This document shows, one piece after another, positions 1 through 64,000 of a stretch of 64,000 nucleotides of DNA. A program made the position numbers and the translations under genes. This DNA is from Thalassotalea sp. (GTDB lineage: Bacteria > Pseudomonadota > Gammaproteobacteria > Enterobacterales > Alteromonadaceae). The DNA lies in contig JAKVCY010000013.1 of the NCBI GenBank assembly GCA_022448425.1, positions 1-64,000 of the forward strand, written 5' to 3'. Within the stretch, counting starts at the first letter, position 1. Each line of letters opens with the position of its first letter. The notes under the pieces were generated by a model. The model saw only the letters and a list, made by a program, of their open reading frames with translations, made no database searches and had not been told where the DNA came from.

Positions 1-2
1 CA

Positions 3-212
3 TTTTTATTAGAAAACATTGATGTGACAAGTGATGACGTAGCTAAGATTAAGTCGGTGTTTTACCTTAGTGACTTCCCAAACACCAATGTAAAGTATTA
101 TCAAGCATCACTAATTGCTGTGGAGCCGATGAACCCAAAGGGCATGTACAGAGCCTTAGAAAGATTGAACAATGGCGAACAGTTTGAGGACGTTTTTAAC
201 GAATTCTTTTAA
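3..212 (+). CDS. 3' end of a hypothetical protein, open to the left window edge
   Basis: Frame 3 is open from the window edge (FLLENIDVTSDDVAKI...NEFF) to the stop at 210-212. Confidence 0.5.
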   Translation, partial: FLLENIDVTSDDVAKIKSVFYLSDFPNTNVKYYQASLIAVEPMNPKGMYRALERLNNGEQFEDVFNEFF

Positions 213-366
213 GTGTTGATTAATATTGAAATTTTATTATATCAACACAGAAATGGATCAGAGCCTAGTTATAGCCTACATTTCTTCTTTGCTAGTACCT
301 TTTTATTCAATGGAGCATAGTGGATATCTGCTTAAATCTTACCTTTCTAACGACAAGCTAAAGCCC

Positions 367-456
367 ACCAAAACGAAAAAAGGGTAATAACCTTATGGCT
401 ATTACCCTTTTTGATTGTATGTCTAATAGAAATTAGTGGTTTTCAGACACCATGTT
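367..456 (-). repeat. Direct repeat copy A: duplicated fdx 3' end (last 7 codons MVSENH*) plus rho-independent terminator
   Basis: Ungapped alignment with 2628-2717, about 81/90 identical by hand count. Confidence 0.85.
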
Positions 457-521
457 GTTGATATATTCGATTTAGGACAAATGCTATTTCAAAATAGATA
501 GCAATATAAGCCCCAAAATTA

Positions 522-2492
522 TTACTGAGAACGTTTAACAATCAAAATGATTGAAAGAAGAAGCAAGCACCACAAAGCCCCCCCTGAACTATTTTTAGGC
601 TTATCTAAAACTTTTATAGTAGTAGTCTCACTCACACTCAATTCACCGTCACTTACAGTAACTTTGAAACGATAGTCTTCATCGCCTGAGACACTCGGTG
701 CAACGAAAATAAATGATGTTATTGCATTAGCTAAATCTAAAGCTGTAGCGCCAGATAACTGTTCCCAAATAATAGTTAATTCATCACCATCCAAATCTTG
801 AACTTCTAGATTGACGGCTAATTCTTCATTTTCTATTACGTTTGCAGACATAGGAGTAAGCTGTATAGTGGGGGCTTTATTAACATCAACAATATTAACG
901 TCCAAAAATACTGTTTTAGCATAATTACCATCTGAAACTTCTACAGAAAAAGCGATCGTCGTATCGCGTTCAACTTCTGGCGCTAAAAAGCTTAAATCTT
1001 TTTCTTTTTCTGAAAAATCTAGCACTAACTCGTCGGATAGCTGTCGCCAACGATACTCTAGCTCATCATTATCTTCATCATATATCGATAACTCTAGAAA
1101 AAAAGTATCTCCTTCATTAGCCATTAACTGCTCTTCAGGCAAAGCAATTGCTGGGGCTATATTAAGTTGCGAAACATTTGTGACACTATTGGTTACAGGA
1201 TCATAGTACGTTAAGTTGCCAACTGATTCGGAATTTTTGGAATGGAAAAATAATTTATTATCAAACGATTGAAAATTAACAGGATTGGAACTTACATCTC
1301 CTGAGTTTATATCGGCCACCTGCTCAATCGTTAAAGTTGACTTATTGACCTTCCACAACTCTCTCCCTAGAGTTTCAGTAAAACCAGAAAAATAGAGTTC
1401 ACCTGCAAAAATAAACAAATTATCAGGTTCAAGGCTTCCTGAGCCCTCCATTGTAGATGCATATAAATCTATTTTATTTTCGTTTAAATCAAGCTCAAAT
1501 ATTTCACTTCCAGTCTCTGGAGATTTGGCAACAAAATAAACCTTATTCCCTTGCCTAGCAAATGAATCAGAAAAAGATTCCAGCTGGGCTAACCACTCAC
1601 CGTCAAGTAAAGTTTCATCGTGAGTATCGGGGTTATAAACAACTACCCCTCCTTTTTTAACGGAAAAATCAACAAGATCTAATCTATGGTCGTAACGAAT
1701 AGTAGAATTGAAAAACGTATAAGTATTTTCTTCACTTGAAATAACTTTTTGAATTTCAAAAGTTTCAGATGACTGAGCATCGTTGAGATATCCTAATGCG
1801 CGAGCACAAACTGCAGAGTCGGTTTGCGTAGCAGTTACCGTATCATAAAAAATGGCACAATCTTTTCGTTTAAAATGTGAAGATTCACGATAAACCTTAA
1901 TCAAATAGTGTTGATGTGCGACAAAATCAAAGCCTTTTAATTGTGCGTTTGATGAAGTAGAAAAGTTGTCACTCAGATCGATATTCGTAACTTCACCAGA
2001 ATTAATAACAATTTGATTAAAGAGCCATTCATGTCCGGCAAAGAGTGCAACAAAAACCAGTTGGCTATTAAATACTAGCGGGTTAAAAATATCGTAAAGG
2101 TTATTCGAGTCTTTTTTAAGCTCTATTCCTTCAACCATTTCTATTGTGTTGGTCAGTGGATTGATATACCTAAGCCTTGTCGACCACGAAGACACTTGGC
2201 TCAAATTGCTGAAATATAAACGTCCACCATAGCTCACTAAATTTTCAGGGTCAGAGCTTGAAGCCCCGTCTAAAAAATCCTCTATTAATGTAGCCACGTT
2301 TGACTGCGGATCATATTGCCATAGCTCCTGACCATGAATTGCATCTTCGGCAGTAAAATATAACTTCCCATCGTGAACAGTAAGTTCAGATAGATTGGTA
2401 AAATGGAAGTTAGCATTTGCGACAGCTGTTTTTGAACCGAAAAATGTAAGTAAAAAGCCAATTAATACGATTGCCCTAATATTAGAAACCAT
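522..2492 (-). CDS. Secreted/surface protein with ELW-type repeats and PKD-like domains, C-terminal GlyGly-CTERM-like sorting tail
   Basis: 656-aa ORF; N-terminal signal; repeated 'xELWxx' blocks; 'GDELTIIWEQLSG' and 'ELEYRWRQLSD' PKD-like motifs; C-term SSGGALWCLLLLSIILIVKRSQ. Confidence 0.75.
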   Translation of the reverse strand: MVSNIRAIVLIGFLLTFFGSKTAVANANFHFTNLSELTVHDGKLYFTAEDAIHGQELWQYDPQSNVATLIEDFLDGASSSDPENLVSYGGRLYFSNLSQVSSWSTRLRYINPLTNTIEMVEGIELKKDSNNLYDIFNPLVFNSQLVFVALFAGHEWLFNQIVINSGEVTNIDLSDNFSTSSNAQLKGFDFVAHQHYLIKVYRESSHFKRKDCAIFYDTVTATQTDSAVCARALGYLNDAQSSETFEIQKVISSEENTYTFFNSTIRYDHRLDLVDFSVKKGGVVVYNPDTHDETLLDGEWLAQLESFSDSFARQGNKVYFVAKSPETGSEIFELDLNENKIDLYASTMEGSGSLEPDNLFIFAGELYFSGFTETLGRELWKVNKSTLTIEQVADINSGDVSSNPVNFQSFDNKLFFHSKNSESVGNLTYYDPVTNSVTNVSQLNIAPAIALPEEQLMANEGDTFFLELSIYDEDNDELEYRWRQLSDELVLDFSEKEKDLSFLAPEVERDTTIAFSVEVSDGNYAKTVFLDVNIVDVNKAPTIQLTPMSANVIENEELAVNLEVQDLDGDELTIIWEQLSGATALDLANAITSFIFVAPSVSGDEDYRFKVTVSDGELSVSETTTIKVLDKPKNSSGGALWCLLLLSIILIVKRSQ

Positions 2493-2627
2493 CTCATAAA
2501 ATCCTTTTATTTTCTATTACTTAAAGCTATAAGAGTGAGACAATACTACATTGTGAAGCACTATGCAAATCAACAGTATACGTTTGTTCGTATTGTAAAG
2601 AGGTATGGATATCAGTTAATTAAAAGT

Positions 2628-2717
2628 ACCAAAACGAAAAAAGGGTAATAACCTTCTGATTATTACCCTTTCTCATCGTATGTCTATGAGAAGTTAGTGG
2701 TTTTCAGACACCATGTT
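2628..2717 (-). repeat. Direct repeat copy B: authentic fdx 3' end plus terminator
   Basis: Pairs with 367-456; hairpin AAGGGTAATAA...TTATTACCCTT followed by T tract on the minus strand. Confidence 0.85.
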
Positions 2718-3032
2718 CACGGTGTACTTAGGGATTTCTACCACTAAGTCTTCATCCTTGATGATAGCTTGGCAACCTAAACGTGACTCGGGCTCTAAGC
2801 CCCAAGCTTTGTCTAGCATGTCGTCTTCAAGTTCATCAGACTCATCTAATGAGTCGAAACCTTCACGAATAATCATGTGACAAGTTGTACACGCACATAC
2901 TTTCTCACATGCATGCTCAACACCAATGCCATTTTTTAAGGCAACGTCTAAAACCGTCTCGCCCGTTTCCGCTTCAATAACGGCACCGTCTGGACATAAC
3001 TCTTCATTTGGTAAAAATATAATTTGTGGCAT
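2694..3032 (-). CDS. fdx: ISC-system [2Fe-2S] ferredoxin
   Basis: MPQIIFLPNEELCPDG...CEKVCACTTCHMI; follows hscA in the isc operon. Confidence 0.95.
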   Translation of the reverse strand: MPQIIFLPNEELCPDGAVIEAETGETVLDVALKNGIGVEHACEKVCACTTCHMIIREGFDSLDESDELEDDMLDKAWGLEPESRLGCQAIIKDEDLVVEIPKYTVNMVSENH

Positions 3033-3034
3033 GG

Positions 3035-4897
3035 TTACACCTTATCTACAGATTGACCAGACAATGCAGTGCGAATGGAGGAATCCATTCTACGCTCTGC
3101 AAATGTAGCGGTTGCCTGATTCACAACTTCAATTTGTTTTTCTATATCGTCAGTAGCATTGGTTTTTGCTACTTCTGCCAATGTTGACAGTGCATTTTCA
3201 ATCACGGCTAATTCTTCTTCGCTCAATAATGCTTTATCACTATCTAAAGCTGACTGCACAGCTTCAATCACGCGAGCAGCCTCTACTTGCTGTTCTTTTA
3301 ACATACGTGCTTGAATATCCTCTTTGGCGTTAGCCATTGAGTCTTTGATCATATTCGCAATCTGGCTTTCATCCAAGCCAAATGATGGCTTAACCTCGAT
3401 GCTGGCTTCAACACCAGTAGATTTTTCCATTGCACTCACTTCAAGCAAACCATCAGCATCCACTTTAAAGGTCACGCGAATATGCGCAGCACCAGCGGCC
3501 ATTGGCGGAATATTTCGCAACTCAAAGCGTGCTAACGAACGACAAGCATCAACCAACTCTCGCTCACCCTGCAGCACGTGAATCGCCATTGCTGTTTGGC
3601 CGTCTTTGAACGTTGTGAACTCTTGTGCCTTAGCTACAGGAATAGTGGTGTTACGAGAAATCACCTTCTCAACCAAGCCGCCCATTGTTTCTAAGCCAAG
3701 TGATAAAGGGATAACGTCTAATAACAGCATTTCGCTGTCAGGCTTGTTACCCGCTAAGATATCAGCCTGAGTCGCTGCACCAATTGCTACCACTTTGTCT
3801 GGGTCAATTGATGTTAGAGGTGGCTGTTTGAAAAAGCTTTCTACTTCCTTACGCACTAGTGGCACCCGAGTAGATCCGCCAACCATAACCACTTCGATGA
3901 CTTCATCACTCGTTACCTCAGCATCTTTTAGTGTGCGACGACAAGCACGTAGCGTTTGAGCGACTAGTTTTTGAATTAATGATTCAAACGTTTCTTTACT
4001 TAACTCATGCTGCCACTTCTTGCCATCTTCAAGCTCAAGCGTAATTTCACATGACTCAGCAGAAGATAACGTTTCTTTAGCCTGACATGCCTGCATCGTT
4101 AATTGGCGTTCAAGCGAAGGAGAAAGTGGGCGAGTTAGGCCAGCTTGCTCTACCAAGTAATCTGCAATCGCTAAATCGAAGTCGTCTCCGCCAAGCGCAG
4201 AATCGCCGCCTGTCGCTAACACTTCGAATACACCTTTGTTAAGACGTAAGATTGAGATATCAAATGTACCGCCACCTAAATCGTAAACAGCGATAACACC
4301 TTCTTTACCTGAATCTAAACCATATGCTATGGCAGCGGCTGTTGGCTCATTCAAAAGTCTTAGCACATTTAAACCAGCAAGCTTAGCTGCATCTTTAGTA
4401 CTTTGACGTTGTGCGTCATCAAAATAAGCAGGAACAGTAATAACTGCACCCACTAATTCACCGGCCAATGAAGCTTCTGCACGTGAGCGCAATGTGCTCA
4501 GAACTTCTGACGACACTTGTACTGGGTTGACCTTACCCTTTCGCGTCACTAACTCAGGATGGTTTTCATCACCGCAGAATTGATATGGCAAAGATGGATA
4601 CTTGGCTTGAATGTCCGCTAATGATCGACCAATAAGTCGTTTCGCAGAGACTATGGTATTTTCTGGATCAGTTACCGCATGCGCTTTAGCGGCATCGCCA
4701 ACTAATGTTCCATCATTCTGATAGCTCACAATTGACGGCAAGACATCGCTACCATCAGCTGCTTTAAGCGTAGTTGCCTCGCCACTTAACACACTGGCCA
4801 CGAGTGAGTTCGTCGTACCTAAATCAATACCGACAGCAAGTCGATGCTCATGAGGTACAGTACTTTGCCCTGGTTCGGCTATCTGTAATAAGGCCAT
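3035..4897 (-). CDS. hscA: Fe-S cluster assembly Hsp70 chaperone HscA
   Basis: Hsp70 motifs [24 protein letters not shown]; operon context. Confidence 0.96.
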
Positions 4898-4986
4898 TTG
4901 TTACTCTTAATTTTGTAGGATGCTGTTTATAGCTTGGTAATTCATAGGTGGAATTTTAGCGACTTTCCACCTATTTATCAGGATTT

Positions 4987-5514
4987 TTATGTTTCGAACA
5001 AAAAATCTTCTAAGCGATCGAGCTCTAGGTGTAACTTTTGGTAAAACTTAAGTTTACGCAAGTTGTCGCTGGCAAGTTGATTAGCTTCTTCGGTATTATC
5101 AGCTAGCTGCGTTTGCATGGTTTTAAACAAACCTTCAAATTCGATTTCTAACACTTGAGTGGCTTCGAATATCGCCGCGTCAATGTCATCAGCAAACTTT
5201 ACTTCTGCAAGCATTTCACGCAACTCCATTTGGCGCATTAAGAACATATTATCTTTAAACGACGCTTGCTCATTAGGCATTTCAGTGCCACGTAAGGTAA
5301 GCATGTATTCCGCGCGCTTTAACGGATTTTTTAACGATTGGTAAGCATCGTTAATCATGGAAGATTTTTGAACAGCCAACATTTGTTCTTGGCTAGAAGC
5401 GTGAGCGAAACGGTCAGGATGAACACTTCGCTGTAATTTTTGGTAAACCTGCGCTAGACGTTCCGTATCCAGGTTGAATTTTTCTTCCAGACCGAATAAT
5501 TGAAAGTAATTCAA
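4987..5514 (-). CDS. hscB: Fe-S cluster co-chaperone HscB
   Basis: J-domain with HPD (SVHPDRF), length and operon position. Confidence 0.95.
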   Translation of the reverse strand: MNYFQLFGLEEKFNLDTERLAQVYQKLQRSVHPDRFAHASSQEQMLAVQKSSMINDAYQSLKNPLKRAEYMLTLRGTEMPNEQASFKDNMFLMRQMELREMLAEVKFADDIDAAIFEATQVLEIEFEGLFKTMQTQLADNTEEANQLASDNLRKLKFYQKLHLELDRLEDFLFET

Positions 5515-5545
5515 AACAACTCCGATACTTTACTGTTTGGGTTAG

Positions 5546-5869
5546 TTAAACGTTGAAGCTCTCACCACAACCACATTCGCCTTTCGCGTTAGGGTTAGTG
5601 AATTTAAAGCCTTCGTTTAAGCCTTCCTTAACGAAGTCTAATTCGACTCCGTCAAGGTATACTAGGCTCTTGGCGTCAATAATAACGTTAACGTCATCAA
5701 TTTCGAACATCTGATCGTCTTCGTTCATGTCATCAACAAACTCAAGCACGTATGCTAAACCAGAACATCCAGTGGTTTTAATGCCTAGGCGTAAGCCTAA
5801 ACCTTTACCACGGTTTACTAGAAAAGACCTTACGCGATCTGCCGCCGATGCGGTCATAGTGACTGCCAT
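5546..5869 (-). CDS. iscA: Iron-sulfur assembly protein IscA
   Basis: [14 protein letters not shown] and CGCGESF cysteine motif. Confidence 0.96.
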
Positions 5870-5878
5870 TATACTTCC

Positions 5879-6262
5879 TTAGCTGTCTTGCTTACTTTGG
5901 TAATCTTCTAATGCAGCTTTAATTGCATCTTCAGCTAAGATTGAGCAGTGAATTTTCACCGGTGGTAATGCTAACTCTTCAGCAATTGCAGTGTTCTTAA
6001 TTTCTGCTGCTTCTTCAATGCTTTTACCTTTTACCCACTCAGTAACTAGTGAGCTTGATGCAATTGCACTACCACAACCGTAGGTTTTGAATTTAGCATC
6101 TTCAATAATACCTTCATCAGTGATTTTAAGCTGTAGTTTCATCACATCACCACATGCTGGTGCACCAACCATACCGGTTGCTACTTGTGGATCGTTCTTA
6201 TCAAGAGAGCCTACATTTCTTGGGTTTTCGTAATGATCGATTACTTTTTCGCTATATGCCAT
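5879..6262 (-). CDS. iscU: Fe-S scaffold IscU
   Basis: MAYSEKVIDHYENPRNVGS; LPPVKIHCSILAEDAIKAA. Confidence 0.97.
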   Translation of the reverse strand: MAYSEKVIDHYENPRNVGSLDKNDPQVATGMVGAPACGDVMKLQLKITDEGIIEDAKFKTYGCGSAIASSSLVTEWVKGKSIEEAAEIKNTAIAEELALPPVKIHCSILAEDAIKAALEDYQSKQDS

Positions 6263-6278
6263 TTTTCAACTCCTGCGC

Positions 6279-7493
6279 TTAGTGCGCTACCCATTCAACT
6301 GATTCTAAATCAACACCGTCTTGGAACATTTCCCAAAGTGGTGACATTTCACGTAGATGACCAATTGCGTTTTGAATTAATTCGATTGCATAGTCAATTT
6401 CTTCTTCTGTGGTAAAACGACCAAAACTGAAGCGAATTGAACTGTGTGCTAGTTCGTCATTCAGACCTAATGCACGTAAAACATATGAAGGCTCTAAGCT
6501 AGCAGACGTACAAGCAGAACCACTTGATACCGCTAAGTCTTTAAGTGCCATGATAAGCGACTCACCTTCAACGAAGTTGAAGCTAACGTTTAGGTTACCT
6601 GGGTAACGCTTGTCGAAGTCACCGTTAACAAAAACCTGTTCCATATCTTTGATACCTGCCCATAGGCGGTCACGCATTTTAGTTACGTGTTCAAGGTCTT
6701 TTGCCATTTCTTCTTTGGCGATACGGAAAGCTTCACCCATACCAACGATTTGGTGTGTCGCTAGTGTACCACTGCGCATACCGCGCTCGTGACCACCACC
6801 GTGCATTTGTGCTTCTAAACGCATGCGTGGCTTACGGCGAACATATAACGCACCAATGCCTTTAGGGCCATAAATTTTGTGCGCTGAGAACGACATTAAA
6901 TCAACTTTTAAGTTTTGCATGTCGATTGGCAATTTGCCTGCACTTTGCGCAGCGTCAACGTGGAATGCAATCTTACGTGCACGACACATTTCACCAATTT
7001 CAGCGATATCTTGAATCACGCCAATTTCGTTGTTGATGTGCATAACTGATACAACAACCGTATCATCACGCATCGCTGCTTCAAGTTTTTTAAGGTCAAT
7101 TAAGCCATTTGGCTCTGGATCAAGGTAAGTTACTTCGAAGCCTTGACGCTCTAGTTCACGACACGTATCAAGTACAGCTTTATGCTCTGTTTTACACGTG
7201 ATGATGTGCTTACCTTTCTTGCTATAAAAGTGCGCAGCACCTTTGATTGCAAGGTTGTTTGATTCTGTTGCACCTGAAGTGATAACAATTTCACGGGAGT
7301 CTGCATTGATTAAGTCAGCAATTTGGTTACGTGCGATATCAACTGCTTCCTCAGCCTGCCAGCCGAATTTGTGAGAGCGAGATGCTGGATTACCAAAATG
7401 CCCTTCATTTGTCATATATTCCATCATTTTCTCAGCAACGCGCTTATCAACTGGCGTTGTTGCAGAATAATCAAAATAAATCGGTAATTTCAT
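6279..7493 (-). CDS. iscS: Cysteine desulfurase IscS
   Basis: [53 protein letters not shown]. Confidence 0.97.
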
Positions 7494-7526
7494 GGATTAT
7501 ATTTCTCCAATGCTTGAACGAGCTAG

Positions 7527-8033
7527 TTAAGACCAGTCGTTTACAATGTTTCGGGTTGCAATCAAGGTTTCTAAACTTGGCTCAGGCTGATTCATTTGTT
7601 CTGCATCCTGACGTTTTGAAACCGATTTGACATCTCGTTGTTCTACGAGCTCTGACAATGAGATGCTTTGTAAGAATTCTTCAATGCGCTTACTTAAGTC
7701 TGACCAAAGGGTATGAGTTAAGCATTGATTACCGCCTTGGCAGTTGCCCTGTCCCATACATTTCGTTGCATCGACACTTTCGTCTACTGCACTAATCACA
7801 TCAGCGACAGCGATTTGTGCCGAACATTTACCCAAACGATAACCGCCACCTGGGCCTCGTACGCTAGTCACTAAGCCGTGTTTGCGTAAGCGAGAGAAAA
7901 GTTGTTCTAAGTAAGAAAGTGATATTCCTTGACGTTCAGAAATATCAGCTAGCGGCACAGGTCCAGAGGCTGCATGAATCGCAACGTCTAACATAGCTGT
8001 TACGGCATAACGCCCTTTTGAAGTTAATTTCAT
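7527..8033 (-). CDS. iscR: Rrf2-family Fe-S regulator IscR
   Basis: [18 protein letters not shown]; cysteines [13 protein letters not shown]; upstream of iscS. Confidence 0.95.
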
Positions 8034-8063
8034 AATGTGCCCTAGTTAATTCGCCGCGCAATT

Positions 8064-8175
8064 ATATATATCCTTGTAAATTAGTCAAACATATACCCGA
8101 CTAAATCACTCAAGTATTATACGTGCGAATTTGCATTTGGGTCAATAAATACCTGACTAAATTACTCAAGTATTT
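8064..8175. promoter_or_regulatory. Tandem IscR type 1-like operators upstream of iscR
   Basis: 8092-8117 (tatacccgactaaatcactcaagtata) and 8147-8173 (aatacctgactaaattactcaagtatt) fit the ATAnnnGACTnnnnnAGTnnnnTAT-type palindrome; 8066-8092 is a weaker third candidate. Confidence 0.7.
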
Positions 8176-8302
8176 ATTATTCATGTGTGGAATGTACTGA
8201 AAAGGCCTGTAATTATAAAGGATGACGAAGTGACGATTCAAACATTTTCTATCGTTAAATAGCCACTCTATTGACGTAAAACTCAATTCGTTAATAGGCT
8301 AA

Positions 8303-9109
8303 TTAAATTGTTGGATCAAAAGCTTCTACAGACTGCTTTCTGCGTTCAGCTGCTTTTTTCTCGTCTTCAACAAACTCACCAACGCGCAATTCAGGCAACT
8401 CTTTATCACAAACATTACCACCAAGGTGATTAACTTCTTTACATAAATCAGTCACTTTGCCGTCCATCAGGTGAATGTGATCAAGTAAACGTCCAATCGC
8501 TTTGGCAACGGGATCTGGATTGTCTTCTGATACCGCATAAGCATCAAAACCATACTTTTGAGCAACAGCATCCCTTGCACCGTTGCCTTTCTTGCCATTT
8601 GGATTGACAATCTTGCCTGGAATGCCGACTGCTGTTGCATTTGCAGGTACGTCTTTAACCACAACAGAGTTAGAACCAACCTTACCACCCTTACCGATAG
8701 TAATTGGGCCAAGAATTTGTGCACCAGCACCAATAACAGCATTATCTTCAAGCGTTGGGTGGCGTTTACCTTCCTTCCAGCTAGTACCACCTAAAGTAAC
8801 ACCATGGTAGATGGTTACGTCATCGCCTATTTCAGCAGTTTCACCAATCACCACCCCCATACCGTGGTCGATAAAGAAACGGCGTCCAAGTGTCGCACCG
8901 GGGTGTATTTCGACACCTGTTAACCAACGAGAAAAAGTTGATAGCAAGCGCGCCAATAATTTCCAATTATGGCGCCACAGTTTATTACTTAGTCGGTGGA
9001 CCCAAATGGCATGCATACCTGGATAATTGGTTAACACTTCAAACCAATTACGTGCTGCTGGATCTCTATCGAAGATACTTTGAATATCTTCTCTAATTCG
9101 ACTAAACAT
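8303..9109 (-). CDS. cysE: Serine O-acetyltransferase
   Basis: Hexapeptide-repeat acyltransferase; [44 protein letters not shown]. Confidence 0.95.
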
Positions 9110-9121
9110 AATGTGTCCTAT

Positions 9122-9913
9122 CTATTTATCGTCTTTTTCCGCAAGGCGTTTTGCCGTCTTCTCTACTGAGGACAAAATGCCACGCCACATTTTTACTTCT
9201 TTACTGTCAGGTCGAGCGCGATTAATGAAACGTCTCAACTTCGTCATGACAAGGCCGGGGTGGCTTGGCACTATAAAGCCAGTTGCTTTCAATGCATCTT
9301 CAAAGTGCTGGAACATGCGCTCTGTTTCTTCAACAATAGGGTATTCTTCATCATCGGCTTTTTCTGCAAATACTGCGTTCTCTGCAGCCAAGTAAGCCAT
9401 GCGAACTTCGTAGCTAAGTGTTTGCACTGCCATCGCTAAATTAAGCGAGCTGTATTCAGGATTAGCAGGAATTTGTACATGGAAATGGCAAAGTTGCAGC
9501 TCTTCATTTGTTAGACCGCTACTCTCTCTACCAAATACTAAAGCAACCGGGTAGTCGGTCACTTCTTGAATGAGTTTTTCACCACAATTTCTTGGTTCAA
9601 GCATTGGCCATGGTAAAGTACGTGAACGTGCACTTGTACCTACTACCAACCCACATTCAGTAATAGCTTCTTCAAGTGTTTTTACCACTTGTACATTAGC
9701 AAGCACATCTGTTGCGCCTGCTGCTAGTGCTTGCGCTTGACCATTCGGCATTTCGATTGGGTCAACTAGCACCAACTGGCTTAACCCCATGGTTTTCATC
9801 GCACGAGCTGCTGAGCCGATGTTGCGACAATCTGACGTATTAACTAATACAATTTTAACGTTCGCTAAATTTGGCGAAGTCTTTGAGTTTTCATTTTGAC
9901 TTTGATTAGACAT
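9122..9913 (-). CDS. trmJ: tRNA (cytidine/uridine-32-2'-O)-methyltransferase TrmJ
   Basis: SPOUT motifs [36 protein letters not shown]; next to suhB and cysE. Confidence 0.92.
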
Positions 9914-10185
9914 TAAATAACTATCTAGATGGCTAAAATTGACAGTAGTTTAACATAACTTTGTTATCTCAGCAGCCTCGTATTTTGACGCTTATTCATC
10001 TAACTCGCTATTTAGTTTCATTATGAATTAGTGTTTTTTGTTCTAATTCAAACTTCGCTAGTTAAATCTACTTTACTATGCGCGCCTCAATCGTAAGGAA
10101 TAGACTATGATTAATAGCACTAATTAGTGCTTTAAGCTCTCGATACTTGTTAATTACTCCTGTTGTAAAGCTAAATAAGGAGTAA

Positions 10186-10509
10186 CGAGAAATAAAGGAG
10201 AAGACAGACAAAACAAAGTGTGCGTCATTCCGCTACACCTTCACTATTAAAGGGCATTTACCGAGGGATATCTGTCAGCTAATACTACGTCATCATGATC
10301 ACAGTTATGTAAAGCAAGGCACAGGTGACGCCAATGAATTAGCCTATTGCGTGCTCAAGGCGGCAGAAAACCTAACCGAAAATTTTAAGCGGTATGCCAA
10401 TTCGGCTGACTGGCCGCATATCCATCGCGATGTGCTCTCGACGTTAGGTATATCTGACGAAGATTATAGAGACTTAGCCGATGACTACATGCAAGTTTAT
10501 GAAGGCTAA
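10186..10509 (+). pseudogene. Open frame (about 107 codons) coding-like but without ATG/GTG/TTG start; putative remnant or non-canonical start
   Basis: Manual frame-1 translation: ...KTDKTKCASFRYTFTIKGHLPRDICQLILRHHDHSYVKQGTGDANELAYCVLKAAENLTENFKRYANSADWPHIHRDVLSTLGISDEDYRDLADDYMQVYEG*; in-frame TAA at 10183-10185. Confidence 0.4.
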
Positions 10510-10647
10510 AACGTAAAACGTTTAATTTTTAAACACCAGCAACTAGCATTTCATAATTGTTGCTGGTAAAATGCACGCCGCGTTGGCGACGAGTGGGTTG
10601 TCAGCACTGTTCTTTTACATGCTGTTTTACAAGTTAAAGGTAGTTAT

Positions 10648-11451
10648 ATGCATCCTATGCTAAATATCGCTGTGCGCGCTGCGCGTTCAGCAGGAAACGT
10701 TATCGCTCGTGCATTCGAGCAGCAAGATAAAGTAGAAGTTGAGTCAAAAGGTAGCAACGATTTTGTTACTAATATCGACAAACAAGCAGAGCAAGTTATT
10801 GTTGATGCAATTCAAAAAGCCTATCCATCACACAGTATCGTTGGTGAAGAATTCGGTTTAATCGAAGGCACAGATCCTGACTATCAATGGATCATCGACC
10901 CATTGGACGGTACTACTAACTTTGTAAAAGGCATTCCTCACTTTGCCGTATCTATTGCGTTAAAAGTTAAAGGTAAATTAGACCAAGCTGTTGTTTTCGA
11001 TCCAATTCGCGGTGAATTATTCACAGCGAGTCGTGGTAAAGGCGCGCAATTAAACGGCTTCCGTATTCGCGTTAAAAACTCAAAAGAGCTAACTGGTGCA
11101 GTTTTAGCAACAGGCTTCCCGTTCAAGAAGAAGCAACACACTGATGCTTACCTAAATATGTTCAAAGCACTATTCACTAAAACAGCTGACATGCGTCGTG
11201 CAGGCTCTGCTGCGCTAGACTTAGCCTATGTTGCAGCTGGTCGTGTTGATGGTTACTTTGAAATGGGCTTAAAGCCTTGGGATACAGCAGCAGGTGAACT
11301 TATTGTTATCGAAGCTGGTGGTTTAGTAACTGACTTCGTTGGCGGCCACAACCATGCTAAATCAGGCAACCACGTTGCTGGCGGTACAAAAGTACTTCGC
11401 GAAATCTTAAAAGACATTCGTCCATACTTAGGTGATGCACTAGCAAAGTAG
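10648..11451 (+). CDS. suhB: Inositol-1-monophosphatase SuhB
   Basis: IVGEEFG, WIIDPLDGTTNFVKGIPHFAVSIAL, WDTAAGELIVIEAGG. Confidence 0.96.
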   Translation: MHPMLNIAVRAARSAGNVIARAFEQQDKVEVESKGSNDFVTNIDKQAEQVIVDAIQKAYPSHSIVGEEFGLIEGTDPDYQWIIDPLDGTTNFVKGIPHFAVSIALKVKGKLDQAVVFDPIRGELFTASRGKGAQLNGFRIRVKNSKELTGAVLATGFPFKKKQHTDAYLNMFKALFTKTADMRRAGSAALDLAYVAAGRVDGYFEMGLKPWDTAAGELIVIEAGGLVTDFVGGHNHAKSGNHVAGGTKVLREILKDIRPYLGDALAK

Positions 11452-11475
11452 TCGTTAGCACAATATCGATTCTCA

Positions 11476-11503
11476 TAAAAAGCCGACTCTAGTCGGCTTT
11501 TTT
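11476..11503 (+). terminator. Rho-independent terminator after suhB
   Basis: aaaaagccgactctagtcggctttttt. Confidence 0.85.
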
Positions 11504-11666
11504 AGTTTTAGCGCCACACACAGCCTTATCTTATAACAAATTGGAATTTATAAACTTCAATTTATACTCTTTTTTTCTTAGTAAAACTTGTTACTATAAG
11601 TGCGGTAAACAGGTTGTTGGCTTATCAATCGCTACTTTCTATTCATGTATCTGTTTCGGGCACATT

Positions 11667-12470
11667 ATGACACTCAATATCAATCCGAATAAACAAGCCT
11701 TTTTAAAAGGTGATATAGCGCTAGTGGGTGCTGGGCCTGGTGATCCTGACTTACTAACATTGCAAGCCTATCGTTTTATCAACCAAGCAGATGTTGCCGT
11801 TTACGATAGATTAGTCAGCGACGAAATTATGGCTTTGCTACCAGATGGCTGTGAAAAAATCTATGTGGGTAAAAAGCAAGCGGTTCACAAAGTTCCTCAA
11901 GAACGTATTAATGAAATCTTGGTAGAACAGGCCCAAGCTGGAAAAAGAGTTGTTCGCCTAAAAGGTGGTGATCCGTTTGTTTTTGGACGAGGTGGCGAAG
12001 AAGCACTTCACGCTCTTGCACAGGGTGTTGCCTGTCATATTGTACCCGGCATGACTGCAGCATCTTCATGTGCAGCATATGCTGGCATTCCATTGACTCA
12101 TCGACAAGTATCTCGCGCTTGTACATTAATCACAGGCCATGTACAAAATGATGGCTCCTTGGATTTACCTTGGACCGCATTGCAAGACAAACAGCAGACC
12201 ATTGTTTTTTATATGGGCGTAAAAACCCTTAAGACCATTGTCGAGCAATTATATCTGGCAGGAAGAGATAGACACACACCTGTTGCCTTGATTCAACGAG
12301 GTACAACGCCGCAACAGAAAGTGGTTAAAGGACAGTTACAAGATATCGTTTACTTGGTCGAAGAGCATCAAATTAAACCACCAACACTAATTATGATTGG
12401 TGATGTAGTCACCACATTTGATGACCACAACATTGAAAATCTTGGCTATGTAACGCCAGCATCTAATTAG
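11667..12470 (+). CDS. cobA: Uroporphyrinogen-III C-methyltransferase (ORF track start 11541; ATG at 11667 preferred)
   Basis: VALVGAGPGDPDLLTLQAYRFINQADVAVYDRLVS; RLKGGDPFVFGRGGEE; VPGMTAASSCAAYAGIPLTHR. Confidence 0.9.
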   Translation: MTLNINPNKQAFLKGDIALVGAGPGDPDLLTLQAYRFINQADVAVYDRLVSDEIMALLPDGCEKIYVGKKQAVHKVPQERINEILVEQAQAGKRVVRLKGGDPFVFGRGGEEALHALAQGVACHIVPGMTAASSCAAYAGIPLTHRQVSRACTLITGHVQNDGSLDLPWTALQDKQQTIVFYMGVKTLKTIVEQLYLAGRDRHTPVALIQRGTTPQQKVVKGQLQDIVYLVEEHQIKPPTLIMIGDVVTTFDDHNIENLGYVTPASN

Positions 12471-12583
12471 CTGGCATTAGTTTCAATATTGAGAGTTTGA
12501 CTTAAGCTTTACTTAGACCCTAGTTAAGCGTTAGTTGTTCTCTTTACTTATTGGCCTTACTTGGACGTCTTGCAGGACGTTTG

Positions 12584-14077
12584 TTACCGTTTTTTACTAC
12601 TACCCTTGTTGCCGTTTGACTGACTTCCACCACCAGCTTTGTTTCCGCGATTAGGACGACCTCGTCCGCCAGTTGTTTTTGGCTTTTGTGCTAACTGATG
12701 CTTAGGGTTTTGACGTCGCGTTCTATTCGATTTACTCGCTTTATTTTCAGACGAGCCATTGCCCTTCTTACGGTTTTTATCGCCCTGCTTTTGGCTTCGA
12801 TTTTCTCCATTCTCACCATCAGCTTGTTTAGCCTTTACCGACTTAGGTGGCACTTTGTCAGTTAGTTTTTTAGGCTTTTTAGGTTTCTTTTTCTTCAATG
12901 GACGAATTTCACGCGATGGTTCAAGCGGGTTATGAGGAACAAAACCCTCGACTTCACGGCGTGGAATATGTTGTTGAATGATGTATTCAATATCTACTAG
13001 TTGCTTATATTCATCAGCACAAACCAGTGAAATAGCCTGACCGTCAACGCCAGCTCGACCGGTGCGACCAATACGGTGCACATAGTCTTCCTGTACATTT
13101 GGTAAATCAAAGTTAACAACGATAGGCAGCTGGCTGATATCAATACCACGAGCCGCTATATCTGTAGCAACTAACACCTGAATCTTTTTGTCTTTAAATG
13201 CTGCTAGCGCTTTAGTACGTGCGCCCTGACTTTTATTACCGTGAATCGCTAGCGCTTGAGTACCCTCACCTTCCAAGTAGCGAGTTAATCTATTGGCACC
13301 GTGCTTAGTTCGAGTAAACACTAGTACTTGCTGCCAGTTGTTATCACGAATTAACTTGTTCAACAGCGCTGGCTTTTTCTTTTTATCCGTACTTACTAAC
13401 CAATGTTCGATTGTTGCAGCGGTCGAATTTTCGGGGGTAACTGAAATCTCAACAGGCTTGTGAACTAGCCCTTTGGCTAGCTCTCGAATATCTGGTGAAA
13501 ACGTTGCAGAGAACAATAAGTTCTGACGCTTCTTCGGCAATAACGCTAAGATTTTCTTGATGTCTTTGATAAAGCCCATGTCCAACATACGATCGGCTTC
13601 ATCAAGAATAAGCACATCAAGCTCATTAAATTTAATCGCATTTTGTTGGTAAAGGTCTAAAAGTCTGCCAGGAGTTGCCACCAAAATATCAACACCGCGA
13701 CGAAGGCGCATCATTTGTGGGTTTATCTTAACGCCACCAAATACTACATCATGAGAAACATCAAGGTTTTGCCCATAAGTTTCAACACTTTTTGCCACTT
13801 GCGCAGCTAGCTCTCGTGTTGGCGTTAACACCAATGCTTTTATGCAATTGCTTGAGGCCTTTTTGTTACCTTCAGCAAGCATTTGAAGTAGCGGTAAGGT
13901 AAAGCCAGCTGTTTTACCTGTACCTGTTTGCGCCGCTGCCATAATATCCTTACCTGTAAGTACGGCAGGAATAGCTTGTGCTTGTATTGGCGATGGCTCG
14001 GTATAGCCTTGTGCTTCAACAGCTTGCAATAAGTGTTGTGACAAACCTAACGACGCAAAAGAAGAGGATGCTGACAT
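12584..14077 (-). CDS. rhlE: DEAD-box RNA helicase, RhlE-like, basic low-complexity C-tail
   Basis: [45 protein letters not shown]-rich tail. Confidence 0.9.
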
Positions 14078-14252
14078 AGAAAACCTTGGTTGATGTACTG
14101 TTTAAAAATCAAAAACGCGACAGTTTACCATAAAGCAGACGTCGCGTTTAATGAAAATGAAGCAGGACTTTAATCGTGGTGTGTTTCACCCCTGTCGCTT
14201 AATTATAGCTGGATCAGATTATTCTGTATAAATACCAACCTGAGCAGTCAAC

Positions 14253-14876
14253 TTAGCCAAAGAATAAACGCCACAACCAGCTTTTGTTTAAGTCCTCTTC
14301 GCAACTCTTTAGCTGACTTGAATAACGACGAGCACGGTTATCCACTTTACGTGATACTTTAACCAACCATGGTTTTTTCTTGTAGCTTTTACGTTTAAAA
14401 CCACCCCAGCCTTCGTGATAATTTAGGTATTGATTATAGGCATCCCACTTAGACACTTTATTAAGTTTATTGGTTTTGAAGATAAACCACCCCATAAAGT
14501 CAATGGCATCATCGAAATCGTCCCGGTCTGCGCCAGAGTTGCCAGTTTCACGGATATAGTCGTCCCAAGTCATTGTCTTTGCTTGCGAATAACCGTACGC
14601 ACTACTCACACGTCCCCAAGGAATAAAGCCGAGCAAATAGTCTCTTGGTGGCAGCGCTTTAGCTTTGAATGAGCTCTCTTGGTACATCATACTCATCGGC
14701 ACGTGAATAGGAACTCCCCAGCGGTCTCTCATATCTTTGGCCGCAAAATACCAATCGCGGTGCTCTCGAAATATTTCACAAAGATTTTCTGGGTTTTTAG
14801 GGGGTGGCGTAGCACAACTCGCTAGCAAGAAACTGCAGCAAACAGCAAAAATTAACGACTGTAGTTTACTATTCAT
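14253..14876 (-). CDS. Lipoprotein with lytic-transglycosylase (SLT)-like domain
   Basis: Lipobox LLASC; VPMSMMYQESSFKA (catalytic-Glu-like ES), SAYGYSQAK, YNQYLNYHEGWGG. Confidence 0.75.
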   Translation of the reverse strand: MNSKLQSLIFAVCCSFLLASCATPPPKNPENLCEIFREHRDWYFAAKDMRDRWGVPIHVPMSMMYQESSFKAKALPPRDYLLGFIPWGRVSSAYGYSQAKTMTWDDYIRETGNSGADRDDFDDAIDFMGWFIFKTNKLNKVSKWDAYNQYLNYHEGWGGFKRKSYKKKPWLVKVSRKVDNRARRYSSQLKSCEEDLNKSWLWRLFFG

Positions 14877-14952
14877 AGGTCGACAGACACATCAAGAAAA
14901 TACCGATTTTTCGCTATCATGCCAGAGCAATAAAAAAAAATCTCAAATAAAT

Positions 14953-15055
14953 TTGAACTATCAAGCAACTAGGTACTCTCACTAAGCGAGAGACTTTTGT
15001 TATATTTCCCTTAATTGTATTGTTGACGCGCTACTTAAGTATGCGCGTTTTTTTT
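14953..15055 (+). ncRNA. Candidate small RNA unit 1 (promoter-like TTGAAC at 14953, RNA about 14987-15055)
   Basis: TTGAAC-N17-CTCTCA; GCGAGAGACTTTTG..TTTCCCTTA; terminator ACGCGC-TACTTAAGTAT-GCGCGT-T8. Confidence 0.6.
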
Positions 15056-15224
15056 GTCTGTTACTTTTGTTCTGTGACTTTTGAAGAGCCAGATGATGTA
15101 AGTTTCACGAGCAAAGCCCATTAATAACAGTGCGTATTGGATTTTCTTATTTGATACCCCACCTCTGCTTAATTTGCTACTTGTCCGGTATTTATCTAGT
15201 AGAAAGAAAAATATTTAAAAATTT

Positions 15225-15344
15225 TTGAACTAATTCAAAAACCAGTGTTCTTATTAAATGAGAGGCTTACTCCCTTAGTGTTTCATGTTTATATTTTTGT
15301 TTATATAGAGCGCGCGTTAATGATTAGTTAACGCGCTTTTTTTT
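15225..15344 (+). ncRNA. Candidate small RNA unit 2 (TTGAAC at 15225, RNA about 15258-15344)
   Basis: TTGAAC-N17-TTCTTA; AAATGAGAGGCTTACTCCCTTAGTGTTTCATG; terminator GCGCGTTAA-TGATTAG-TTAACGCGC-T8. Confidence 0.65.
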
Positions 15345-15573
15345 ACCCCATATTTAGTGTGCAATGTATAGAGCTTTAACGTTTAGTGCGTTGTCCTCAG
15401 TTGCGAGAACTAGCTTTCGCTTTAATTAAATCCAATATAAGCCGTTCAAACCATTAAAAACTTCTCTAGGTTTCGAAGTAATAAAAGCTATTACTTTCCA
15501 TGCCCTTACATTGTATATCTGGGCTCAAACCATGCCTAAGGATATCGAATAATGACAAACTTATTCATTTGAT

Positions 15574-15679
15574 ATGAAACTTATCTGAATACTTGCGGTC
15601 ATATTAAATGAGAGGTTTTTATTTCCCTTAGTGTTTCATGAAAGCTTAACGCGCTTACACCAGTTAGCGCGTTTTTTTT
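15574..15679 (+). ncRNA. Candidate small RNA unit 3 (RNA about 15607-15679)
   Basis: TTAAATGAGAGGTTTTTATTTCCCTTAGTGTTTCATG, nearly the same as unit 2; terminator ACGCGCT-TACACCAGTT-AGCGCGT-T8. Confidence 0.65.
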
Positions 15680-15799
15680 GTCTAGAATTTTGCCTACAAC
15701 AAGCCCTGTTTAGTTCCCCAAAAAACAATCATCAAAAGCTTCAACTGAAATGCATCAATAACCATACTTGTACTTCGCAGAACAACAACTGTTTATTTT

Positions 15800-15897
15800 T
15801 TGAACCAATTTAAAAAGGCGTAGTCTCATTATTGTGAGCAAACCTCCCTAGACTGCTTTCTTGATTCTAGTAGCGCGTTGCCCTAACGCGCTTTTTT
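15800..15897 (+). ncRNA. Candidate small RNA unit 4 (TTGAAC at 15800, RNA about 15832-15897)
   Basis: TTGAAC-N17-GTCTCA; TTGTGAGCAAACCTCCCTAGACTGCTTTC; terminator AGCGCGTT-GCCCT-AACGCGCT-T6. Confidence 0.55.
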
Positions 15898-16006
15898 GGC
15901 TTGGCTTCTTGAGCTCTCCTTGCTCCTATCCTCTTGTGCCTCTCCCTTTGTTCTTCAATATCAACATGCTCCAAACATCAATTGCTTTAATGCTGCTTTC
16001 CGCTGC

Positions 16007-16043
16007 AAAAAAAGAGCGCCCAAATTAGGGCGCTCTTTTTTTA
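16007..16043. terminator. Bidirectional-looking terminator downstream of gshA
   Basis: aaaaaaagagcgcccaaattagggcgctcttttttt. Confidence 0.85.
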
Positions 16044-16084
16044 TTGTGATGGCAATATAAAACTGAGGCAGTCAATTGCTATCT

Positions 16085-17728
16085 CTATTGCTGACTAAAG
16101 TAATTTTCCAAGAAACTATCAAAATCTAAAGTGTCTGCTTGCTCTATAGCTAACTGATCTTGATGAGATTGTTGCGAGGTTTCTTGTAGGTGTTCAAAAC
16201 TAAACGCTTGATAGTCATTGGCTAAATGCTGAGCGCGATACTGTTCGGCCAATTCTAAGGCCAATGCAGTAAAACGCACATTTTGCTCGACGACTAAATT
16301 AAGTATTTTTGCAGATGGAGTAAGGCGACTATCATTGATTTTAGCGAACTCGGTTTTCGTTGCTTGCTGGTAATGCTCATCTCCATAGGCTTTATCAAGC
16401 AATTTACTTATCTCTGTAAACTCGCCAAACAACACATTCCCCCACTCAGGAATTGATTTGCATTCACCGTCATCAAGTAATCTTAACTCTGGGTCTCTAC
16501 CACGCAGAACTACTTCATCCATATTCGACTCATAAGTCTTTTGTAGCTCAGCAGTCATCGCTGGACTAGGCGCTAATGCACAATAAGTTAAAAATACATC
16601 TAAGAAGCGAACTTGCTCTAAACTAATGCCAGTACTTGCAAAAGGGTTCACATCTAACGCACGAACTTCGATATATTCGACACCTCTGCGGTTTAACGCC
16701 TCCGAAGGCTTTTCGCCTGAACGTGCAACTCGCTTGGGCCGAATAGGTGCATAAAGTTCATTTTCGATTTGTAATACATTGCTATTCAGTTGACGGTACT
16801 CGCCATCAACCTTAACACCAATATTTTCGAAATCTGCTGACTTAAGGGAGATCGCTTCTTTAACACCACTAACATAGCTTTCTAAATTGTTATAACAAAT
16901 GTTAAGCGCAGACTGTGCACTGTTGGTGTAACCAAGGTCGCTCATTCGTAAAGAAGTCGCATGCTCTAGATATAAATAACCATTATCCGAACGTTTGAAT
17001 GGCAAGTTTTGCGGTTTACCCTGTAAGAATGAACCACAAATAACAGGAGAGCTGCCATACAAATATGGAATAAGCCAACACAAGCGTTTGTAATTTCGGA
17101 TAAGCGCAAAATATCTCTCTGAGATAAACTCTTGTAGCGGTCGACTATCACCATCGATTTTTTGCACGGTCCGCCAAAAGTCCTCAGAGAAGGAAAAATT
17201 AAAGTGAATACCAGAAATAACCTGCATCATGCTTCCGTAGCGGTTTTTGAGCCCCTGACGGTATACAGTCTTCATTTTACCTATATTCGAACTTCCGTAC
17301 TGAGCTAACGGTATCTTGTCGTCGTCTTCAACAAAACACGGCATGCTCAGTGGCCAAAGCAATTCGCCATCGATATTTTCATAGGTATAACGCTGAATAT
17401 CTTTGAGTTGCTGCAGTGTAGTTTCGGCTGACTGGCTAACTGGGGTAATGAACTCCAGCAAGGTTTCCGAGTAATCTGTCGTGATGTATGGATGTGTAAG
17501 TGCCGACCCTAAGCTTTCTCGGTGCGGCTGTTCAGATAACTGCCCTTCTTTTAAGACTCTTAACGCCTCTCGTTCAACACCACGTTGAATACCAGTTAAC
17601 GCCGATAGGTTTTCGGATAAAGAAAAAGCCGACAAGTAGTCTGATAATGAAGTTGTCAAATTAGCTCCGCTGCGCAGCGCATTTTTAAATTGTTTACTTC
17701 TATGTAAGGGTAATTGAAGATAATTCAA
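16085..17728 (-). CDS. gshA: Glutamate-cysteine ligase
   Basis: GIQRGVEREALRV, TDYSETLLEFITP, YIEVRALDVNPF. Confidence 0.95.
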   Translation of the reverse strand: MNYLQLPLHRSKQFKNALRSGANLTTSLSDYLSAFSLSENLSALTGIQRGVEREALRVLKEGQLSEQPHRESLGSALTHPYITTDYSETLLEFITPVSQSAETTLQQLKDIQRYTYENIDGELLWPLSMPCFVEDDDKIPLAQYGSSNIGKMKTVYRQGLKNRYGSMMQVISGIHFNFSFSEDFWRTVQKIDGDSRPLQEFISERYFALIRNYKRLCWLIPYLYGSSPVICGSFLQGKPQNLPFKRSDNGYLYLEHATSLRMSDLGYTNSAQSALNICYNNLESYVSGVKEAISLKSADFENIGVKVDGEYRQLNSNVLQIENELYAPIRPKRVARSGEKPSEALNRRGVEYIEVRALDVNPFASTGISLEQVRFLDVFLTYCALAPSPAMTAELQKTYESNMDEVVLRGRDPELRLLDDGECKSIPEWGNVLFGEFTEISKLLDKAYGDEHYQQATKTEFAKINDSRLTPSAKILNLVVEQNVRFTALALELAEQYRAQHLANDYQAFSFEHLQETSQQSHQDQLAIEQADTLDFDSFLENYFSQQ

Positions 17729-17885
17729 TGCGCTAGGCGATAATATTGAGAAAATAATTTTTCGTTGCTTGGCAAATCAAAAAAATCGAATCCCAAACTA
17801 GAAATACAGTGGCGCTTTTGTTGCGCTAATGACAAAATAGCCGGCTCAAGCTAAGTGTTTACCGCGTTACTGATAAGAAAAAGAT

Positions 17886-19244
17886 ATGCAAGACAGTCCA
17901 TTAAGCCTACTTCCTCCGTTTGTTGCCATCGCGATTGCCATTTGGCGAAAAAATGCAATGCTGGCATTACTAAGCGGCGTGATTTTGTGCCACATCATGA
18001 TAACCCAATGGCAACCTTTATCAGGCGTAATGAACTCAGTGGGAGGTATTGCAGAAGTATTTAGCTCTACTGGTAACGTATACATTATTGTTTTTAGCTT
18101 ATTTATTGGCGCGATGGTAAAGCTGCTAAGTGACTCAGGTGCCGTTAATGGTTTCATTAACCATCTTGCAGACTTAAAGCTGGTAAAAGGGAAGCGCAGT
18201 GCGAGCTTACTTCCAACTGTCATTGGCACCAGCATATTTACTGACACAAATCTTAGTATGTTCACCTCAGGTATGGCTAGCCAGCAAGTATTTGACCGAT
18301 ACAAATTGAGCAGAGCACGCTTAGCCTACTTACTTGACTCTACCTGTGCACCTATCAGCATACTGTTCCTCATTAACGGCTGGGGTGCATACGTGCTTGG
18401 GCTGTTAGATGGTTTTAGCTTTGACGATCCAGTCGGTATTTTAATTGGTACCGTTGGTTACAACTTTTACGCGATTGTTGCAGTAGCACTCGCCTATTAC
18501 ACCGCGTACTCAGGCAAGGTATATGGTCCTCTTGCGAATGCTGAACCTCAGTCAGGTATAAGTGAAAGCGAGACTGAGATAAAGTCAGGCCCTGCACGTG
18601 TCATGTGGCTACCACTTATTTCACTGTTAGCCATCACTTTAAGCCTACTTTATATTACAGGCGAAGGTGACATGCGTCGTGGTTCTGGCGCATTTTCAGT
18701 ATTCTGGGCAATAACTGCTAGCTGCGCCATGGTGATTGGCTTAGTGCTTTACTACAAGCTGTTAAGTGTCAAAGAAGTCGCAAGCACCTTTGTTAAAGGG
18801 CTAGGCTATATGGCGCCAGCAGTGATTATTTTGGTGTTGTCTTTCGCATTTGGCGATGCGATTAAGTTATTGGGCACAGGCGGCTATGTCAGTGAGCTAA
18901 TGAATGTAGAAGTGCCGCTTGTACTGATTGCACCTATCTTGTTTATTGTCGCTGGTATCATGGCGTTTGCGACAGGTACATCATGGGGTACGTTTGCAAT
19001 TTTAGTCCCTATTGCCGTGCCAATTGCATTAGAAACTGGCCTACCTGTACCTTTCCTCGTAGCTGCAGTATTAGGTGGTGGTGTATTTGGTGACCACGCT
19101 TCACCAATTTCAGACACTACCGTTGTAGCTTCTATTGCGAGTGGCTGTGACCATTATGAGCACGTTAAGACACAGCTACCGTACGCCTTATTTGCAGCCG
19201 TTATTACATTAATTGGCTACGTACTTGTTGGTTTGGCGCTTTAA
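17886..19244 (+). CDS. Na+/H+ antiporter NhaC-family membrane protein
   Basis: Multi-TM; SASLLPTVIGTSIFTDTN, FATGTSWGTFAILVPIAVPIA, GGGVFGDHASPISDTTVVASIASGCDHYEHVKTQLPYA. Confidence 0.88.
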   Translation: MQDSPLSLLPPFVAIAIAIWRKNAMLALLSGVILCHIMITQWQPLSGVMNSVGGIAEVFSSTGNVYIIVFSLFIGAMVKLLSDSGAVNGFINHLADLKLVKGKRSASLLPTVIGTSIFTDTNLSMFTSGMASQQVFDRYKLSRARLAYLLDSTCAPISILFLINGWGAYVLGLLDGFSFDDPVGILIGTVGYNFYAIVAVALAYYTAYSGKVYGPLANAEPQSGISESETEIKSGPARVMWLPLISLLAITLSLLYITGEGDMRRGSGAFSVFWAITASCAMVIGLVLYYKLLSVKEVASTFVKGLGYMAPAVIILVLSFAFGDAIKLLGTGGYVSELMNVEVPLVLIAPILFIVAGIMAFATGTSWGTFAILVPIAVPIALETGLPVPFLVAAVLGGGVFGDHASPISDTTVVASIASGCDHYEHVKTQLPYALFAAVITLIGYVLVGLAL

Positions 19245-19930
19245 TGGCGTCGTTTCAAATTGTCGATGACCAACCTGATTTCGTTGTCATCGATAAAGCG
19301 CCGAATGTTAACTTCCACGACGAAGGCAATTTTGGCCAAGGGCTATTCCATCAAGTGAAAACCGTTCTTAGCCTCGAAGAACTCTACCCTGTTCACCGCC
19401 TAGATAAAATAACCTCAGGTTTACTAGTCTTTGCTAAAAACTCAGAAGCTGCGGCTACCTTTCAAAAGCTATTCAGTGAACATAAGATTGAGAAATACTA
19501 TCTAGCACTGAGCACTCAAAAACCAAAGAAGAAGCAAGGCCTAGTCAAAGGCGATATGGCAAAAAGCCGTCGTGGCATGTGGAAATTAATGCGTACCACA
19601 GAAAACCCCGCGATAACGCAGTTTTTCTCATATAGCCTCGGCACAGGTAAACGTGCTTACTTACTTAAACCCCATTCAGGTAAGACTCACCAAATTCGCG
19701 TAGCAATGGCGAGTATTGGCGCGCCAATTCTTGGTGACCCTTTGTATAGTATAGTAGAGAGCGAACGCGGTTATTTGCATGCTTTTGCCCTGCAATTTAA
19801 ATGGCAAGAAAAGAGCTTTGAGTATGAGTTACCTCCTGTTATCGGAGAAGAGTTCACCTCAACAGAGTTCCGCAACTGGCTACAGAGCATGAATAAACCA
19901 TGGGCGTTAGCATGGCCGAAAACGAAGTAG
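19244..19930 (+). CDS. RluA-family pseudouridine synthase
   Basis: VHRLDKITSGLLVFAKN; KPHSGKTHQIRVAMASIGAPILGDPLY. Confidence 0.92.
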   Translation: MASFQIVDDQPDFVVIDKAPNVNFHDEGNFGQGLFHQVKTVLSLEELYPVHRLDKITSGLLVFAKNSEAAATFQKLFSEHKIEKYYLALSTQKPKKKQGLVKGDMAKSRRGMWKLMRTTENPAITQFFSYSLGTGKRAYLLKPHSGKTHQIRVAMASIGAPILGDPLYSIVESERGYLHAFALQFKWQEKSFEYELPPVIGEEFTSTEFRNWLQSMNKPWALAWPKTK

Positions 19931-19964
19931 CGTATTCCATTCAAACTCAAAAACGTCAAGAGCA

Positions 19965-19995
19965 TAAAAAAGCCCATTATATGATGGGCTTTTTC
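19965..19995. terminator. Bidirectional terminator between convergent genes
   Basis: aaaaaagcccattatatgatgggcttttt. Confidence 0.8.
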
Positions 19996-20040
19996 TTAAT
20001 ATCGTTCTATGCACTTATCGCATTTACAGATTACAACACG

Positions 20041-21390
20041 CTATAACAAGCTATGAACAAACACGGCAGCAATTGCTACAGGACATACAAACTTGATGTA
20101 TACCGGCCAAATCTTCCAGAAGAGGCTTGATTCTGCCGCTTCAAAACCTTCTTTGATTTCAGCTAGAAGTGAGGCTCTGTGCCAAATCCAACCCGCGAAT
20201 ACACAACAAAGCATCGCAATGATTGGCTGACCATATTCCGTCGATAATGTTGCAACGAAATCTAACATCACACCTAGATTAGAAATAATACCAAAGCTGA
20301 TCGCAAGAATAATAATACCGATAATTGTCGTGGCTTTCTTACGATCCAAATCATGGCGCTCTACCGCATAAGATACAGGACCTTCTAACATAGAGATAGA
20401 TGATGTTAATGCCGCAATAGACATTAGTAAAAAGAAAGCTAAGCCGATAAATAAACCCAGTGACCCCATACCATCAAATAACGATGGTAATACGGTGAAT
20501 ACCAGTGCTGGGCCAGCTAATAGACTGCCATCATCTGCAAAAATTTGTACCCCTTGGCTTTGCGCCACATACATTGCAGGAATAATTAACAAACCTGCTA
20601 AAAACGCGATACTCACGTCAATTAACGTTACCTGAGCACCTATGGTGACCATATTCTCTTTCTTAGAGATATACGAGCCATAAATAACCATGACAGATGT
20701 ACCAAGAGATAACGAGAAGAACGCTTGACCTAATGCACTTAATAATAAGCTTGGCTCAAGTACACGCGAGATATCAGGGTTAAGGTAAGCATCTAATCCC
20801 TCTGCTGCCCCCTCTAGTGTCATAACATAGCCAATAAGCAAGACAAGAAGGCCAATCATCAATGGCATTAAACGCTTTGACCACTTTTCAATACCATCTT
20901 CTACGCCACGGCGAATAATGAATACGGTGAGAAACATGAATAATGTGGTGAAGAATACGTTGCGTAATATTGAATCACCGACGGCCCATGACGCAACAGC
21001 ATCTGCTCCCGCAATTTGCGCTGCTGACTCTACAGCGAAAGACATCATCCAACCAGCAAGGATGCCGTAAAAACTCAGAATTAAAGCCGCACAAATAATA
21101 CCGCCAAAACCTACGACAAAAGCGAAGCGTTTTTGCCATAGGTTGCTCGACATTTTCTGTAAGCTAGTTACCGCATTCGCTTGGCCATAGCGCCCTATTA
21201 ATATTTCTGCCATAAACGCTGGGTAGGCTAAACAAAATGCTAAGACTAAATAAACTAGTACAAACGCCGCACCACCGTTACTGGCAGTTTGTGTTGGAAA
21301 ACCCCATACGTTACCAAGACCAACTGCAGAACCTGCAGCCGCCATAATAAATCCTAAACGCGAGCTGAACTCGCCTCTTGAAACACCCAT
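20041..21390 (-). CDS. Sodium:neurotransmitter symporter (SNF) family transporter
   Basis: SRLGFIMAAAGSAVGLGNVWGFPTQTASNGGAAFVLVYL. Confidence 0.92.
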   Translation of the reverse strand: MGVSRGEFSSRLGFIMAAAGSAVGLGNVWGFPTQTASNGGAAFVLVYLVLAFCLAYPAFMAEILIGRYGQANAVTSLQKMSSNLWQKRFAFVVGFGGIICAALILSFYGILAGWMMSFAVESAAQIAGADAVASWAVGDSILRNVFFTTLFMFLTVFIIRRGVEDGIEKWSKRLMPLMIGLLVLLIGYVMTLEGAAEGLDAYLNPDISRVLEPSLLLSALGQAFFSLSLGTSVMVIYGSYISKKENMVTIGAQVTLIDVSIAFLAGLLIIPAMYVAQSQGVQIFADDGSLLAGPALVFTVLPSLFDGMGSLGLFIGLAFFLLMSIAALTSSISMLEGPVSYAVERHDLDRKKATTIIGIIILAISFGIISNLGVMLDFVATLSTEYGQPIIAMLCCVFAGWIWHRASLLAEIKEGFEAAESSLFWKIWPVYIKFVCPVAIAAVFVHSLL

Positions 21391-21554
21391 CTACTATCAA
21401 CTTTTATTATTATATAAGCGCCTTAATTTACTTAAACTCATCCCACAAAGACAAGCTATTTACTCGTAAATTCACTAGGCCATTTAGATATAAATTAAAC
21501 TAGGAGTGTAAACTATTAATTACTTTGGTAATTTACGGCTTACCCTTAGCAAAG

Positions 21555-21582
21555 AAAAAACGAGGGGTTAGCTCGTTTTTTC
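21555..21582. terminator. Rho-independent terminator
   Basis: aaaaaacgaggggttagctcgtttttt. Confidence 0.65.
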
Positions 21583-21621
21583 GATGTGTATACATACTGC
21601 CTAAACTATTTACAGTTTGGG

Positions 21622-22104
21622 CTAGTCGCGAAAGTTATTAAATTGGAATGGCTGATCCATTTCTGCTTCACGCACAAGTTGCATTATCGCTTGTAAATCG
21701 TCACGCTTTTTACCTGTTACGCGCACTTGCTCGCCTTGAATAGCTGCTTGTACTTTAATTTTACTGTCTTTAATTAATTTAACGACTTTCTTAGCAACGT
21801 CTTTTTCGATACCTTCTTGGAATGTAACACGCTGCTGACAGTTTTTACCGGAAAACTCTGGATCAGAAATTTGCATCGCTCGTGGATCGATTTTTCGTTT
21901 CACAAGCTGGTTACGTAAGATATCAACCATTTGCTTCACCTGAAAGTCACCTTCCGCCTTTACGGTCACCGCTGGTGATTTCCATTCAAAGCTTGCTTCA
22001 ACACCGCGAAAATCGAAGCGAGTGCTAAGTTCACGTGTTGAATTTTCAGTCGCGTTACGAACTTCTTCTAAATTAATTTCTGAGACAATATCAAAAGATG
22101 GCAT
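21622..22104 (-). CDS. yajQ: YajQ-family nucleotide-binding protein
   Basis: [44 protein letters not shown]. Confidence 0.95.
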
Positions 22105-22335
22105 AGTCTTCTCTCGTTTTTAAATTTGCCCACATAGTATCAAAAAAACGTGTTATTTCTAGCTTGTTCGCCGCTAACTTTCACGCTTTTATCGCAACTG
22201 CTGCTAATTTACACAAATGCTCAATAAACACTGTGTAAGCATATGTATCACGACGATTGCGAACAACGGCTTTTTACTTTCATCTACCCCTGATTCTGTT
22301 ATCATCAAACATGCTTAATCCGCTTTAGTGCGGCC

Positions 22336-22719
22336 TTGATAATTATCTTTACAGGCATTTCATTGAAGAACCTTCACCATATTTTATTCTCGCTGATATT
22401 ATTGTTAGTGGCAGTCATCATATTTATCGCAGACGACTTCAGAGATGTAATTTTCCAAAATACACAAATAGATACCGTCGGCCACTGCATCGGATTTTTT
22501 ATTCTCACATGGCTTCTAAGTAACCTAGGCAAACTACCTACAACGGCACTTGTTTTTGCCCTTATTGCTTACGCAGCTCTGAGCGAAATTGGACAATACT
22601 ACTTGGGCTTTAGAAATGGGGAATTTAAAGATTTCATTGCCGACGTGATCGGAATTTTACTCTTTGTCGTGCTCAAATGGGGCTGGCTCATTTACGGTAA
22701 AAAGACAGTTAAAGGGTAA
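22336..22719 (+). CDS. VanZ-like small membrane protein
   Basis: TM segments; DTVGHCIGFFILTWLL, ALSEIGQYYLGFRNGEFKDFIADVIGI; TTG start in the ORF track uncertain. Confidence 0.7.
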   Translation: MIIIFTGISLKNLHHILFSLILLLVAVIIFIADDFRDVIFQNTQIDTVGHCIGFFILTWLLSNLGKLPTTALVFALIAYAALSEIGQYYLGFRNGEFKDFIADVIGILLFVVLKWGWLIYGKKTVKG

Positions 22720-22725
22720 ACGGCA

Positions 22726-23670
22726 ATGAATGTTGTCGTTCTCGGAAATGGTGCTATTGGTAGCCTTTGGGCATATCATTTAAAACGATTTAGCACCGCA
22801 AACGTTTCGATTAAAACGCGCTCTGCACTCGATACTGGCAGTGCTAATGGTACTTATGCTTGCAAGAACAACTTTAGCTTTACTTCCTCTCATGGCCTGA
22901 GCTTACAGATAGAATACACTTTGGCTGATCAGCACAGCCTGCAAAACGCCGATTTGATCATCACTTGCCTGAAATCTACCGAGACAGCATCTGCACTTAA
23001 TGGCCTGTCTCACTTACTATCGAATAACGTAGATATCGTATTATGCCACAATGGGCTGGGTGTCTATGAAGCGCTCAATAACGAACTGAAGCTAAACAAT
23101 CGAATATATGCAATGCTCACCACTCATGGCTGCTTTCGCGCTAGTAAACATCACGTCATTCACACAGGATTAGGACACTGCGACTTGGGCTTACTTACGT
23201 CGCCCGCAGATAAAATGGGCGACAAGGAAAACCAACAACCAGCATGGCTAGAATTCTTAAACCATTCACTACCCTCAGTTTATTGGAGCGATGATATCAA
23301 AGCAAAGCAATGGCTAAAGCTAGCCATCAATTGTGTGATTAACCCGATCACAGCTATCCATAAGATAAACAATGGTAAGGTGGCAGAAAACGTTTTTCGC
23401 CAGCAAATAGAAACTGTAGCTGAAGAAGTGTCCATTGCAGCATGCACTCAAGGAATTCAACTCGCTCCTCAAGATATTGTTAGTACATCATTGGAAGTCG
23501 CTAAAAAGACAAGTAAGAATACTTCATCAATGCTTTCGGATGTACTCGCTAATAGAGAGACAGAAATAGCCAATATCAATGGTTACATATGCGAACTTGC
23601 GACAAAATACGGTTTTTCAGCGAAGGCAAATCAATCACTTTTCGAGCAAGTAAAAAGTTTGTCTGCATAG
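22726..23670 (+). CDS. panE: 2-dehydropantoate 2-reductase (ketopantoate reductase family)
   Basis: VVLGNGAIGSLWAYHL; KQWLKLAINCVINPITAI; TSSMLSDVLANRETEIANINGYI. Confidence 0.88.
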   Translation: MNVVVLGNGAIGSLWAYHLKRFSTANVSIKTRSALDTGSANGTYACKNNFSFTSSHGLSLQIEYTLADQHSLQNADLIITCLKSTETASALNGLSHLLSNNVDIVLCHNGLGVYEALNNELKLNNRIYAMLTTHGCFRASKHHVIHTGLGHCDLGLLTSPADKMGDKENQQPAWLEFLNHSLPSVYWSDDIKAKQWLKLAINCVINPITAIHKINNGKVAENVFRQQIETVAEEVSIAACTQGIQLAPQDIVSTSLEVAKKTSKNTSSMLSDVLANRETEIANINGYICELATKYGFSAKANQSLFEQVKSLSA

Positions 23671-23787
23671 CTGCTAGAACAGCTATTTTTGCGCACAAAA
23701 TCGCGTCAAAAGAATGCATAAACGGACGGCGACTAAAGCATGTTAATTGAACACAGGTACGTTAATTGAGAACGTTTATTTAAGACA

Positions 23788-24762
23788 ATGTTATCAAATA
23801 AAAATAGCTTTCGACACTTAGAGCTCATTTCCACTACCTGCCTTGCCCTAATCACTTTTGCGGCGAACTCCGTGCTTTGTCGATTGGCACTAAAAGACGA
23901 ACTTATCGACCCTGCGGGCTTTACTATTATTCGCTTAATGTCGGCAGCAGCGATGTTTGCTTTGTTATTGGCGTTTACGAATAAAAAATCAGAAAAGTTT
24001 GAGACTACAGAAGTCACCAAAGACATTTTCAACAAAACTAAGCTCGAACAAAATAGGCTTGAACAAACTAAGCTCACAAGCAATCACATTAAAAGCTTTC
24101 GATTAAACGACTTAAAATTGCGCTGGAAAAGTGCCCTATCACTATTTGCCTACGCTATCGCTTTTTCTTACGCCTACACCTTGCTGGATGCCGCCAGCGG
24201 CGCACTCATCCTATTCGGTTCAGTGCAGTTAACCATGATAGTTGCTAGCTTTCGTTCTGGGCTTTATTTGAATCCACTCGAATGGCTTAGCATGGCCTTA
24301 TCTTTTGGTGGTTTAGTATATTTAATGTTGCCAAATGCCAGCTACCCTAAACCTACAGGTTTTGCGCTAATGGTACTTTCCGGTATTACCTGGGGCATCT
24401 ATACATTATCTGGAAAACAGAGTCGTCAGCCTTTTCTCGATACTGCACATAACTTTCTGTTAACCCTTCCATTTGTCGTGTTACTTGGGATTGTCACTTT
24501 GGCAACAATTGAGTTCACTTCATTCGGGGCACTTTATGCCCTACTTTCCGGTATACTTGCTTCCGCTTTGGGTTATACCCTCTGGTTTAAAGCCTTACCG
24601 AGTATAACGGCAACAGAAGCTGGTGTACTGCAATTGTCAGTGCCCATTATGACTACGATAGCGGGTGCCATATTATTGTCTGAAGTGATAACTTTACCAC
24701 TGGTAATCTCAAGTACGCTTGTACTAGGTGGCATAGCACTAGTTATTATCGCTAAGAAATAA
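23788..24762 (+). CDS. DMT/EamA-family transporter
   Basis: Ten-TM EamA pattern; ALGYTLWFKALPSITATEAGVLQLSVPIMTTIAGAILLSE. Confidence 0.87.
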   Translation: MLSNKNSFRHLELISTTCLALITFAANSVLCRLALKDELIDPAGFTIIRLMSAAAMFALLLAFTNKKSEKFETTEVTKDIFNKTKLEQNRLEQTKLTSNHIKSFRLNDLKLRWKSALSLFAYAIAFSYAYTLLDAASGALILFGSVQLTMIVASFRSGLYLNPLEWLSMALSFGGLVYLMLPNASYPKPTGFALMVLSGITWGIYTLSGKQSRQPFLDTAHNFLLTLPFVVLLGIVTLATIEFTSFGALYALLSGILASALGYTLWFKALPSITATEAGVLQLSVPIMTTIAGAILLSEVITLPLVISSTLVLGGIALVIIAKK

Positions 24763-24823
24763 ATAAGGAAGAAAGAAGGCAGATAGCTGAAGTTAAACGA
24801 GAATTTCAGCTTGATGTAGCTGA

Positions 24824-24861
24824 AAACCCAAAGCCCCGCCAAATGGCAGGGCTTTGGGTTT
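24824..24861. terminator. Bidirectional hairpin between convergent genes
   Basis: aaacccaaagccccgccaaatggcagggctttgggttt. Confidence 0.75.
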
Positions 24862-24887
24862 ATAAGTCGTTTACCGCAACCTATCGA

Positions 24888-26345
24888 TTATGGGCGATAA
24901 ACGTGCACATTGGCAAAACCGTTGTCGTGCAAGTATAGTGCTTGTAACTTGCTCATCACGCCACGGTCACAATACAACAAGTACTCTTTTGACTTATCTA
25001 GGTCGCCAAATTGCGTGCCTAACTTGAAGAAAGGAATATGCACCACGTCAACACCATCTAACTCCAATGGATTTTCGTCTTCTTCTTCTGGGCTACGGAT
25101 ATCTACAACCACAGTGTTCTCGCCAATTTCAACTAACTCTTTAATAGCGTGAACTTCTTTTTCAGTTTCTTCACCGATATCACGAATATCGAAAACACGC
25201 GCTTGGTCTACAACTTTCTCTAGAATATCAAAATCGAAGTTGCTTTCTTCTTCTTCTTCAACTTTTGACAATATCGCTTTAACTGTCGGTTTCTTAGAGA
25301 TTACACCGCAGTACTCCGGGATTGTTTTCGCGAAATCTTCTGTACCAATTTCGCGAGCAATATCAATAATACCTTGCTTATCGTATGCAGCTAGAGGACG
25401 TAAAATTAAAGTCTCTGTTACACGGTCAATAACATTTAAATTTGTTAACGTTTGGCTAGATACCTGCCCTAAAGCTTCACCTGTAACCAACGCCTGAATA
25501 TTTAGTTTGTTAGCAACCATGCTACCTGCACGCATCATCATACGCTTTAAGATAACACCCATTTGGCCGTTTTCGACTTTCTCTAGGATTTCAGCGACTA
25601 CGGGATCAAAATCAACTGCAATGAATTTCACGCGATGCGATGCGCCATATTTGTTCCATAAGAAGTGGCTTACTTGTCTAACGCCAACCTCGTGGGCCGT
25701 ACCGCCAAGGTTAAAGAATAAGAAGTGCGTACGAGCACCCTTTCTAATCATTTGGAAGCTAGACACACCTGAGTCAAAACCACCAGACATCAACGATAAT
25801 ACGTCTTCTTGCGTTGCGATTGGGAAGCCGCCTAAACCTTTGTGAAGTTCAGTAACGATAAACAGCTTAGCTTTATTGATCTCTAAGCGAATCGTTACAT
25901 CTGGCTTTTTAAGTTTTACCTTCGAAGATTCAACCGCTTGGTTTAAGCCACCGCCAATGTACTGTTCTGCTTTAATCGAGTTGAATTCATGTTCGCCAGA
26001 ACGCTTAACACGCACGCAGAAGGTTTTGTTTTCAATCGTTTTTGCATGAACCGCCAGCGTCTTTTCAAAGATATCGTGTAAGTCAGTAAACTCGTCTTGC
26101 TGAACTTCTAAGAACGAAGCAATACCAGGAATACACTTAAGGGTTTCTACTAACGCGATACGATTTTCTTCCGTATCGTTTTTAGTATTAATCTCAATGC
26201 TATCCCAGTTAAGTTGCGTAGTTACTTGCTCGTCGATGCGACGCAATACGTTCTTGATATTTGACTCAAGAATCTTAGTAAAACGTTTACGAACAGAACG
26301 ACTTTTAATGGCTATTTCAGCTTGCAATTTAACGATGAATTTCAT
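24888..26345 (-). CDS. thiI: tRNA 4-thiouridine synthase ThiI with rhodanese domain ([11 protein letters not shown] start preferred over the ORF-track start 26399)
   Basis: [36 protein letters not shown]-terminal [18 protein letters not shown]. Confidence 0.95.
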
Positions 26346-26495
26346 TGATTTCCCCCAGCGCTGGTTAAACTGGCGCGCATTATACACTAGTTCAAACAAA
26401 AAGAGCGACTCATGGTCGCTCTTTCGATATGCATATAGAGATTAGCTTCCGCCAACCCTCTATTAACCTCTCTGTACTAGCGCGTTTTAAATCAA

Positions 26496-27452
26496 CTAAT
26501 TTGCTGACTCGCTTATTGAGATAGGCTCAGTTACTTTTGCCTTACCTTGGTTAATTGATATCTCAACCCGGCGATTGCGACGACGGTTAAGTGCATTGGT
26601 GTTTGGTACTAGTGGCCTTGTGTCAGCATGGCCAACAACCATTAAACGCGTCGGGTCAAACCCCGGCACTTTCACCATTTCATGGGCAATTGCTACTGCA
26701 CGCTGGCTCGATAAGTCCCAGTTTGAACGATAAAGTTCACTGCTAATACCTTGATTATCCGTATTACCCGAAATCATAATTTCGCCCGGTACAGTATTTA
26801 ACAACTCGCCAATATCTTGGATTATCTGTTTAAACTTCGGCTGTAAAAACGCAGAACCTGACGGGAATGAGCCGTTCTCGCGGATGCGAATAGTAATTTG
26901 CTGACCTAATGATTCAAGCTCGATCGCACCGTCTTGAATCTGTTGCTCAAGCTGTTCAGCTATTTTCTTCACTAGCTCATTCACTTGCTCTTGTTGAGCT
27001 TGTTCAAGTTGCTCTTGCGCTTGCTGAATTTGCTGTTGCGACATTTGTGAATCAGTGCTTTGTGACTGACCACCGCGCTCAGTACCGCGCTGCTCTTGGC
27101 GACCACCTGCAGACGTTTCATCACCCGCTTGGAACTCCAACATTTGCTGGGTCATTTCCATAGTCTGCTGTTGAATCACTTCAATAGGCGTTGGCTCAGG
27201 CTTACCCGGCCTGAACTCTTGCGCGATTATGCTAGTACCTTTAGGAATGTCTTTGACCTCGATTTTATTTTGCACACCAAAGGCAAACTTCATCGAGCCT
27301 GCAATTTGCTTAAACTTCAATACATCCATCTCGGAGAAAGACAGTAGTAATACGAAGAAACACATCAGCAGTGACATTAAATCAGCGAAAGTACCCATCC
27401 ACGCCGGCAAACCTGCGGGTGGGCACTTACACTCTGGAGGAGGGCTAGACAT
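26496..27452 (-). CDS. pomB: Flagellar motor protein MotB/PomB family
   Basis: CPPAGLPAWMGTFADLMSLLMCFFVLLLSFSEMD; OmpA-like C-terminus SGNTDNQG...RRRNRRVEI. Confidence 0.9.
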   Translation of the reverse strand: MSSPPPECKCPPAGLPAWMGTFADLMSLLMCFFVLLLSFSEMDVLKFKQIAGSMKFAFGVQNKIEVKDIPKGTSIIAQEFRPGKPEPTPIEVIQQQTMEMTQQMLEFQAGDETSAGGRQEQRGTERGGQSQSTDSQMSQQQIQQAQEQLEQAQQEQVNELVKKIAEQLEQQIQDGAIELESLGQQITIRIRENGSFPSGSAFLQPKFKQIIQDIGELLNTVPGEIMISGNTDNQGISSELYRSNWDLSSQRAVAIAHEMVKVPGFDPTRLMVVGHADTRPLVPNTNALNRRRNRRVEISINQGKAKVTEPISISESAN

Positions 27453-27463
27453 AGACTAAGCTC

Positions 27464-28228
27464 CTACTCGTCCGTGGTATCTATGGCACGCTTGCCAGAC
27501 GCAAGATAATTCTTCAGTAACCCTTCGATTACGCGGGGGTTCTGACCATCCTGAATGCCAAGTACCGCATCAAGAATCAAGTTTTGGTTAAGCTTTTCTT
27601 CTTCCATACGAAGCTTGAGTTTGTTCGCAATTGGAATTGCAATTACGTTTGCTAGGAAAGCACCATATAATGTTGTTAAAAGTGCTACCGCCATCGCAGG
27701 GCCTATAGCCTTAGGATCATCCATGTTTGAAAGCATCGCAACCAGACCGATTAGCGTACCGATCATCCCCATTGCTGGGGCTACTTCCGCTAAGCCCATC
27801 AACATGCCAACACCTGTTTCGTGTCTTTCGGTTGTCAAACTAATATCTTTCTGTAGGGTGCCACGAACCACGTCACCATCATGGCCATCAACTAACATGT
27901 CGACGCCCTTTTGCATAAATTCGTTTGAGATTTCAGCCTCTTCTAGGGCAAGGAAACCACCTTTGCGAGCCGCATCAGCCATTTCTACTGACTTTTCGAT
28001 TAGCTCTTCAGGTTTTTCTATTTTGAACATAAAGGCTTTACCGATGATTTTGCCGATGGTAAAGAATTGCCCCATATTGTAGTTAGACAGTACAACGAAA
28101 ATTGAACCACAGAATACGATCAAGATTGATTGCGTATCGACGAACATCGAAATGTCACCGCTGAGAATCATTGCCATCACTATGAAACCGATAGCGCCAA
28201 GCATCCCAACCAGCGTAGCTAAATCCAC
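27464..28228 (-). CDS. pomA: Flagellar motor protein MotA/PomA family
   Basis: MDLATLVGMLGAIGFIVMAM; EVAPAMGMIGTLIGLVAML; next to pomB and xseB. Confidence 0.92.
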   Translation of the reverse strand: MDLATLVGMLGAIGFIVMAMILSGDISMFVDTQSILIVFCGSIFVVLSNYNMGQFFTIGKIIGKAFMFKIEKPEELIEKSVEMADAARKGGFLALEEAEISNEFMQKGVDMLVDGHDGDVVRGTLQKDISLTTERHETGVGMLMGLAEVAPAMGMIGTLIGLVAMLSNMDDPKAIGPAMAVALLTTLYGAFLANVIAIPIANKLKLRMEEEKLNQNLILDAVLGIQDGQNPRVIEGLLKNYLASGKRAIDTTDE

Positions 28229-28445
28229 AAAAGCCTCCTAAATAGTGTCTTTAACGACAAAAACTCATTTGATAATACATTATCAAATCATTATTCGCGA
28301 ATAGTAATATTGATATTATCGCCCTAATCGTCAATAACTTAACTGAATTTACTATACTTTTAGCATTTTAACTTTAATTGACCTTATGCCGCCTGTGTTG
28401 TACCTTTGCGCCTAATTCTCTCGGGATAATTTAAACGTTGAAATA

Positions 28446-28688
28446 ATGGCTAAAAAGAAAATTGAAAATTTAAGCTTCGAAGAGGCACTTACTGAACTCG
28501 ACACCCTTGTCCAGCAGTTAGAGCAAGGCGACTTAAGTCTAGAAGACTCTATGTCGACGTTTGAGCGAGGTTTAAAGCTTAGCCAGTTGAGCCAACAGAA
28601 GTTAAAAGATGCCGAGCAAAAAATACAAATCCTAATGACACAAAATGGTCAGCAAGGACTTACCGATTTCGACGCTTCTGAGAGCTAA
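28446..28688 (+). CDS. xseB: Exodeoxyribonuclease VII small subunit
   Basis: LSFEEALTELDTLVQQLEQGDLSLEDSMSTFERGLKL. Confidence 0.96.
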   Translation: MAKKKIENLSFEEALTELDTLVQQLEQGDLSLEDSMSTFERGLKLSQLSQQKLKDAEQKIQILMTQNGQQGLTDFDASES

Positions 28689-28690
28689 TC

Positions 28691-29581
28691 GTGAGCGAGC
28701 TATCACAACTTACCGAGTTGCAATCGCGGGTAAATCAATTACTCACGGAAAAGCTCGACACGCTTCCTGTTAATGACGAAAAGCTACTTGAAGCAATGCG
28801 CTATGGCCTGCTTATTGGCGGCAAACGCATGCGCCCTTACCTTGCCTATATAACGGGTGAAACTGTTGGTGCAGAACAGAACGACATTGATGGCGTTGCC
28901 TGTGCGTTGGAATGTATTCATGCCTACTCACTATTGCACGACGATTTACCAGCTATGGATGACGATGACTTACGTCGTGGCAAACCGACATGCCATAATG
29001 CATTTGATGAAGCGACTGCTATCTTGGCAGGTGATGCATTACAAACACTAGCATTCGACTTTTTAGCCAACCACAATTTTTCAACGCATGTTCAAAACAA
29101 ACGCTTTGAGTTATTAAAGCAACTTGTTGCAGCGTCTGGCTATCAGGGTATGTGTGGTGGTCAAGCACTGGATTTGAGTGCGACAGACAAAGCCATTTCG
29201 CTTGCTGAATTAGAACAAGTTCACGCCCTTAAAACTGGTGCACTACTAAAAGCTTCTGTCTTAATGGCTGCCGAATGTAGCCCTACCATTTCAGAAGAAC
29301 AAAAAACCTTGTTGGCTAAATATGCCAAATTAGTCGGTTTGGCGTACCAAGTTCAAGACGACATCATCGACATCACGTCAAGTGAAGAAGAGCTTGGTAA
29401 ACCAAAGGGTTCAGATGTCGCTGCGAACAAATCTACCTATCCGGCGTTACTTGGACTAGAAGGCGCGCAACAAAAAGCCCAAGACTTATACCAAGAATCA
29501 CTTCAAGCTTTAGCCAGTTTGCCATACAATACGCAGACTTTGGCTGACTTTGCGACATTCATTATTCGTCGCACTCACTAA
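28691..29581 (+). CDS. ispA: Farnesyl diphosphate synthase
   Basis: GGKRMRPYL, HDDLPAMDDDDLRRGKPTCH, YQVQDDIIDI. Confidence 0.95.
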   Translation: MSELSQLTELQSRVNQLLTEKLDTLPVNDEKLLEAMRYGLLIGGKRMRPYLAYITGETVGAEQNDIDGVACALECIHAYSLLHDDLPAMDDDDLRRGKPTCHNAFDEATAILAGDALQTLAFDFLANHNFSTHVQNKRFELLKQLVAASGYQGMCGGQALDLSATDKAISLAELEQVHALKTGALLKASVLMAAECSPTISEEQKTLLAKYAKLVGLAYQVQDDIIDITSSEEELGKPKGSDVAANKSTYPALLGLEGAQQKAQDLYQESLQALASLPYNTQTLADFATFIIRRTH

Positions 29582-29614
29582 TATTAGTTACTACAAGTTG
29601 ATACAAGAATTACT

Positions 29615-31477
29615 ATGACCATAAACCTTGCTGATTACCCGCTATTATCAACAATTGATACGCCTGACGAGTTGCGTTTAATACAACAGGATCAGCTACC
29701 TCAAGTCAGCGAAGAATTGCGTAATTACTTATTAAATTCAGTAAGTAAGAGTAGTGGTCACTTTGCTTCGGGGCTTGGCACTATCGAACTTACGGTAGCC
29801 TTGCATTATGTTTACAACACGCCATTTGACCATCTTATCTGGGATGTTGGCCATCAAGCTTATCCGCACAAAATCTTAACCGGTCGCCGTGACAAGCTGC
29901 ATACGATTCGTCAAAAAGAAGGTTTACACCCATTCCCATGGCGTGAAGAAAGCGAATATGACGTACTGAGTGTTGGTCACTCGAGTACATCTATCTCAGC
30001 TGCGTTAGGTTTAGCTGTAGCAGCAGAGAAAGAAGGAAAAGACCGTAAAGTGGTTGCTGTTATTGGTGATGGTGCCATGACCGCTGGTATGGCATTTGAA
30101 GCTTTAAACCACGCAGGTGATATTCACAAAGACATGTTGGTTATCTTAAATGATAACGAAATGTCAATTTCAGAGAATGTGGGCGCGTTAAACAACCATC
30201 TAGCGAAAATGCTATCGGGTAGTTTTTACACTGGCTTTAGAGAGGGTAGTAAAAAGCTACTTAACAACATTCCACCAATTAAAGAACTTGCCAGCCGTGC
30301 AGAAGAGCACTTAAAAGGCATGGTAGTTCCTAGCACCTTCTTCGAAGAATTAGGTTTCAACTACATCGGCCCAATTGATGGCCATGATGTTAATGGTTTA
30401 GTTGATACCATCCGCAATATGCGCTCTTTGAAAGGACCACAGATCCTTCATATAGCAACTAAGAAAGGTAAAGGTTACCAAGCAGCTGAACAAGATCCGA
30501 TTAAGTATCATGCGGTGCCCAAATTTAACCCTGCCGATACATCATTACCTAAAAGCGCTCCAAGTTTGCCAACCTATTCGCAAATTTTTGGCGACTGGTT
30601 ATGTAAGATGGCAAAGGCTGACAGCAAGCTAATGGCGATTACGCCTGCAATGCGTGAAGGTTCAGGCATGGTTGAATTTAGCCAACGTTTCCCTGAGCAA
30701 TATTTCGATGTTGCAATTGCAGAGCAACATGCAGTCACATACGGTGCTGGGTTAGCGATTGGTGGTTACAACCCTGTAGTTGCGATTTACTCTAGCTTCT
30801 TACAGCGTGGCTATGACCAGTTAATTCACGATGTCGCTATTCAAAACTTACCTGTATTGTTCGCTATTGATCGCGCGGGTATTGTTGGTGCTGATGGCCC
30901 AACCCACCAAGGTGCATTTGATTTAAGTTTTATGCGCTGCATTCCAAACATGGTCATTATGACACCGTCAGATGAATGTGAATGTCAATTAATGCTTACC
31001 ACTGGCCACAAGCATAATGGCCCAGCTGCGGTTCGCTACCCTCGTGGCAGCGGTACTGGAGAAACTCTGCCGAACATCGATGAAACCATTGAACTCGGCA
31101 AAGGTATCGTTAAACGCGAAGGACAATCGATTGCTCTGCTTAACTTCGGTACTATGCTAGGCGAAGCTAGTAAAGCGGCAGAAGCGTTAAATGCCACATT
31201 AGCAGACATGCGTTTTGTAAAACCGCTTGATGAAGCGCTTATTATCGAACTAATCGAAAGTCATGATGTGTTAGTCACGTTCGAAGATAATGCGATTGCA
31301 GGCGGCGCAGGCTCCGCGGTTAACGAGTTTATTCTAAGCAAAGGACTACCAGTTAAAATGCTTAACATTGGTTTACCAGACAGCTTTATCAAACACGGTA
31401 CGCAAGCAGAAATCCATCAAGAACTCGGATTAGACTGCGAAGGAATCGTCACTAAAGTTAACGCATTTATGGGCTAA
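29615..31477 (+). CDS. dxs: 1-deoxy-D-xylulose-5-phosphate synthase
   Basis: [52 protein letters not shown]. Confidence 0.97.
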
Positions 31478-31523
31478 CCGCCTGGCGCGTTCTAGATTCT
31501 ATTTACGGAAACGTAGTCCCAAT

Positions 31524-31550
31524 AAAAAAGCCGCTAATGCGGCTTTTTTG
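31524..31550. terminator. Rho-independent terminator
   Basis: aaaaaagccgctaatgcggctttttt. Confidence 0.85.
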
Positions 31551-31601
31551 ATTTAATTTACCTGACGCCTATCTAACAATTAAATAGCACTTACCTAATG
31601 C

Positions 31602-33617
31602 CTAACTAACGGTAAACGCATCTACTGCTCTTTCTAATTGTTTAGCAAGTGAGGCTACTTCCTGACTATAAGTCAGCGTCGTATTAGAGCGCTTACTACT
31701 TTGCTGACTCACATCAGACACCTTAATAATGCTCGCGTTAATATTATTACTTAAATCATTTTGTTGATGAGCAGCAGCGGAAATATCACCACTAAGTGAA
31801 TACATTTGCTCAATAGCAACACTAATACTTGATAAGGTCGTTAATAACTGCTGAGTATCTTGATGGCAGTCTTGTGCGCCGGATTTACCTTGTTCGATAT
31901 CAGCAACAACGCTTCCTGTTTGCTGTTGCAAAGATTCTATCATGGCATTTATTTCTGCTGTCGACTCTTGCGTGCGGCTGGCAAGTATTCTTACCTCGTC
32001 AGCTACGACAGAGAACCCTCTGCCAGCCTCACCTGCTCTAGCCGCTTCAATCGCCGCATTTAAGGCAAGTAAGTTTGTCTGGTCGGCAATACTTTGAATA
32101 GTTTCTAGGATACTACTAATGTTTGTCGCTTCCTTATTCAATACCGCCATGCGTTCCGCCGCACCATCCAATAAGCCACTCAGGTTAGATATCTTGCCAG
32201 CGGTGCTGTTAGCCTGTGATTTCAATTCATTACTACGGCTAAGCGCATCGGTCATTTGCTGCTCGGCATCGCCTGATTTGGCTAATACATCATCGGCATT
32301 GCTACTCAGCGCCTGCGTCATATCGGTCATCTCACTCACCGTTTCTTGTTGTGAGCCCAATGACACAGCTACAGATTGAAGCTCACTCTCCGATTGATTG
32401 GCAGCCAAATTAAGCGCAGATGAGTTTTGACCAATTTCCGCAATAAGTGCTTTAAGGTGAGATACCACCGAATTAACATTGTTTGATAGTTGGCCGTATT
32501 CGTCTTCACTTTCAACGTTGAGTTGCTTAGACAAGTTACCATTGGCGATATCATTAAGAATGTGATTTATACGCGTTAACGGGGTGATCATCGATCGAAT
32601 AGTTATAAACGCAATCACGACACTGGCGCCAATACTTAGCAACAAGGTGATTATTGTAATCATCTGGCCATTGCCTACGAAATCAAACACCTCTTGTTGT
32701 AAATAACTCAAGTTATTATCGACGGTTTCAAGCATTGCCACTACAGTTGCAATGGCCTGTTCAACCTGCTCGTTGGAAAGTTGCGTTGCTTGTGTTAATT
32801 TGGCTTGCTCTGCTAACTGAGCTAATTTGATGTCAAAAACATTATCGCTACCTATTAGCAATACTTTCGACTTTTCAAACTCTTCAACAAAAAGCTCGAT
32901 GATACCGTCAGTATTATAATCTTCTTCTAACCTTACGAGGTAGCTGATCTGCTGCTCAATATTGCCAATGGCTTGCAGAATAACCTCTTGGCTTGCTTGA
33001 ACTTCAGTAGTTTCAGTAAGAGTTAGGACACCTTTAGTCGCGTCTATGACATTGATCAGCCAACCTTCAATTTGACCCGCGGCACCAACGATCCTATCAA
33101 TCATAGCTTGCTGCTCGTAATCTTCTAAATAAGTAAGATCGACAAGCAAAGCTGCTGCTTCATCCAAATGAAGATTCAATCCTTCTTCAAGCTCACTCAA
33201 TTGTTTTTTATAGGCCACCAAGCGAGACTCATGAGCAAACATTCGCTGCACGGTTTTATCGAATGCTTGATACTGACCTTCAAACGACTTCAATTGAGTT
33301 GCTGTGCGTTCATCAAGAGACAAGGCTTGTAACTGCTGTTTGTGATTGTTAAGCCGCTTACCTTGGGCTACGAAAGCTTGTTCTAGCGCTTGAAGATTTG
33401 CTTGTGATGATATTTGAGAAGCTTGCTTGGCTTGAGTAAGCAACTTTACTTGGATTGCATTGCTTTCCCTTTGAATTGGCAATGCTACCTGGTCAACTTG
33501 TGTTGTCGCTTTTTCGATATTCGCCAAAATAGCTATAGAGCTAACACTGGCAAGTATCAGCAACAATAGAATAACTGTGAACCCTATGATGATCTTATGA
33601 GCGATCTTTAAGTTCAT
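31602..33617 (-). CDS. Methyl-accepting chemotaxis protein
   Basis: HAMP followed by MCP signalling hairpin [44 protein letters not shown]. Confidence 0.95.
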
Positions 33618-33793
33618 TTCGACACCTACTACTTTACTTTATTGCAATAATTATACTTTTTGTCGGTCTTCGCCAACTACGCAGATCAGTATGTAAAATA
33701 GTTAACCGCTTGTATACATTTTTATTACGTATAAAGGGTATAGATACAACGATAAGCGAATAAGGCGATAGGAATTAAAAACCGTCAGAAAAT

Positions 33794-33822
33794 AAAAAAC
33801 CACCTGTATCAAGGTGGTTTTT
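33794..33822. terminator. Rho-independent terminator
   Basis: aaaaaaccacctgtatcaaggtggtttttt. Confidence 0.8.
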
Positions 33823-33851
33823 TATGCTTTAACTATGTCAGTTATCAATTG

Positions 33852-34961
33852 TTATTCCTGGATGTATTCTACAACTTCCAAGCCAAACCCAGATAGTGAA
33901 TGATATTTCGTTTGCGAGCTCAGTAAGCGCATTTTCCCGACGCCTAAATCAGCTAATATCTGCGAGCCAACACCGACATTACGCGACCCAACGTGACGCT
34001 TAACTTCTTTAATCGTCTCGCCTGCATCTAATTTGGCATATTTCTGTACTTGCTCAATTAAGCTATCAGGCGACTCGTGTTTACCAAGTAATACCAGCAC
34101 ACCGCCCTCGTCAGCAATACGTGATAAAGCATCGCCAATTGGCCACTTGTTAATGCTGTCACGTTGGCTAAAGAGTAAATCTCTGAAAGTGTTTTCTAGA
34201 TGCACTCTCACTAATGTTGGCTTGTCTGATGTTATCTCACCTTTGGTCAAAGCAAAATGCGCTTGGCCATCAATGGTGTCTTTAAATACGGTTAAATCGA
34301 ACTCACCAAACGACGTCGGTAACTTACATTGAGAGATACGCTCAATCGTCGTTTCATTAGCGTTGCGGTATTCAATAAGGTCAGCAATTGTACCTATTTT
34401 TAAGTCATGCTTTTCTGCAATTTTCTCAAGATCCGGGCGACGTGCCATGGTGCCGTCTTCATTAAGAATTTCAACAATTACGGCCGCTGGCTCTAAGCCA
34501 GCTAAACGCGCTAAATCTACACCAGCTTCTGTATGACCAGCTCTGTTTAAGACGCCACCATCTTTAGCAATGAGTGGGAAAATATGGCCCGGTTGCACGA
34601 TAGAGTTTTCATCTGCATTTGGTCCAACAGCGGCAAGAATCGTTGTTGCGCGGTCTGCTGCAGAAATACCAGTTGTTACCCCTTCAGCAGCTTCGATAGA
34701 AACAGTGAAATTAGTGGTAAATTGCGCATCATTCTTATCCACCATCAGTGGTAGTTTTAACGTTTCACAGCGTTGACGTGACATCGGCAAACAAATCAAT
34801 CCACGGCCATGAGTAGCCATGAAGTTAATTGCTTCTGGTGTAACGAGCTCGGCTGCCATGATGAAGTCACCTTCATTTTCGCGATCTTCGTCATCCATCA
34901 AGATCACCATCTTACCTTGCTTGATGTCCTCTATAATTGCGTGTGGCGTATGTAATTGCAT
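33852..34961 (-). CDS. ribBA: 3,4-dihydroxy-2-butanone-4-phosphate synthase with GTP cyclohydrolase II-like domain
   Basis: [45 protein letters not shown]; divergent RibA-like C-domain. Confidence 0.9.
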
Positions 34962-34974
34962 GAATGCCTCTTTA

Positions 34975-35631
34975 TTATTTAATAAAACCGCTGCTGGCTA
35001 GCAGCTCGTGCGTCACGCCTGACGGCGCGCCTGCATTGTGTTTGGTGGTCAGTAGGCGCTCAATATAGCGCGCCATCACGTCGACTTCTATGTTCACCTT
35101 TGTGCCAGCTTGGTATTGCATGATAATGGTTTCTTCAGCAGTATGGGGCACTATCGTTAAACGAAAGCTACTGTCAGTAATGCTATTAACCGTTAGACTC
35201 ACGCCATCAATGGTTATTGAGCCCTTTTCAGCAATGTAAGGTGCAATTTCTTCGCTCATGCTAAGCCAGTACTCAACACTGTTGCCGCTTGGCGCAACCG
35301 AGATAATTTCACTTACCGCATCAACATGGCCAGAAACAATGTGCCCGCCAAATCGTGTCGTCGGTAACATCGCTTTTTCAAGATTTACTCGTTGCCCAAC
35401 TTGATAACTAGCAAAACCTGTGCGCTTGAGTGTTTCAGTTGAAACATCAGCACTAAAGGAGTGACAGTCAAAGTCAACGACGGTCAAACAAATACCATTA
35501 GTAGCAATTGAGTCACCCAATTTCACGTCACCCATATCGAGTTTGCCAACAGCGATATCTATTCGCGCACCTTGGCTGTTGATATTGGTAGCTTTGATTG
35601 AACCGATAGCTTCGATTATTCCGGTAAACAT
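34975..35631 (-). CDS. ribE: Riboflavin synthase alpha chain
   Basis: [12 protein letters not shown]; internal duplication; [19 protein letters not shown]. Confidence 0.94.
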
Positions 35632-35633
35632 GA

Positions 35634-36797
35634 TTAATTCTCTGTAAATGCAGCAACAACTTTTATGTCATTTCCAACTTGCGTAACTTGTTTGAGCTTC
35701 AGCTTTTTAGCATCTGCTAGACGTTCAATATTCGGCATAGAGACTAAACCTTTGTTTCCTTGCCCCATTAATTTAGGTGCTTGATACAAGATTAATTCAT
35801 CTACTAAATTTTGCTCGATAAACGCGCCAGCTAGTCCTGCTCCTGCCTCAATAAATAGGTCATTAAGACCTTTCTCAGATAAATACGAGATAAGCGCATC
35901 AAGGTTCACGCCATCACTATTTTCATTAGGCAATTCGATTTGTTCTACAAAATGAGGCCATTGCAGCGATTTTTCAAGCTTCACGGTTACGATTAAAATG
36001 GGAAATGGTGCTGAAAACAGTGCTAAATCAGGAGTTAGACGTCCCTTGCTGTCGATAATGACACGTACTGGTTGGCGCAATGCGTCTTCGGAATAGTCGT
36101 TGGCTAGATCTCCCAGTTCACTATGGCGTACCGTTAACTTAGCATTATCTGTCACCACGGTTTTGGCACTTGAGATGATGGCACAGCTTTGCGCTCGCAA
36201 ACGCTGAACGTCTCTTCTCGCGGCAGATTCTGTTATCCATTTACTCTCGCCCAAGGCCATTGCGGTTTGGCCATCAAGACTCGCCGCTAACTTACAACGA
36301 ACATATGCACGTTTGGTTTCCATCAACTGAATAAAACCTGGATTTAGTGCCCTAGCTTCCTGTTCAAGCAAGCCATCAGCAACTTCAATACCTGCGTCAG
36401 CTAACATCGTTAAGCCACGGCCGGCAACCTTCGGATTAGGATCCACCATAGACGCAACAACTTTAGCAACCTTTGCGTCTGTCAATGCTTGGGCACACGG
36501 TGGTGTTCGTCCAAAGTGGCTGCAAGGCTCCAGTGTCACATAAGCTGTCGCACCCTCAGCATTAGCACCGGCCATGCGAAGTGCATAAACTTCGGCATGG
36601 GGCTCACCAGCTTTTTGGTGAAAACCTTCGCCTACAATCTTGCCATCTTTGACAATGACACAGCCCACCCTCGGATTAGGCGACGTAGTGAAGTGACCAC
36701 GCTTTGCAAGCTTGATAGCTCTTGTCATGTATTGATAATCTTGTGCAGAAAACTTTGACAAAACGTTGAATCCTCTTAAGTTAAAATCGTCGTTCAA
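35634..36797 (-). CDS. ribD: Bifunctional riboflavin deaminase/reductase RibD (start uncertain)
   Basis: TSPNPRVGCVIVKDGKIVGEGFHQKAGEPHAEVYAL; YVTLEPCSHFGRTPPC. Confidence 0.94.
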   Translation of the reverse strand: MNDDFNLRGFNVLSKFSAQDYQYMTRAIKLAKRGHFTTSPNPRVGCVIVKDGKIVGEGFHQKAGEPHAEVYALRMAGANAEGATAYVTLEPCSHFGRTPPCAQALTDAKVAKVVASMVDPNPKVAGRGLTMLADAGIEVADGLLEQEARALNPGFIQLMETKRAYVRCKLAASLDGQTAMALGESKWITESAARRDVQRLRAQSCAIISSAKTVVTDNAKLTVRHSELGDLANDYSEDALRQPVRVIIDSKGRLTPDLALFSAPFPILIVTVKLEKSLQWPHFVEQIELPNENSDGVNLDALISYLSEKGLNDLFIEAGAGLAGAFIEQNLVDELILYQAPKLMGQGNKGLVSMPNIERLADAKKLKLKQVTQVGNDIKVVAAFTEN

Positions 36798-36857
36798 GGT
36801 ATGACGAAAAGCCAGGGAGCTGAAACCTAGACGATCAGGCTTGTATGCTACCCAAGC

Positions 36858-37313
36858 TTATTTAGCATCACCTAAGCGTGCAATTTCTTCGCCAAACTCT
36901 TTTATATCTTCGAAAGAGCGATAAACAGATGCAAAACGCACATAAGCAACTTTATCAAGTTCAATAAGCTGCTCCATAATGAGGTTGCCCAACATTTTAG
37001 ATGAGACTTCTCGCTCGCCTGTGGCGCGTAATTGAGACTTTAGTTTATTAATGGCGAGCTCGACTTTTTCAACACTAACAGGTCGTTTTTCTAAAGCTCT
37101 TTGCAAGCCACTACGCATTTTGTCTTCGTTAAACGGTTCACGTGAGCCGTCACGTTTAACTATTTTCGGCATCAGAAGCTCAGCTGTTTCAAACGTTGTG
37201 TAACGCTCGTGACATTCTACGCATTCGCGACGACGTCTTATTTGATGTCCGTCAGCGACTAATCGGGAGTCGATAACTTTTGTGTCAGTTGCAGAGCAGA
37301 AAGGACAATACAT
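36858..37313 (-). CDS. nrdR: Transcriptional repressor NrdR
   Basis: [42 protein letters not shown]. Confidence 0.97.
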
Positions 37314-37458
37314 AACAGACCTTGTTTTGAAAAGATGGCTAATTCTAATCTAAAACAGCTTAATCTAAAACAAGATTCAGTAAAAAGAAGGGAAGCAAAC
37401 GGATTGATCTAATAGCAAAAATAGCGAGCCGTTGATGTCTCATCAGCCCGCTCTTCTA

Positions 37459-39216
37459 TCATTTTGAAGCCACTGTGCCAGCGCCCGGTCGACGAGGGTC
37501 TGATACGCCATAGAACAGACCATCTTTGTACATGATAGACTGAACACTCCCCATCGTTTTACTTCTCTCGACGTTTTGTCCCATCGCTTTAAGCAAGCCG
37601 ATGGTGTCAGGACTAAAGCCCGGTTCAAGCTGGAAGACATCAGGCAACCATTGATGGTGAACCCTTGGTGCGTGAACAGCTTCAGCAATTCCCATGTCGT
37701 GATCAATGATGTTAACAATGACTTGCAATACGGTTGTGATAATACGGCTTCCACCGGGACTCCCCACAACGACATAAGGTTTGCCGTCTTTTAAGAGCAT
37801 AGTCGGTGTCATCGAGCTTAACGGACGTTTCGTTGGCTGAATGGCATTAGCTTCACCGCCAATCAGTCCGAAACCATTTGGTACGCCCGGCTTGGAAGAA
37901 AAATCATCCATTTCATTGTTCATCAGCATGCCTGTGCCAGGAATAACAATACCTGAGCCATAAGAGAAGTTAAGAGTATAAGTATTTGAGACTGCATTAC
38001 CGAATTTATCCATTACCGAGAAATGCGTAGTATCAGGGCTTTCATAAGGTGCGGGGTTACCCGGGTTTATCTCGCTCGACGGTGTTGCCTTACTTAGCGA
38101 TATAGCTTGTGACAAAACTTTGGCATAAGCTTTACTCGTTAGCCCATCCACCGGTACATCAAAATGATCTGGATCACCCAGATACTTGCTTCGATCAGCA
38201 TAAGCGAGTTTCATGGTTTCACTTAGCAAATGTAGGTTTTTAGCACTGCCAAAGCCTTGCTGCTTAACTGGGTGATGTTCAAGAATATTTAGCATCTGTG
38301 CTACGTGCACGCCGCCAGAGCTTGTTGGCGGCATAGAGACCACTTCATAACCACGATAGGTTGTGGTAACTACTTCGCGCTCAGCAACATTATAATTGGC
38401 AAGATCTTCCATGGTAATTAGACCGCCTTGCTTACGCATTTCCTCGGCGATAAGTTCAGCTGTTTTACCGTGATAAAACTCTCTAGGGCCATGCTTCGCT
38501 ATACGCTTAAGGGTTTTAGCTAAGTCAGGTTGAACAAGTACTTCACCCGCTTCATAAGGAACTTTATTTGCTTTATAAAATGCCGCTGCGGTAGCAGGGT
38601 TGGCAGTGAGCCAAGCATGTCGGCTTTTAAGATTCTCAGACAAGTCGTAGGAAACTAAAATACCTTCCTCAGCAAGCTTTATCGAGGGCTCTACAACTTC
38701 TTTCCACGACATGGTGCCATATTTTTCTAGTGCATGAGCTAAGCCCGCAACCGTGCCCGGTACCCCAGATGATGCATGACTGAATCGCGCTTTTTGATTG
38801 TCTACTTTCCCCTTGCTATCGAGAAACATATCTCTATGGGCTGCACTCGGTGCCATTTCACGATAATCAATGGCGATAGTTTTCTGCTTATCAGCAAGAT
38901 GTACCAGCATAAAGCCGCCTCCACCTAAGTTACCAGCTCTTGGTAACGTCACTGCCAAGGCAATACCAGTAGCAACAGCGGCATCAACAGCATTACCACC
39001 TTTTGACAATATGTCTGCGCCAATCTGACTCGACAACATGCGTTGGCTAGAGACCATCCCCTGTTTTCCAATAACGGGATGATGAATAGTGTCGTAGCGA
39101 ATTACTGCTGCACTCTCGTTGACATGCCCATGAGCGATAACATTAGGTGCAGTCGATACCAGGCTTACAGCAACCAAGTTAAGCAGCATATGCTTAACAT
39201 TGAAAAATTTACTCAT
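37459..39216 (-). CDS. ggt: Gamma-glutamyltransferase
   Basis: SSQIGADILSKGGNAVDAAVATGIAL; SPDTTHFSVMDKFGNAVSNTYTLN; GSPGGSRIITT. Confidence 0.94.
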   Translation of the reverse strand: MSKFFNVKHMLLNLVAVSLVSTAPNVIAHGHVNESAAVIRYDTIHHPVIGKQGMVSSQRMLSSQIGADILSKGGNAVDAAVATGIALAVTLPRAGNLGGGGFMLVHLADKQKTIAIDYREMAPSAAHRDMFLDSKGKVDNQKARFSHASSGVPGTVAGLAHALEKYGTMSWKEVVEPSIKLAEEGILVSYDLSENLKSRHAWLTANPATAAAFYKANKVPYEAGEVLVQPDLAKTLKRIAKHGPREFYHGKTAELIAEEMRKQGGLITMEDLANYNVAEREVVTTTYRGYEVVSMPPTSSGGVHVAQMLNILEHHPVKQQGFGSAKNLHLLSETMKLAYADRSKYLGDPDHFDVPVDGLTSKAYAKVLSQAISLSKATPSSEINPGNPAPYESPDTTHFSVMDKFGNAVSNTYTLNFSYGSGIVIPGTGMLMNNEMDDFSSKPGVPNGFGLIGGEANAIQPTKRPLSSMTPTMLLKDGKPYVVVGSPGGSRIITTVLQVIVNIIDHDMGIAEAVHAPRVHHQWLPDVFQLEPGFSPDTIGLLKAMGQNVERSKTMGSVQSIMYKDGLFYGVSDPRRPGAGTVASK

Positions 39217-39506
39217 ATTTTCTGTTTTCCTCTCATCTTGGCGAATACCGCCACTCGACTGATTGAGCTTATTCGGGTAAGTAGTCGAGTTAACACGTGA
39301 GTATTAGCTAATTAGTCATAATGTAAGTTCTCGTTTACTGTCGCCAATGACTAACCATATTAACGGTATAACATTTGGTTATAGCTATAGTTTTCCCTAG
39401 TAAACAACTCTCAACCGCTGAAACATTTTATCTACGATACTGGCGGAATTTCAAACAATCACCAATAATTAACGCTAAATAGACCTTACATAAGACTCAG
39501 GGACTG

Positions 39507-40286
39507 GTGTTTTTATTTTCGTTTTCTGCCGCAGTAATCTTCGCTTTCAATCTGGGGGAACCAATCGCCGTTGACTCGCCCAATGAGCAATTAACTATTC
39601 GAAGTGCAGTATCACCAGACTTCCTTGACGGGCTTCATAGCAAGTACTTACATTATATTGCAAAGAAAATGGACATGAAGCTAGATATCAAACCATTATC
39701 ATTTGCTCGCCGTTTAAGAGCACTAAAACACGGTGATCTTGACCTACTCGTAGGTTTACAAATACCTCAGCAGCGAAGTACTCGATTAGTTTATATTGAA
39801 CCGCCATATCAAGAATTAGCATCCACTATATTTATGCGAATTCAAGAAGCTGAGCAAGTTAACGAATATCAAGATTTAAAGGATTTACGCATCGCGATCA
39901 CAGAAAAGGTGACTTATTTTGATCAATTTGACAACGATCGCAAGTTATCAAAAGTTGCCGTGGATTCTCTACAGCAAAAAATACACTTGCTAACAATGCA
40001 ACGGGTCGATGCTTTTATTCACAACAAAGACAGTACGCAAGCAACATTGAAAGCGATGGAGTTGACGAATCAAGTTGTTACCGCGAGTTATCAACCAGAG
40101 CAAGTGCGTAAGTATCATTTTGCTATCAGCCGCACTTCTTTTCTAGGCTCCCATCAGAAAGCCATTGTTAGTGTAGTTGAGCAAGGTATAAACAATGGAG
40201 ATTTCCAGAGAATTAGAGAACATCATTACGCGGGTTTGGTTAAGCGACAGCAAGAAGAATTACGATCCAACCTCACCGTTGAGTAA
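39507..40286 (+). CDS. Family-3-like periplasmic solute-binding protein
   Basis: Hydrophobic N-terminus; RSAVSPDFLDGLHSKYLHYIAKKMDMKLDIKPLSFARRLRALKHGDLDLLVG. Confidence 0.75.
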   Translation: MFLFSFSAAVIFAFNLGEPIAVDSPNEQLTIRSAVSPDFLDGLHSKYLHYIAKKMDMKLDIKPLSFARRLRALKHGDLDLLVGLQIPQQRSTRLVYIEPPYQELASTIFMRIQEAEQVNEYQDLKDLRIAITEKVTYFDQFDNDRKLSKVAVDSLQQKIHLLTMQRVDAFIHNKDSTQATLKAMELTNQVVTASYQPEQVRKYHFAISRTSFLGSHQKAIVSVVEQGINNGDFQRIREHHYAGLVKRQQEELRSNLTVE

Positions 40287-40648
40287 TACCAGTTGAAATA
40301 AATATTTAACCACTTCAGAGCTATGTCAGGGAAGTTAGAATAAAGCAAGTTTATGCTGTTGTAGCATTCTCCAACGAGGAAATTTGTGAAGTTATCACTT
40401 TCCTGACAAGCTCCCTGAGGGCGAGTTTAAAAGGCTCATATGCTGCGTTATTGATTTTGACAAGGGAATCACATGGATGTGGTGAATTAGGACAACGCAG
40501 GACGCGGTTGTCGAGAGTAACCATTCTCTGCAATCAAAGCCACGCGTACATGGATGTAAGTGCTAAGGTTTTGCAGGAGCACAAAACCAATACCTATAAG
40601 CCTTTTAATTCTCACTGAATGATCAAATATTTAATTCAATTGGTATAA
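40284..40648. mobile_element. MITE-like non-autonomous element with terminal inverted repeats of about 31 bp
   Basis: Left TAATACCAGTTGAAATAAATATTTAACCACT against the reverse complement of the right end TTATACCAATTGAATTAAATATTTGATCATT (about 25/31 match); about 365 bp, no transposase. Confidence 0.7.
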
Positions 40649-40668
40649 TGTAAAAAGCAGTTTCAAAC

Positions 40669-40700
40669 AAAAAGCCCGAGCAAATGCTCGGGCTTTTTTT
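40669..40700 (-). terminator. Terminator downstream of rplS
   Basis: aaaaagcccgagcaaatgctcgggctttttt. Confidence 0.85.
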
Positions 40701-40738
40701 CTGGGGTATAAAAGTAAAACTTTTTACTATCGTAAAAA

Positions 40739-41092
40739 TTACTTCTTCGCCAACTTCTCTTTGATACGTGCCGAACGACCTGAACGCTCACGTAAGTAGT
40801 AAAGTTTAGATTGACGAACATCACCGCGGCGTTTAACTGCAATTGAGTCAACTAATGGGCTGTGTGTCTGGAATACACGTTCAACGCCTACACCGTTTGA
40901 AATCTTACGAACAGTGAAAGCAGAATGTAAACCACGGTTTTTAACAGCGATAACTACACCTTCAAATGCTTGAAGACGCTCTTTATCACCTTCTTTAACT
41001 TTTACTTGTACAACAACTGTGTCACCTTGCGCGAACGCAGGTACATCAGTTTTCATTTGCTCTTGTTCAAGAGCTTTAATAATGTTACTCAT
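40739..41092 (-). CDS. rplS: 50S ribosomal protein L19
   Basis: [44 protein letters not shown]. Confidence 0.97.
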
Positions 41093-41104
41093 AATTACCT
41101 CTTC

Positions 41105-41905
41105 CTAGGATTCACGGTCAGTGGCTTTTTGCTTGTGTTTGTTAATAACAGTTTCAAGCATCTCAGCCTGCTCTGCCGTCAGAGCTAGGTCAGTTAAAAG
41201 TTCTGGTCGCCTGAGCCATGTTCTCTCAAGTGACTGAAGTTGTCGCCATTGTCTAATGTGTTCGTGATTTCCACTTAACAATACTTTCGGTACCGACTTT
41301 TCCTGAGGAGAATTAGCGTCTAATACTTCTGGTCTTGTATAGTGTGGACAATCTAATAAACCGTCAGAGAAAGAATCTTGCTCTGCCGATTGTTCATGTC
41401 CTAGCACTCCCGGAACAAAACGTGCTAACGCGTCAATTACATTCATCGCTGGCAGTTCACCGCCACTTAAAATGTAATCACCAACTGACCATTCTTCATC
41501 AATATCTGACTCAATGATCCGTTCGTCTATTCCTTCATAACGGCCTGCTACAAATATTAAGCAGTCGTCTTGTGCAAGTTCACTCACACCAACTTGGTCC
41601 AACTTTCGGCCTTGCGGTGATAAATAAATCACCTTTGGTGAGCGCCCTTCTGCAATCGCTTTCGCCTTTGCAGCATGAATCGCATCACGCAGCGGTTGTA
41701 CCATCATTAGCATGCCTGGTCCGCCGCCATAAGGTCGGTCGTCCACAGTGCGATGCTTATCATGGGTAAAGTCTCTTGGGTTCCACTTGTGAAACTCAAT
41801 CAAACCTTTACGAATCGCTCGGCCTGTCACCCCGTATTCTGTAATGGCATCAAACATTTCAGGAAAAAGGCTTATCACCCCTATCCACATTTTGCTGCTC
41901 GTCAC
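41105..41905 (-). CDS. trmD: tRNA (guanosine-37-N1)-methyltransferase
   Basis: [57 protein letters not shown]-like. Confidence 0.97.
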
Positions 41906-41908
41906 AGT

Positions 41909-42442
41909 TTAAAAACCTGGGTCCCAGTCAACACAAATTTGTTTCTCTTCATTGCTTACCGAAACAATTACTTGGTCGAAAATGTAAGGAATTAACCTTT
42001 CTTTTTTCCCAAAACCATCGTTACGGTTCGCTTTTACAACCAATACATCGTTAGCGCCGGTTTCCATGATATCGGTCACCTGACCAAGGTCGTAACCTTT
42101 GTCTGTCACAACACTCATGCCGATTAAATCACGCCAGTAGAACTCACCTTCAGGCAGTTCAGGAAGCTGACCTTCATCAACAAATATTTCTGAGCTAACC
42201 AAACTCTGCGCTTGGTCTCTGTCATCAACACCCTCAATCTTAGCGATTAAGCCATTGTTGTGTTTGCGCCAATCAATAATTTCTACTGATTGTTCTTTGC
42301 CACCTAATTTTAATGACCAAGGTGAATAGTCAAAAATTGCTTGGGGATCTTCAGTAAACGCGTGGATTTTCACCCAACCCTTGATGCCGTAAACTGCGCC
42401 TACTTTACCTAGGAGGACTTTTTCGTCCATATTACTCACCAA
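41909..42442 (-). CDS. rimM: Ribosome maturation factor RimM
   Basis: LGKVGAVYGIKGWVKIHAFTE; LPEGEFYWRDLIG; operon. Confidence 0.96.
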   Translation of the reverse strand: MVSNMDEKVLLGKVGAVYGIKGWVKIHAFTEDPQAIFDYSPWSLKLGGKEQSVEIIDWRKHNNGLIAKIEGVDDRDQAQSLVSSEIFVDEGQLPELPEGEFYWRDLIGMSVVTDKGYDLGQVTDIMETGANDVLVVKANRNDGFGKKERLIPYIFDQVIVSVSNEEKQICVDWDPGF

Positions 42443-42466
42443 ATCTCCTCAAACTTACTAAATTAA

Positions 42467-42715
42467 TTAAGCAGCCGCTTGCGCGTCTTTAACTAACTTA
42501 GCCACACGATCAGATAAACCAGCTCCTTGACCAACCCAGTGGTTGATGCGGTCTAGGTCTAAGCGTAATTTCTCAGCTTGACCTTGTGCTGTTGGGTTGA
42601 AGAAACCAATTTTCTCGATGAAACGACCATCGCGAGAATTACGGCTGTCTGCAACAACAATCTGATAGAATGGACGCTTCTTCGCGCCACCACGAGCTAA
42701 ACGAATGGTAACCAT
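42467..42715 (-). CDS. rpsP: 30S ribosomal protein S16 ([10 protein letters not shown] start preferred over the ORF-track start 42769)
   Basis: [41 protein letters not shown]. Confidence 0.97.
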
Positions 42716-42900
42716 ACCGTCCTCTATATATTTAATGTTAAACGAATTTTCCAGACACTTTCTGACCAACTGATAATTCAGTACGGACAGAAAAGCTCGC
42801 GTATTCTACGCTTTTTGACTGATATTGCAAGTAATATCTCTAACGATGAAAGACTGATTCGGTGGCATTAAACCACCGAAAACAGATGGAGAGCCTGAAC

Positions 42901-43140
42901 TTAAGGTTTTGCGCTTTCCTTTTTTAAGGAAATGATAAGCTCTATATGCGGGGTTAATTCTTCAATTTCTGCGATATGCTCTCTTAACGCCTGCCATTGT
43001 TCAAGCTCCAGCTTGCCCGAATCTAATATGGCTTGCTTTATTTCACTCGCAAGAGAGTCACTCTTTTTTTGCTCAATAAATTCATTAATGTGCAACAAGC
43101 TATCAAGGTCTGCTTGGCTAAGAATTTCTTTTTCCACCAT
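42901..43140 (-). CDS. Hypothetical 79-aa acidic protein
   Basis: ORF only; located between rpsP and nhaD. Confidence 0.45.
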   Translation of the reverse strand: MVEKEILSQADLDSLLHINEFIEQKKSDSLASEIKQAILDSGKLELEQWQALREHIAEIEELTPHIELIISLKKESAKP

Positions 43141-43222
43141 AGCTTACGTCTACCTCACTTCTTTTTAAGTATTAGTATTAACTATAGACACTTCATCGTT
43201 AAAGACCTAATTGGCCCATCTA

Positions 43223-44467
43223 CTAAGTAGCAAGCGCGTACTTAGCTACCCAATAACTCAACCAGTAACCAACCGAATAGGCTATAAGTAAATAACCAGC
43301 CATGCTTAAGTAACTAATAAAGCTGAGTTCTTTCATTTTACTCATTGCGATAATACCTGCCGCAGAGCCAATAACCAGCAACGACCCGCCAACACCTGTC
43401 GCATAAGTCAATGCTAGCCAGTTAGGTGTATTCATCGTTATTTCGGCCTTTAATAGTGCGGCCGTTAATGGCACGTTATCTAAAATGGCTGACAGCACTC
43501 CTAAGCAATAATTAGCGAAGCTGGTATCCATCACGCTATAAATCTCAGTTAACTGTTTGAGTACCCCTATTTCTTTGAGCATACCAACAATAAGTAAAAC
43601 CCCTAAAAAGAACAGTAAAGTATCGAACTCAATCTCTCTTATATAATGAAGTAAATCCTCATCGTGCTCTCGCCCTAGGTATTTGCCAACTAAGAACATA
43701 CAGCTAAGCCCGAATAAAAAGGTAAGCACTGGTGGAATATGAAATATAGCGTTGCCCAGTAAGGTCGCGATAATGGTACTAATGAAAACAAGCGCGATAA
43801 TTTTATCGTGGCTGTCGACTGGCTTAGGAGAATTATCGAACTGCAACTCCCCTTCTAGATTCCATGACAACAAAATGGCTAGCACAATGACTGCAGTTAA
43901 TGAAGGGAGGATTAAGTATAATAAATCGGTAATACTGACTTTACCCGCTAAGAAAATCATCAAAGTCGTGACATCGCCAGTTATCAGTGAAACCCCGCCA
44001 CTGTTAACAGCAAAAATGATCAAAGTAGCAAACTTCAATCGTTGTTTTGCTGGCACATCAAGTGAGGCGATAACGGCCACCGATACCAAGGTTGCTGTCA
44101 CATTGTCAGCAAAGGAACTAAAGATGAAGGCAAACAACCCAATGAGCAGCATGAATTTTCGTTCACCCATATGTGATGGCAATAAATGCTGAACAAGGTT
44201 TGCAATAAATCCTTTACTGTTTAGGTAAGCAACAAAGGTCATCGCTGCGGTTAAGAATAACCAGAGCGTCGCTATCTCAAGTAAGTTCTCATTGAAATAG
44301 AATGATATTTCGGTTGTAGACTCATGATGGACCGGAAAAAAGTAAGCAAGTATCCAACACAAAGTACCAATGAAAAGTGTGGTTTCTGCTTTATTGACAT
44401 GAATGACCTCTTCAAAAACTACGAACAAGAGGGCGATAAATGCCAAAATAAGAATTACAGTTTCCAT
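43223..44467 (-). CDS. nhaD: Na+/H+ antiporter NhaD-type
   Basis: ArsB/NhaD multi-TM; FADNVTATLVSVAVIASL; ILDNVPLTAALL; GSLLVIGSAAGIIAM. Confidence 0.88.
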   Translation of the reverse strand: METVILILAFIALLFVVFEEVIHVNKAETTLFIGTLCWILAYFFPVHHESTTEISFYFNENLLEIATLWLFLTAAMTFVAYLNSKGFIANLVQHLLPSHMGERKFMLLIGLFAFIFSSFADNVTATLVSVAVIASLDVPAKQRLKFATLIIFAVNSGGVSLITGDVTTLMIFLAGKVSITDLLYLILPSLTAVIVLAILLSWNLEGELQFDNSPKPVDSHDKIIALVFISTIIATLLGNAIFHIPPVLTFLFGLSCMFLVGKYLGREHDEDLLHYIREIEFDTLLFFLGVLLIVGMLKEIGVLKQLTEIYSVMDTSFANYCLGVLSAILDNVPLTAALLKAEITMNTPNWLALTYATGVGGSLLVIGSAAGIIAMSKMKELSFISYLSMAGYLLIAYSVGYWLSYWVAKYALAT

Positions 44468-44617
44468 AGTTCCTCTTTTTCAATCACAGAAACATAGACG
44501 CACATTGCTGGAGTCGGCTTGTTTATCTCAAGAATAGCTGCTGCACTTATTTAAGTAGCAAAAACCTAAAGCGGGCTCTCAGTGCCATATCCATCAATGT
44601 TGCCACCTTTTAAAAAC

Positions 44618-44648
44618 AAAAATGCAGCCCAACGAGCTGCATTTTTAA
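44618..44648 (-). terminator. Terminator downstream of ffh
   Basis: aaaaatgcagcccaacgagctgcattttt. Confidence 0.8.
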
Positions 44649-44675
44649 GAATAGTGAACACATCAATAATTGCAA

Positions 44676-46070
44676 CTAACGGCCAAACATACCGCCACCG
44701 CCGCCAAAGCCACCCATGCCTCCCGGAGGCATCATACCTTTCATGCTGCGCATCATTTTCTGCATACCACCTTTACCAGACATCTTCTTCATCATCTTCT
44801 GCATCTGTGTAAATTGCTTCAGTAACTTATTAACATCTTGAATTTGTGTGCCAGAACCCGCAGCGATTCGACGTTTGCGTGAACCTTTAATAATGTCAGG
44901 GCGTTCCCGTTCCGCTGGTGTCATCGAATTAATAATCGCTTCCATACGGACTGTTAACTTATCGTCCATTTGGTCTTTGATTTGATCAGACATGTTGCCC
45001 ATGCCAGGAAGTTTATCCATCAATCCCATCATGCCGCCCATGTTCTTCATTTGAACGAGCTGCTCTCGGAAGTCTTCCAGATCGAAACCCTTACCCGATT
45101 TAACTTTCTTCGCTAACTTTTCCGCTTTCTTTTTATCGACTTTCTGTTCAACTTCTTCAATAAGCGACAATACGTCACCCATACCCAAAATACGCGATGC
45201 AATACGGTCTGGGTGGAAAGGTTCTAAAGCATCTGTTTTCTCACCAACACCAATAAATTTAATTGGCTTACCGGTAATATGACGAATAGAAAGCGCCGCA
45301 CCACCGCGTGCATCACCATCAGTTTTGGTAAGAACAACACCAGTTAAAGGCAATGCATCATTGAAGGCTTTTGCTGTGTTAGCAGCATCTTGACCTGTCA
45401 TAGCATCAACGGTGAATAGGGTTTCTACTGGGTTAATTGCTTTGTGAAGCTCTTGAATTTCACCCATCATGTCTTCATCGACATGCAAGCGACCTGCTGT
45501 ATCGACAATCAATACATCAAAGAAATTCTTCTTAGCGTGGTCGATAGCGGTATTGGCGATATCAAGTGGTTTTTGTTCAATCGTACTTGGAAAGAACTCA
45601 ACACCAACTTCACTTGCCAATGTCTCTAGCTGTTTGATCGCGGCTGGACGATATACATCAGCACTTACCACAAGTACTTTTTTCTTTTCTCTGTCTTTTA
45701 GAAACTTAGATAGCTTTGCAACTGAGGTTGTTTTACCCGCACCTTGCAAACCTGCCATCAAAACAACCGCTGGTGGCGCCGTTTTAAGGTCAAGTGCTTC
45801 ATTCACTTCACCCATTGCAGTTTCAAGTTCGGTACGGACAATTTTTACAAATACTTGGCCCGGTGTGAGGCTTTTAGAAACTTCCTGCCCAACAGCGCGT
45901 TCTTTTACCTTGGCTATAAATTCACGAATAACAGGTAACGCAACATCGGCCTCTAATAACGCCATGCGCACTTCACGCAGGGTGTCTTTGATATTTTCTT
46001 CGGTTAGTCGGCCTCTGCCGCTAATATTTTTAAGCGTTTTGGTTAAACGATCTGATAGGTTCTCGAACAT
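44676..46070 (-). CDS. ffh: Signal recognition particle protein Ffh
   Basis: GLQGAGKTTSVAKLSKFL, DTAGRLHVDEDMM, TKTDGDARGGAALS; Met-rich M domain. Confidence 0.97.
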   Translation of the reverse strand: MFENLSDRLTKTLKNISGRGRLTEENIKDTLREVRMALLEADVALPVIREFIAKVKERAVGQEVSKSLTPGQVFVKIVRTELETAMGEVNEALDLKTAPPAVVLMAGLQGAGKTTSVAKLSKFLKDREKKKVLVVSADVYRPAAIKQLETLASEVGVEFFPSTIEQKPLDIANTAIDHAKKNFFDVLIVDTAGRLHVDEDMMGEIQELHKAINPVETLFTVDAMTGQDAANTAKAFNDALPLTGVVLTKTDGDARGGAALSIRHITGKPIKFIGVGEKTDALEPFHPDRIASRILGMGDVLSLIEEVEQKVDKKKAEKLAKKVKSGKGFDLEDFREQLVQMKNMGGMMGLMDKLPGMGNMSDQIKDQMDDKLTVRMEAIINSMTPAERERPDIIKGSRKRRIAAGSGTQIQDVNKLLKQFTQMQKMMKKMSGKGGMQKMMRSMKGMMPPGGMGGFGGGGGMFGR

Positions 46071-46208
46071 GGACGTCTCAAATTACACTGGGTCGATAAA
46101 ACTGCGGGCTATTATACTCTTTCAGCGCTCAATTTAAATAAGCTGATAACAATTGAGCAAAACCCAAGCGAAAGCGACACTCACTTAGTCAAATATGATA
46201 GTCTAGCA

Positions 46209-47390
46209 ATGTTAATTACTGATATTGGGGTTCAAGTGGAAACTGCAAGTTTATTTATCACTAATTTTTGGCTGCTAACGCTCGATGCTAGTCCTTGGTT
46301 GTTATTAGGCTTACTCATTGCTGGTCTGATGAAAGCTTGGCTGCCTGCGAGTTTACTTTCTCAACATTTGGGTAAAGGTAATGGTGCAATAGTTAAAGCG
46401 GCATTTATCGGTGCCCCTCTTCCTCTGTGTTCGTGTGGTGTTATTCCTGTCGCTACCGAATTAAGACGCAGTGGCGCATCTGCACCTGCTACCTCCTCAT
46501 TTTTAGTGGCGACACCGGAAACTGGTGTCGATTCTATTTCAGTGTCCTATGCGATGTTAGGCCCTATATTCGCAATTTTTAGACCTTTTGCGGCCATCAG
46601 TTCGGCAATCATCACTGGAGTTATGGTGAAAACCGCAAAGGTTCAAACTCCATCAGAAAGCTCTCAAACTACAAGCTGTTGCGCTAGCAAAACTTCGAGT
46701 ACTGCGCATCAAGCAGAGCTCCAACTTGCGCTGACAGAAACTAAAACGAGTTGCTGTGCCAGCAAAGCAACTAGTGACGATACAGCCAATGCTGATGCCA
46801 GAACACAACAACTGGCCAGTAAAACTGTTTTTGGTGTTAGGTATGCACTGACACAACTCATTGACGATCTAATTAAATGGCTTATGGTTGGCTTAATGTT
46901 CGCAACCATAGTCAAAACATTTATCCCCACTGAAATGCTAACTCAATATGGCAGTGGAATTGGCGCCATGTTGATTATGATCTTAATTTCTATTCCTATG
47001 TATATTTGCGCAACCGCCTCAACACCTGTCGCAGCTGGATTTATCATGGCCGGCATATCTCCAGGCACAGCCTTAGTGTTTATGATGGCTGGCCCTGCAA
47101 CAAATATTTCGACATTAGGCGTTATCAAAAATGAGATGGGGACAAGTGTGTTAATCCGCTATTTGCTTGGCGTTAGCTTGAGTGCTATTGGATTTGGCCT
47201 GTTATTAGACTTCCTGGTCAACCACTTTGGCATCAATGTCGCCGACCAAATGCAGCATAGCCACGAATTGGTACCGTATTGGTTGAGCGTTAGTACAGCG
47301 CTCACCTTGGCTTTTTGCGCAATAAAACCTATACGCAATAAATTGTTAACAAATACTGGACTAGGTCATGGCGTAGAAAAACAAATCTGA
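46209..47390 (+). CDS. Permease (DUF318/SO_0444-like putative metal efflux) with duplicated TSCCASK cysteine motif
   Basis: GAPLPLCSCGVIPVATELRRSGASAPATSSFLVATPETGVDSI; two TSCCASK motifs in the loop. Confidence 0.82.
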   Translation: MLITDIGVQVETASLFITNFWLLTLDASPWLLLGLLIAGLMKAWLPASLLSQHLGKGNGAIVKAAFIGAPLPLCSCGVIPVATELRRSGASAPATSSFLVATPETGVDSISVSYAMLGPIFAIFRPFAAISSAIITGVMVKTAKVQTPSESSQTTSCCASKTSSTAHQAELQLALTETKTSCCASKATSDDTANADARTQQLASKTVFGVRYALTQLIDDLIKWLMVGLMFATIVKTFIPTEMLTQYGSGIGAMLIMILISIPMYICATASTPVAAGFIMAGISPGTALVFMMAGPATNISTLGVIKNEMGTSVLIRYLLGVSLSAIGFGLLLDFLVNHFGINVADQMQHSHELVPYWLSVSTALTLAFCAIKPIRNKLLTNTGLGHGVEKQI

Positions 47391-47439
47391 TAAACTGTCA
47401 TAGTTTTCTATTTTTATACTCTTTTATACAGGATAAGTA

Positions 47440-48240
47440 GTGGAGTTTATTAACATTAGCACCGTGATTGCAGTTATTTGCTATTTAGCTGCAACGGCGT
47501 CGATTCTAAGTCGATTGTTTCATAGTAGCGGGCCAAACCACGTGCGTGTTTTGTTGTTAGCTTGCTTTGCCATAGTGCCTCACACATTAGTGACCACCAC
47601 GCAACTTTTCGATGCTGAAAGTATAAACTTTAGCTTACCTAATGTGGTGACTTTTGTTTCACTTATCATCACTTTACTTATTTCAGCTGTTGCCATTAAA
47701 AATAAATTAAACCTGTTACAACCAGCAGCATATGGCTTTGCTGGCATTTGGCTACTCATCACATTATTGATGCCAGAGGTGGCTCATACGCCATTAGCAA
47801 TATCTAAGGGAGCGGTAATTACTCATATCACCTTGTCACTGATTTCCTACTGCGTGTTAGTAATTGGTTGCCTTTACAGCTTTCAAGTCGCGTATATTAA
47901 TATGAAGCTTAAGAGTAAAAACCTAGCGGCGGTGAATCATTTACCACCGCTGATGCTGGTTGAGCAGCAACTCTTCTTTATTTTAGCTATTGGTACCATG
48001 GCGCTTATCGCAACTGAGATATCTGGCTTTATATTTTTAGAGGGATTATTCAATAAGGATAATGCTCATAAAACCGTCTTCTCATTAATTGCATTGGCAA
48101 TTTATATAACGATCCTTTGGGGACATTATAAGCAAGGGTGGCGTGGCCATCGTGTGCTATCTTTAACCGTTTTAGCGACATTTATTCTCACATTATCATA
48201 TTTTGGCAGCCGTTTTGTGAAAGAATTTCTCATCAACTAG
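47440..48240 (+). CDS. ypjD: Cytochrome c assembly (CcsA/YpjD)-like inner membrane protein
   Basis: ITHITLSLISYCVLVIGCLYSFQVAYI; WGHYKQGWRGHRVLSLTVLATFILTLSYFGSRFV; next to corB-type gene and ffh. Confidence 0.85.
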   Translation: MEFINISTVIAVICYLAATASILSRLFHSSGPNHVRVLLLACFAIVPHTLVTTTQLFDAESINFSLPNVVTFVSLIITLLISAVAIKNKLNLLQPAAYGFAGIWLLITLLMPEVAHTPLAISKGAVITHITLSLISYCVLVIGCLYSFQVAYINMKLKSKNLAAVNHLPPLMLVEQQLFFILAIGTMALIATEISGFIFLEGLFNKDNAHKTVFSLIALAIYITILWGHYKQGWRGHRVLSLTVLATFILTLSYFGSRFVKEFLIN

Positions 48241-48315
48241 TTTTTAAGGTATAACCGTATTGGGTTCAGATGAAAAATTCTGAACCTACGTGTTTAGCTA
48301 CATAGGACACCCTTT

Positions 48316-49599
48316 TTGGACAACATTTCAACCAGTATGCTGTTTATAATGCTTGGCATACTTCTTTTTATTTCTGCCTACTTTTCAGGTTCAGAAACCG
48401 GCATGATGTCGCTTAATCGTTACCGATTAAGACATTTAGAAAAGCAAAAACATCGAGGTGCAAAGCGAGTTAGTAAGCTACTCGAACGCCCAGATCGGCT
48501 TATCGGACTCATACTTATTGGTAATAACCTCGTCAATATTGCCGCCTCAGCAATCGCTACCATCATTGGAATTCGACTATTCGGTGACGTTGGCGTCGTA
48601 TATGCGACCTTTGCACTGACGTTAGTCGTTTTAATTTTTGCAGAAGTAACACCAAAGACATTAGCCGCACTTTATCCAGAGAAAGTCGCGTTTCCAAGTT
48701 CAGTGATATTAGCGATGCTATTGAAGGTACTTTACCCTGTCGTTGTATTCGTTAACTTTATTACGAATGGTTTCTTGAGCTTATTAAGAATTAGCTCTGA
48801 ACAACGAGAACAACATAGCTTAAGTACGGAAGAACTAAAAACTGTTGTAAATGAATCAAGCGCCCTTTTGCCGGAGCGTGACCAAAACATGTTGGTTGGT
48901 ATTCTTGATCTAGAAAACGTTACTGTTGAAGACATCATGATTCCCCGCAGTGAGCTTGTGGGTATCGATATCAATCAAGACTGGAAACGTATTCAAAAGC
49001 AATTAACGCAATCTAATCACACACGTGTCCTTTTATATCGCGATAATATCGATGACGTTGTAGGTTATGTGCATATGCGTGATGCATTGCGCCTGTTATC
49101 AAAAAGCCAGTTCACTAAAGCAACGTTATTGCGTGCAACTCGCGAGCTTTATTTTATCCCAGAAGGAACGCCACTTAATGTGCAACTATTGAAATTCCAA
49201 CACGCAAAAGAACGTTTAGGATTAGTTGTAGACGAGTATGGTGACATACAAGGTCTTGTAACGCTCGAAGACATCCTAGAAGAGATTGTCGGCGACTTTA
49301 CAACAACGATGACTCCAACCCCTTCTGAAGAAGTCCACAAGCAGCCAGATGGCAGCTACCTAATTGACGGAAGTGCTACCATTCGAGACATAAATAAGGA
49401 AATGGATTGGCATTTACCCACAGATGGCCCTAAAACACTTAATGGGTTAATAGTGGAGCATTTAGAGGACATTCCACAAGCAAAGTTAAGCTTAAAGATC
49501 GCAGAATATCCCGTTGAGATCGTAGACATTAGCGACAACATGATTAAAACTGTTCGTATTCTACCCGATCTGATGAAAAAGCAAACGCTAGATATATAA
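48316..49599 (+). CDS. HlyC/CorC-family (CNNM+CBS) transporter, CorB/YfjD-like (TTG start)
   Basis: SAYFSGSETGMMSLNRYRLRHL; VEDIMIPRSELVGID; EYGDIQGLVTLEDILEEIVGDF. Confidence 0.9.
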   Translation: MDNISTSMLFIMLGILLFISAYFSGSETGMMSLNRYRLRHLEKQKHRGAKRVSKLLERPDRLIGLILIGNNLVNIAASAIATIIGIRLFGDVGVVYATFALTLVVLIFAEVTPKTLAALYPEKVAFPSSVILAMLLKVLYPVVVFVNFITNGFLSLLRISSEQREQHSLSTEELKTVVNESSALLPERDQNMLVGILDLENVTVEDIMIPRSELVGIDINQDWKRIQKQLTQSNHTRVLLYRDNIDDVVGYVHMRDALRLLSKSQFTKATLLRATRELYFIPEGTPLNVQLLKFQHAKERLGLVVDEYGDIQGLVTLEDILEEIVGDFTTTMTPTPSEEVHKQPDGSYLIDGSATIRDINKEMDWHLPTDGPKTLNGLIVEHLEDIPQAKLSLKIAEYPVEIVDISDNMIKTVRILPDLMKKQTLDI

Positions 49600-49770
49600 A
49601 GGTCTCCAGGGCGTTTTTCAATCAATTAAAGAGCGCCCTTGTTGTTTTAGTTGCACTAAGAGGATCCCGCAGCGCTAAAAATTAATCTTCTTGATTCACG
49701 ATTAAACAAAGTACTGATCATTTTTACATGCAGTTAAAGCTAGCATATTTATCTCCTCGGCTAGCGAACT

Positions 49771-49976
49771 TTAACCACAAACTTATCCACAAGCATTTCA
49801 TTTATTCAACTTTCCACATTTTCTGTGGATAACATAGCCAACCCCCCAAAAATAACGAGCTCCCATTTTGCAATGGTTTTTTAATAAAAAAATCATCTTT
49901 TTTTATCACTCATTTGGTGCAAGCAAGTTGATGCTAAAATCATCACTGGTGCGCCACTTTATTTTGTTTATCCAAA
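49771..49976. promoter_or_regulatory. Cluster of DnaA-box-like sequences beside an AT-rich tract
   Basis: TTATCCACA at 49783-49791, TGTGGATAA at 49824-49832, TTATCCAAA at 49968-49976, TTAACCACA at 49771-49779; A/T-rich 49874-49918. Confidence 0.45.
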
Positions 49977-50317
49977 GAAATTGGTCAGACAATCTTGCGA
50001 GTTTAAGAGGTGTTTGAATCTATCTGTCTATCGCATTTAAGAAGGTTAAAGCGCGCGTATAAACATCAGACTAGTGTAATACTAAAACTGAATATTCAAG
50101 CGTAGCTGAGCAATCTGTGTTATCTGAATTACTGCACCCCAGCTTTCGATACACAAGTTAATCCTTTCCCAACTAGATGCGAACATTTAACGTAATCTTA
50201 GGTTTTTACAAGACAGGTAAGGGCTTTCGTCTTAAAGCATTTATAAGTTATGGGAGTTGGTTTGATGGTGGGAGAAAGCTGAGCTTAGCGAACCAGCTAA
50301 ACTCAGTAGAAGTTACA

Positions 50318-52374
50318 TTAAAGTGCCTTAAAGCGAATTGCAGTGCCACCTGATATGGCTAGCTTGAAGGTAAGGTTGCTTGTAGCAGTAACCTGACGCG
50401 TTTCGATAACATAATCATATGGATTGTCTTTCCAGTTAGCTTTTTCTCCATCACGATAGATTTGCGCTTCGTACGTTTTATTTTTATCTAGGAAGTCCAA
50501 ATTGATATCGATAGTTCTAGCCTCTTCATTAGTGATCGCGCCGAGGAACCAGTCGTCACCAGACTATCTCCCACTCTTCCGTGCTTTACGAGCGAATACG
50601 ACAAAGTCACCCACGGCGCCATCTAACGCGATACTCTGTTCCCAGTCGGTGGTCACATCGACAATAAACTGGAATGCATCCAATTTGGCTTCATAGTTTT
50701 CTGGCAAATCTGCCGCCATGTGAATAGGACTGTAGTGGGTTACGTAAGTCGCTAACTATTTGGCGATAGTTGTTTGTGGACGATTAATTTTGTCACCTAA
50801 CTCTTTGCCGTTAAAGCCCATATCAAATACGCCTGGCGTGAAACCCATAGGACCCGATAACATGCGAGTAAAAGCTAGCATAGGTAAATGCTCTGGCGGG
50901 TTTGGTGGCGTCCCCCAAGCATTGAATTCCATGCCACGGGCACCTTCACGCGTTATCCAGTTAGGGTAAGTGCGACGCAAGCTTGTATCTTTAATCGGTT
51001 CATGGGTGTTGATACTGATCTTACGTTTGGCCGCTTCAATGATATTATATAAGTACTCGTTAAACCATAAACTGACCATCGTGCCACTCTTTACGCCCGA
51101 TACCGTTTTCATCGATACGTTTGATGTTGCCACCCTCAGCAACATAGCCTGTTTTAATTTGCTCAACGCCCTTGGCTTTATACAAATCTAACGCCTCTTG
51201 CATTTGATTTCTGTAATTAGTGACATTACCTGAAGTTTCATGATGACCCACTTGTTTTACACCTCTCTTCTCGGTGTATTTTCTTAGTTCATCTAGATCG
51301 AATGCCGGATAGCTTTCAGTAAAGCTAAATACGTCACCATTAAAGAACCAGTCACCATCCCAGCCTTCATTCCAACCTTAAACCAATACACCATCGAAGC
51401 CATGTTTGGCGGCAAAGTCGATATATTTTTTGGTATTGGCTGTCGTAGCACCACGAGGCTTGTTAGGGTCTGTGGTGCCCCAAGCAGATTTGTTGATATG
51501 CATTTCCCACCAAATACCAACGTATTTTCCTGAATTAACCTAGGATACGTCACCGAGCTTATTTGGCTCATTTAAATTAAGGATAAGGTCCGAGTTTAAA
51601 AGCCCTTTTGCATCTGCAGATACTTGTACTGTGCGCCAAGGGGGTTTGAAATCGGTTTCGGTTTTGATCGCGATGCCATCGTACCAAGGGGTTAAGTCAG
51701 CGACATAACGACCCGGGCGTCGTTGGTTTAAGGTCATAGCTGCATAATCGACAAGTGCCGCTTCATGAATACTTAAATGCACACCTTGTTCAGTTTTGAA
51801 AGTTGCCGGAGTATGAATATGCTGCGCTTCATACACAAGCGTTTCACTGTAAGTGTACTCATAACGGTTCCAACCACGCGCAGGGATCCAATATGCCGTC
51901 GTCGATTGTGCATTAGACAATGCAAATTCCGTCGACTCTTCAACAATTTCTACTCGCTCGTAGCCTTTTTGCTTTGGTACTTCGTAGCGAAAGCCGAATC
52001 CATCATCAAACATGCGAATTCGAACAGACTAAGTAGCTGCATCTAATTCAGGGTTTTCAAACTTAACGACTAGCTCATTGTGTTTATCTTCAACTACTCA
52101 GCGCTCCCCCCAAGGCTGCTCCCAGCTTGTATCGACAGAACTCATTTTGGCATCTGTGATCTTAAAGCCTTCTGTAAAGGCGGCTTGCTGTTTAAATACT
52201 AAACCCAGTGCAGAGTTATCAATAATGGCCTTGCCGCTATAGCTAACAACATAGTTTGGCTGGCTAGTTTGGTCAGTGATTGTGAAAGTAAGGTTGCCGT
52301 CAGATGAAGATACAGATAAAGGTGGCATAGCTGCTAGCAGAAATGGCTAGTAAGCTGATTAACGCTAATCTCAT
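50318..52374 (-). pseudogene. Decayed GH97-family (SusB-like) alpha-glucosidase
   Basis: ORF fragments assemble into one GH97-like protein (KYVGIWWEMHINKSAWG, GVLV*GWNEGWDGDW, GHHETSGNVTNYRNQ, HEPIKDT, NWITREGARGMEFNAW, DDWFLGAITNEEAR) interrupted by six in-frame stops (52098, 52029, 51540, 51378, 50756, 50564) and two frame changes. Confidence 0.9.
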
Positions 52375-52469
52375 TGTTTATCCTGATGTTTTAATCGTTT
52401 CTCCTATTGTCGCTAGCTCCGAGAATTTATCCACTACATACGTATTCAAAGGATATTTTGCTTTAGAGC

Positions 52470-52496
52470 AAAAAAAAGCCCCGCAAAATGCGAGGC
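52470..52496 (-). terminator. Terminator downstream of the DUF3718-like gene
   Basis: aaaaaaaagccccgcaaaatgcgaggct: stem with T tract on the minus strand. Confidence 0.6.
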
Positions 52497-52546
52497 TCAG
52501 AAAGCTCAAGTGTTGGGGGGAGAGCTTAAAATTCCTAATGAGGTGA

Positions 52547-52984
52547 TTAACCTCTTTGCTTTTTAACAAAGCGAGAAATATATTCGCCGTTACAGTAAAC
52601 GTCTTTCACATTGAAACGCATTGATGCTTTGCTTAAACCGTTATCTACAGCGTACTTACAAATTTCGCTCGCTTGGCTGTTGTCAGCAGTAACGTATCGC
52701 TTAGCTACTGAAACTTTTTCAGTTGTTTCAGTTTTAGCAGTGAACATAGATGCAAAGCGCACTAGTCCTTGGTCATTACAGAATGTTGAACGCTTTGCTT
52801 CGTTGAACTTAATACCAAGTTCAGTAGCAACTGCTTTAGCTGCAGGCATGCCGCCTTGCGCTGCTGCAACACACATTTGTGTTTCTGCAGATTGATCTAA
52901 TGCTCTAAACTCAACATTTGAAATATTCGCTGAAGCGCCAGCAGAAACAGCGAATGTCAATAAAGCAACTAATACATTTTTCAT
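52547..52984 (-). CDS. Secreted DUF3718-like protein with two related Cys-containing repeats
   Basis: Signal MKNVLVALLTFAVSAGASA; repeats MCVAAAQGGMPAAKAVATELGIKFNEAKRSTFCND and ICKYAVDNGLSKASMRFNVKDVYCNG. Confidence 0.7.
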   Translation of the reverse strand: MKNVLVALLTFAVSAGASANISNVEFRALDQSAETQMCVAAAQGGMPAAKAVATELGIKFNEAKRSTFCNDQGLVRFASMFTAKTETTEKVSVAKRYVTADNSQASEICKYAVDNGLSKASMRFNVKDVYCNGEYISRFVKKQRG

Positions 52985-53062
52985 AAAACCACCTCAGTAA
53001 TGAACCAAAAACAAACGAATCTCGATTGGCTTTTAGTATATAGAGTCTAAACTCTAATGTAA

Positions 53063-53137
53063 ATAAATAATGTAATATAATTACATTATTTATGATTTCA
53101 TTTAAAAACCACACAATAAAATGTAATTTTATTACAT
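53063..53137. promoter_or_regulatory. Two palindromic operator-like sites, ATGTAAT-N3-ATTACAT
   Basis: 53063-53093 ataaataatgtaat-ata-attacattatttat (14-bp perfect arms) and 53121-53137 atgtaat-ttt-attacat; upstream of the DUF3718-like gene. Confidence 0.6.
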
Positions 53138-53402
53138 GAGAACTAATTTATTATGAAAAAGCGTTAGTAAAAAGTGTGTATCTGCATTTTGAACGGGCAA
53201 CCAGAAGAATGCCCTCCCCCTTTTTTAAATAAGGCACAAGAAAAGGTAAAGAATAAGCATCTCACTAATAAAAAGCATTAAATATGCCTACAGGTGTATC
53301 TATCGGCAGAATAAGTAATTAAATTACAACACAACTATAAGGACACTAGATATTGAGAAACTTTAGCAAATAGGTAAATAGATAAGTCGAGATAGGCACT
53401 AA

Positions 53403-54134
53403 TTAAAGCAGCTGAGCAAAAAGAACAACAACACTATGGACCACTATTGGATAGAGCAAACTTCCGGTTTTTAGTCGCAACCACAAAAGACAGATGCCCA
53501 TGACGCCCGTTGTGACAAGACCATGTGCATGAAGGTGCGCTACCCCATTAAAGTAGGAAATACTCAGGCTCACGCTAGACAGAACAATAACCAGTAGTTC
53601 TGCCCCACCAAGCTTAACATTGCTCATCAAGATTTTAGGTGAATTGATTGCTGAACTGCAAGCCGCCAATAAGATACCATGAAAGAATACCTCACCAACA
53701 ACACCGTAACTTAGAAAAATAAACAGCAGTTCTTCAATATCTGTCGAGCCATCATCTCCACCTAAGAGGCTCGCGAAAACAAAACGATAGGCCAGAAGTA
53801 AAAGTAAGATCTTAAGTGCAAAGACATGGCTACCTGAATTTTGCTTTGTCGTAAAACCAAACCGTTGAACATCCCTTTCTCCTTTAGAGCAAGAATGAAT
53901 AAGCAAACGGTAGCAAAGACCAACAATTGCTGCGTAAAAAAGTAACAACAGTTGATGCCACCATGGCCAGTCTAATCCCTTTGGAAAAAGATGGGAGTAC
54001 TGCTCTAGTAAGTCGCTACCAAATTGCAATGCGACGTATTTTAGAAAGATAAATCCAGTAACAGAGAGAAAAGCGAAAAGCAGCAAGTAATAGTCAAATG
54101 ACCATGCTTTTTTATTAAAGTGAACACCCAACAT
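53403..54134 (-). CDS. Multi-TM CPBP/CAAX-protease-like membrane protein with divergent motif
   Basis: TM-rich; GVVGEVFFHGILLAACSSA resembles a CPBP EExxxR region but lacks EE/R; later HxxxH-like HLHAHGLVTTGVMGICLLWLRLKTGSLLYPIVVHSVV. Confidence 0.6.
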   Translation of the reverse strand: MLGVHFNKKAWSFDYYLLLFAFLSVTGFIFLKYVALQFGSDLLEQYSHLFPKGLDWPWWHQLLLLFYAAIVGLCYRLLIHSCSKGERDVQRFGFTTKQNSGSHVFALKILLLLLAYRFVFASLLGGDDGSTDIEELLFIFLSYGVVGEVFFHGILLAACSSAINSPKILMSNVKLGGAELLVIVLSSVSLSISYFNGVAHLHAHGLVTTGVMGICLLWLRLKTGSLLYPIVVHSVVVLFAQLL

Positions 54135-54212
54135 GTGAGTAGAGATATCAAGCCTTTATTGTCGTACTACACGAGGATGCTTTTCTGTAGCCAATTAGTG
54201 ATAGATATCGTC

Positions 54213-54377
54213 TCAATAGGTGAGCAATTCGTCTTCGCCCAGCTGAATTAGCTCAGCAGGTATAACAACATCATAAACACGTGAACGAATACCAATGTCT
54301 GGCTCATTAAATAATTGCCACTCATTATTGATTTTAAGGACAGACATTGTTCTGCCAAAAACATTAAACTTTATCAT
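54213..54377 (-). CDS. Small 54-aa protein, DUF7661-like
   Basis: Manual translation: MIKFNVFGRTMSVLKINNEWQLFNEPDIGIRSRVYDVVIPAELIQLGEDELLTY* (below the track's length cutoff). Confidence 0.6.
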   Translation of the reverse strand: MIKFNVFGRTMSVLKINNEWQLFNEPDIGIRSRVYDVVIPAELIQLGEDELLTY

Positions 54378-54495
54378 GCTGCTACTTTTCTTGTTTTCTG
54401 CTTCGATACAATAATTTATTGGGTCGTCACAGTATTATTCAACAGCAGAGTAACTTTATTCCATGTCGAAAGAAGAAGTATTAAAAGAAACATAT

Positions 54496-54527
54496 AAAAA
54501 AAGCCGCATTAAGCGGCTTTTTTTATA
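54496..54527. terminator. Rho-independent terminator
   Basis: aaaaaaagccgcattaagcggcttttttt. Confidence 0.85.
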
Positions 54528-54583
54528 ATAAGCGAGTCTTGTTAAAACTATCTCAAGACGGAAGCATTTATGAAAGAGCAACA

Positions 54584-55882
54584 CTAGTTCATAGCTAATC
54601 GCGCTTGGTGCTCTTTTTCTTTCTTAACGTAAGAAGACCATTGTTTTGCTGTTTTAGCTACTTTCTTAAATGCCAATGCATTATCAAAAGCACCTAACGC
54701 TTTGTCGAACTCACCTAAATTGAAATAAGACATACCTAACGCCAAATGCATGTTACCCTCATTATCCAAGCCACCACGCGTAATTGCAGCGTTAGCAGAA
54801 TCGATAGATAACTTCCAGCGTTCTGTATTTAAGTAAGCTTGTGCAAGCTGCTCATCAAATTTGCCGTCTTCAGCAATCTCAGTACCTTTAATCAGCACAG
54901 GGATCGCTTTTTCATCTTCCTTGGCCATCACATAGGCTTGAGCCATTAACTGAATGCGTTTTTCATCAGCAACAACAATACCTTTGGCAATAGAGTCATC
55001 CAATAACTTCGCTGCTTTGTAAGGCAGTTGGTTAAATAAATAGAGTTGAGCCAGCATAATGATATCTGTCGATTTTGTCACAAATCCGGCCTGCCATGCT
55101 GTTTCCATTGCACCTAGTTGCTTTTTCTCTTCACCGATTTCACCGTACATACCAGCAAGTTGAATCCAGTACTCAGGTTTTTGGTAAAGGCGAACAAGCT
55201 CTTCCATCACTTCTGTGACTTTCTCTGGCTGTTTTAGCTCATAATATGCTGCGCGTTGCAGAATCAACCAGTTCTCTTTTGGTGTCTCTTGTTTAGCTTT
55301 TGACAAATCAATAGCAGCGTTAATGTGCGTCAATGCGTCAGCATACTTCTTGTCTTGATAGTAAACCTGCGCAAACATAATGTGCTGGCTACTTTGCAAT
55401 TCCTTTTCATTGTTTGCTTGCCACTGCTTTAAAAAGCCTAGCGCTTTTTCGTAGTCTTGTTGTTGCATCGCTAACTGTGCAAGAGAGAAGACAGTAGAAA
55501 GGTAAAGCGAATCAGGAATTGCCTCCTGCGCAATTACGTTTTCAAAGCTTGTAATTGCATTGGCAATATCATCGTTACCGTAGTGCATAAAACCAAAGAA
55601 GTTCCACAGCATTGCTTTCTCATAGCTGTTTAACTGGTTAATACGCTCTTTCACATCGTTAAGCACTTCAAAGCCTGCCGCTTTATCGCCAGCATCCGCT
55701 AACTGTTGTGCCCTAGCCAGCTGCGTGTAAACGCGATTTCTCATCGCTGGCACGCGCTTAGATTCACGCTTAGTCGGTTCAGCTGCATTAGCAACCGCAC
55801 CAGTAACATCGCCAAGCACCGTTGGTGCGCTGTATAGCGTTGCTGCAGCAATCAGAGAGATAATTAATTTAGTTTTCATCAT
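54584..55882 (-). CDS. Tetratricopeptide-repeat periplasmic protein of the TonB cluster
   Basis: Signal peptide; repeated TPR-like helices; overlaps the TonB operon. Confidence 0.85.
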   Translation of the reverse strand: MMKTKLIISLIAAATLYSAPTVLGDVTGAVANAAEPTKRESKRVPAMRNRVYTQLARAQQLADAGDKAAGFEVLNDVKERINQLNSYEKAMLWNFFGFMHYGNDDIANAITSFENVIAQEAIPDSLYLSTVFSLAQLAMQQQDYEKALGFLKQWQANNEKELQSSQHIMFAQVYYQDKKYADALTHINAAIDLSKAKQETPKENWLILQRAAYYELKQPEKVTEVMEELVRLYQKPEYWIQLAGMYGEIGEEKKQLGAMETAWQAGFVTKSTDIIMLAQLYLFNQLPYKAAKLLDDSIAKGIVVADEKRIQLMAQAYVMAKEDEKAIPVLIKGTEIAEDGKFDEQLAQAYLNTERWKLSIDSANAAITRGGLDNEGNMHLALGMSYFNLGEFDKALGAFDNALAFKKVAKTAKQWSSYVKKEKEHQARLAMN

Positions 55883-55900
55883 TTACGCCTCAAATATGCT

Positions 55901-56536
55901 CTAGCCGTCAATTTCGAATGTAATTTTGTTTTGAACGCCAGCAACTTCGGTCGCTTCGCCGTCAACAACTCGCGGCTTATACTTAAACTTAAGTGCCGCA
56001 TCAAGCGCTGCGCGGTTAAAGATGTTCTCAGGTTGCGCTTCCACCACAATAGGGTCACGAACAGAGCCATTTTTTGTCACCGTGAACTCGACGATTACAT
56101 AGCCTTCAATACCGCGAGATTGAGCACGACGTGGGTAAATAGGTGCAACTTTCACAATGGGTAAGTAGTCACCGTCACCACTGTCTAGACTCAAACCACC
56201 AGCTAAGCCAGTATCAGCAGCAATGTCAGCCGTAAATGATGTGCTAACTGCATCAGCATTTGGGTTTGCCTGCTGCATTTGTGGTTGCTGCATCGGCGGC
56301 GGTGGCGTTTGTGGCTTAGGCGGCTTTTGTGGTTTACGTTCTTTTTTCTGTACCGTTTCTTCTGGCTTTAAACGAATAAAGTCGAGAACGTTTCCACGCG
56401 GCGGCTCTGTTAATGCATCTTTACCACCGGTGATCAACATTTGCATGCCCCAAAGCAATACAAAGGTGACACTAACCGCTAGTGCTAAGGCCAAACCGTA
56501 GCGAGAAATTGGATTAGGTGCTACCGTAGCTGTCAT
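55901..56536 (-). CDS. tonB: Energy transducer TonB
   Basis: Pro-rich KPQKPPKPQTPPPPMQQPQ; PIVKVAPIYPRRAQSRGIEGYVIVEFTVTKNGSVRDP. Confidence 0.93.
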   Translation of the reverse strand: MTATVAPNPISRYGLALALAVSVTFVLLWGMQMLITGGKDALTEPPRGNVLDFIRLKPEETVQKKERKPQKPPKPQTPPPPMQQPQMQQANPNADAVSTSFTADIAADTGLAGGLSLDSGDGDYLPIVKVAPIYPRRAQSRGIEGYVIVEFTVTKNGSVRDPIVVEAQPENIFNRAALDAALKFKYKPRVVDGEATEVAGVQNKITFEIDG

Positions 56537-56538
56537 TG

Positions 56539-56952
56539 CTAACCCTCTTGTGCAGCAATTGACACATCAAATACACCCGCAGCGCGTGCTGAGTCCATAA
56601 CTTTGATTAACGTGTCTGTCGTTGCTTTTTTGTCTGCTTGAATAACAACAGTCCCTTGCGGGTTTTCTGCTTTTAAACGCTCGATGTTTGCTTGTACTGC
56701 TCTAACATCAACGCGACGTTTATTAATCCAAATCTCACCTTTGTCGCTTATTGCCACTAAGATGTTTGCTCGCTCTTTCTTAACCGCTGTTGCCGCTTCC
56801 GGACGGTTAACTTCAATACCAGCTTCTTTAACAAACGAAGCGGTAACGATGAAGAAGATAAGCAGGATGAAAACAACGTCCAGCATTGGCGTCATATTAA
56901 TTTCTTCTGCTTCTTCTTGCTCTTGTAAAACTTTTGCTAATTGAGAACGCAT
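56539..56952 (-). CDS. exbD: ExbD/TolR-family biopolymer transporter
   Basis: INMTPMLDVVFILLIFFIVTASFVKEAGIEVN. Confidence 0.94.
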   Translation of the reverse strand: MRSQLAKVLQEQEEAEEINMTPMLDVVFILLIFFIVTASFVKEAGIEVNRPEAATAVKKERANILVAISDKGEIWINKRRVDVRAVQANIERLKAENPQGTVVIQADKKATTDTLIKVMDSARAAGVFDVSIAAQEG

Positions 56953-56991
56953 GTTTAATACCTTGGTTCTATTTCTAAACGGCGCTTCAGC

Positions 56992-57519
56992 TTAATGCTG
57001 AAGCAGTAATGAATCTTCTAATTGCTCAGTACGGCGTTTTGATTTGCGCTGAAAATAAGTCACAAGGAAAACACCTGAAAGTGAGCCCACCATACCTGCC
57101 ATCGTTGGGATAGTGGCACGTGATACACCTGAAGCCATCGAGCGAGCGTTACCGCTACCAGAAATCGCCATTACGTCAAACACTTGAATCATACCGGTAA
57201 CCGTACCTAGTAGACCAAGCAGAGGACATAACACCACCAGGCTTTGAATCAAAGCGACATTGTGGTTAAGCATTTCCGTCAAACGCGATACTTGCGCGAT
57301 GCGAATTTGCTCAGCATTCCAAGAGCTTTTGTCAGCTCTTTCATTCCAGTCTGCAATTACTGATTGCTTTAAGCCGTTGTAGGTTTTTAAGAAAAACACT
57401 AAACGTTCGAAAATCAGTAACCACATAAGGCATATGATGCCGGCGATCACGGTCAATACAGGTCCGCCGGTATCGAGGAACTCCCTGATGCTATTCATCA
57501 TGTCGATGAATAAAACCAT
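56992..57519 (-). CDS. exbB: MotA/TolQ/ExbB proton channel protein
   Basis: VLCPLLGLLGTVTGMIQVFDVMA; operon. Confidence 0.92.
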   Translation of the reverse strand: MVLFIDMMNSIREFLDTGGPVLTVIAGIICLMWLLIFERLVFFLKTYNGLKQSVIADWNERADKSSWNAEQIRIAQVSRLTEMLNHNVALIQSLVVLCPLLGLLGTVTGMIQVFDVMAISGSGNARSMASGVSRATIPTMAGMVGSLSGVFLVTYFQRKSKRRTEQLEDSLLLQH

Positions 57520-57521
57520 GA

Positions 57522-58901
57522 TTAAGCTCCTTGTTCAGCACGTTCGGCTACAATGCCAGCGCTCTGCTGTTGTAACACGTTGATAATGCCGCGGCTGCGC
57601 GTAGTTAAGATGGTCGAGATAAATACCATTGGAATCGCAACTACTAGACCAAGAACTGTTGTTACAAGCGCTTGAGAAATACCACCAGCCATCAGTTTAG
57701 GGTCACCTGTACCGAATAAGGTAATCGCTTGGAACGTGTTAATCATACCGGTAACCGTACCTAGTAGACCGATAAGTGGTGCGACAACAGAGATGATTTT
57801 GATCATTGTTAAACGAGATGTTAAGTGTGGAACTTCTTTCAAAATACGCTCAGACAGCTTCAACTCAAGTGTTTCGATATCTGCTGTTTTGAACTCTTCT
57901 TTCGCCATCAATACACGACCTAATGGGTTATCGTTAGAAGGCGCAGCAGATTTAAGCTGACGGTTAACCTTGTTACCGATGATAAATAGTGCAATGAAGC
58001 GCTCGATGGCAATTAATAGACCAATCAAACCAATTGCTAGAATTACATAACCAACCGGACCACCTTGGTCAACACGCTCTTGTGTATCTGGTGCTTGAAC
58101 TAATAGGCTTAGGATAGAGCCACCTGTTGGGTCTAAAGCAAACGCTACTTGTGCATTGCTTGCATTTGTCATATCACCAGCGGTGTTTAAGTAACGGCCT
58201 GATGGTTGACGAATTAGCTCCGCAACACTACCTGTCTCACTGATAAATTCTAAGTATTTACCGTTAGCCACTAAGTTGAAGTTACCAACGCGTGTTACGG
58301 TTGCGTTTTGTTTTGAGCCGTCTGCTAAAACTACTTCACGGTCAAAGCGAGTTACTTTGCCGCTCTCAGTCATTTCGCGTTGTAATTCAAACCAAATCTT
58401 TTCAATTTCTTCAATTGATGCAAGCTTTGAAGAAGAACCCATTGATTGTGCAAACTCGTCTAAGAAGGCTTCACGACCAGGAATTTGTGCCGACACTACA
58501 GAGTTTTGGAACTTGCTCTTAGTATCACCAGCGACTTGCTGAAGTACACCAAAAAGCTCTTTTAATTCACCTAAACGTTTGTTCAATGCTTCTTGGCGAT
58601 TAGCTAACGAGATTTCATTTTGTTGAAATGCCGCTTCTAATTCCGTACTTAGCTTAATTTGACCATCACGTTCGTTAACAGCATCAGCTAATAAACGATC
58701 TTGCTCTGACTTACGTGCAACAAAATCTGCTTCACGTTGCTTGTTCTGTTGAGTTTGGGCAACTTTACCTTGTGCTAACTGGTTTAAAAGCTCGTCTAAA
58801 TTAGCGGCTTCTTGTGCATTAGCTGCGCCAGCGATTACAGCAGTCGAAGAAAGCGTAACCGCTGCTAAAAACGTAGAAATTTGTTTTTTGATAGTTTTCA
58901 T
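57522..58901 (-). CDS. TtpC-like MotA/TolQ/ExbB protein with N-terminal coiled-coil (MKTIKKQ start preferred over the ORF-track start 58949)
   Basis: Signal peptide, coiled-coil, then APLIGLLGTVTGMINTFQAITLFGTGDPKLMAGGISQALVTTVLGLVVAIP. Confidence 0.88.
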   Translation of the reverse strand: MKTIKKQISTFLAAVTLSSTAVIAGAANAQEAANLDELLNQLAQGKVAQTQQNKQREADFVARKSEQDRLLADAVNERDGQIKLSTELEAAFQQNEISLANRQEALNKRLGELKELFGVLQQVAGDTKSKFQNSVVSAQIPGREAFLDEFAQSMGSSSKLASIEEIEKIWFELQREMTESGKVTRFDREVVLADGSKQNATVTRVGNFNLVANGKYLEFISETGSVAELIRQPSGRYLNTAGDMTNASNAQVAFALDPTGGSILSLLVQAPDTQERVDQGGPVGYVILAIGLIGLLIAIERFIALFIIGNKVNRQLKSAAPSNDNPLGRVLMAKEEFKTADIETLELKLSERILKEVPHLTSRLTMIKIISVVAPLIGLLGTVTGMINTFQAITLFGTGDPKLMAGGISQALVTTVLGLVVAIPMVFISTILTTRSRGIINVLQQQSAGIVAERAEQGA

Positions 58902-58920
58902 TGTGAACAACAACCTTAAG

Positions 58921-59706
58921 TTATTCTGATACGTTGACAGGTACAACAACTAAGTCAGGTGCTAGTTGCTTGCGCGCAATGCGAAGTGCTTTGTTGATGT
59001 CGGTACGGTAACCAGCATCTAAATCATCCCAAGCACCCTTTTCGTTATTCCATAAGCCCATACGTGAACCGTCACGAGTTTGGTAGATAAATGCAACACG
59101 ACCAATGCGCAAGAAATCAACGTCCATTTCTTTGCCGTCTAGGCTAAGTAAGTCGCTGTATGCTTCAATTGTGCGACCGTAGTCTACTTCAATTTGGTAA
59201 GCCTCCATTACGCGGCGGAACTTCTCTGAAGCTGCAACATCTGCGCGCTCCATCAATGCCTTTAGTTTTGCAATGCGATCGTTACGCTCTTCAGGAAGGA
59301 AAGGAACATCTAATGAAATAAATGCGTCAAGCGTATCAATCATACGCGCCATTAGCGGTGAGATTTGACGTTCAATGATGCTAACTTGCTCCATTGACGC
59401 TGCTAACTGGCTAAGCTCTGACATTTGGTTGTCAATTTGCTTTTGCATTTGGCCATTGTAGACCTGCAAACCATCAATTTCTTTGTTAACAGATTTAAAC
59501 TGTTGAAGCTTGCTTTGAATTTGATCAGCGATTTTGTCGATTTTTTGTTGTGATTTTCCCGCCGACTGGTTGATCTCTTGACCTGCTTGAACAACTTTAT
59601 CAAGCTGTTGAGCGTCAGCAGCAATAGCGCTAGACGCAAGCCCTGTCATGCCTAAAGACGAGATACCTACAAATAGGCTAGCTTGCGCCAGTTTTGACAA
59701 TTTCAT
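58921..59706 (-). CDS. DUF3450-family periplasmic coiled-coil protein
   Basis: Signal peptide; coiled-coil; PFLPEERNDRIAKLKALMERADVAASEKFRRVMEAYQIEVDYGRTIEAY. Confidence 0.88.
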   Translation of the reverse strand: MKLSKLAQASLFVGISSLGMTGLASSAIAADAQQLDKVVQAGQEINQSAGKSQQKIDKIADQIQSKLQQFKSVNKEIDGLQVYNGQMQKQIDNQMSELSQLAASMEQVSIIERQISPLMARMIDTLDAFISLDVPFLPEERNDRIAKLKALMERADVAASEKFRRVMEAYQIEVDYGRTIEAYSDLLSLDGKEMDVDFLRIGRVAFIYQTRDGSRMGLWNNEKGAWDDLDAGYRTDINKALRIARKQLAPDLVVVPVNVSE

Positions 59707-59987
59707 AAGTAAACCTTAAGTAATTAAAAAAAAGCAACTTTCCTGTATGTGAACAGAAAAATTTCATAATGCATTTAAACGATGGGAGAATTTTAGGCGC
59801 AAAATATGACATTTATGTTTCTGCGATATTTCAACTTTATTAAATTACAGAAACGTGACGTTTTTTTTACCACCATCAAATTAGTGTCATAAAAACGTAT
59901 TGAAAATTATTTATTAATATTTTTAGTTAATTACAGAAGCTATTGAGTTGAATTTGACTCTGAAACACAAATTATTTCGTTAAAAAC

Positions 59988-60626
59988 TTGACCAAAAAGG
60001 CAGATTTTATGAACAGGATGTTAAAGCAAACACCACGATTTTTATGTGCAATATTACTCTCTTTTGCACTGATAAGTTGTAGCTCAGTTTCACTCGTTGG
60101 CATGTACAAATTAAGTAAAGTTGATCCCCTATCGGCAGATCCTGCACACATTAAAGTAGCGATAAAAACGGATAAGGTGATCAAGGTAAATGATGGCGCA
60201 GTTAAGATAAAGTTTGGCTACCAAAGCGACGATGGCACTATCGACATAAACGACGAATTTGACGTAAATATTGATTATCAATCACCAATCGCTCAATCAC
60301 TATTTACCGAAATCGCAGCCAACGAATACGTTACTGTACTTTCGTTGAATGAAAGTGATGCGAAGAAGTTTCGACAAAACCAATTTGTGATTAGCAAACA
60401 TAAAGCTGAAGATAAAAAGGGGCAAGGCTACTTTTCACTGGGCTTAGACAATTTTTGTTTGCCTAATCCATTGCCTGAGCGAGAGTTAACTGTCGACGTA
60501 TTCTTACAAACTGAACGTCAGGACGGCTTTTTCAAATTCCTTAGTGATGTTGATCTGAAAGACCAGTTTGACGACATTGACCCCGAAGATCTAAAGACAT
60601 TACAAGACTCCTGTCAGCAAAGCTAA
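59988..60626 (+). CDS. Hypothetical lipoprotein
   Basis: Lipobox LISCSS after hydrophobic segment; start uncertain (internal ATG around 60009-60018 likely). Confidence 0.6.
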   Translation: MTKKADFMNRMLKQTPRFLCAILLSFALISCSSVSLVGMYKLSKVDPLSADPAHIKVAIKTDKVIKVNDGAVKIKFGYQSDDGTIDINDEFDVNIDYQSPIAQSLFTEIAANEYVTVLSLNESDAKKFRQNQFVISKHKAEDKKGQGYFSLGLDNFCLPNPLPERELTVDVFLQTERQDGFFKFLSDVDLKDQFDDIDPEDLKTLQDSCQQS

Positions 60627-60753
60627 CACCTTACTTTCACAAGTTACCGTATTAAAAACAAGTTCGATTCGATTAATGACAACAAAGAGAATCGAGCTTT
60701 TTATAATTCAAGGCTGCGAACGGCAACTACTGAAATAATACCTATTCAAAGCA

Positions 60754-61992
60754 CTAGTCAGAATGAAGCGCTTCAATAGGGTTAAGTCTAGAAGCTTTAA
60801 TCGCAGGAAAAGCACCAAACAAGACACCAATCGCCATACAAATAAACAATGCGATAAATATGGCGAATCCAGACCAAGAAACCGCCCATTCAGAATAAAA
60901 ACCAATAAGCTCTGAGAGGAATAAGCCAAAGACTACGCCCAGCAAACCGCCAATAATTGAAATCACAAAGCTCTCAGATAAAAATTGAAGCTTAATATCT
61001 TGCTGTGTAGCGCCTACAGCCCTAAGCAAACCGATTTCTTTTGTTCGCTCCAGTACATTGGCTAGCATGATATTCATGATACCGATACCACCAACGAGTA
61101 GCGATATGCCTGCAACACAAGCCATAACGATATTGAATATCTGCTGCGTTTTCTTTTGCTGCGCTAGCAGCTTAGCCGGAATAATAACTTCATAATCTTG
61201 CACACCACCATGGCGGAACTCCAACAAATGGCTTAATGCTTTGGCCGCTTGATCTGTTGCGACATCTTTTGCCACTTGCACTTTAAAGCTATCAATTTCA
61301 CTCGCTAAATAGACTGACTTCAACTTTTTAATGCTGGTTTGCAGTGGTATGAATACACGGCTAGCGTTATCGTCTAACTGCACCCCTTGAAATTCATCCT
61401 TATCGACTTCTGAGGATTTCAGCACGCCAACAACTTCCAGCCACAAGTGGTTTAGTTTCACGAACTGCCCAACCGCATCTCTATCTGCAAAGAGTTGCTT
61501 TGCTACCTGCTCACCTAATACTGCGACCTGATTAAGGGTCAGATTGTCGTCATCAGTTAAAAAGCGCCCTGACAGAAGTTCGGCCTTAGCCAATGGAAAA
61601 TAGCTGCTTGTCACGCCAAAAGCTTTGGTGTCAGATTTATCAAAGTCGCTATACAAGTTAAACACTTTAATCGTCTTTTCAGCGCTATAACCTTCAACAA
61701 AGTCTAATGTTTGCTTCACAGCTTCAAGGTCTCTTAAAGATAAGCCCTGAGACTCTTTACGCACTTCCTTCAATTCATCGCTAGGGATTTCTTTTGCTTT
61801 AACAATTATGTTATTAACCCCCATTGACTCAATCATCTTTAGGGCTTCGTTTTCAGCACCTTCACCGATATTGAGCATCGCTATAACGGCACCTACACCA
61901 AAAATCATACCGAGTAGCGTTAATAAGGTCCTAAGTTTATGGCCCCATAACTCAATGAAAGAGTTTATTAGCAGTGGTTTAAGTGTGTTCAT
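60754..61992 (-). CDS. MacB/FtsX-family ABC transporter permease
   Basis: LRTLLTLLGMIFGVGAVIAMLNIGEGA; NIMLANVLERTKEIGLLRAVGATQQDI; SRLNPIEALHSD. Confidence 0.92.
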   Translation of the reverse strand: MNTLKPLLINSFIELWGHKLRTLLTLLGMIFGVGAVIAMLNIGEGAENEALKMIESMGVNNIIVKAKEIPSDELKEVRKESQGLSLRDLEAVKQTLDFVEGYSAEKTIKVFNLYSDFDKSDTKAFGVTSSYFPLAKAELLSGRFLTDDDNLTLNQVAVLGEQVAKQLFADRDAVGQFVKLNHLWLEVVGVLKSSEVDKDEFQGVQLDDNASRVFIPLQTSIKKLKSVYLASEIDSFKVQVAKDVATDQAAKALSHLLEFRHGGVQDYEVIIPAKLLAQQKKTQQIFNIVMACVAGISLLVGGIGIMNIMLANVLERTKEIGLLRAVGATQQDIKLQFLSESFVISIIGGLLGVVFGLFLSELIGFYSEWAVSWSGFAIFIALFICMAIGVLFGAFPAIKASRLNPIEALHSD

Positions 61993-63173
61993 ATCGCCAT
62001 TCCCTCCGGCAAAGACAGCGCGACTTCTTGTCCCGCTTGTAAACCGTCCAACACTTCAACAAAATGTAAGTTTTTCTCCCCCAATGTAACCTGCACTAGT
62101 TGGTATTCGCCCGCGCTTCTAACGGCCACAAAAGATTGGCCGTCTTTATTAATCAAGCTCTGGATAGGTACCACCAATCGTTCGGAAGGTCTCTGCACTT
62201 GTATACTCGCGGTCGCCTTTCTACCAGGTTCTAGTAATGATTCCTGACCACCAGTGATTTCAACTTTTAACTCAAAATACTTAGTGGGGTCGCCACGATT
62301 AATACTTCTCGAAAACGCTGCGACATCAATCACTTTTCCGGCAAACGCAGCATCAGGAAATGCATCCAAGCGCAAGCTAACTTGCTGTTCAACGGCTAGA
62401 TTGATCGCTTCTTTGTCTAGCACATAGAGTTTAACTTGTATTTTCCTAAGGTCAGGTAACTTTGCAATGTTGGCACCGGGAAACATTGTTTGACCGACAA
62501 TAGGCTTTTCGCCTCGCCAATTCTGCGCATAAATTAATAAGCCATCAAATGGCGCGCGAATTTCTAGTTCTTGTAATGATTTTTGATGCCTCTCCAGCTT
62601 GGTAGTATGGCCCTTTTTTGTGATATTTAAGACAGCCAACTTACCACTACTTTGCTCTTCGATACTGTCTTGCTTCCAGTCAAGAAAACTACTTTTTTCT
62701 TTCAGGTACTCTTTATTTTGCATCGAGTCGATAATTTCTAACTGAGAGTACACACGCAAGTCGTCTACTTGGAATGTGTCGACGAAGTCCATCTCATAGT
62801 CAATCACTTGCTGCTCTGTTTCTAACTCGAAACTCGCCACTTCGTTTTCTACCTCTTTTAGGTTCAAATCAGCATTCAGTGCTTCCAAGGCAAACATCTC
62901 TTTCTGGGCTTTGATACTAAGCTGCTGAGGATCGAACTTAACGATAAGGTCTCCTTTTTTCACATACGAGAACTCAGGCGCTAACCATTCTATGGTCATA
63001 CTCGAAGAAGGCGGCGAAGTTATCATGTACGAGTTTGCAGCTTCAAGTTCACCAAATGCAGGGATTTCAATGTCAAACGATCGTTTCTCAACGGTGTAAG
63101 TCAGTTGTGTTTCGGGAGCCTGACTACAACCAAATACTAGTGCTAGGCAAGCAAAAATGATGAAGATTCTCAT
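61989..63173 (-). CDS. HlyD/RND-type periplasmic adaptor lipoprotein
   Basis: Lipobox VFGCSQ; KKGDLIVKFDPQQL; LEIRAPFDGLLIY; RLVVPIQSLI. Confidence 0.88.
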   Translation of the reverse strand: MRIFIIFACLALVFGCSQAPETQLTYTVEKRSFDIEIPAFGELEAANSYMITSPPSSSMTIEWLAPEFSYVKKGDLIVKFDPQQLSIKAQKEMFALEALNADLNLKEVENEVASFELETEQQVIDYEMDFVDTFQVDDLRVYSQLEIIDSMQNKEYLKEKSSFLDWKQDSIEEQSSGKLAVLNITKKGHTTKLERHQKSLQELEIRAPFDGLLIYAQNWRGEKPIVGQTMFPGANIAKLPDLRKIQVKLYVLDKEAINLAVEQQVSLRLDAFPDAAFAGKVIDVAAFSRSINRGDPTKYFELKVEITGGQESLLEPGRKATASIQVQRPSERLVVPIQSLINKDGQSFVAVRSAGEYQLVQVTLGEKNLHFVEVLDGLQAGQEVALSLPEGMAI

Positions 63174-63997
63174 GAGCTTTGCTCCACTACTAGTTCAACT
63201 TTTGTCGGCATTCCTGGCCTTAATTGGTTGTTTTGACTTTCATTGAGTTCGATGAAAACATCAAAAACGATCTTTGGATTGCGATTTGATTTCGGTTTGA
63301 AGGTTTTACCCAAGGACGTAATTCTTCCGGTAAGTGGCAATTCAGGATAAGCGTCTAAGGTTAACTTAACCGATTGATTCACTTTTACTTTACTAAATTC
63401 AGATTCATCAAATTGCGCTTTAATCGCCAATTTATCTAAGGAAGGAAGTGTAAGGACACTTCGTCCCATCCAAATAGTCTCACCAACTGCCAACTTTTCG
63501 CCTTTGTGGTCAGTAACATACATGACGATTCCATCTTTTGGCGCTTTAACTGACAACCTAACAAAGTCAGCGTTTAGCTTATCGACATCCACTTGTAACT
63601 TGTTCACTTTACTTTGGTTGACTTCTTTGTTTAAAACCGCGCTTTTTGAATGATGTGCCAAAATCTGTTCAGCTTGAGAGAGTTGTAGCTTCGCGATTTC
63701 GTACTGTTTAGCTTGTTTCATTCGATCAACTTTTGATGCTGCGACATCGACAATTTCTGAGCGACGCTTCTCTTTATCAAAGTTCATTTTTGCCTCGGCA
63801 AGCGATAACCGAGCAGATCGCAATTTTTCATCTAACATCAAGTCGTCTTGTTCAACCTGCTTTACTGCAGCACTGAGGGCACTTTGTTTTTCCACCAACG
63901 TGTTTCTGAGGTCTTGTGTGTCAAATCGAACGATCAATTCCCCCGTTTTTACTGGCTTGTTTTCCTTAACAAGAAAATCGATTTTGTATTGCCACAT
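63170..63997 (-). CDS. Second HlyD-like periplasmic adaptor, truncated at the right window edge
   Basis: VKTGELIVRFDTQDLRNTL; coiled-coil; LSVKAPKDGIVMYVTDHKGEKLAVGETIW. Confidence 0.85.
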   Translation of the reverse strand: MWQYKIDFLVKENKPVKTGELIVRFDTQDLRNTLVEKQSALSAAVKQVEQDDLMLDEKLRSARLSLAEAKMNFDKEKRRSEIVDVAASKVDRMKQAKQYEIAKLQLSQAEQILAHHSKSAVLNKEVNQSKVNKLQVDVDKLNADFVRLSVKAPKDGIVMYVTDHKGEKLAVGETIWMGRSVLTLPSLDKLAIKAQFDESEFSKVKVNQSVKLTLDAYPELPLTGRITSLGKTFKPKSNRNPKIVFDVFIELNESQNNQLRPGMPTKVELVVEQSS

Positions 63998-64000
63998 TCG

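Follow-up and report, generated by a model that had tools for sequence, protein, structure and literature searches.

Several small RNA (sRNA) systems offer points of comparison for the array described here. In Escherichia coli, micA is flanked by gshA and luxS and runs opposite to both (PMC2956633, PMC4618604), an arrangement also found in the locus sequence compared here, and its sequence reads GAACTC-N16-TCTGA-N6-GAAAG. According to a review, MicA is restricted to Enterobacteriaceae (PMC4618604). Several sibling sRNAs whose roles overlap typically belong to the sigma-E response (PMC11005410, PMC7602753), for which the published enterobacterial promoter elements are GGAACTTTT and GTCAAA (PMC1804206). 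In alpha-proteobacteria, the hairpins of alpha-r14 / cuckoo RNAs expose the C-rich anti-Shine-Dalgarno motif CCUCCUCCC in unpaired form (PMC10746234). Furthermore, the Neisseria siblings NgncR_162/163 (NmsR) use single-stranded regions to pair with, and so block, ribosome-binding sites (PMC9973317). A literature search returned no report of an sRNA array family between gshA and an SLT gene.

Such an array occupies the gap between an SLT-like lipoprotein gene (14253..14876, minus strand) and gshA (16085..17728, minus strand) in the Thalassotalea window, the whole analyzed stretch of 64,000 nucleotides. The array proved to be genuine, and it is both conserved and structured. Its four units, all on the plus strand and convergent with gshA, lie where the earlier note had placed them, and each combines a promoter, a predicted RNA of ~60–85 nt and a GC-rich intrinsic terminator with a T-run. 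In unit 1, the promoter GAACTA-N16-TCTCA (14955..14981), with -35/-10 elements and spacer as in the rpoE promoter, precedes an sRNA and terminator (14988..15055) with a MicA-like 5' end, kept in 6/7 Thalassotalea genomes. Unit 2 has the promoter GAACTA-N16-TCTTA (15227..15253) and an sRNA (15260..15344) in which a UCCCUU-exposing hairpin is followed by the terminator; unit 3 has AAACTT-N16-TCATA (15577..15603) and an sRNA of the same type (15610..15679). In unit 4, GAACCA-N16-TCTCA (15802..15828) is followed by an sRNA (15834..15897) with a CCUCCCU-exposing hairpin and a GCGCGUU..AACGCGC terminator. The predicted RNA starts (~14988, ~15260, ~15610 and ~15834) shift slightly from the 5' ends proposed before (14987, 15258, 15607 and 15832), and the T-runs end at 15055, 15344, 15679 and 15897. 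The promoter of unit 3 had been described as a weaker version, which proved wrong: its box had been overlooked and has the same geometry as in the other units. A generic terminator scan gave clean calls for units 2 and 4 only. The palindromic gshA terminator (16007..16042, no strand assigned) lies outside the array. The region had been taken to lack a credible coding sequence, and no conserved ORF was found over the units, whose loop lengths differ by non-multiples of three. An attenuator or leader peptide was likewise rejected because no plus-strand gene lies downstream and the loop lengths do not keep a reading frame.

Unit 4 of the window (15824-15850) has partly lost its 5' stem, carries GUGAG in place of GAGAG and lies 5 nt from its -10 box; it may therefore be weakened, and it is intact in relatives of the window genome. 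Elsewhere in the window, an Rfam V_AS9 match (34760-34864, plus strand, 53.6 bits) runs antisense within a long minus-strand ORF (33852-34961), which we take to resemble a ribB-type gene; the match probably reflects conservation of the coding sequence and not a gene for an RNA.

The promoters of the units follow the pattern GAACT[T/A]-N16-TCNNA, with the RNA start usually 6 nt further, and their assignment to the sigma-E class is strongly supported at the level of sequence. The form AAC[TC][TA]-N16-TCNNA was present in 82/82 units extracted across the wider group, a count that is partly circular, as the units were chosen with a looser promoter filter (spacing 14-19). Independently of this filter, 48/49 and 33/34 hits of RNA models built without the promoter were preceded by the box at exactly this spacing, the set of 34 consisting of copies away from the gshA locus; the pattern occurs in 0.115% of random 45-nt windows. 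In addition, GAACTT-N16-TCATA lies upstream of rpoE in 7/7 Thalassotalea genomes, with the -35/-10 elements and 16-nt spacer of the units, as expected since the sigma-E gene is autoregulated. The start GA[GA]AG is found 6 nt from the -10 box in 76/82 units, the same gap as in E. coli micA. A sigma-70 promoter scan detected none for any of the four units, and the sigma-70 reading was rejected because of this empty scan and the fit of the boxes to sigma-E.

Relatives were gathered with an SLT protein search, comparing the flanks of the hits, and from genus and family genomes; the record CANLNK010000004.1 is closely related to the window. The gene order gshA / gap / SLT is preserved across Colwelliaceae. 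At least one unit of promoter, RNA and terminator was present on the array strand in 59/69 homologous gaps vs 1/69 on the opposite strand, which places the array beyond chance. Four units were found in 6/7 Thalassotalea genomes and three in the remaining one, with the order of types unchanged; the window's own unit 4 fell outside this pattern search and was seen directly in the sequence. Across Colwelliaceae, loci hold between one and six units (six in a Colwellia locus), and ~75/300 family genomes carry members. In an order-wide sample, members were present in 12/395 genomes, nine of them Colwelliaceae. Lack of conservation in related genomes had been named beforehand as evidence against a multicopy sRNA family arising by duplication and divergence; the units are conserved across Colwelliaceae, and synteny, unit extraction and the two RNA models all support that family.

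Some genomes in several genera hold additional copies at unrelated loci. In Cognaticolwellia, Thalassomonas and relatives (L182-L200 except L197), additional type A copies occur outside the gshA locus, often as pairs or triplets spread over a few kb, and several adjoin genes judged by eye from their sequence to be katG-like and MtfA-like. A search of the flanks of the additional copies found no common neighbor gene. These distant copies bear on the possibility that the plus-strand elements act in cis on gshA or the SLT gene, either as antisense or by blocking transcription. Such action would fit their convergence with gshA and the effect of E. coli MicA on the adjoining luxS mRNA (PMC2956633), but it is highly unlikely, given that copies far from gshA retain sequence and promoter and that terminators end all units ahead of gshA.

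Three types of unit can be distinguished: unit 1, units 2 and 3 (type A), and unit 4 (type B). Unit 1 starts with GAGAGACUUUUGUUAUAUUUCCCUU, and its predicted 5' structure is weak. Type A starts with GAGAGGCUU..UUUCCCUUAGUGUUUCAUG, and UCCCUU forms the loop of a hairpin in its predicted consensus fold. Type B starts with GAAAGCAAAACCUCCCUGGACUGCUUUC and exposes CCUCCCU. Covariance models excluding the promoter were built for type B (R1, from unit 4 types only) and type A (R2). Members were found in 73/300 Colwelliaceae genomes and 18/52 genera with R1, and in 76/300 genomes and 19/52 genera with R2. Within the window, units 2 and 3 rank next after unit 4 under R1 (E 0.013 and 0.017); since this model derives from unit 4 types alone, the ranking suggests a common origin of types A and B. 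Covariation is strong in type B, where both-sided changes occur in 11/16 pairs, 97.6% of cells are paired and 0/500 shuffles score as high, and present in type A, with 71 cells showing both-sided change vs 24 in shuffles, although both alignments were fitted to the models and the counts are thus biased towards structure. Even so, covariation partly refutes a reading of the units as a mobile or REP-like repeat of intergenic DNA that brings along its promoter and terminator but regulates nothing itself. The additional copies at unrelated loci in several genera would suit such a repeat, but the main locus is syntenic and promoter, hairpin and loop are clearly constrained over many genera, which leaves this explanation with next to no credibility.

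Searches of Rfam at gathering and permissive thresholds gave no family above threshold within the array, and the two calibrated models supplied here are both absent from that database. Arrays at L081, L087 and L013 gave repeated weak suhB/mmgR matches (20-26 bits, threshold 41), which probably stem from the C-rich loop and terminator, and Thalassotalea algicola (L013, 3803-3965, plus strand) gave a weak NrrF match (30.6 bits, E 0.026, threshold 60). With RybB, VrrA, MicV and MicL the units appear to share sigma-E promoters, but tandem arrays are not described for these sRNAs in the literature searched, and no Rfam match linked the array units to any of them. Unit 4 contains ACUGCUUU within a stem arm, which presumably recalls the RybB 5' end. 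Like the alpha-r14 / cuckoo RNAs, the array hairpins expose a C-rich motif, but promoter and bacterial class differ; CCUCCUCCC was absent from the unpaired regions of the units, which carry CCUCCCU or UCCCUU. The resemblance to NgncR_162/163 (NmsR) lies in the occurrence of sibling sRNAs with single-stranded regions for pairing, predicted only in the case of the array, whereas no sequence relation exists beyond a chance-level Rfam score.

The closest parallel is with MicA (RF00078). In both cases, the locus has gshA on one side and a further gene on the other, both encoded on the opposite strand, and a sigma-E promoter, predicted from sequence for the array, with a 16-nt spacer stands directly upstream of the RNA start, 6 nt from a GA-AG 5' end. 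Both RNAs measure ~70 nt and close with an intrinsic terminator, and unit 1 has GA-AGAC..UUUGUUAU..UCCCU in common with MicA. The differences are that E. coli has one unit and Colwelliaceae up to six, that the neighbor is luxS in E. coli and the SLT lipoprotein gene at the array, and that in units 2-4 UCCCU sits in the loop of a hairpin. In alignments to MicA begun at the RNA start, unit 1 outscored 3000/3000 shuffles (p<=0.0003) and unit 3 reached p 0.004-0.017; units 2 and 4, aligned alone in the same way, were not significant against shuffles. For the MicA 5' seed GAAAGACGCGCAUUUGUUAUCAUCAUCCC, these alignments give a mixed picture (unit 1, p<=0.0003; unit 3, 0.017; units 2 and 4, not significant). 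First, SLT-proximal units of other genera were marginal.

Beyond Colwelliaceae, a survey of 30 genomes found MicA or MicA-like units 3' of gshA, in convergent orientation, in several further families of the order. Idiomarina carries a single sigma-E-type unit between gshA and SLT in 6/6 loci (L111-L115, L118). The gshA-locus units of Idiomarina and three other families aligned to MicA with p 0.0003-0.004; one further candidate at the gshA locus (L399) was not significant. GUUCA-UCCCC-UGAAC, a possible short hairpin, is present in most of the Idiomarina loci. The Rfam MicA search of the order gave matches in 21/296 genomes, 0 of them in Colwelliaceae; MicA-like sigma-E units in the 3' flank of gshA in two families (L396 and L406) were missed by it. 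Against enterobacterial loci, R1 found micA weakly (E 0.02 and 0.39 in 86 kb), and R2 gave a single weak match (L379, E 0.77).

A sigma-E sRNA family could also have arisen independently at gshA, its resemblance to MicA reflecting only a common promoter type and a short pyrimidine-rich seed. The Rfam MicA model (cut-off 41 bits) matched no unit and no Colwelliaceae genome, clear MicA similarity is confined to unit 1, and the type A and B hairpins fold unlike MicA. Nevertheless, an independent origin appears rather unlikely, as the gshA side, the strand and the promoter-to-start distance are all as in micA and other families of the order have MicA-like units beside gshA. Shared locus, strand, promoter geometry, the similarity of unit 1 and the MicA-like units in other families indicate that the array probably descends from the micA locus, its likely place of origin, without being a member of the Rfam MicA family. 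The preferred reading, to which we assign a probability of roughly 70%, is that the window holds four RpoE-dependent, trans-acting sRNA genes at the micA position, which arose when a MicA-like ancestor was duplicated in tandem and the copies diverged. The earlier note was thus right about the family, without having recognized the sigma-E promoter type, the micA position beside gshA or the three unit types.

Under the proposed mechanism, envelope stress would release RpoE, which would fire all four promoters, and Hfq would then engage the U-tails of the resulting 60-85 nt RNAs. The UCCCU(U/G) segment, in the first hairpin or 5' region, would pair at the ribosome-binding sites of outer-membrane protein mRNAs and lower the synthesis of these envelope proteins. 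Both Hfq dependence and Shine-Dalgarno targeting had been suggested before and are plausible. The target step is modeled on the known role of MicA, RybB, VrrA and MicV (PMC11005410, PMC7602753). When 1,682 translation starts from 2.0 Mb of a single related species were scanned, candidates emerged without specific enrichment, the top hits were not specific, and outer-membrane enrichment among the hits was no better than with shuffled seeds. Porins are a classic target of sigma-E sRNAs, and type A finds its best antisense match over 15 nt (13/15) in a porin leader of one species; as a conserved target this site was rejected because it is absent from orthologues. MicA itself depends on Hfq and represses ompA. 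Two OmpA-like leaders carry AAGGGA or AGGGAA at the ribosome site, and OmpA leaders ranked only moderately in one genome. The array probably silences envelope mRNAs via exposed UCCCU(U/G) loops, and a function in envelope homeostasis is our best guess.

Altogether, MicA, so far regarded as limited to gut-type bacteria, appears to have marine relatives that have duplicated and diversified. On balance, we lean towards a micA locus far older than Enterobacteriaceae, with Colwelliaceae carrying a sigma-E sRNA battery of one MicA-like unit and two new types, which differ in their loops and presumably in their targets, some having spread elsewhere. If true, this would provide a natural series, from one unit in Idiomarina to six in Colwelliaceae, for watching a stress sRNA duplicate and gain new seeds, and would identify what is likely the non-coding branch of envelope stress signaling across a large marine bacterial group.
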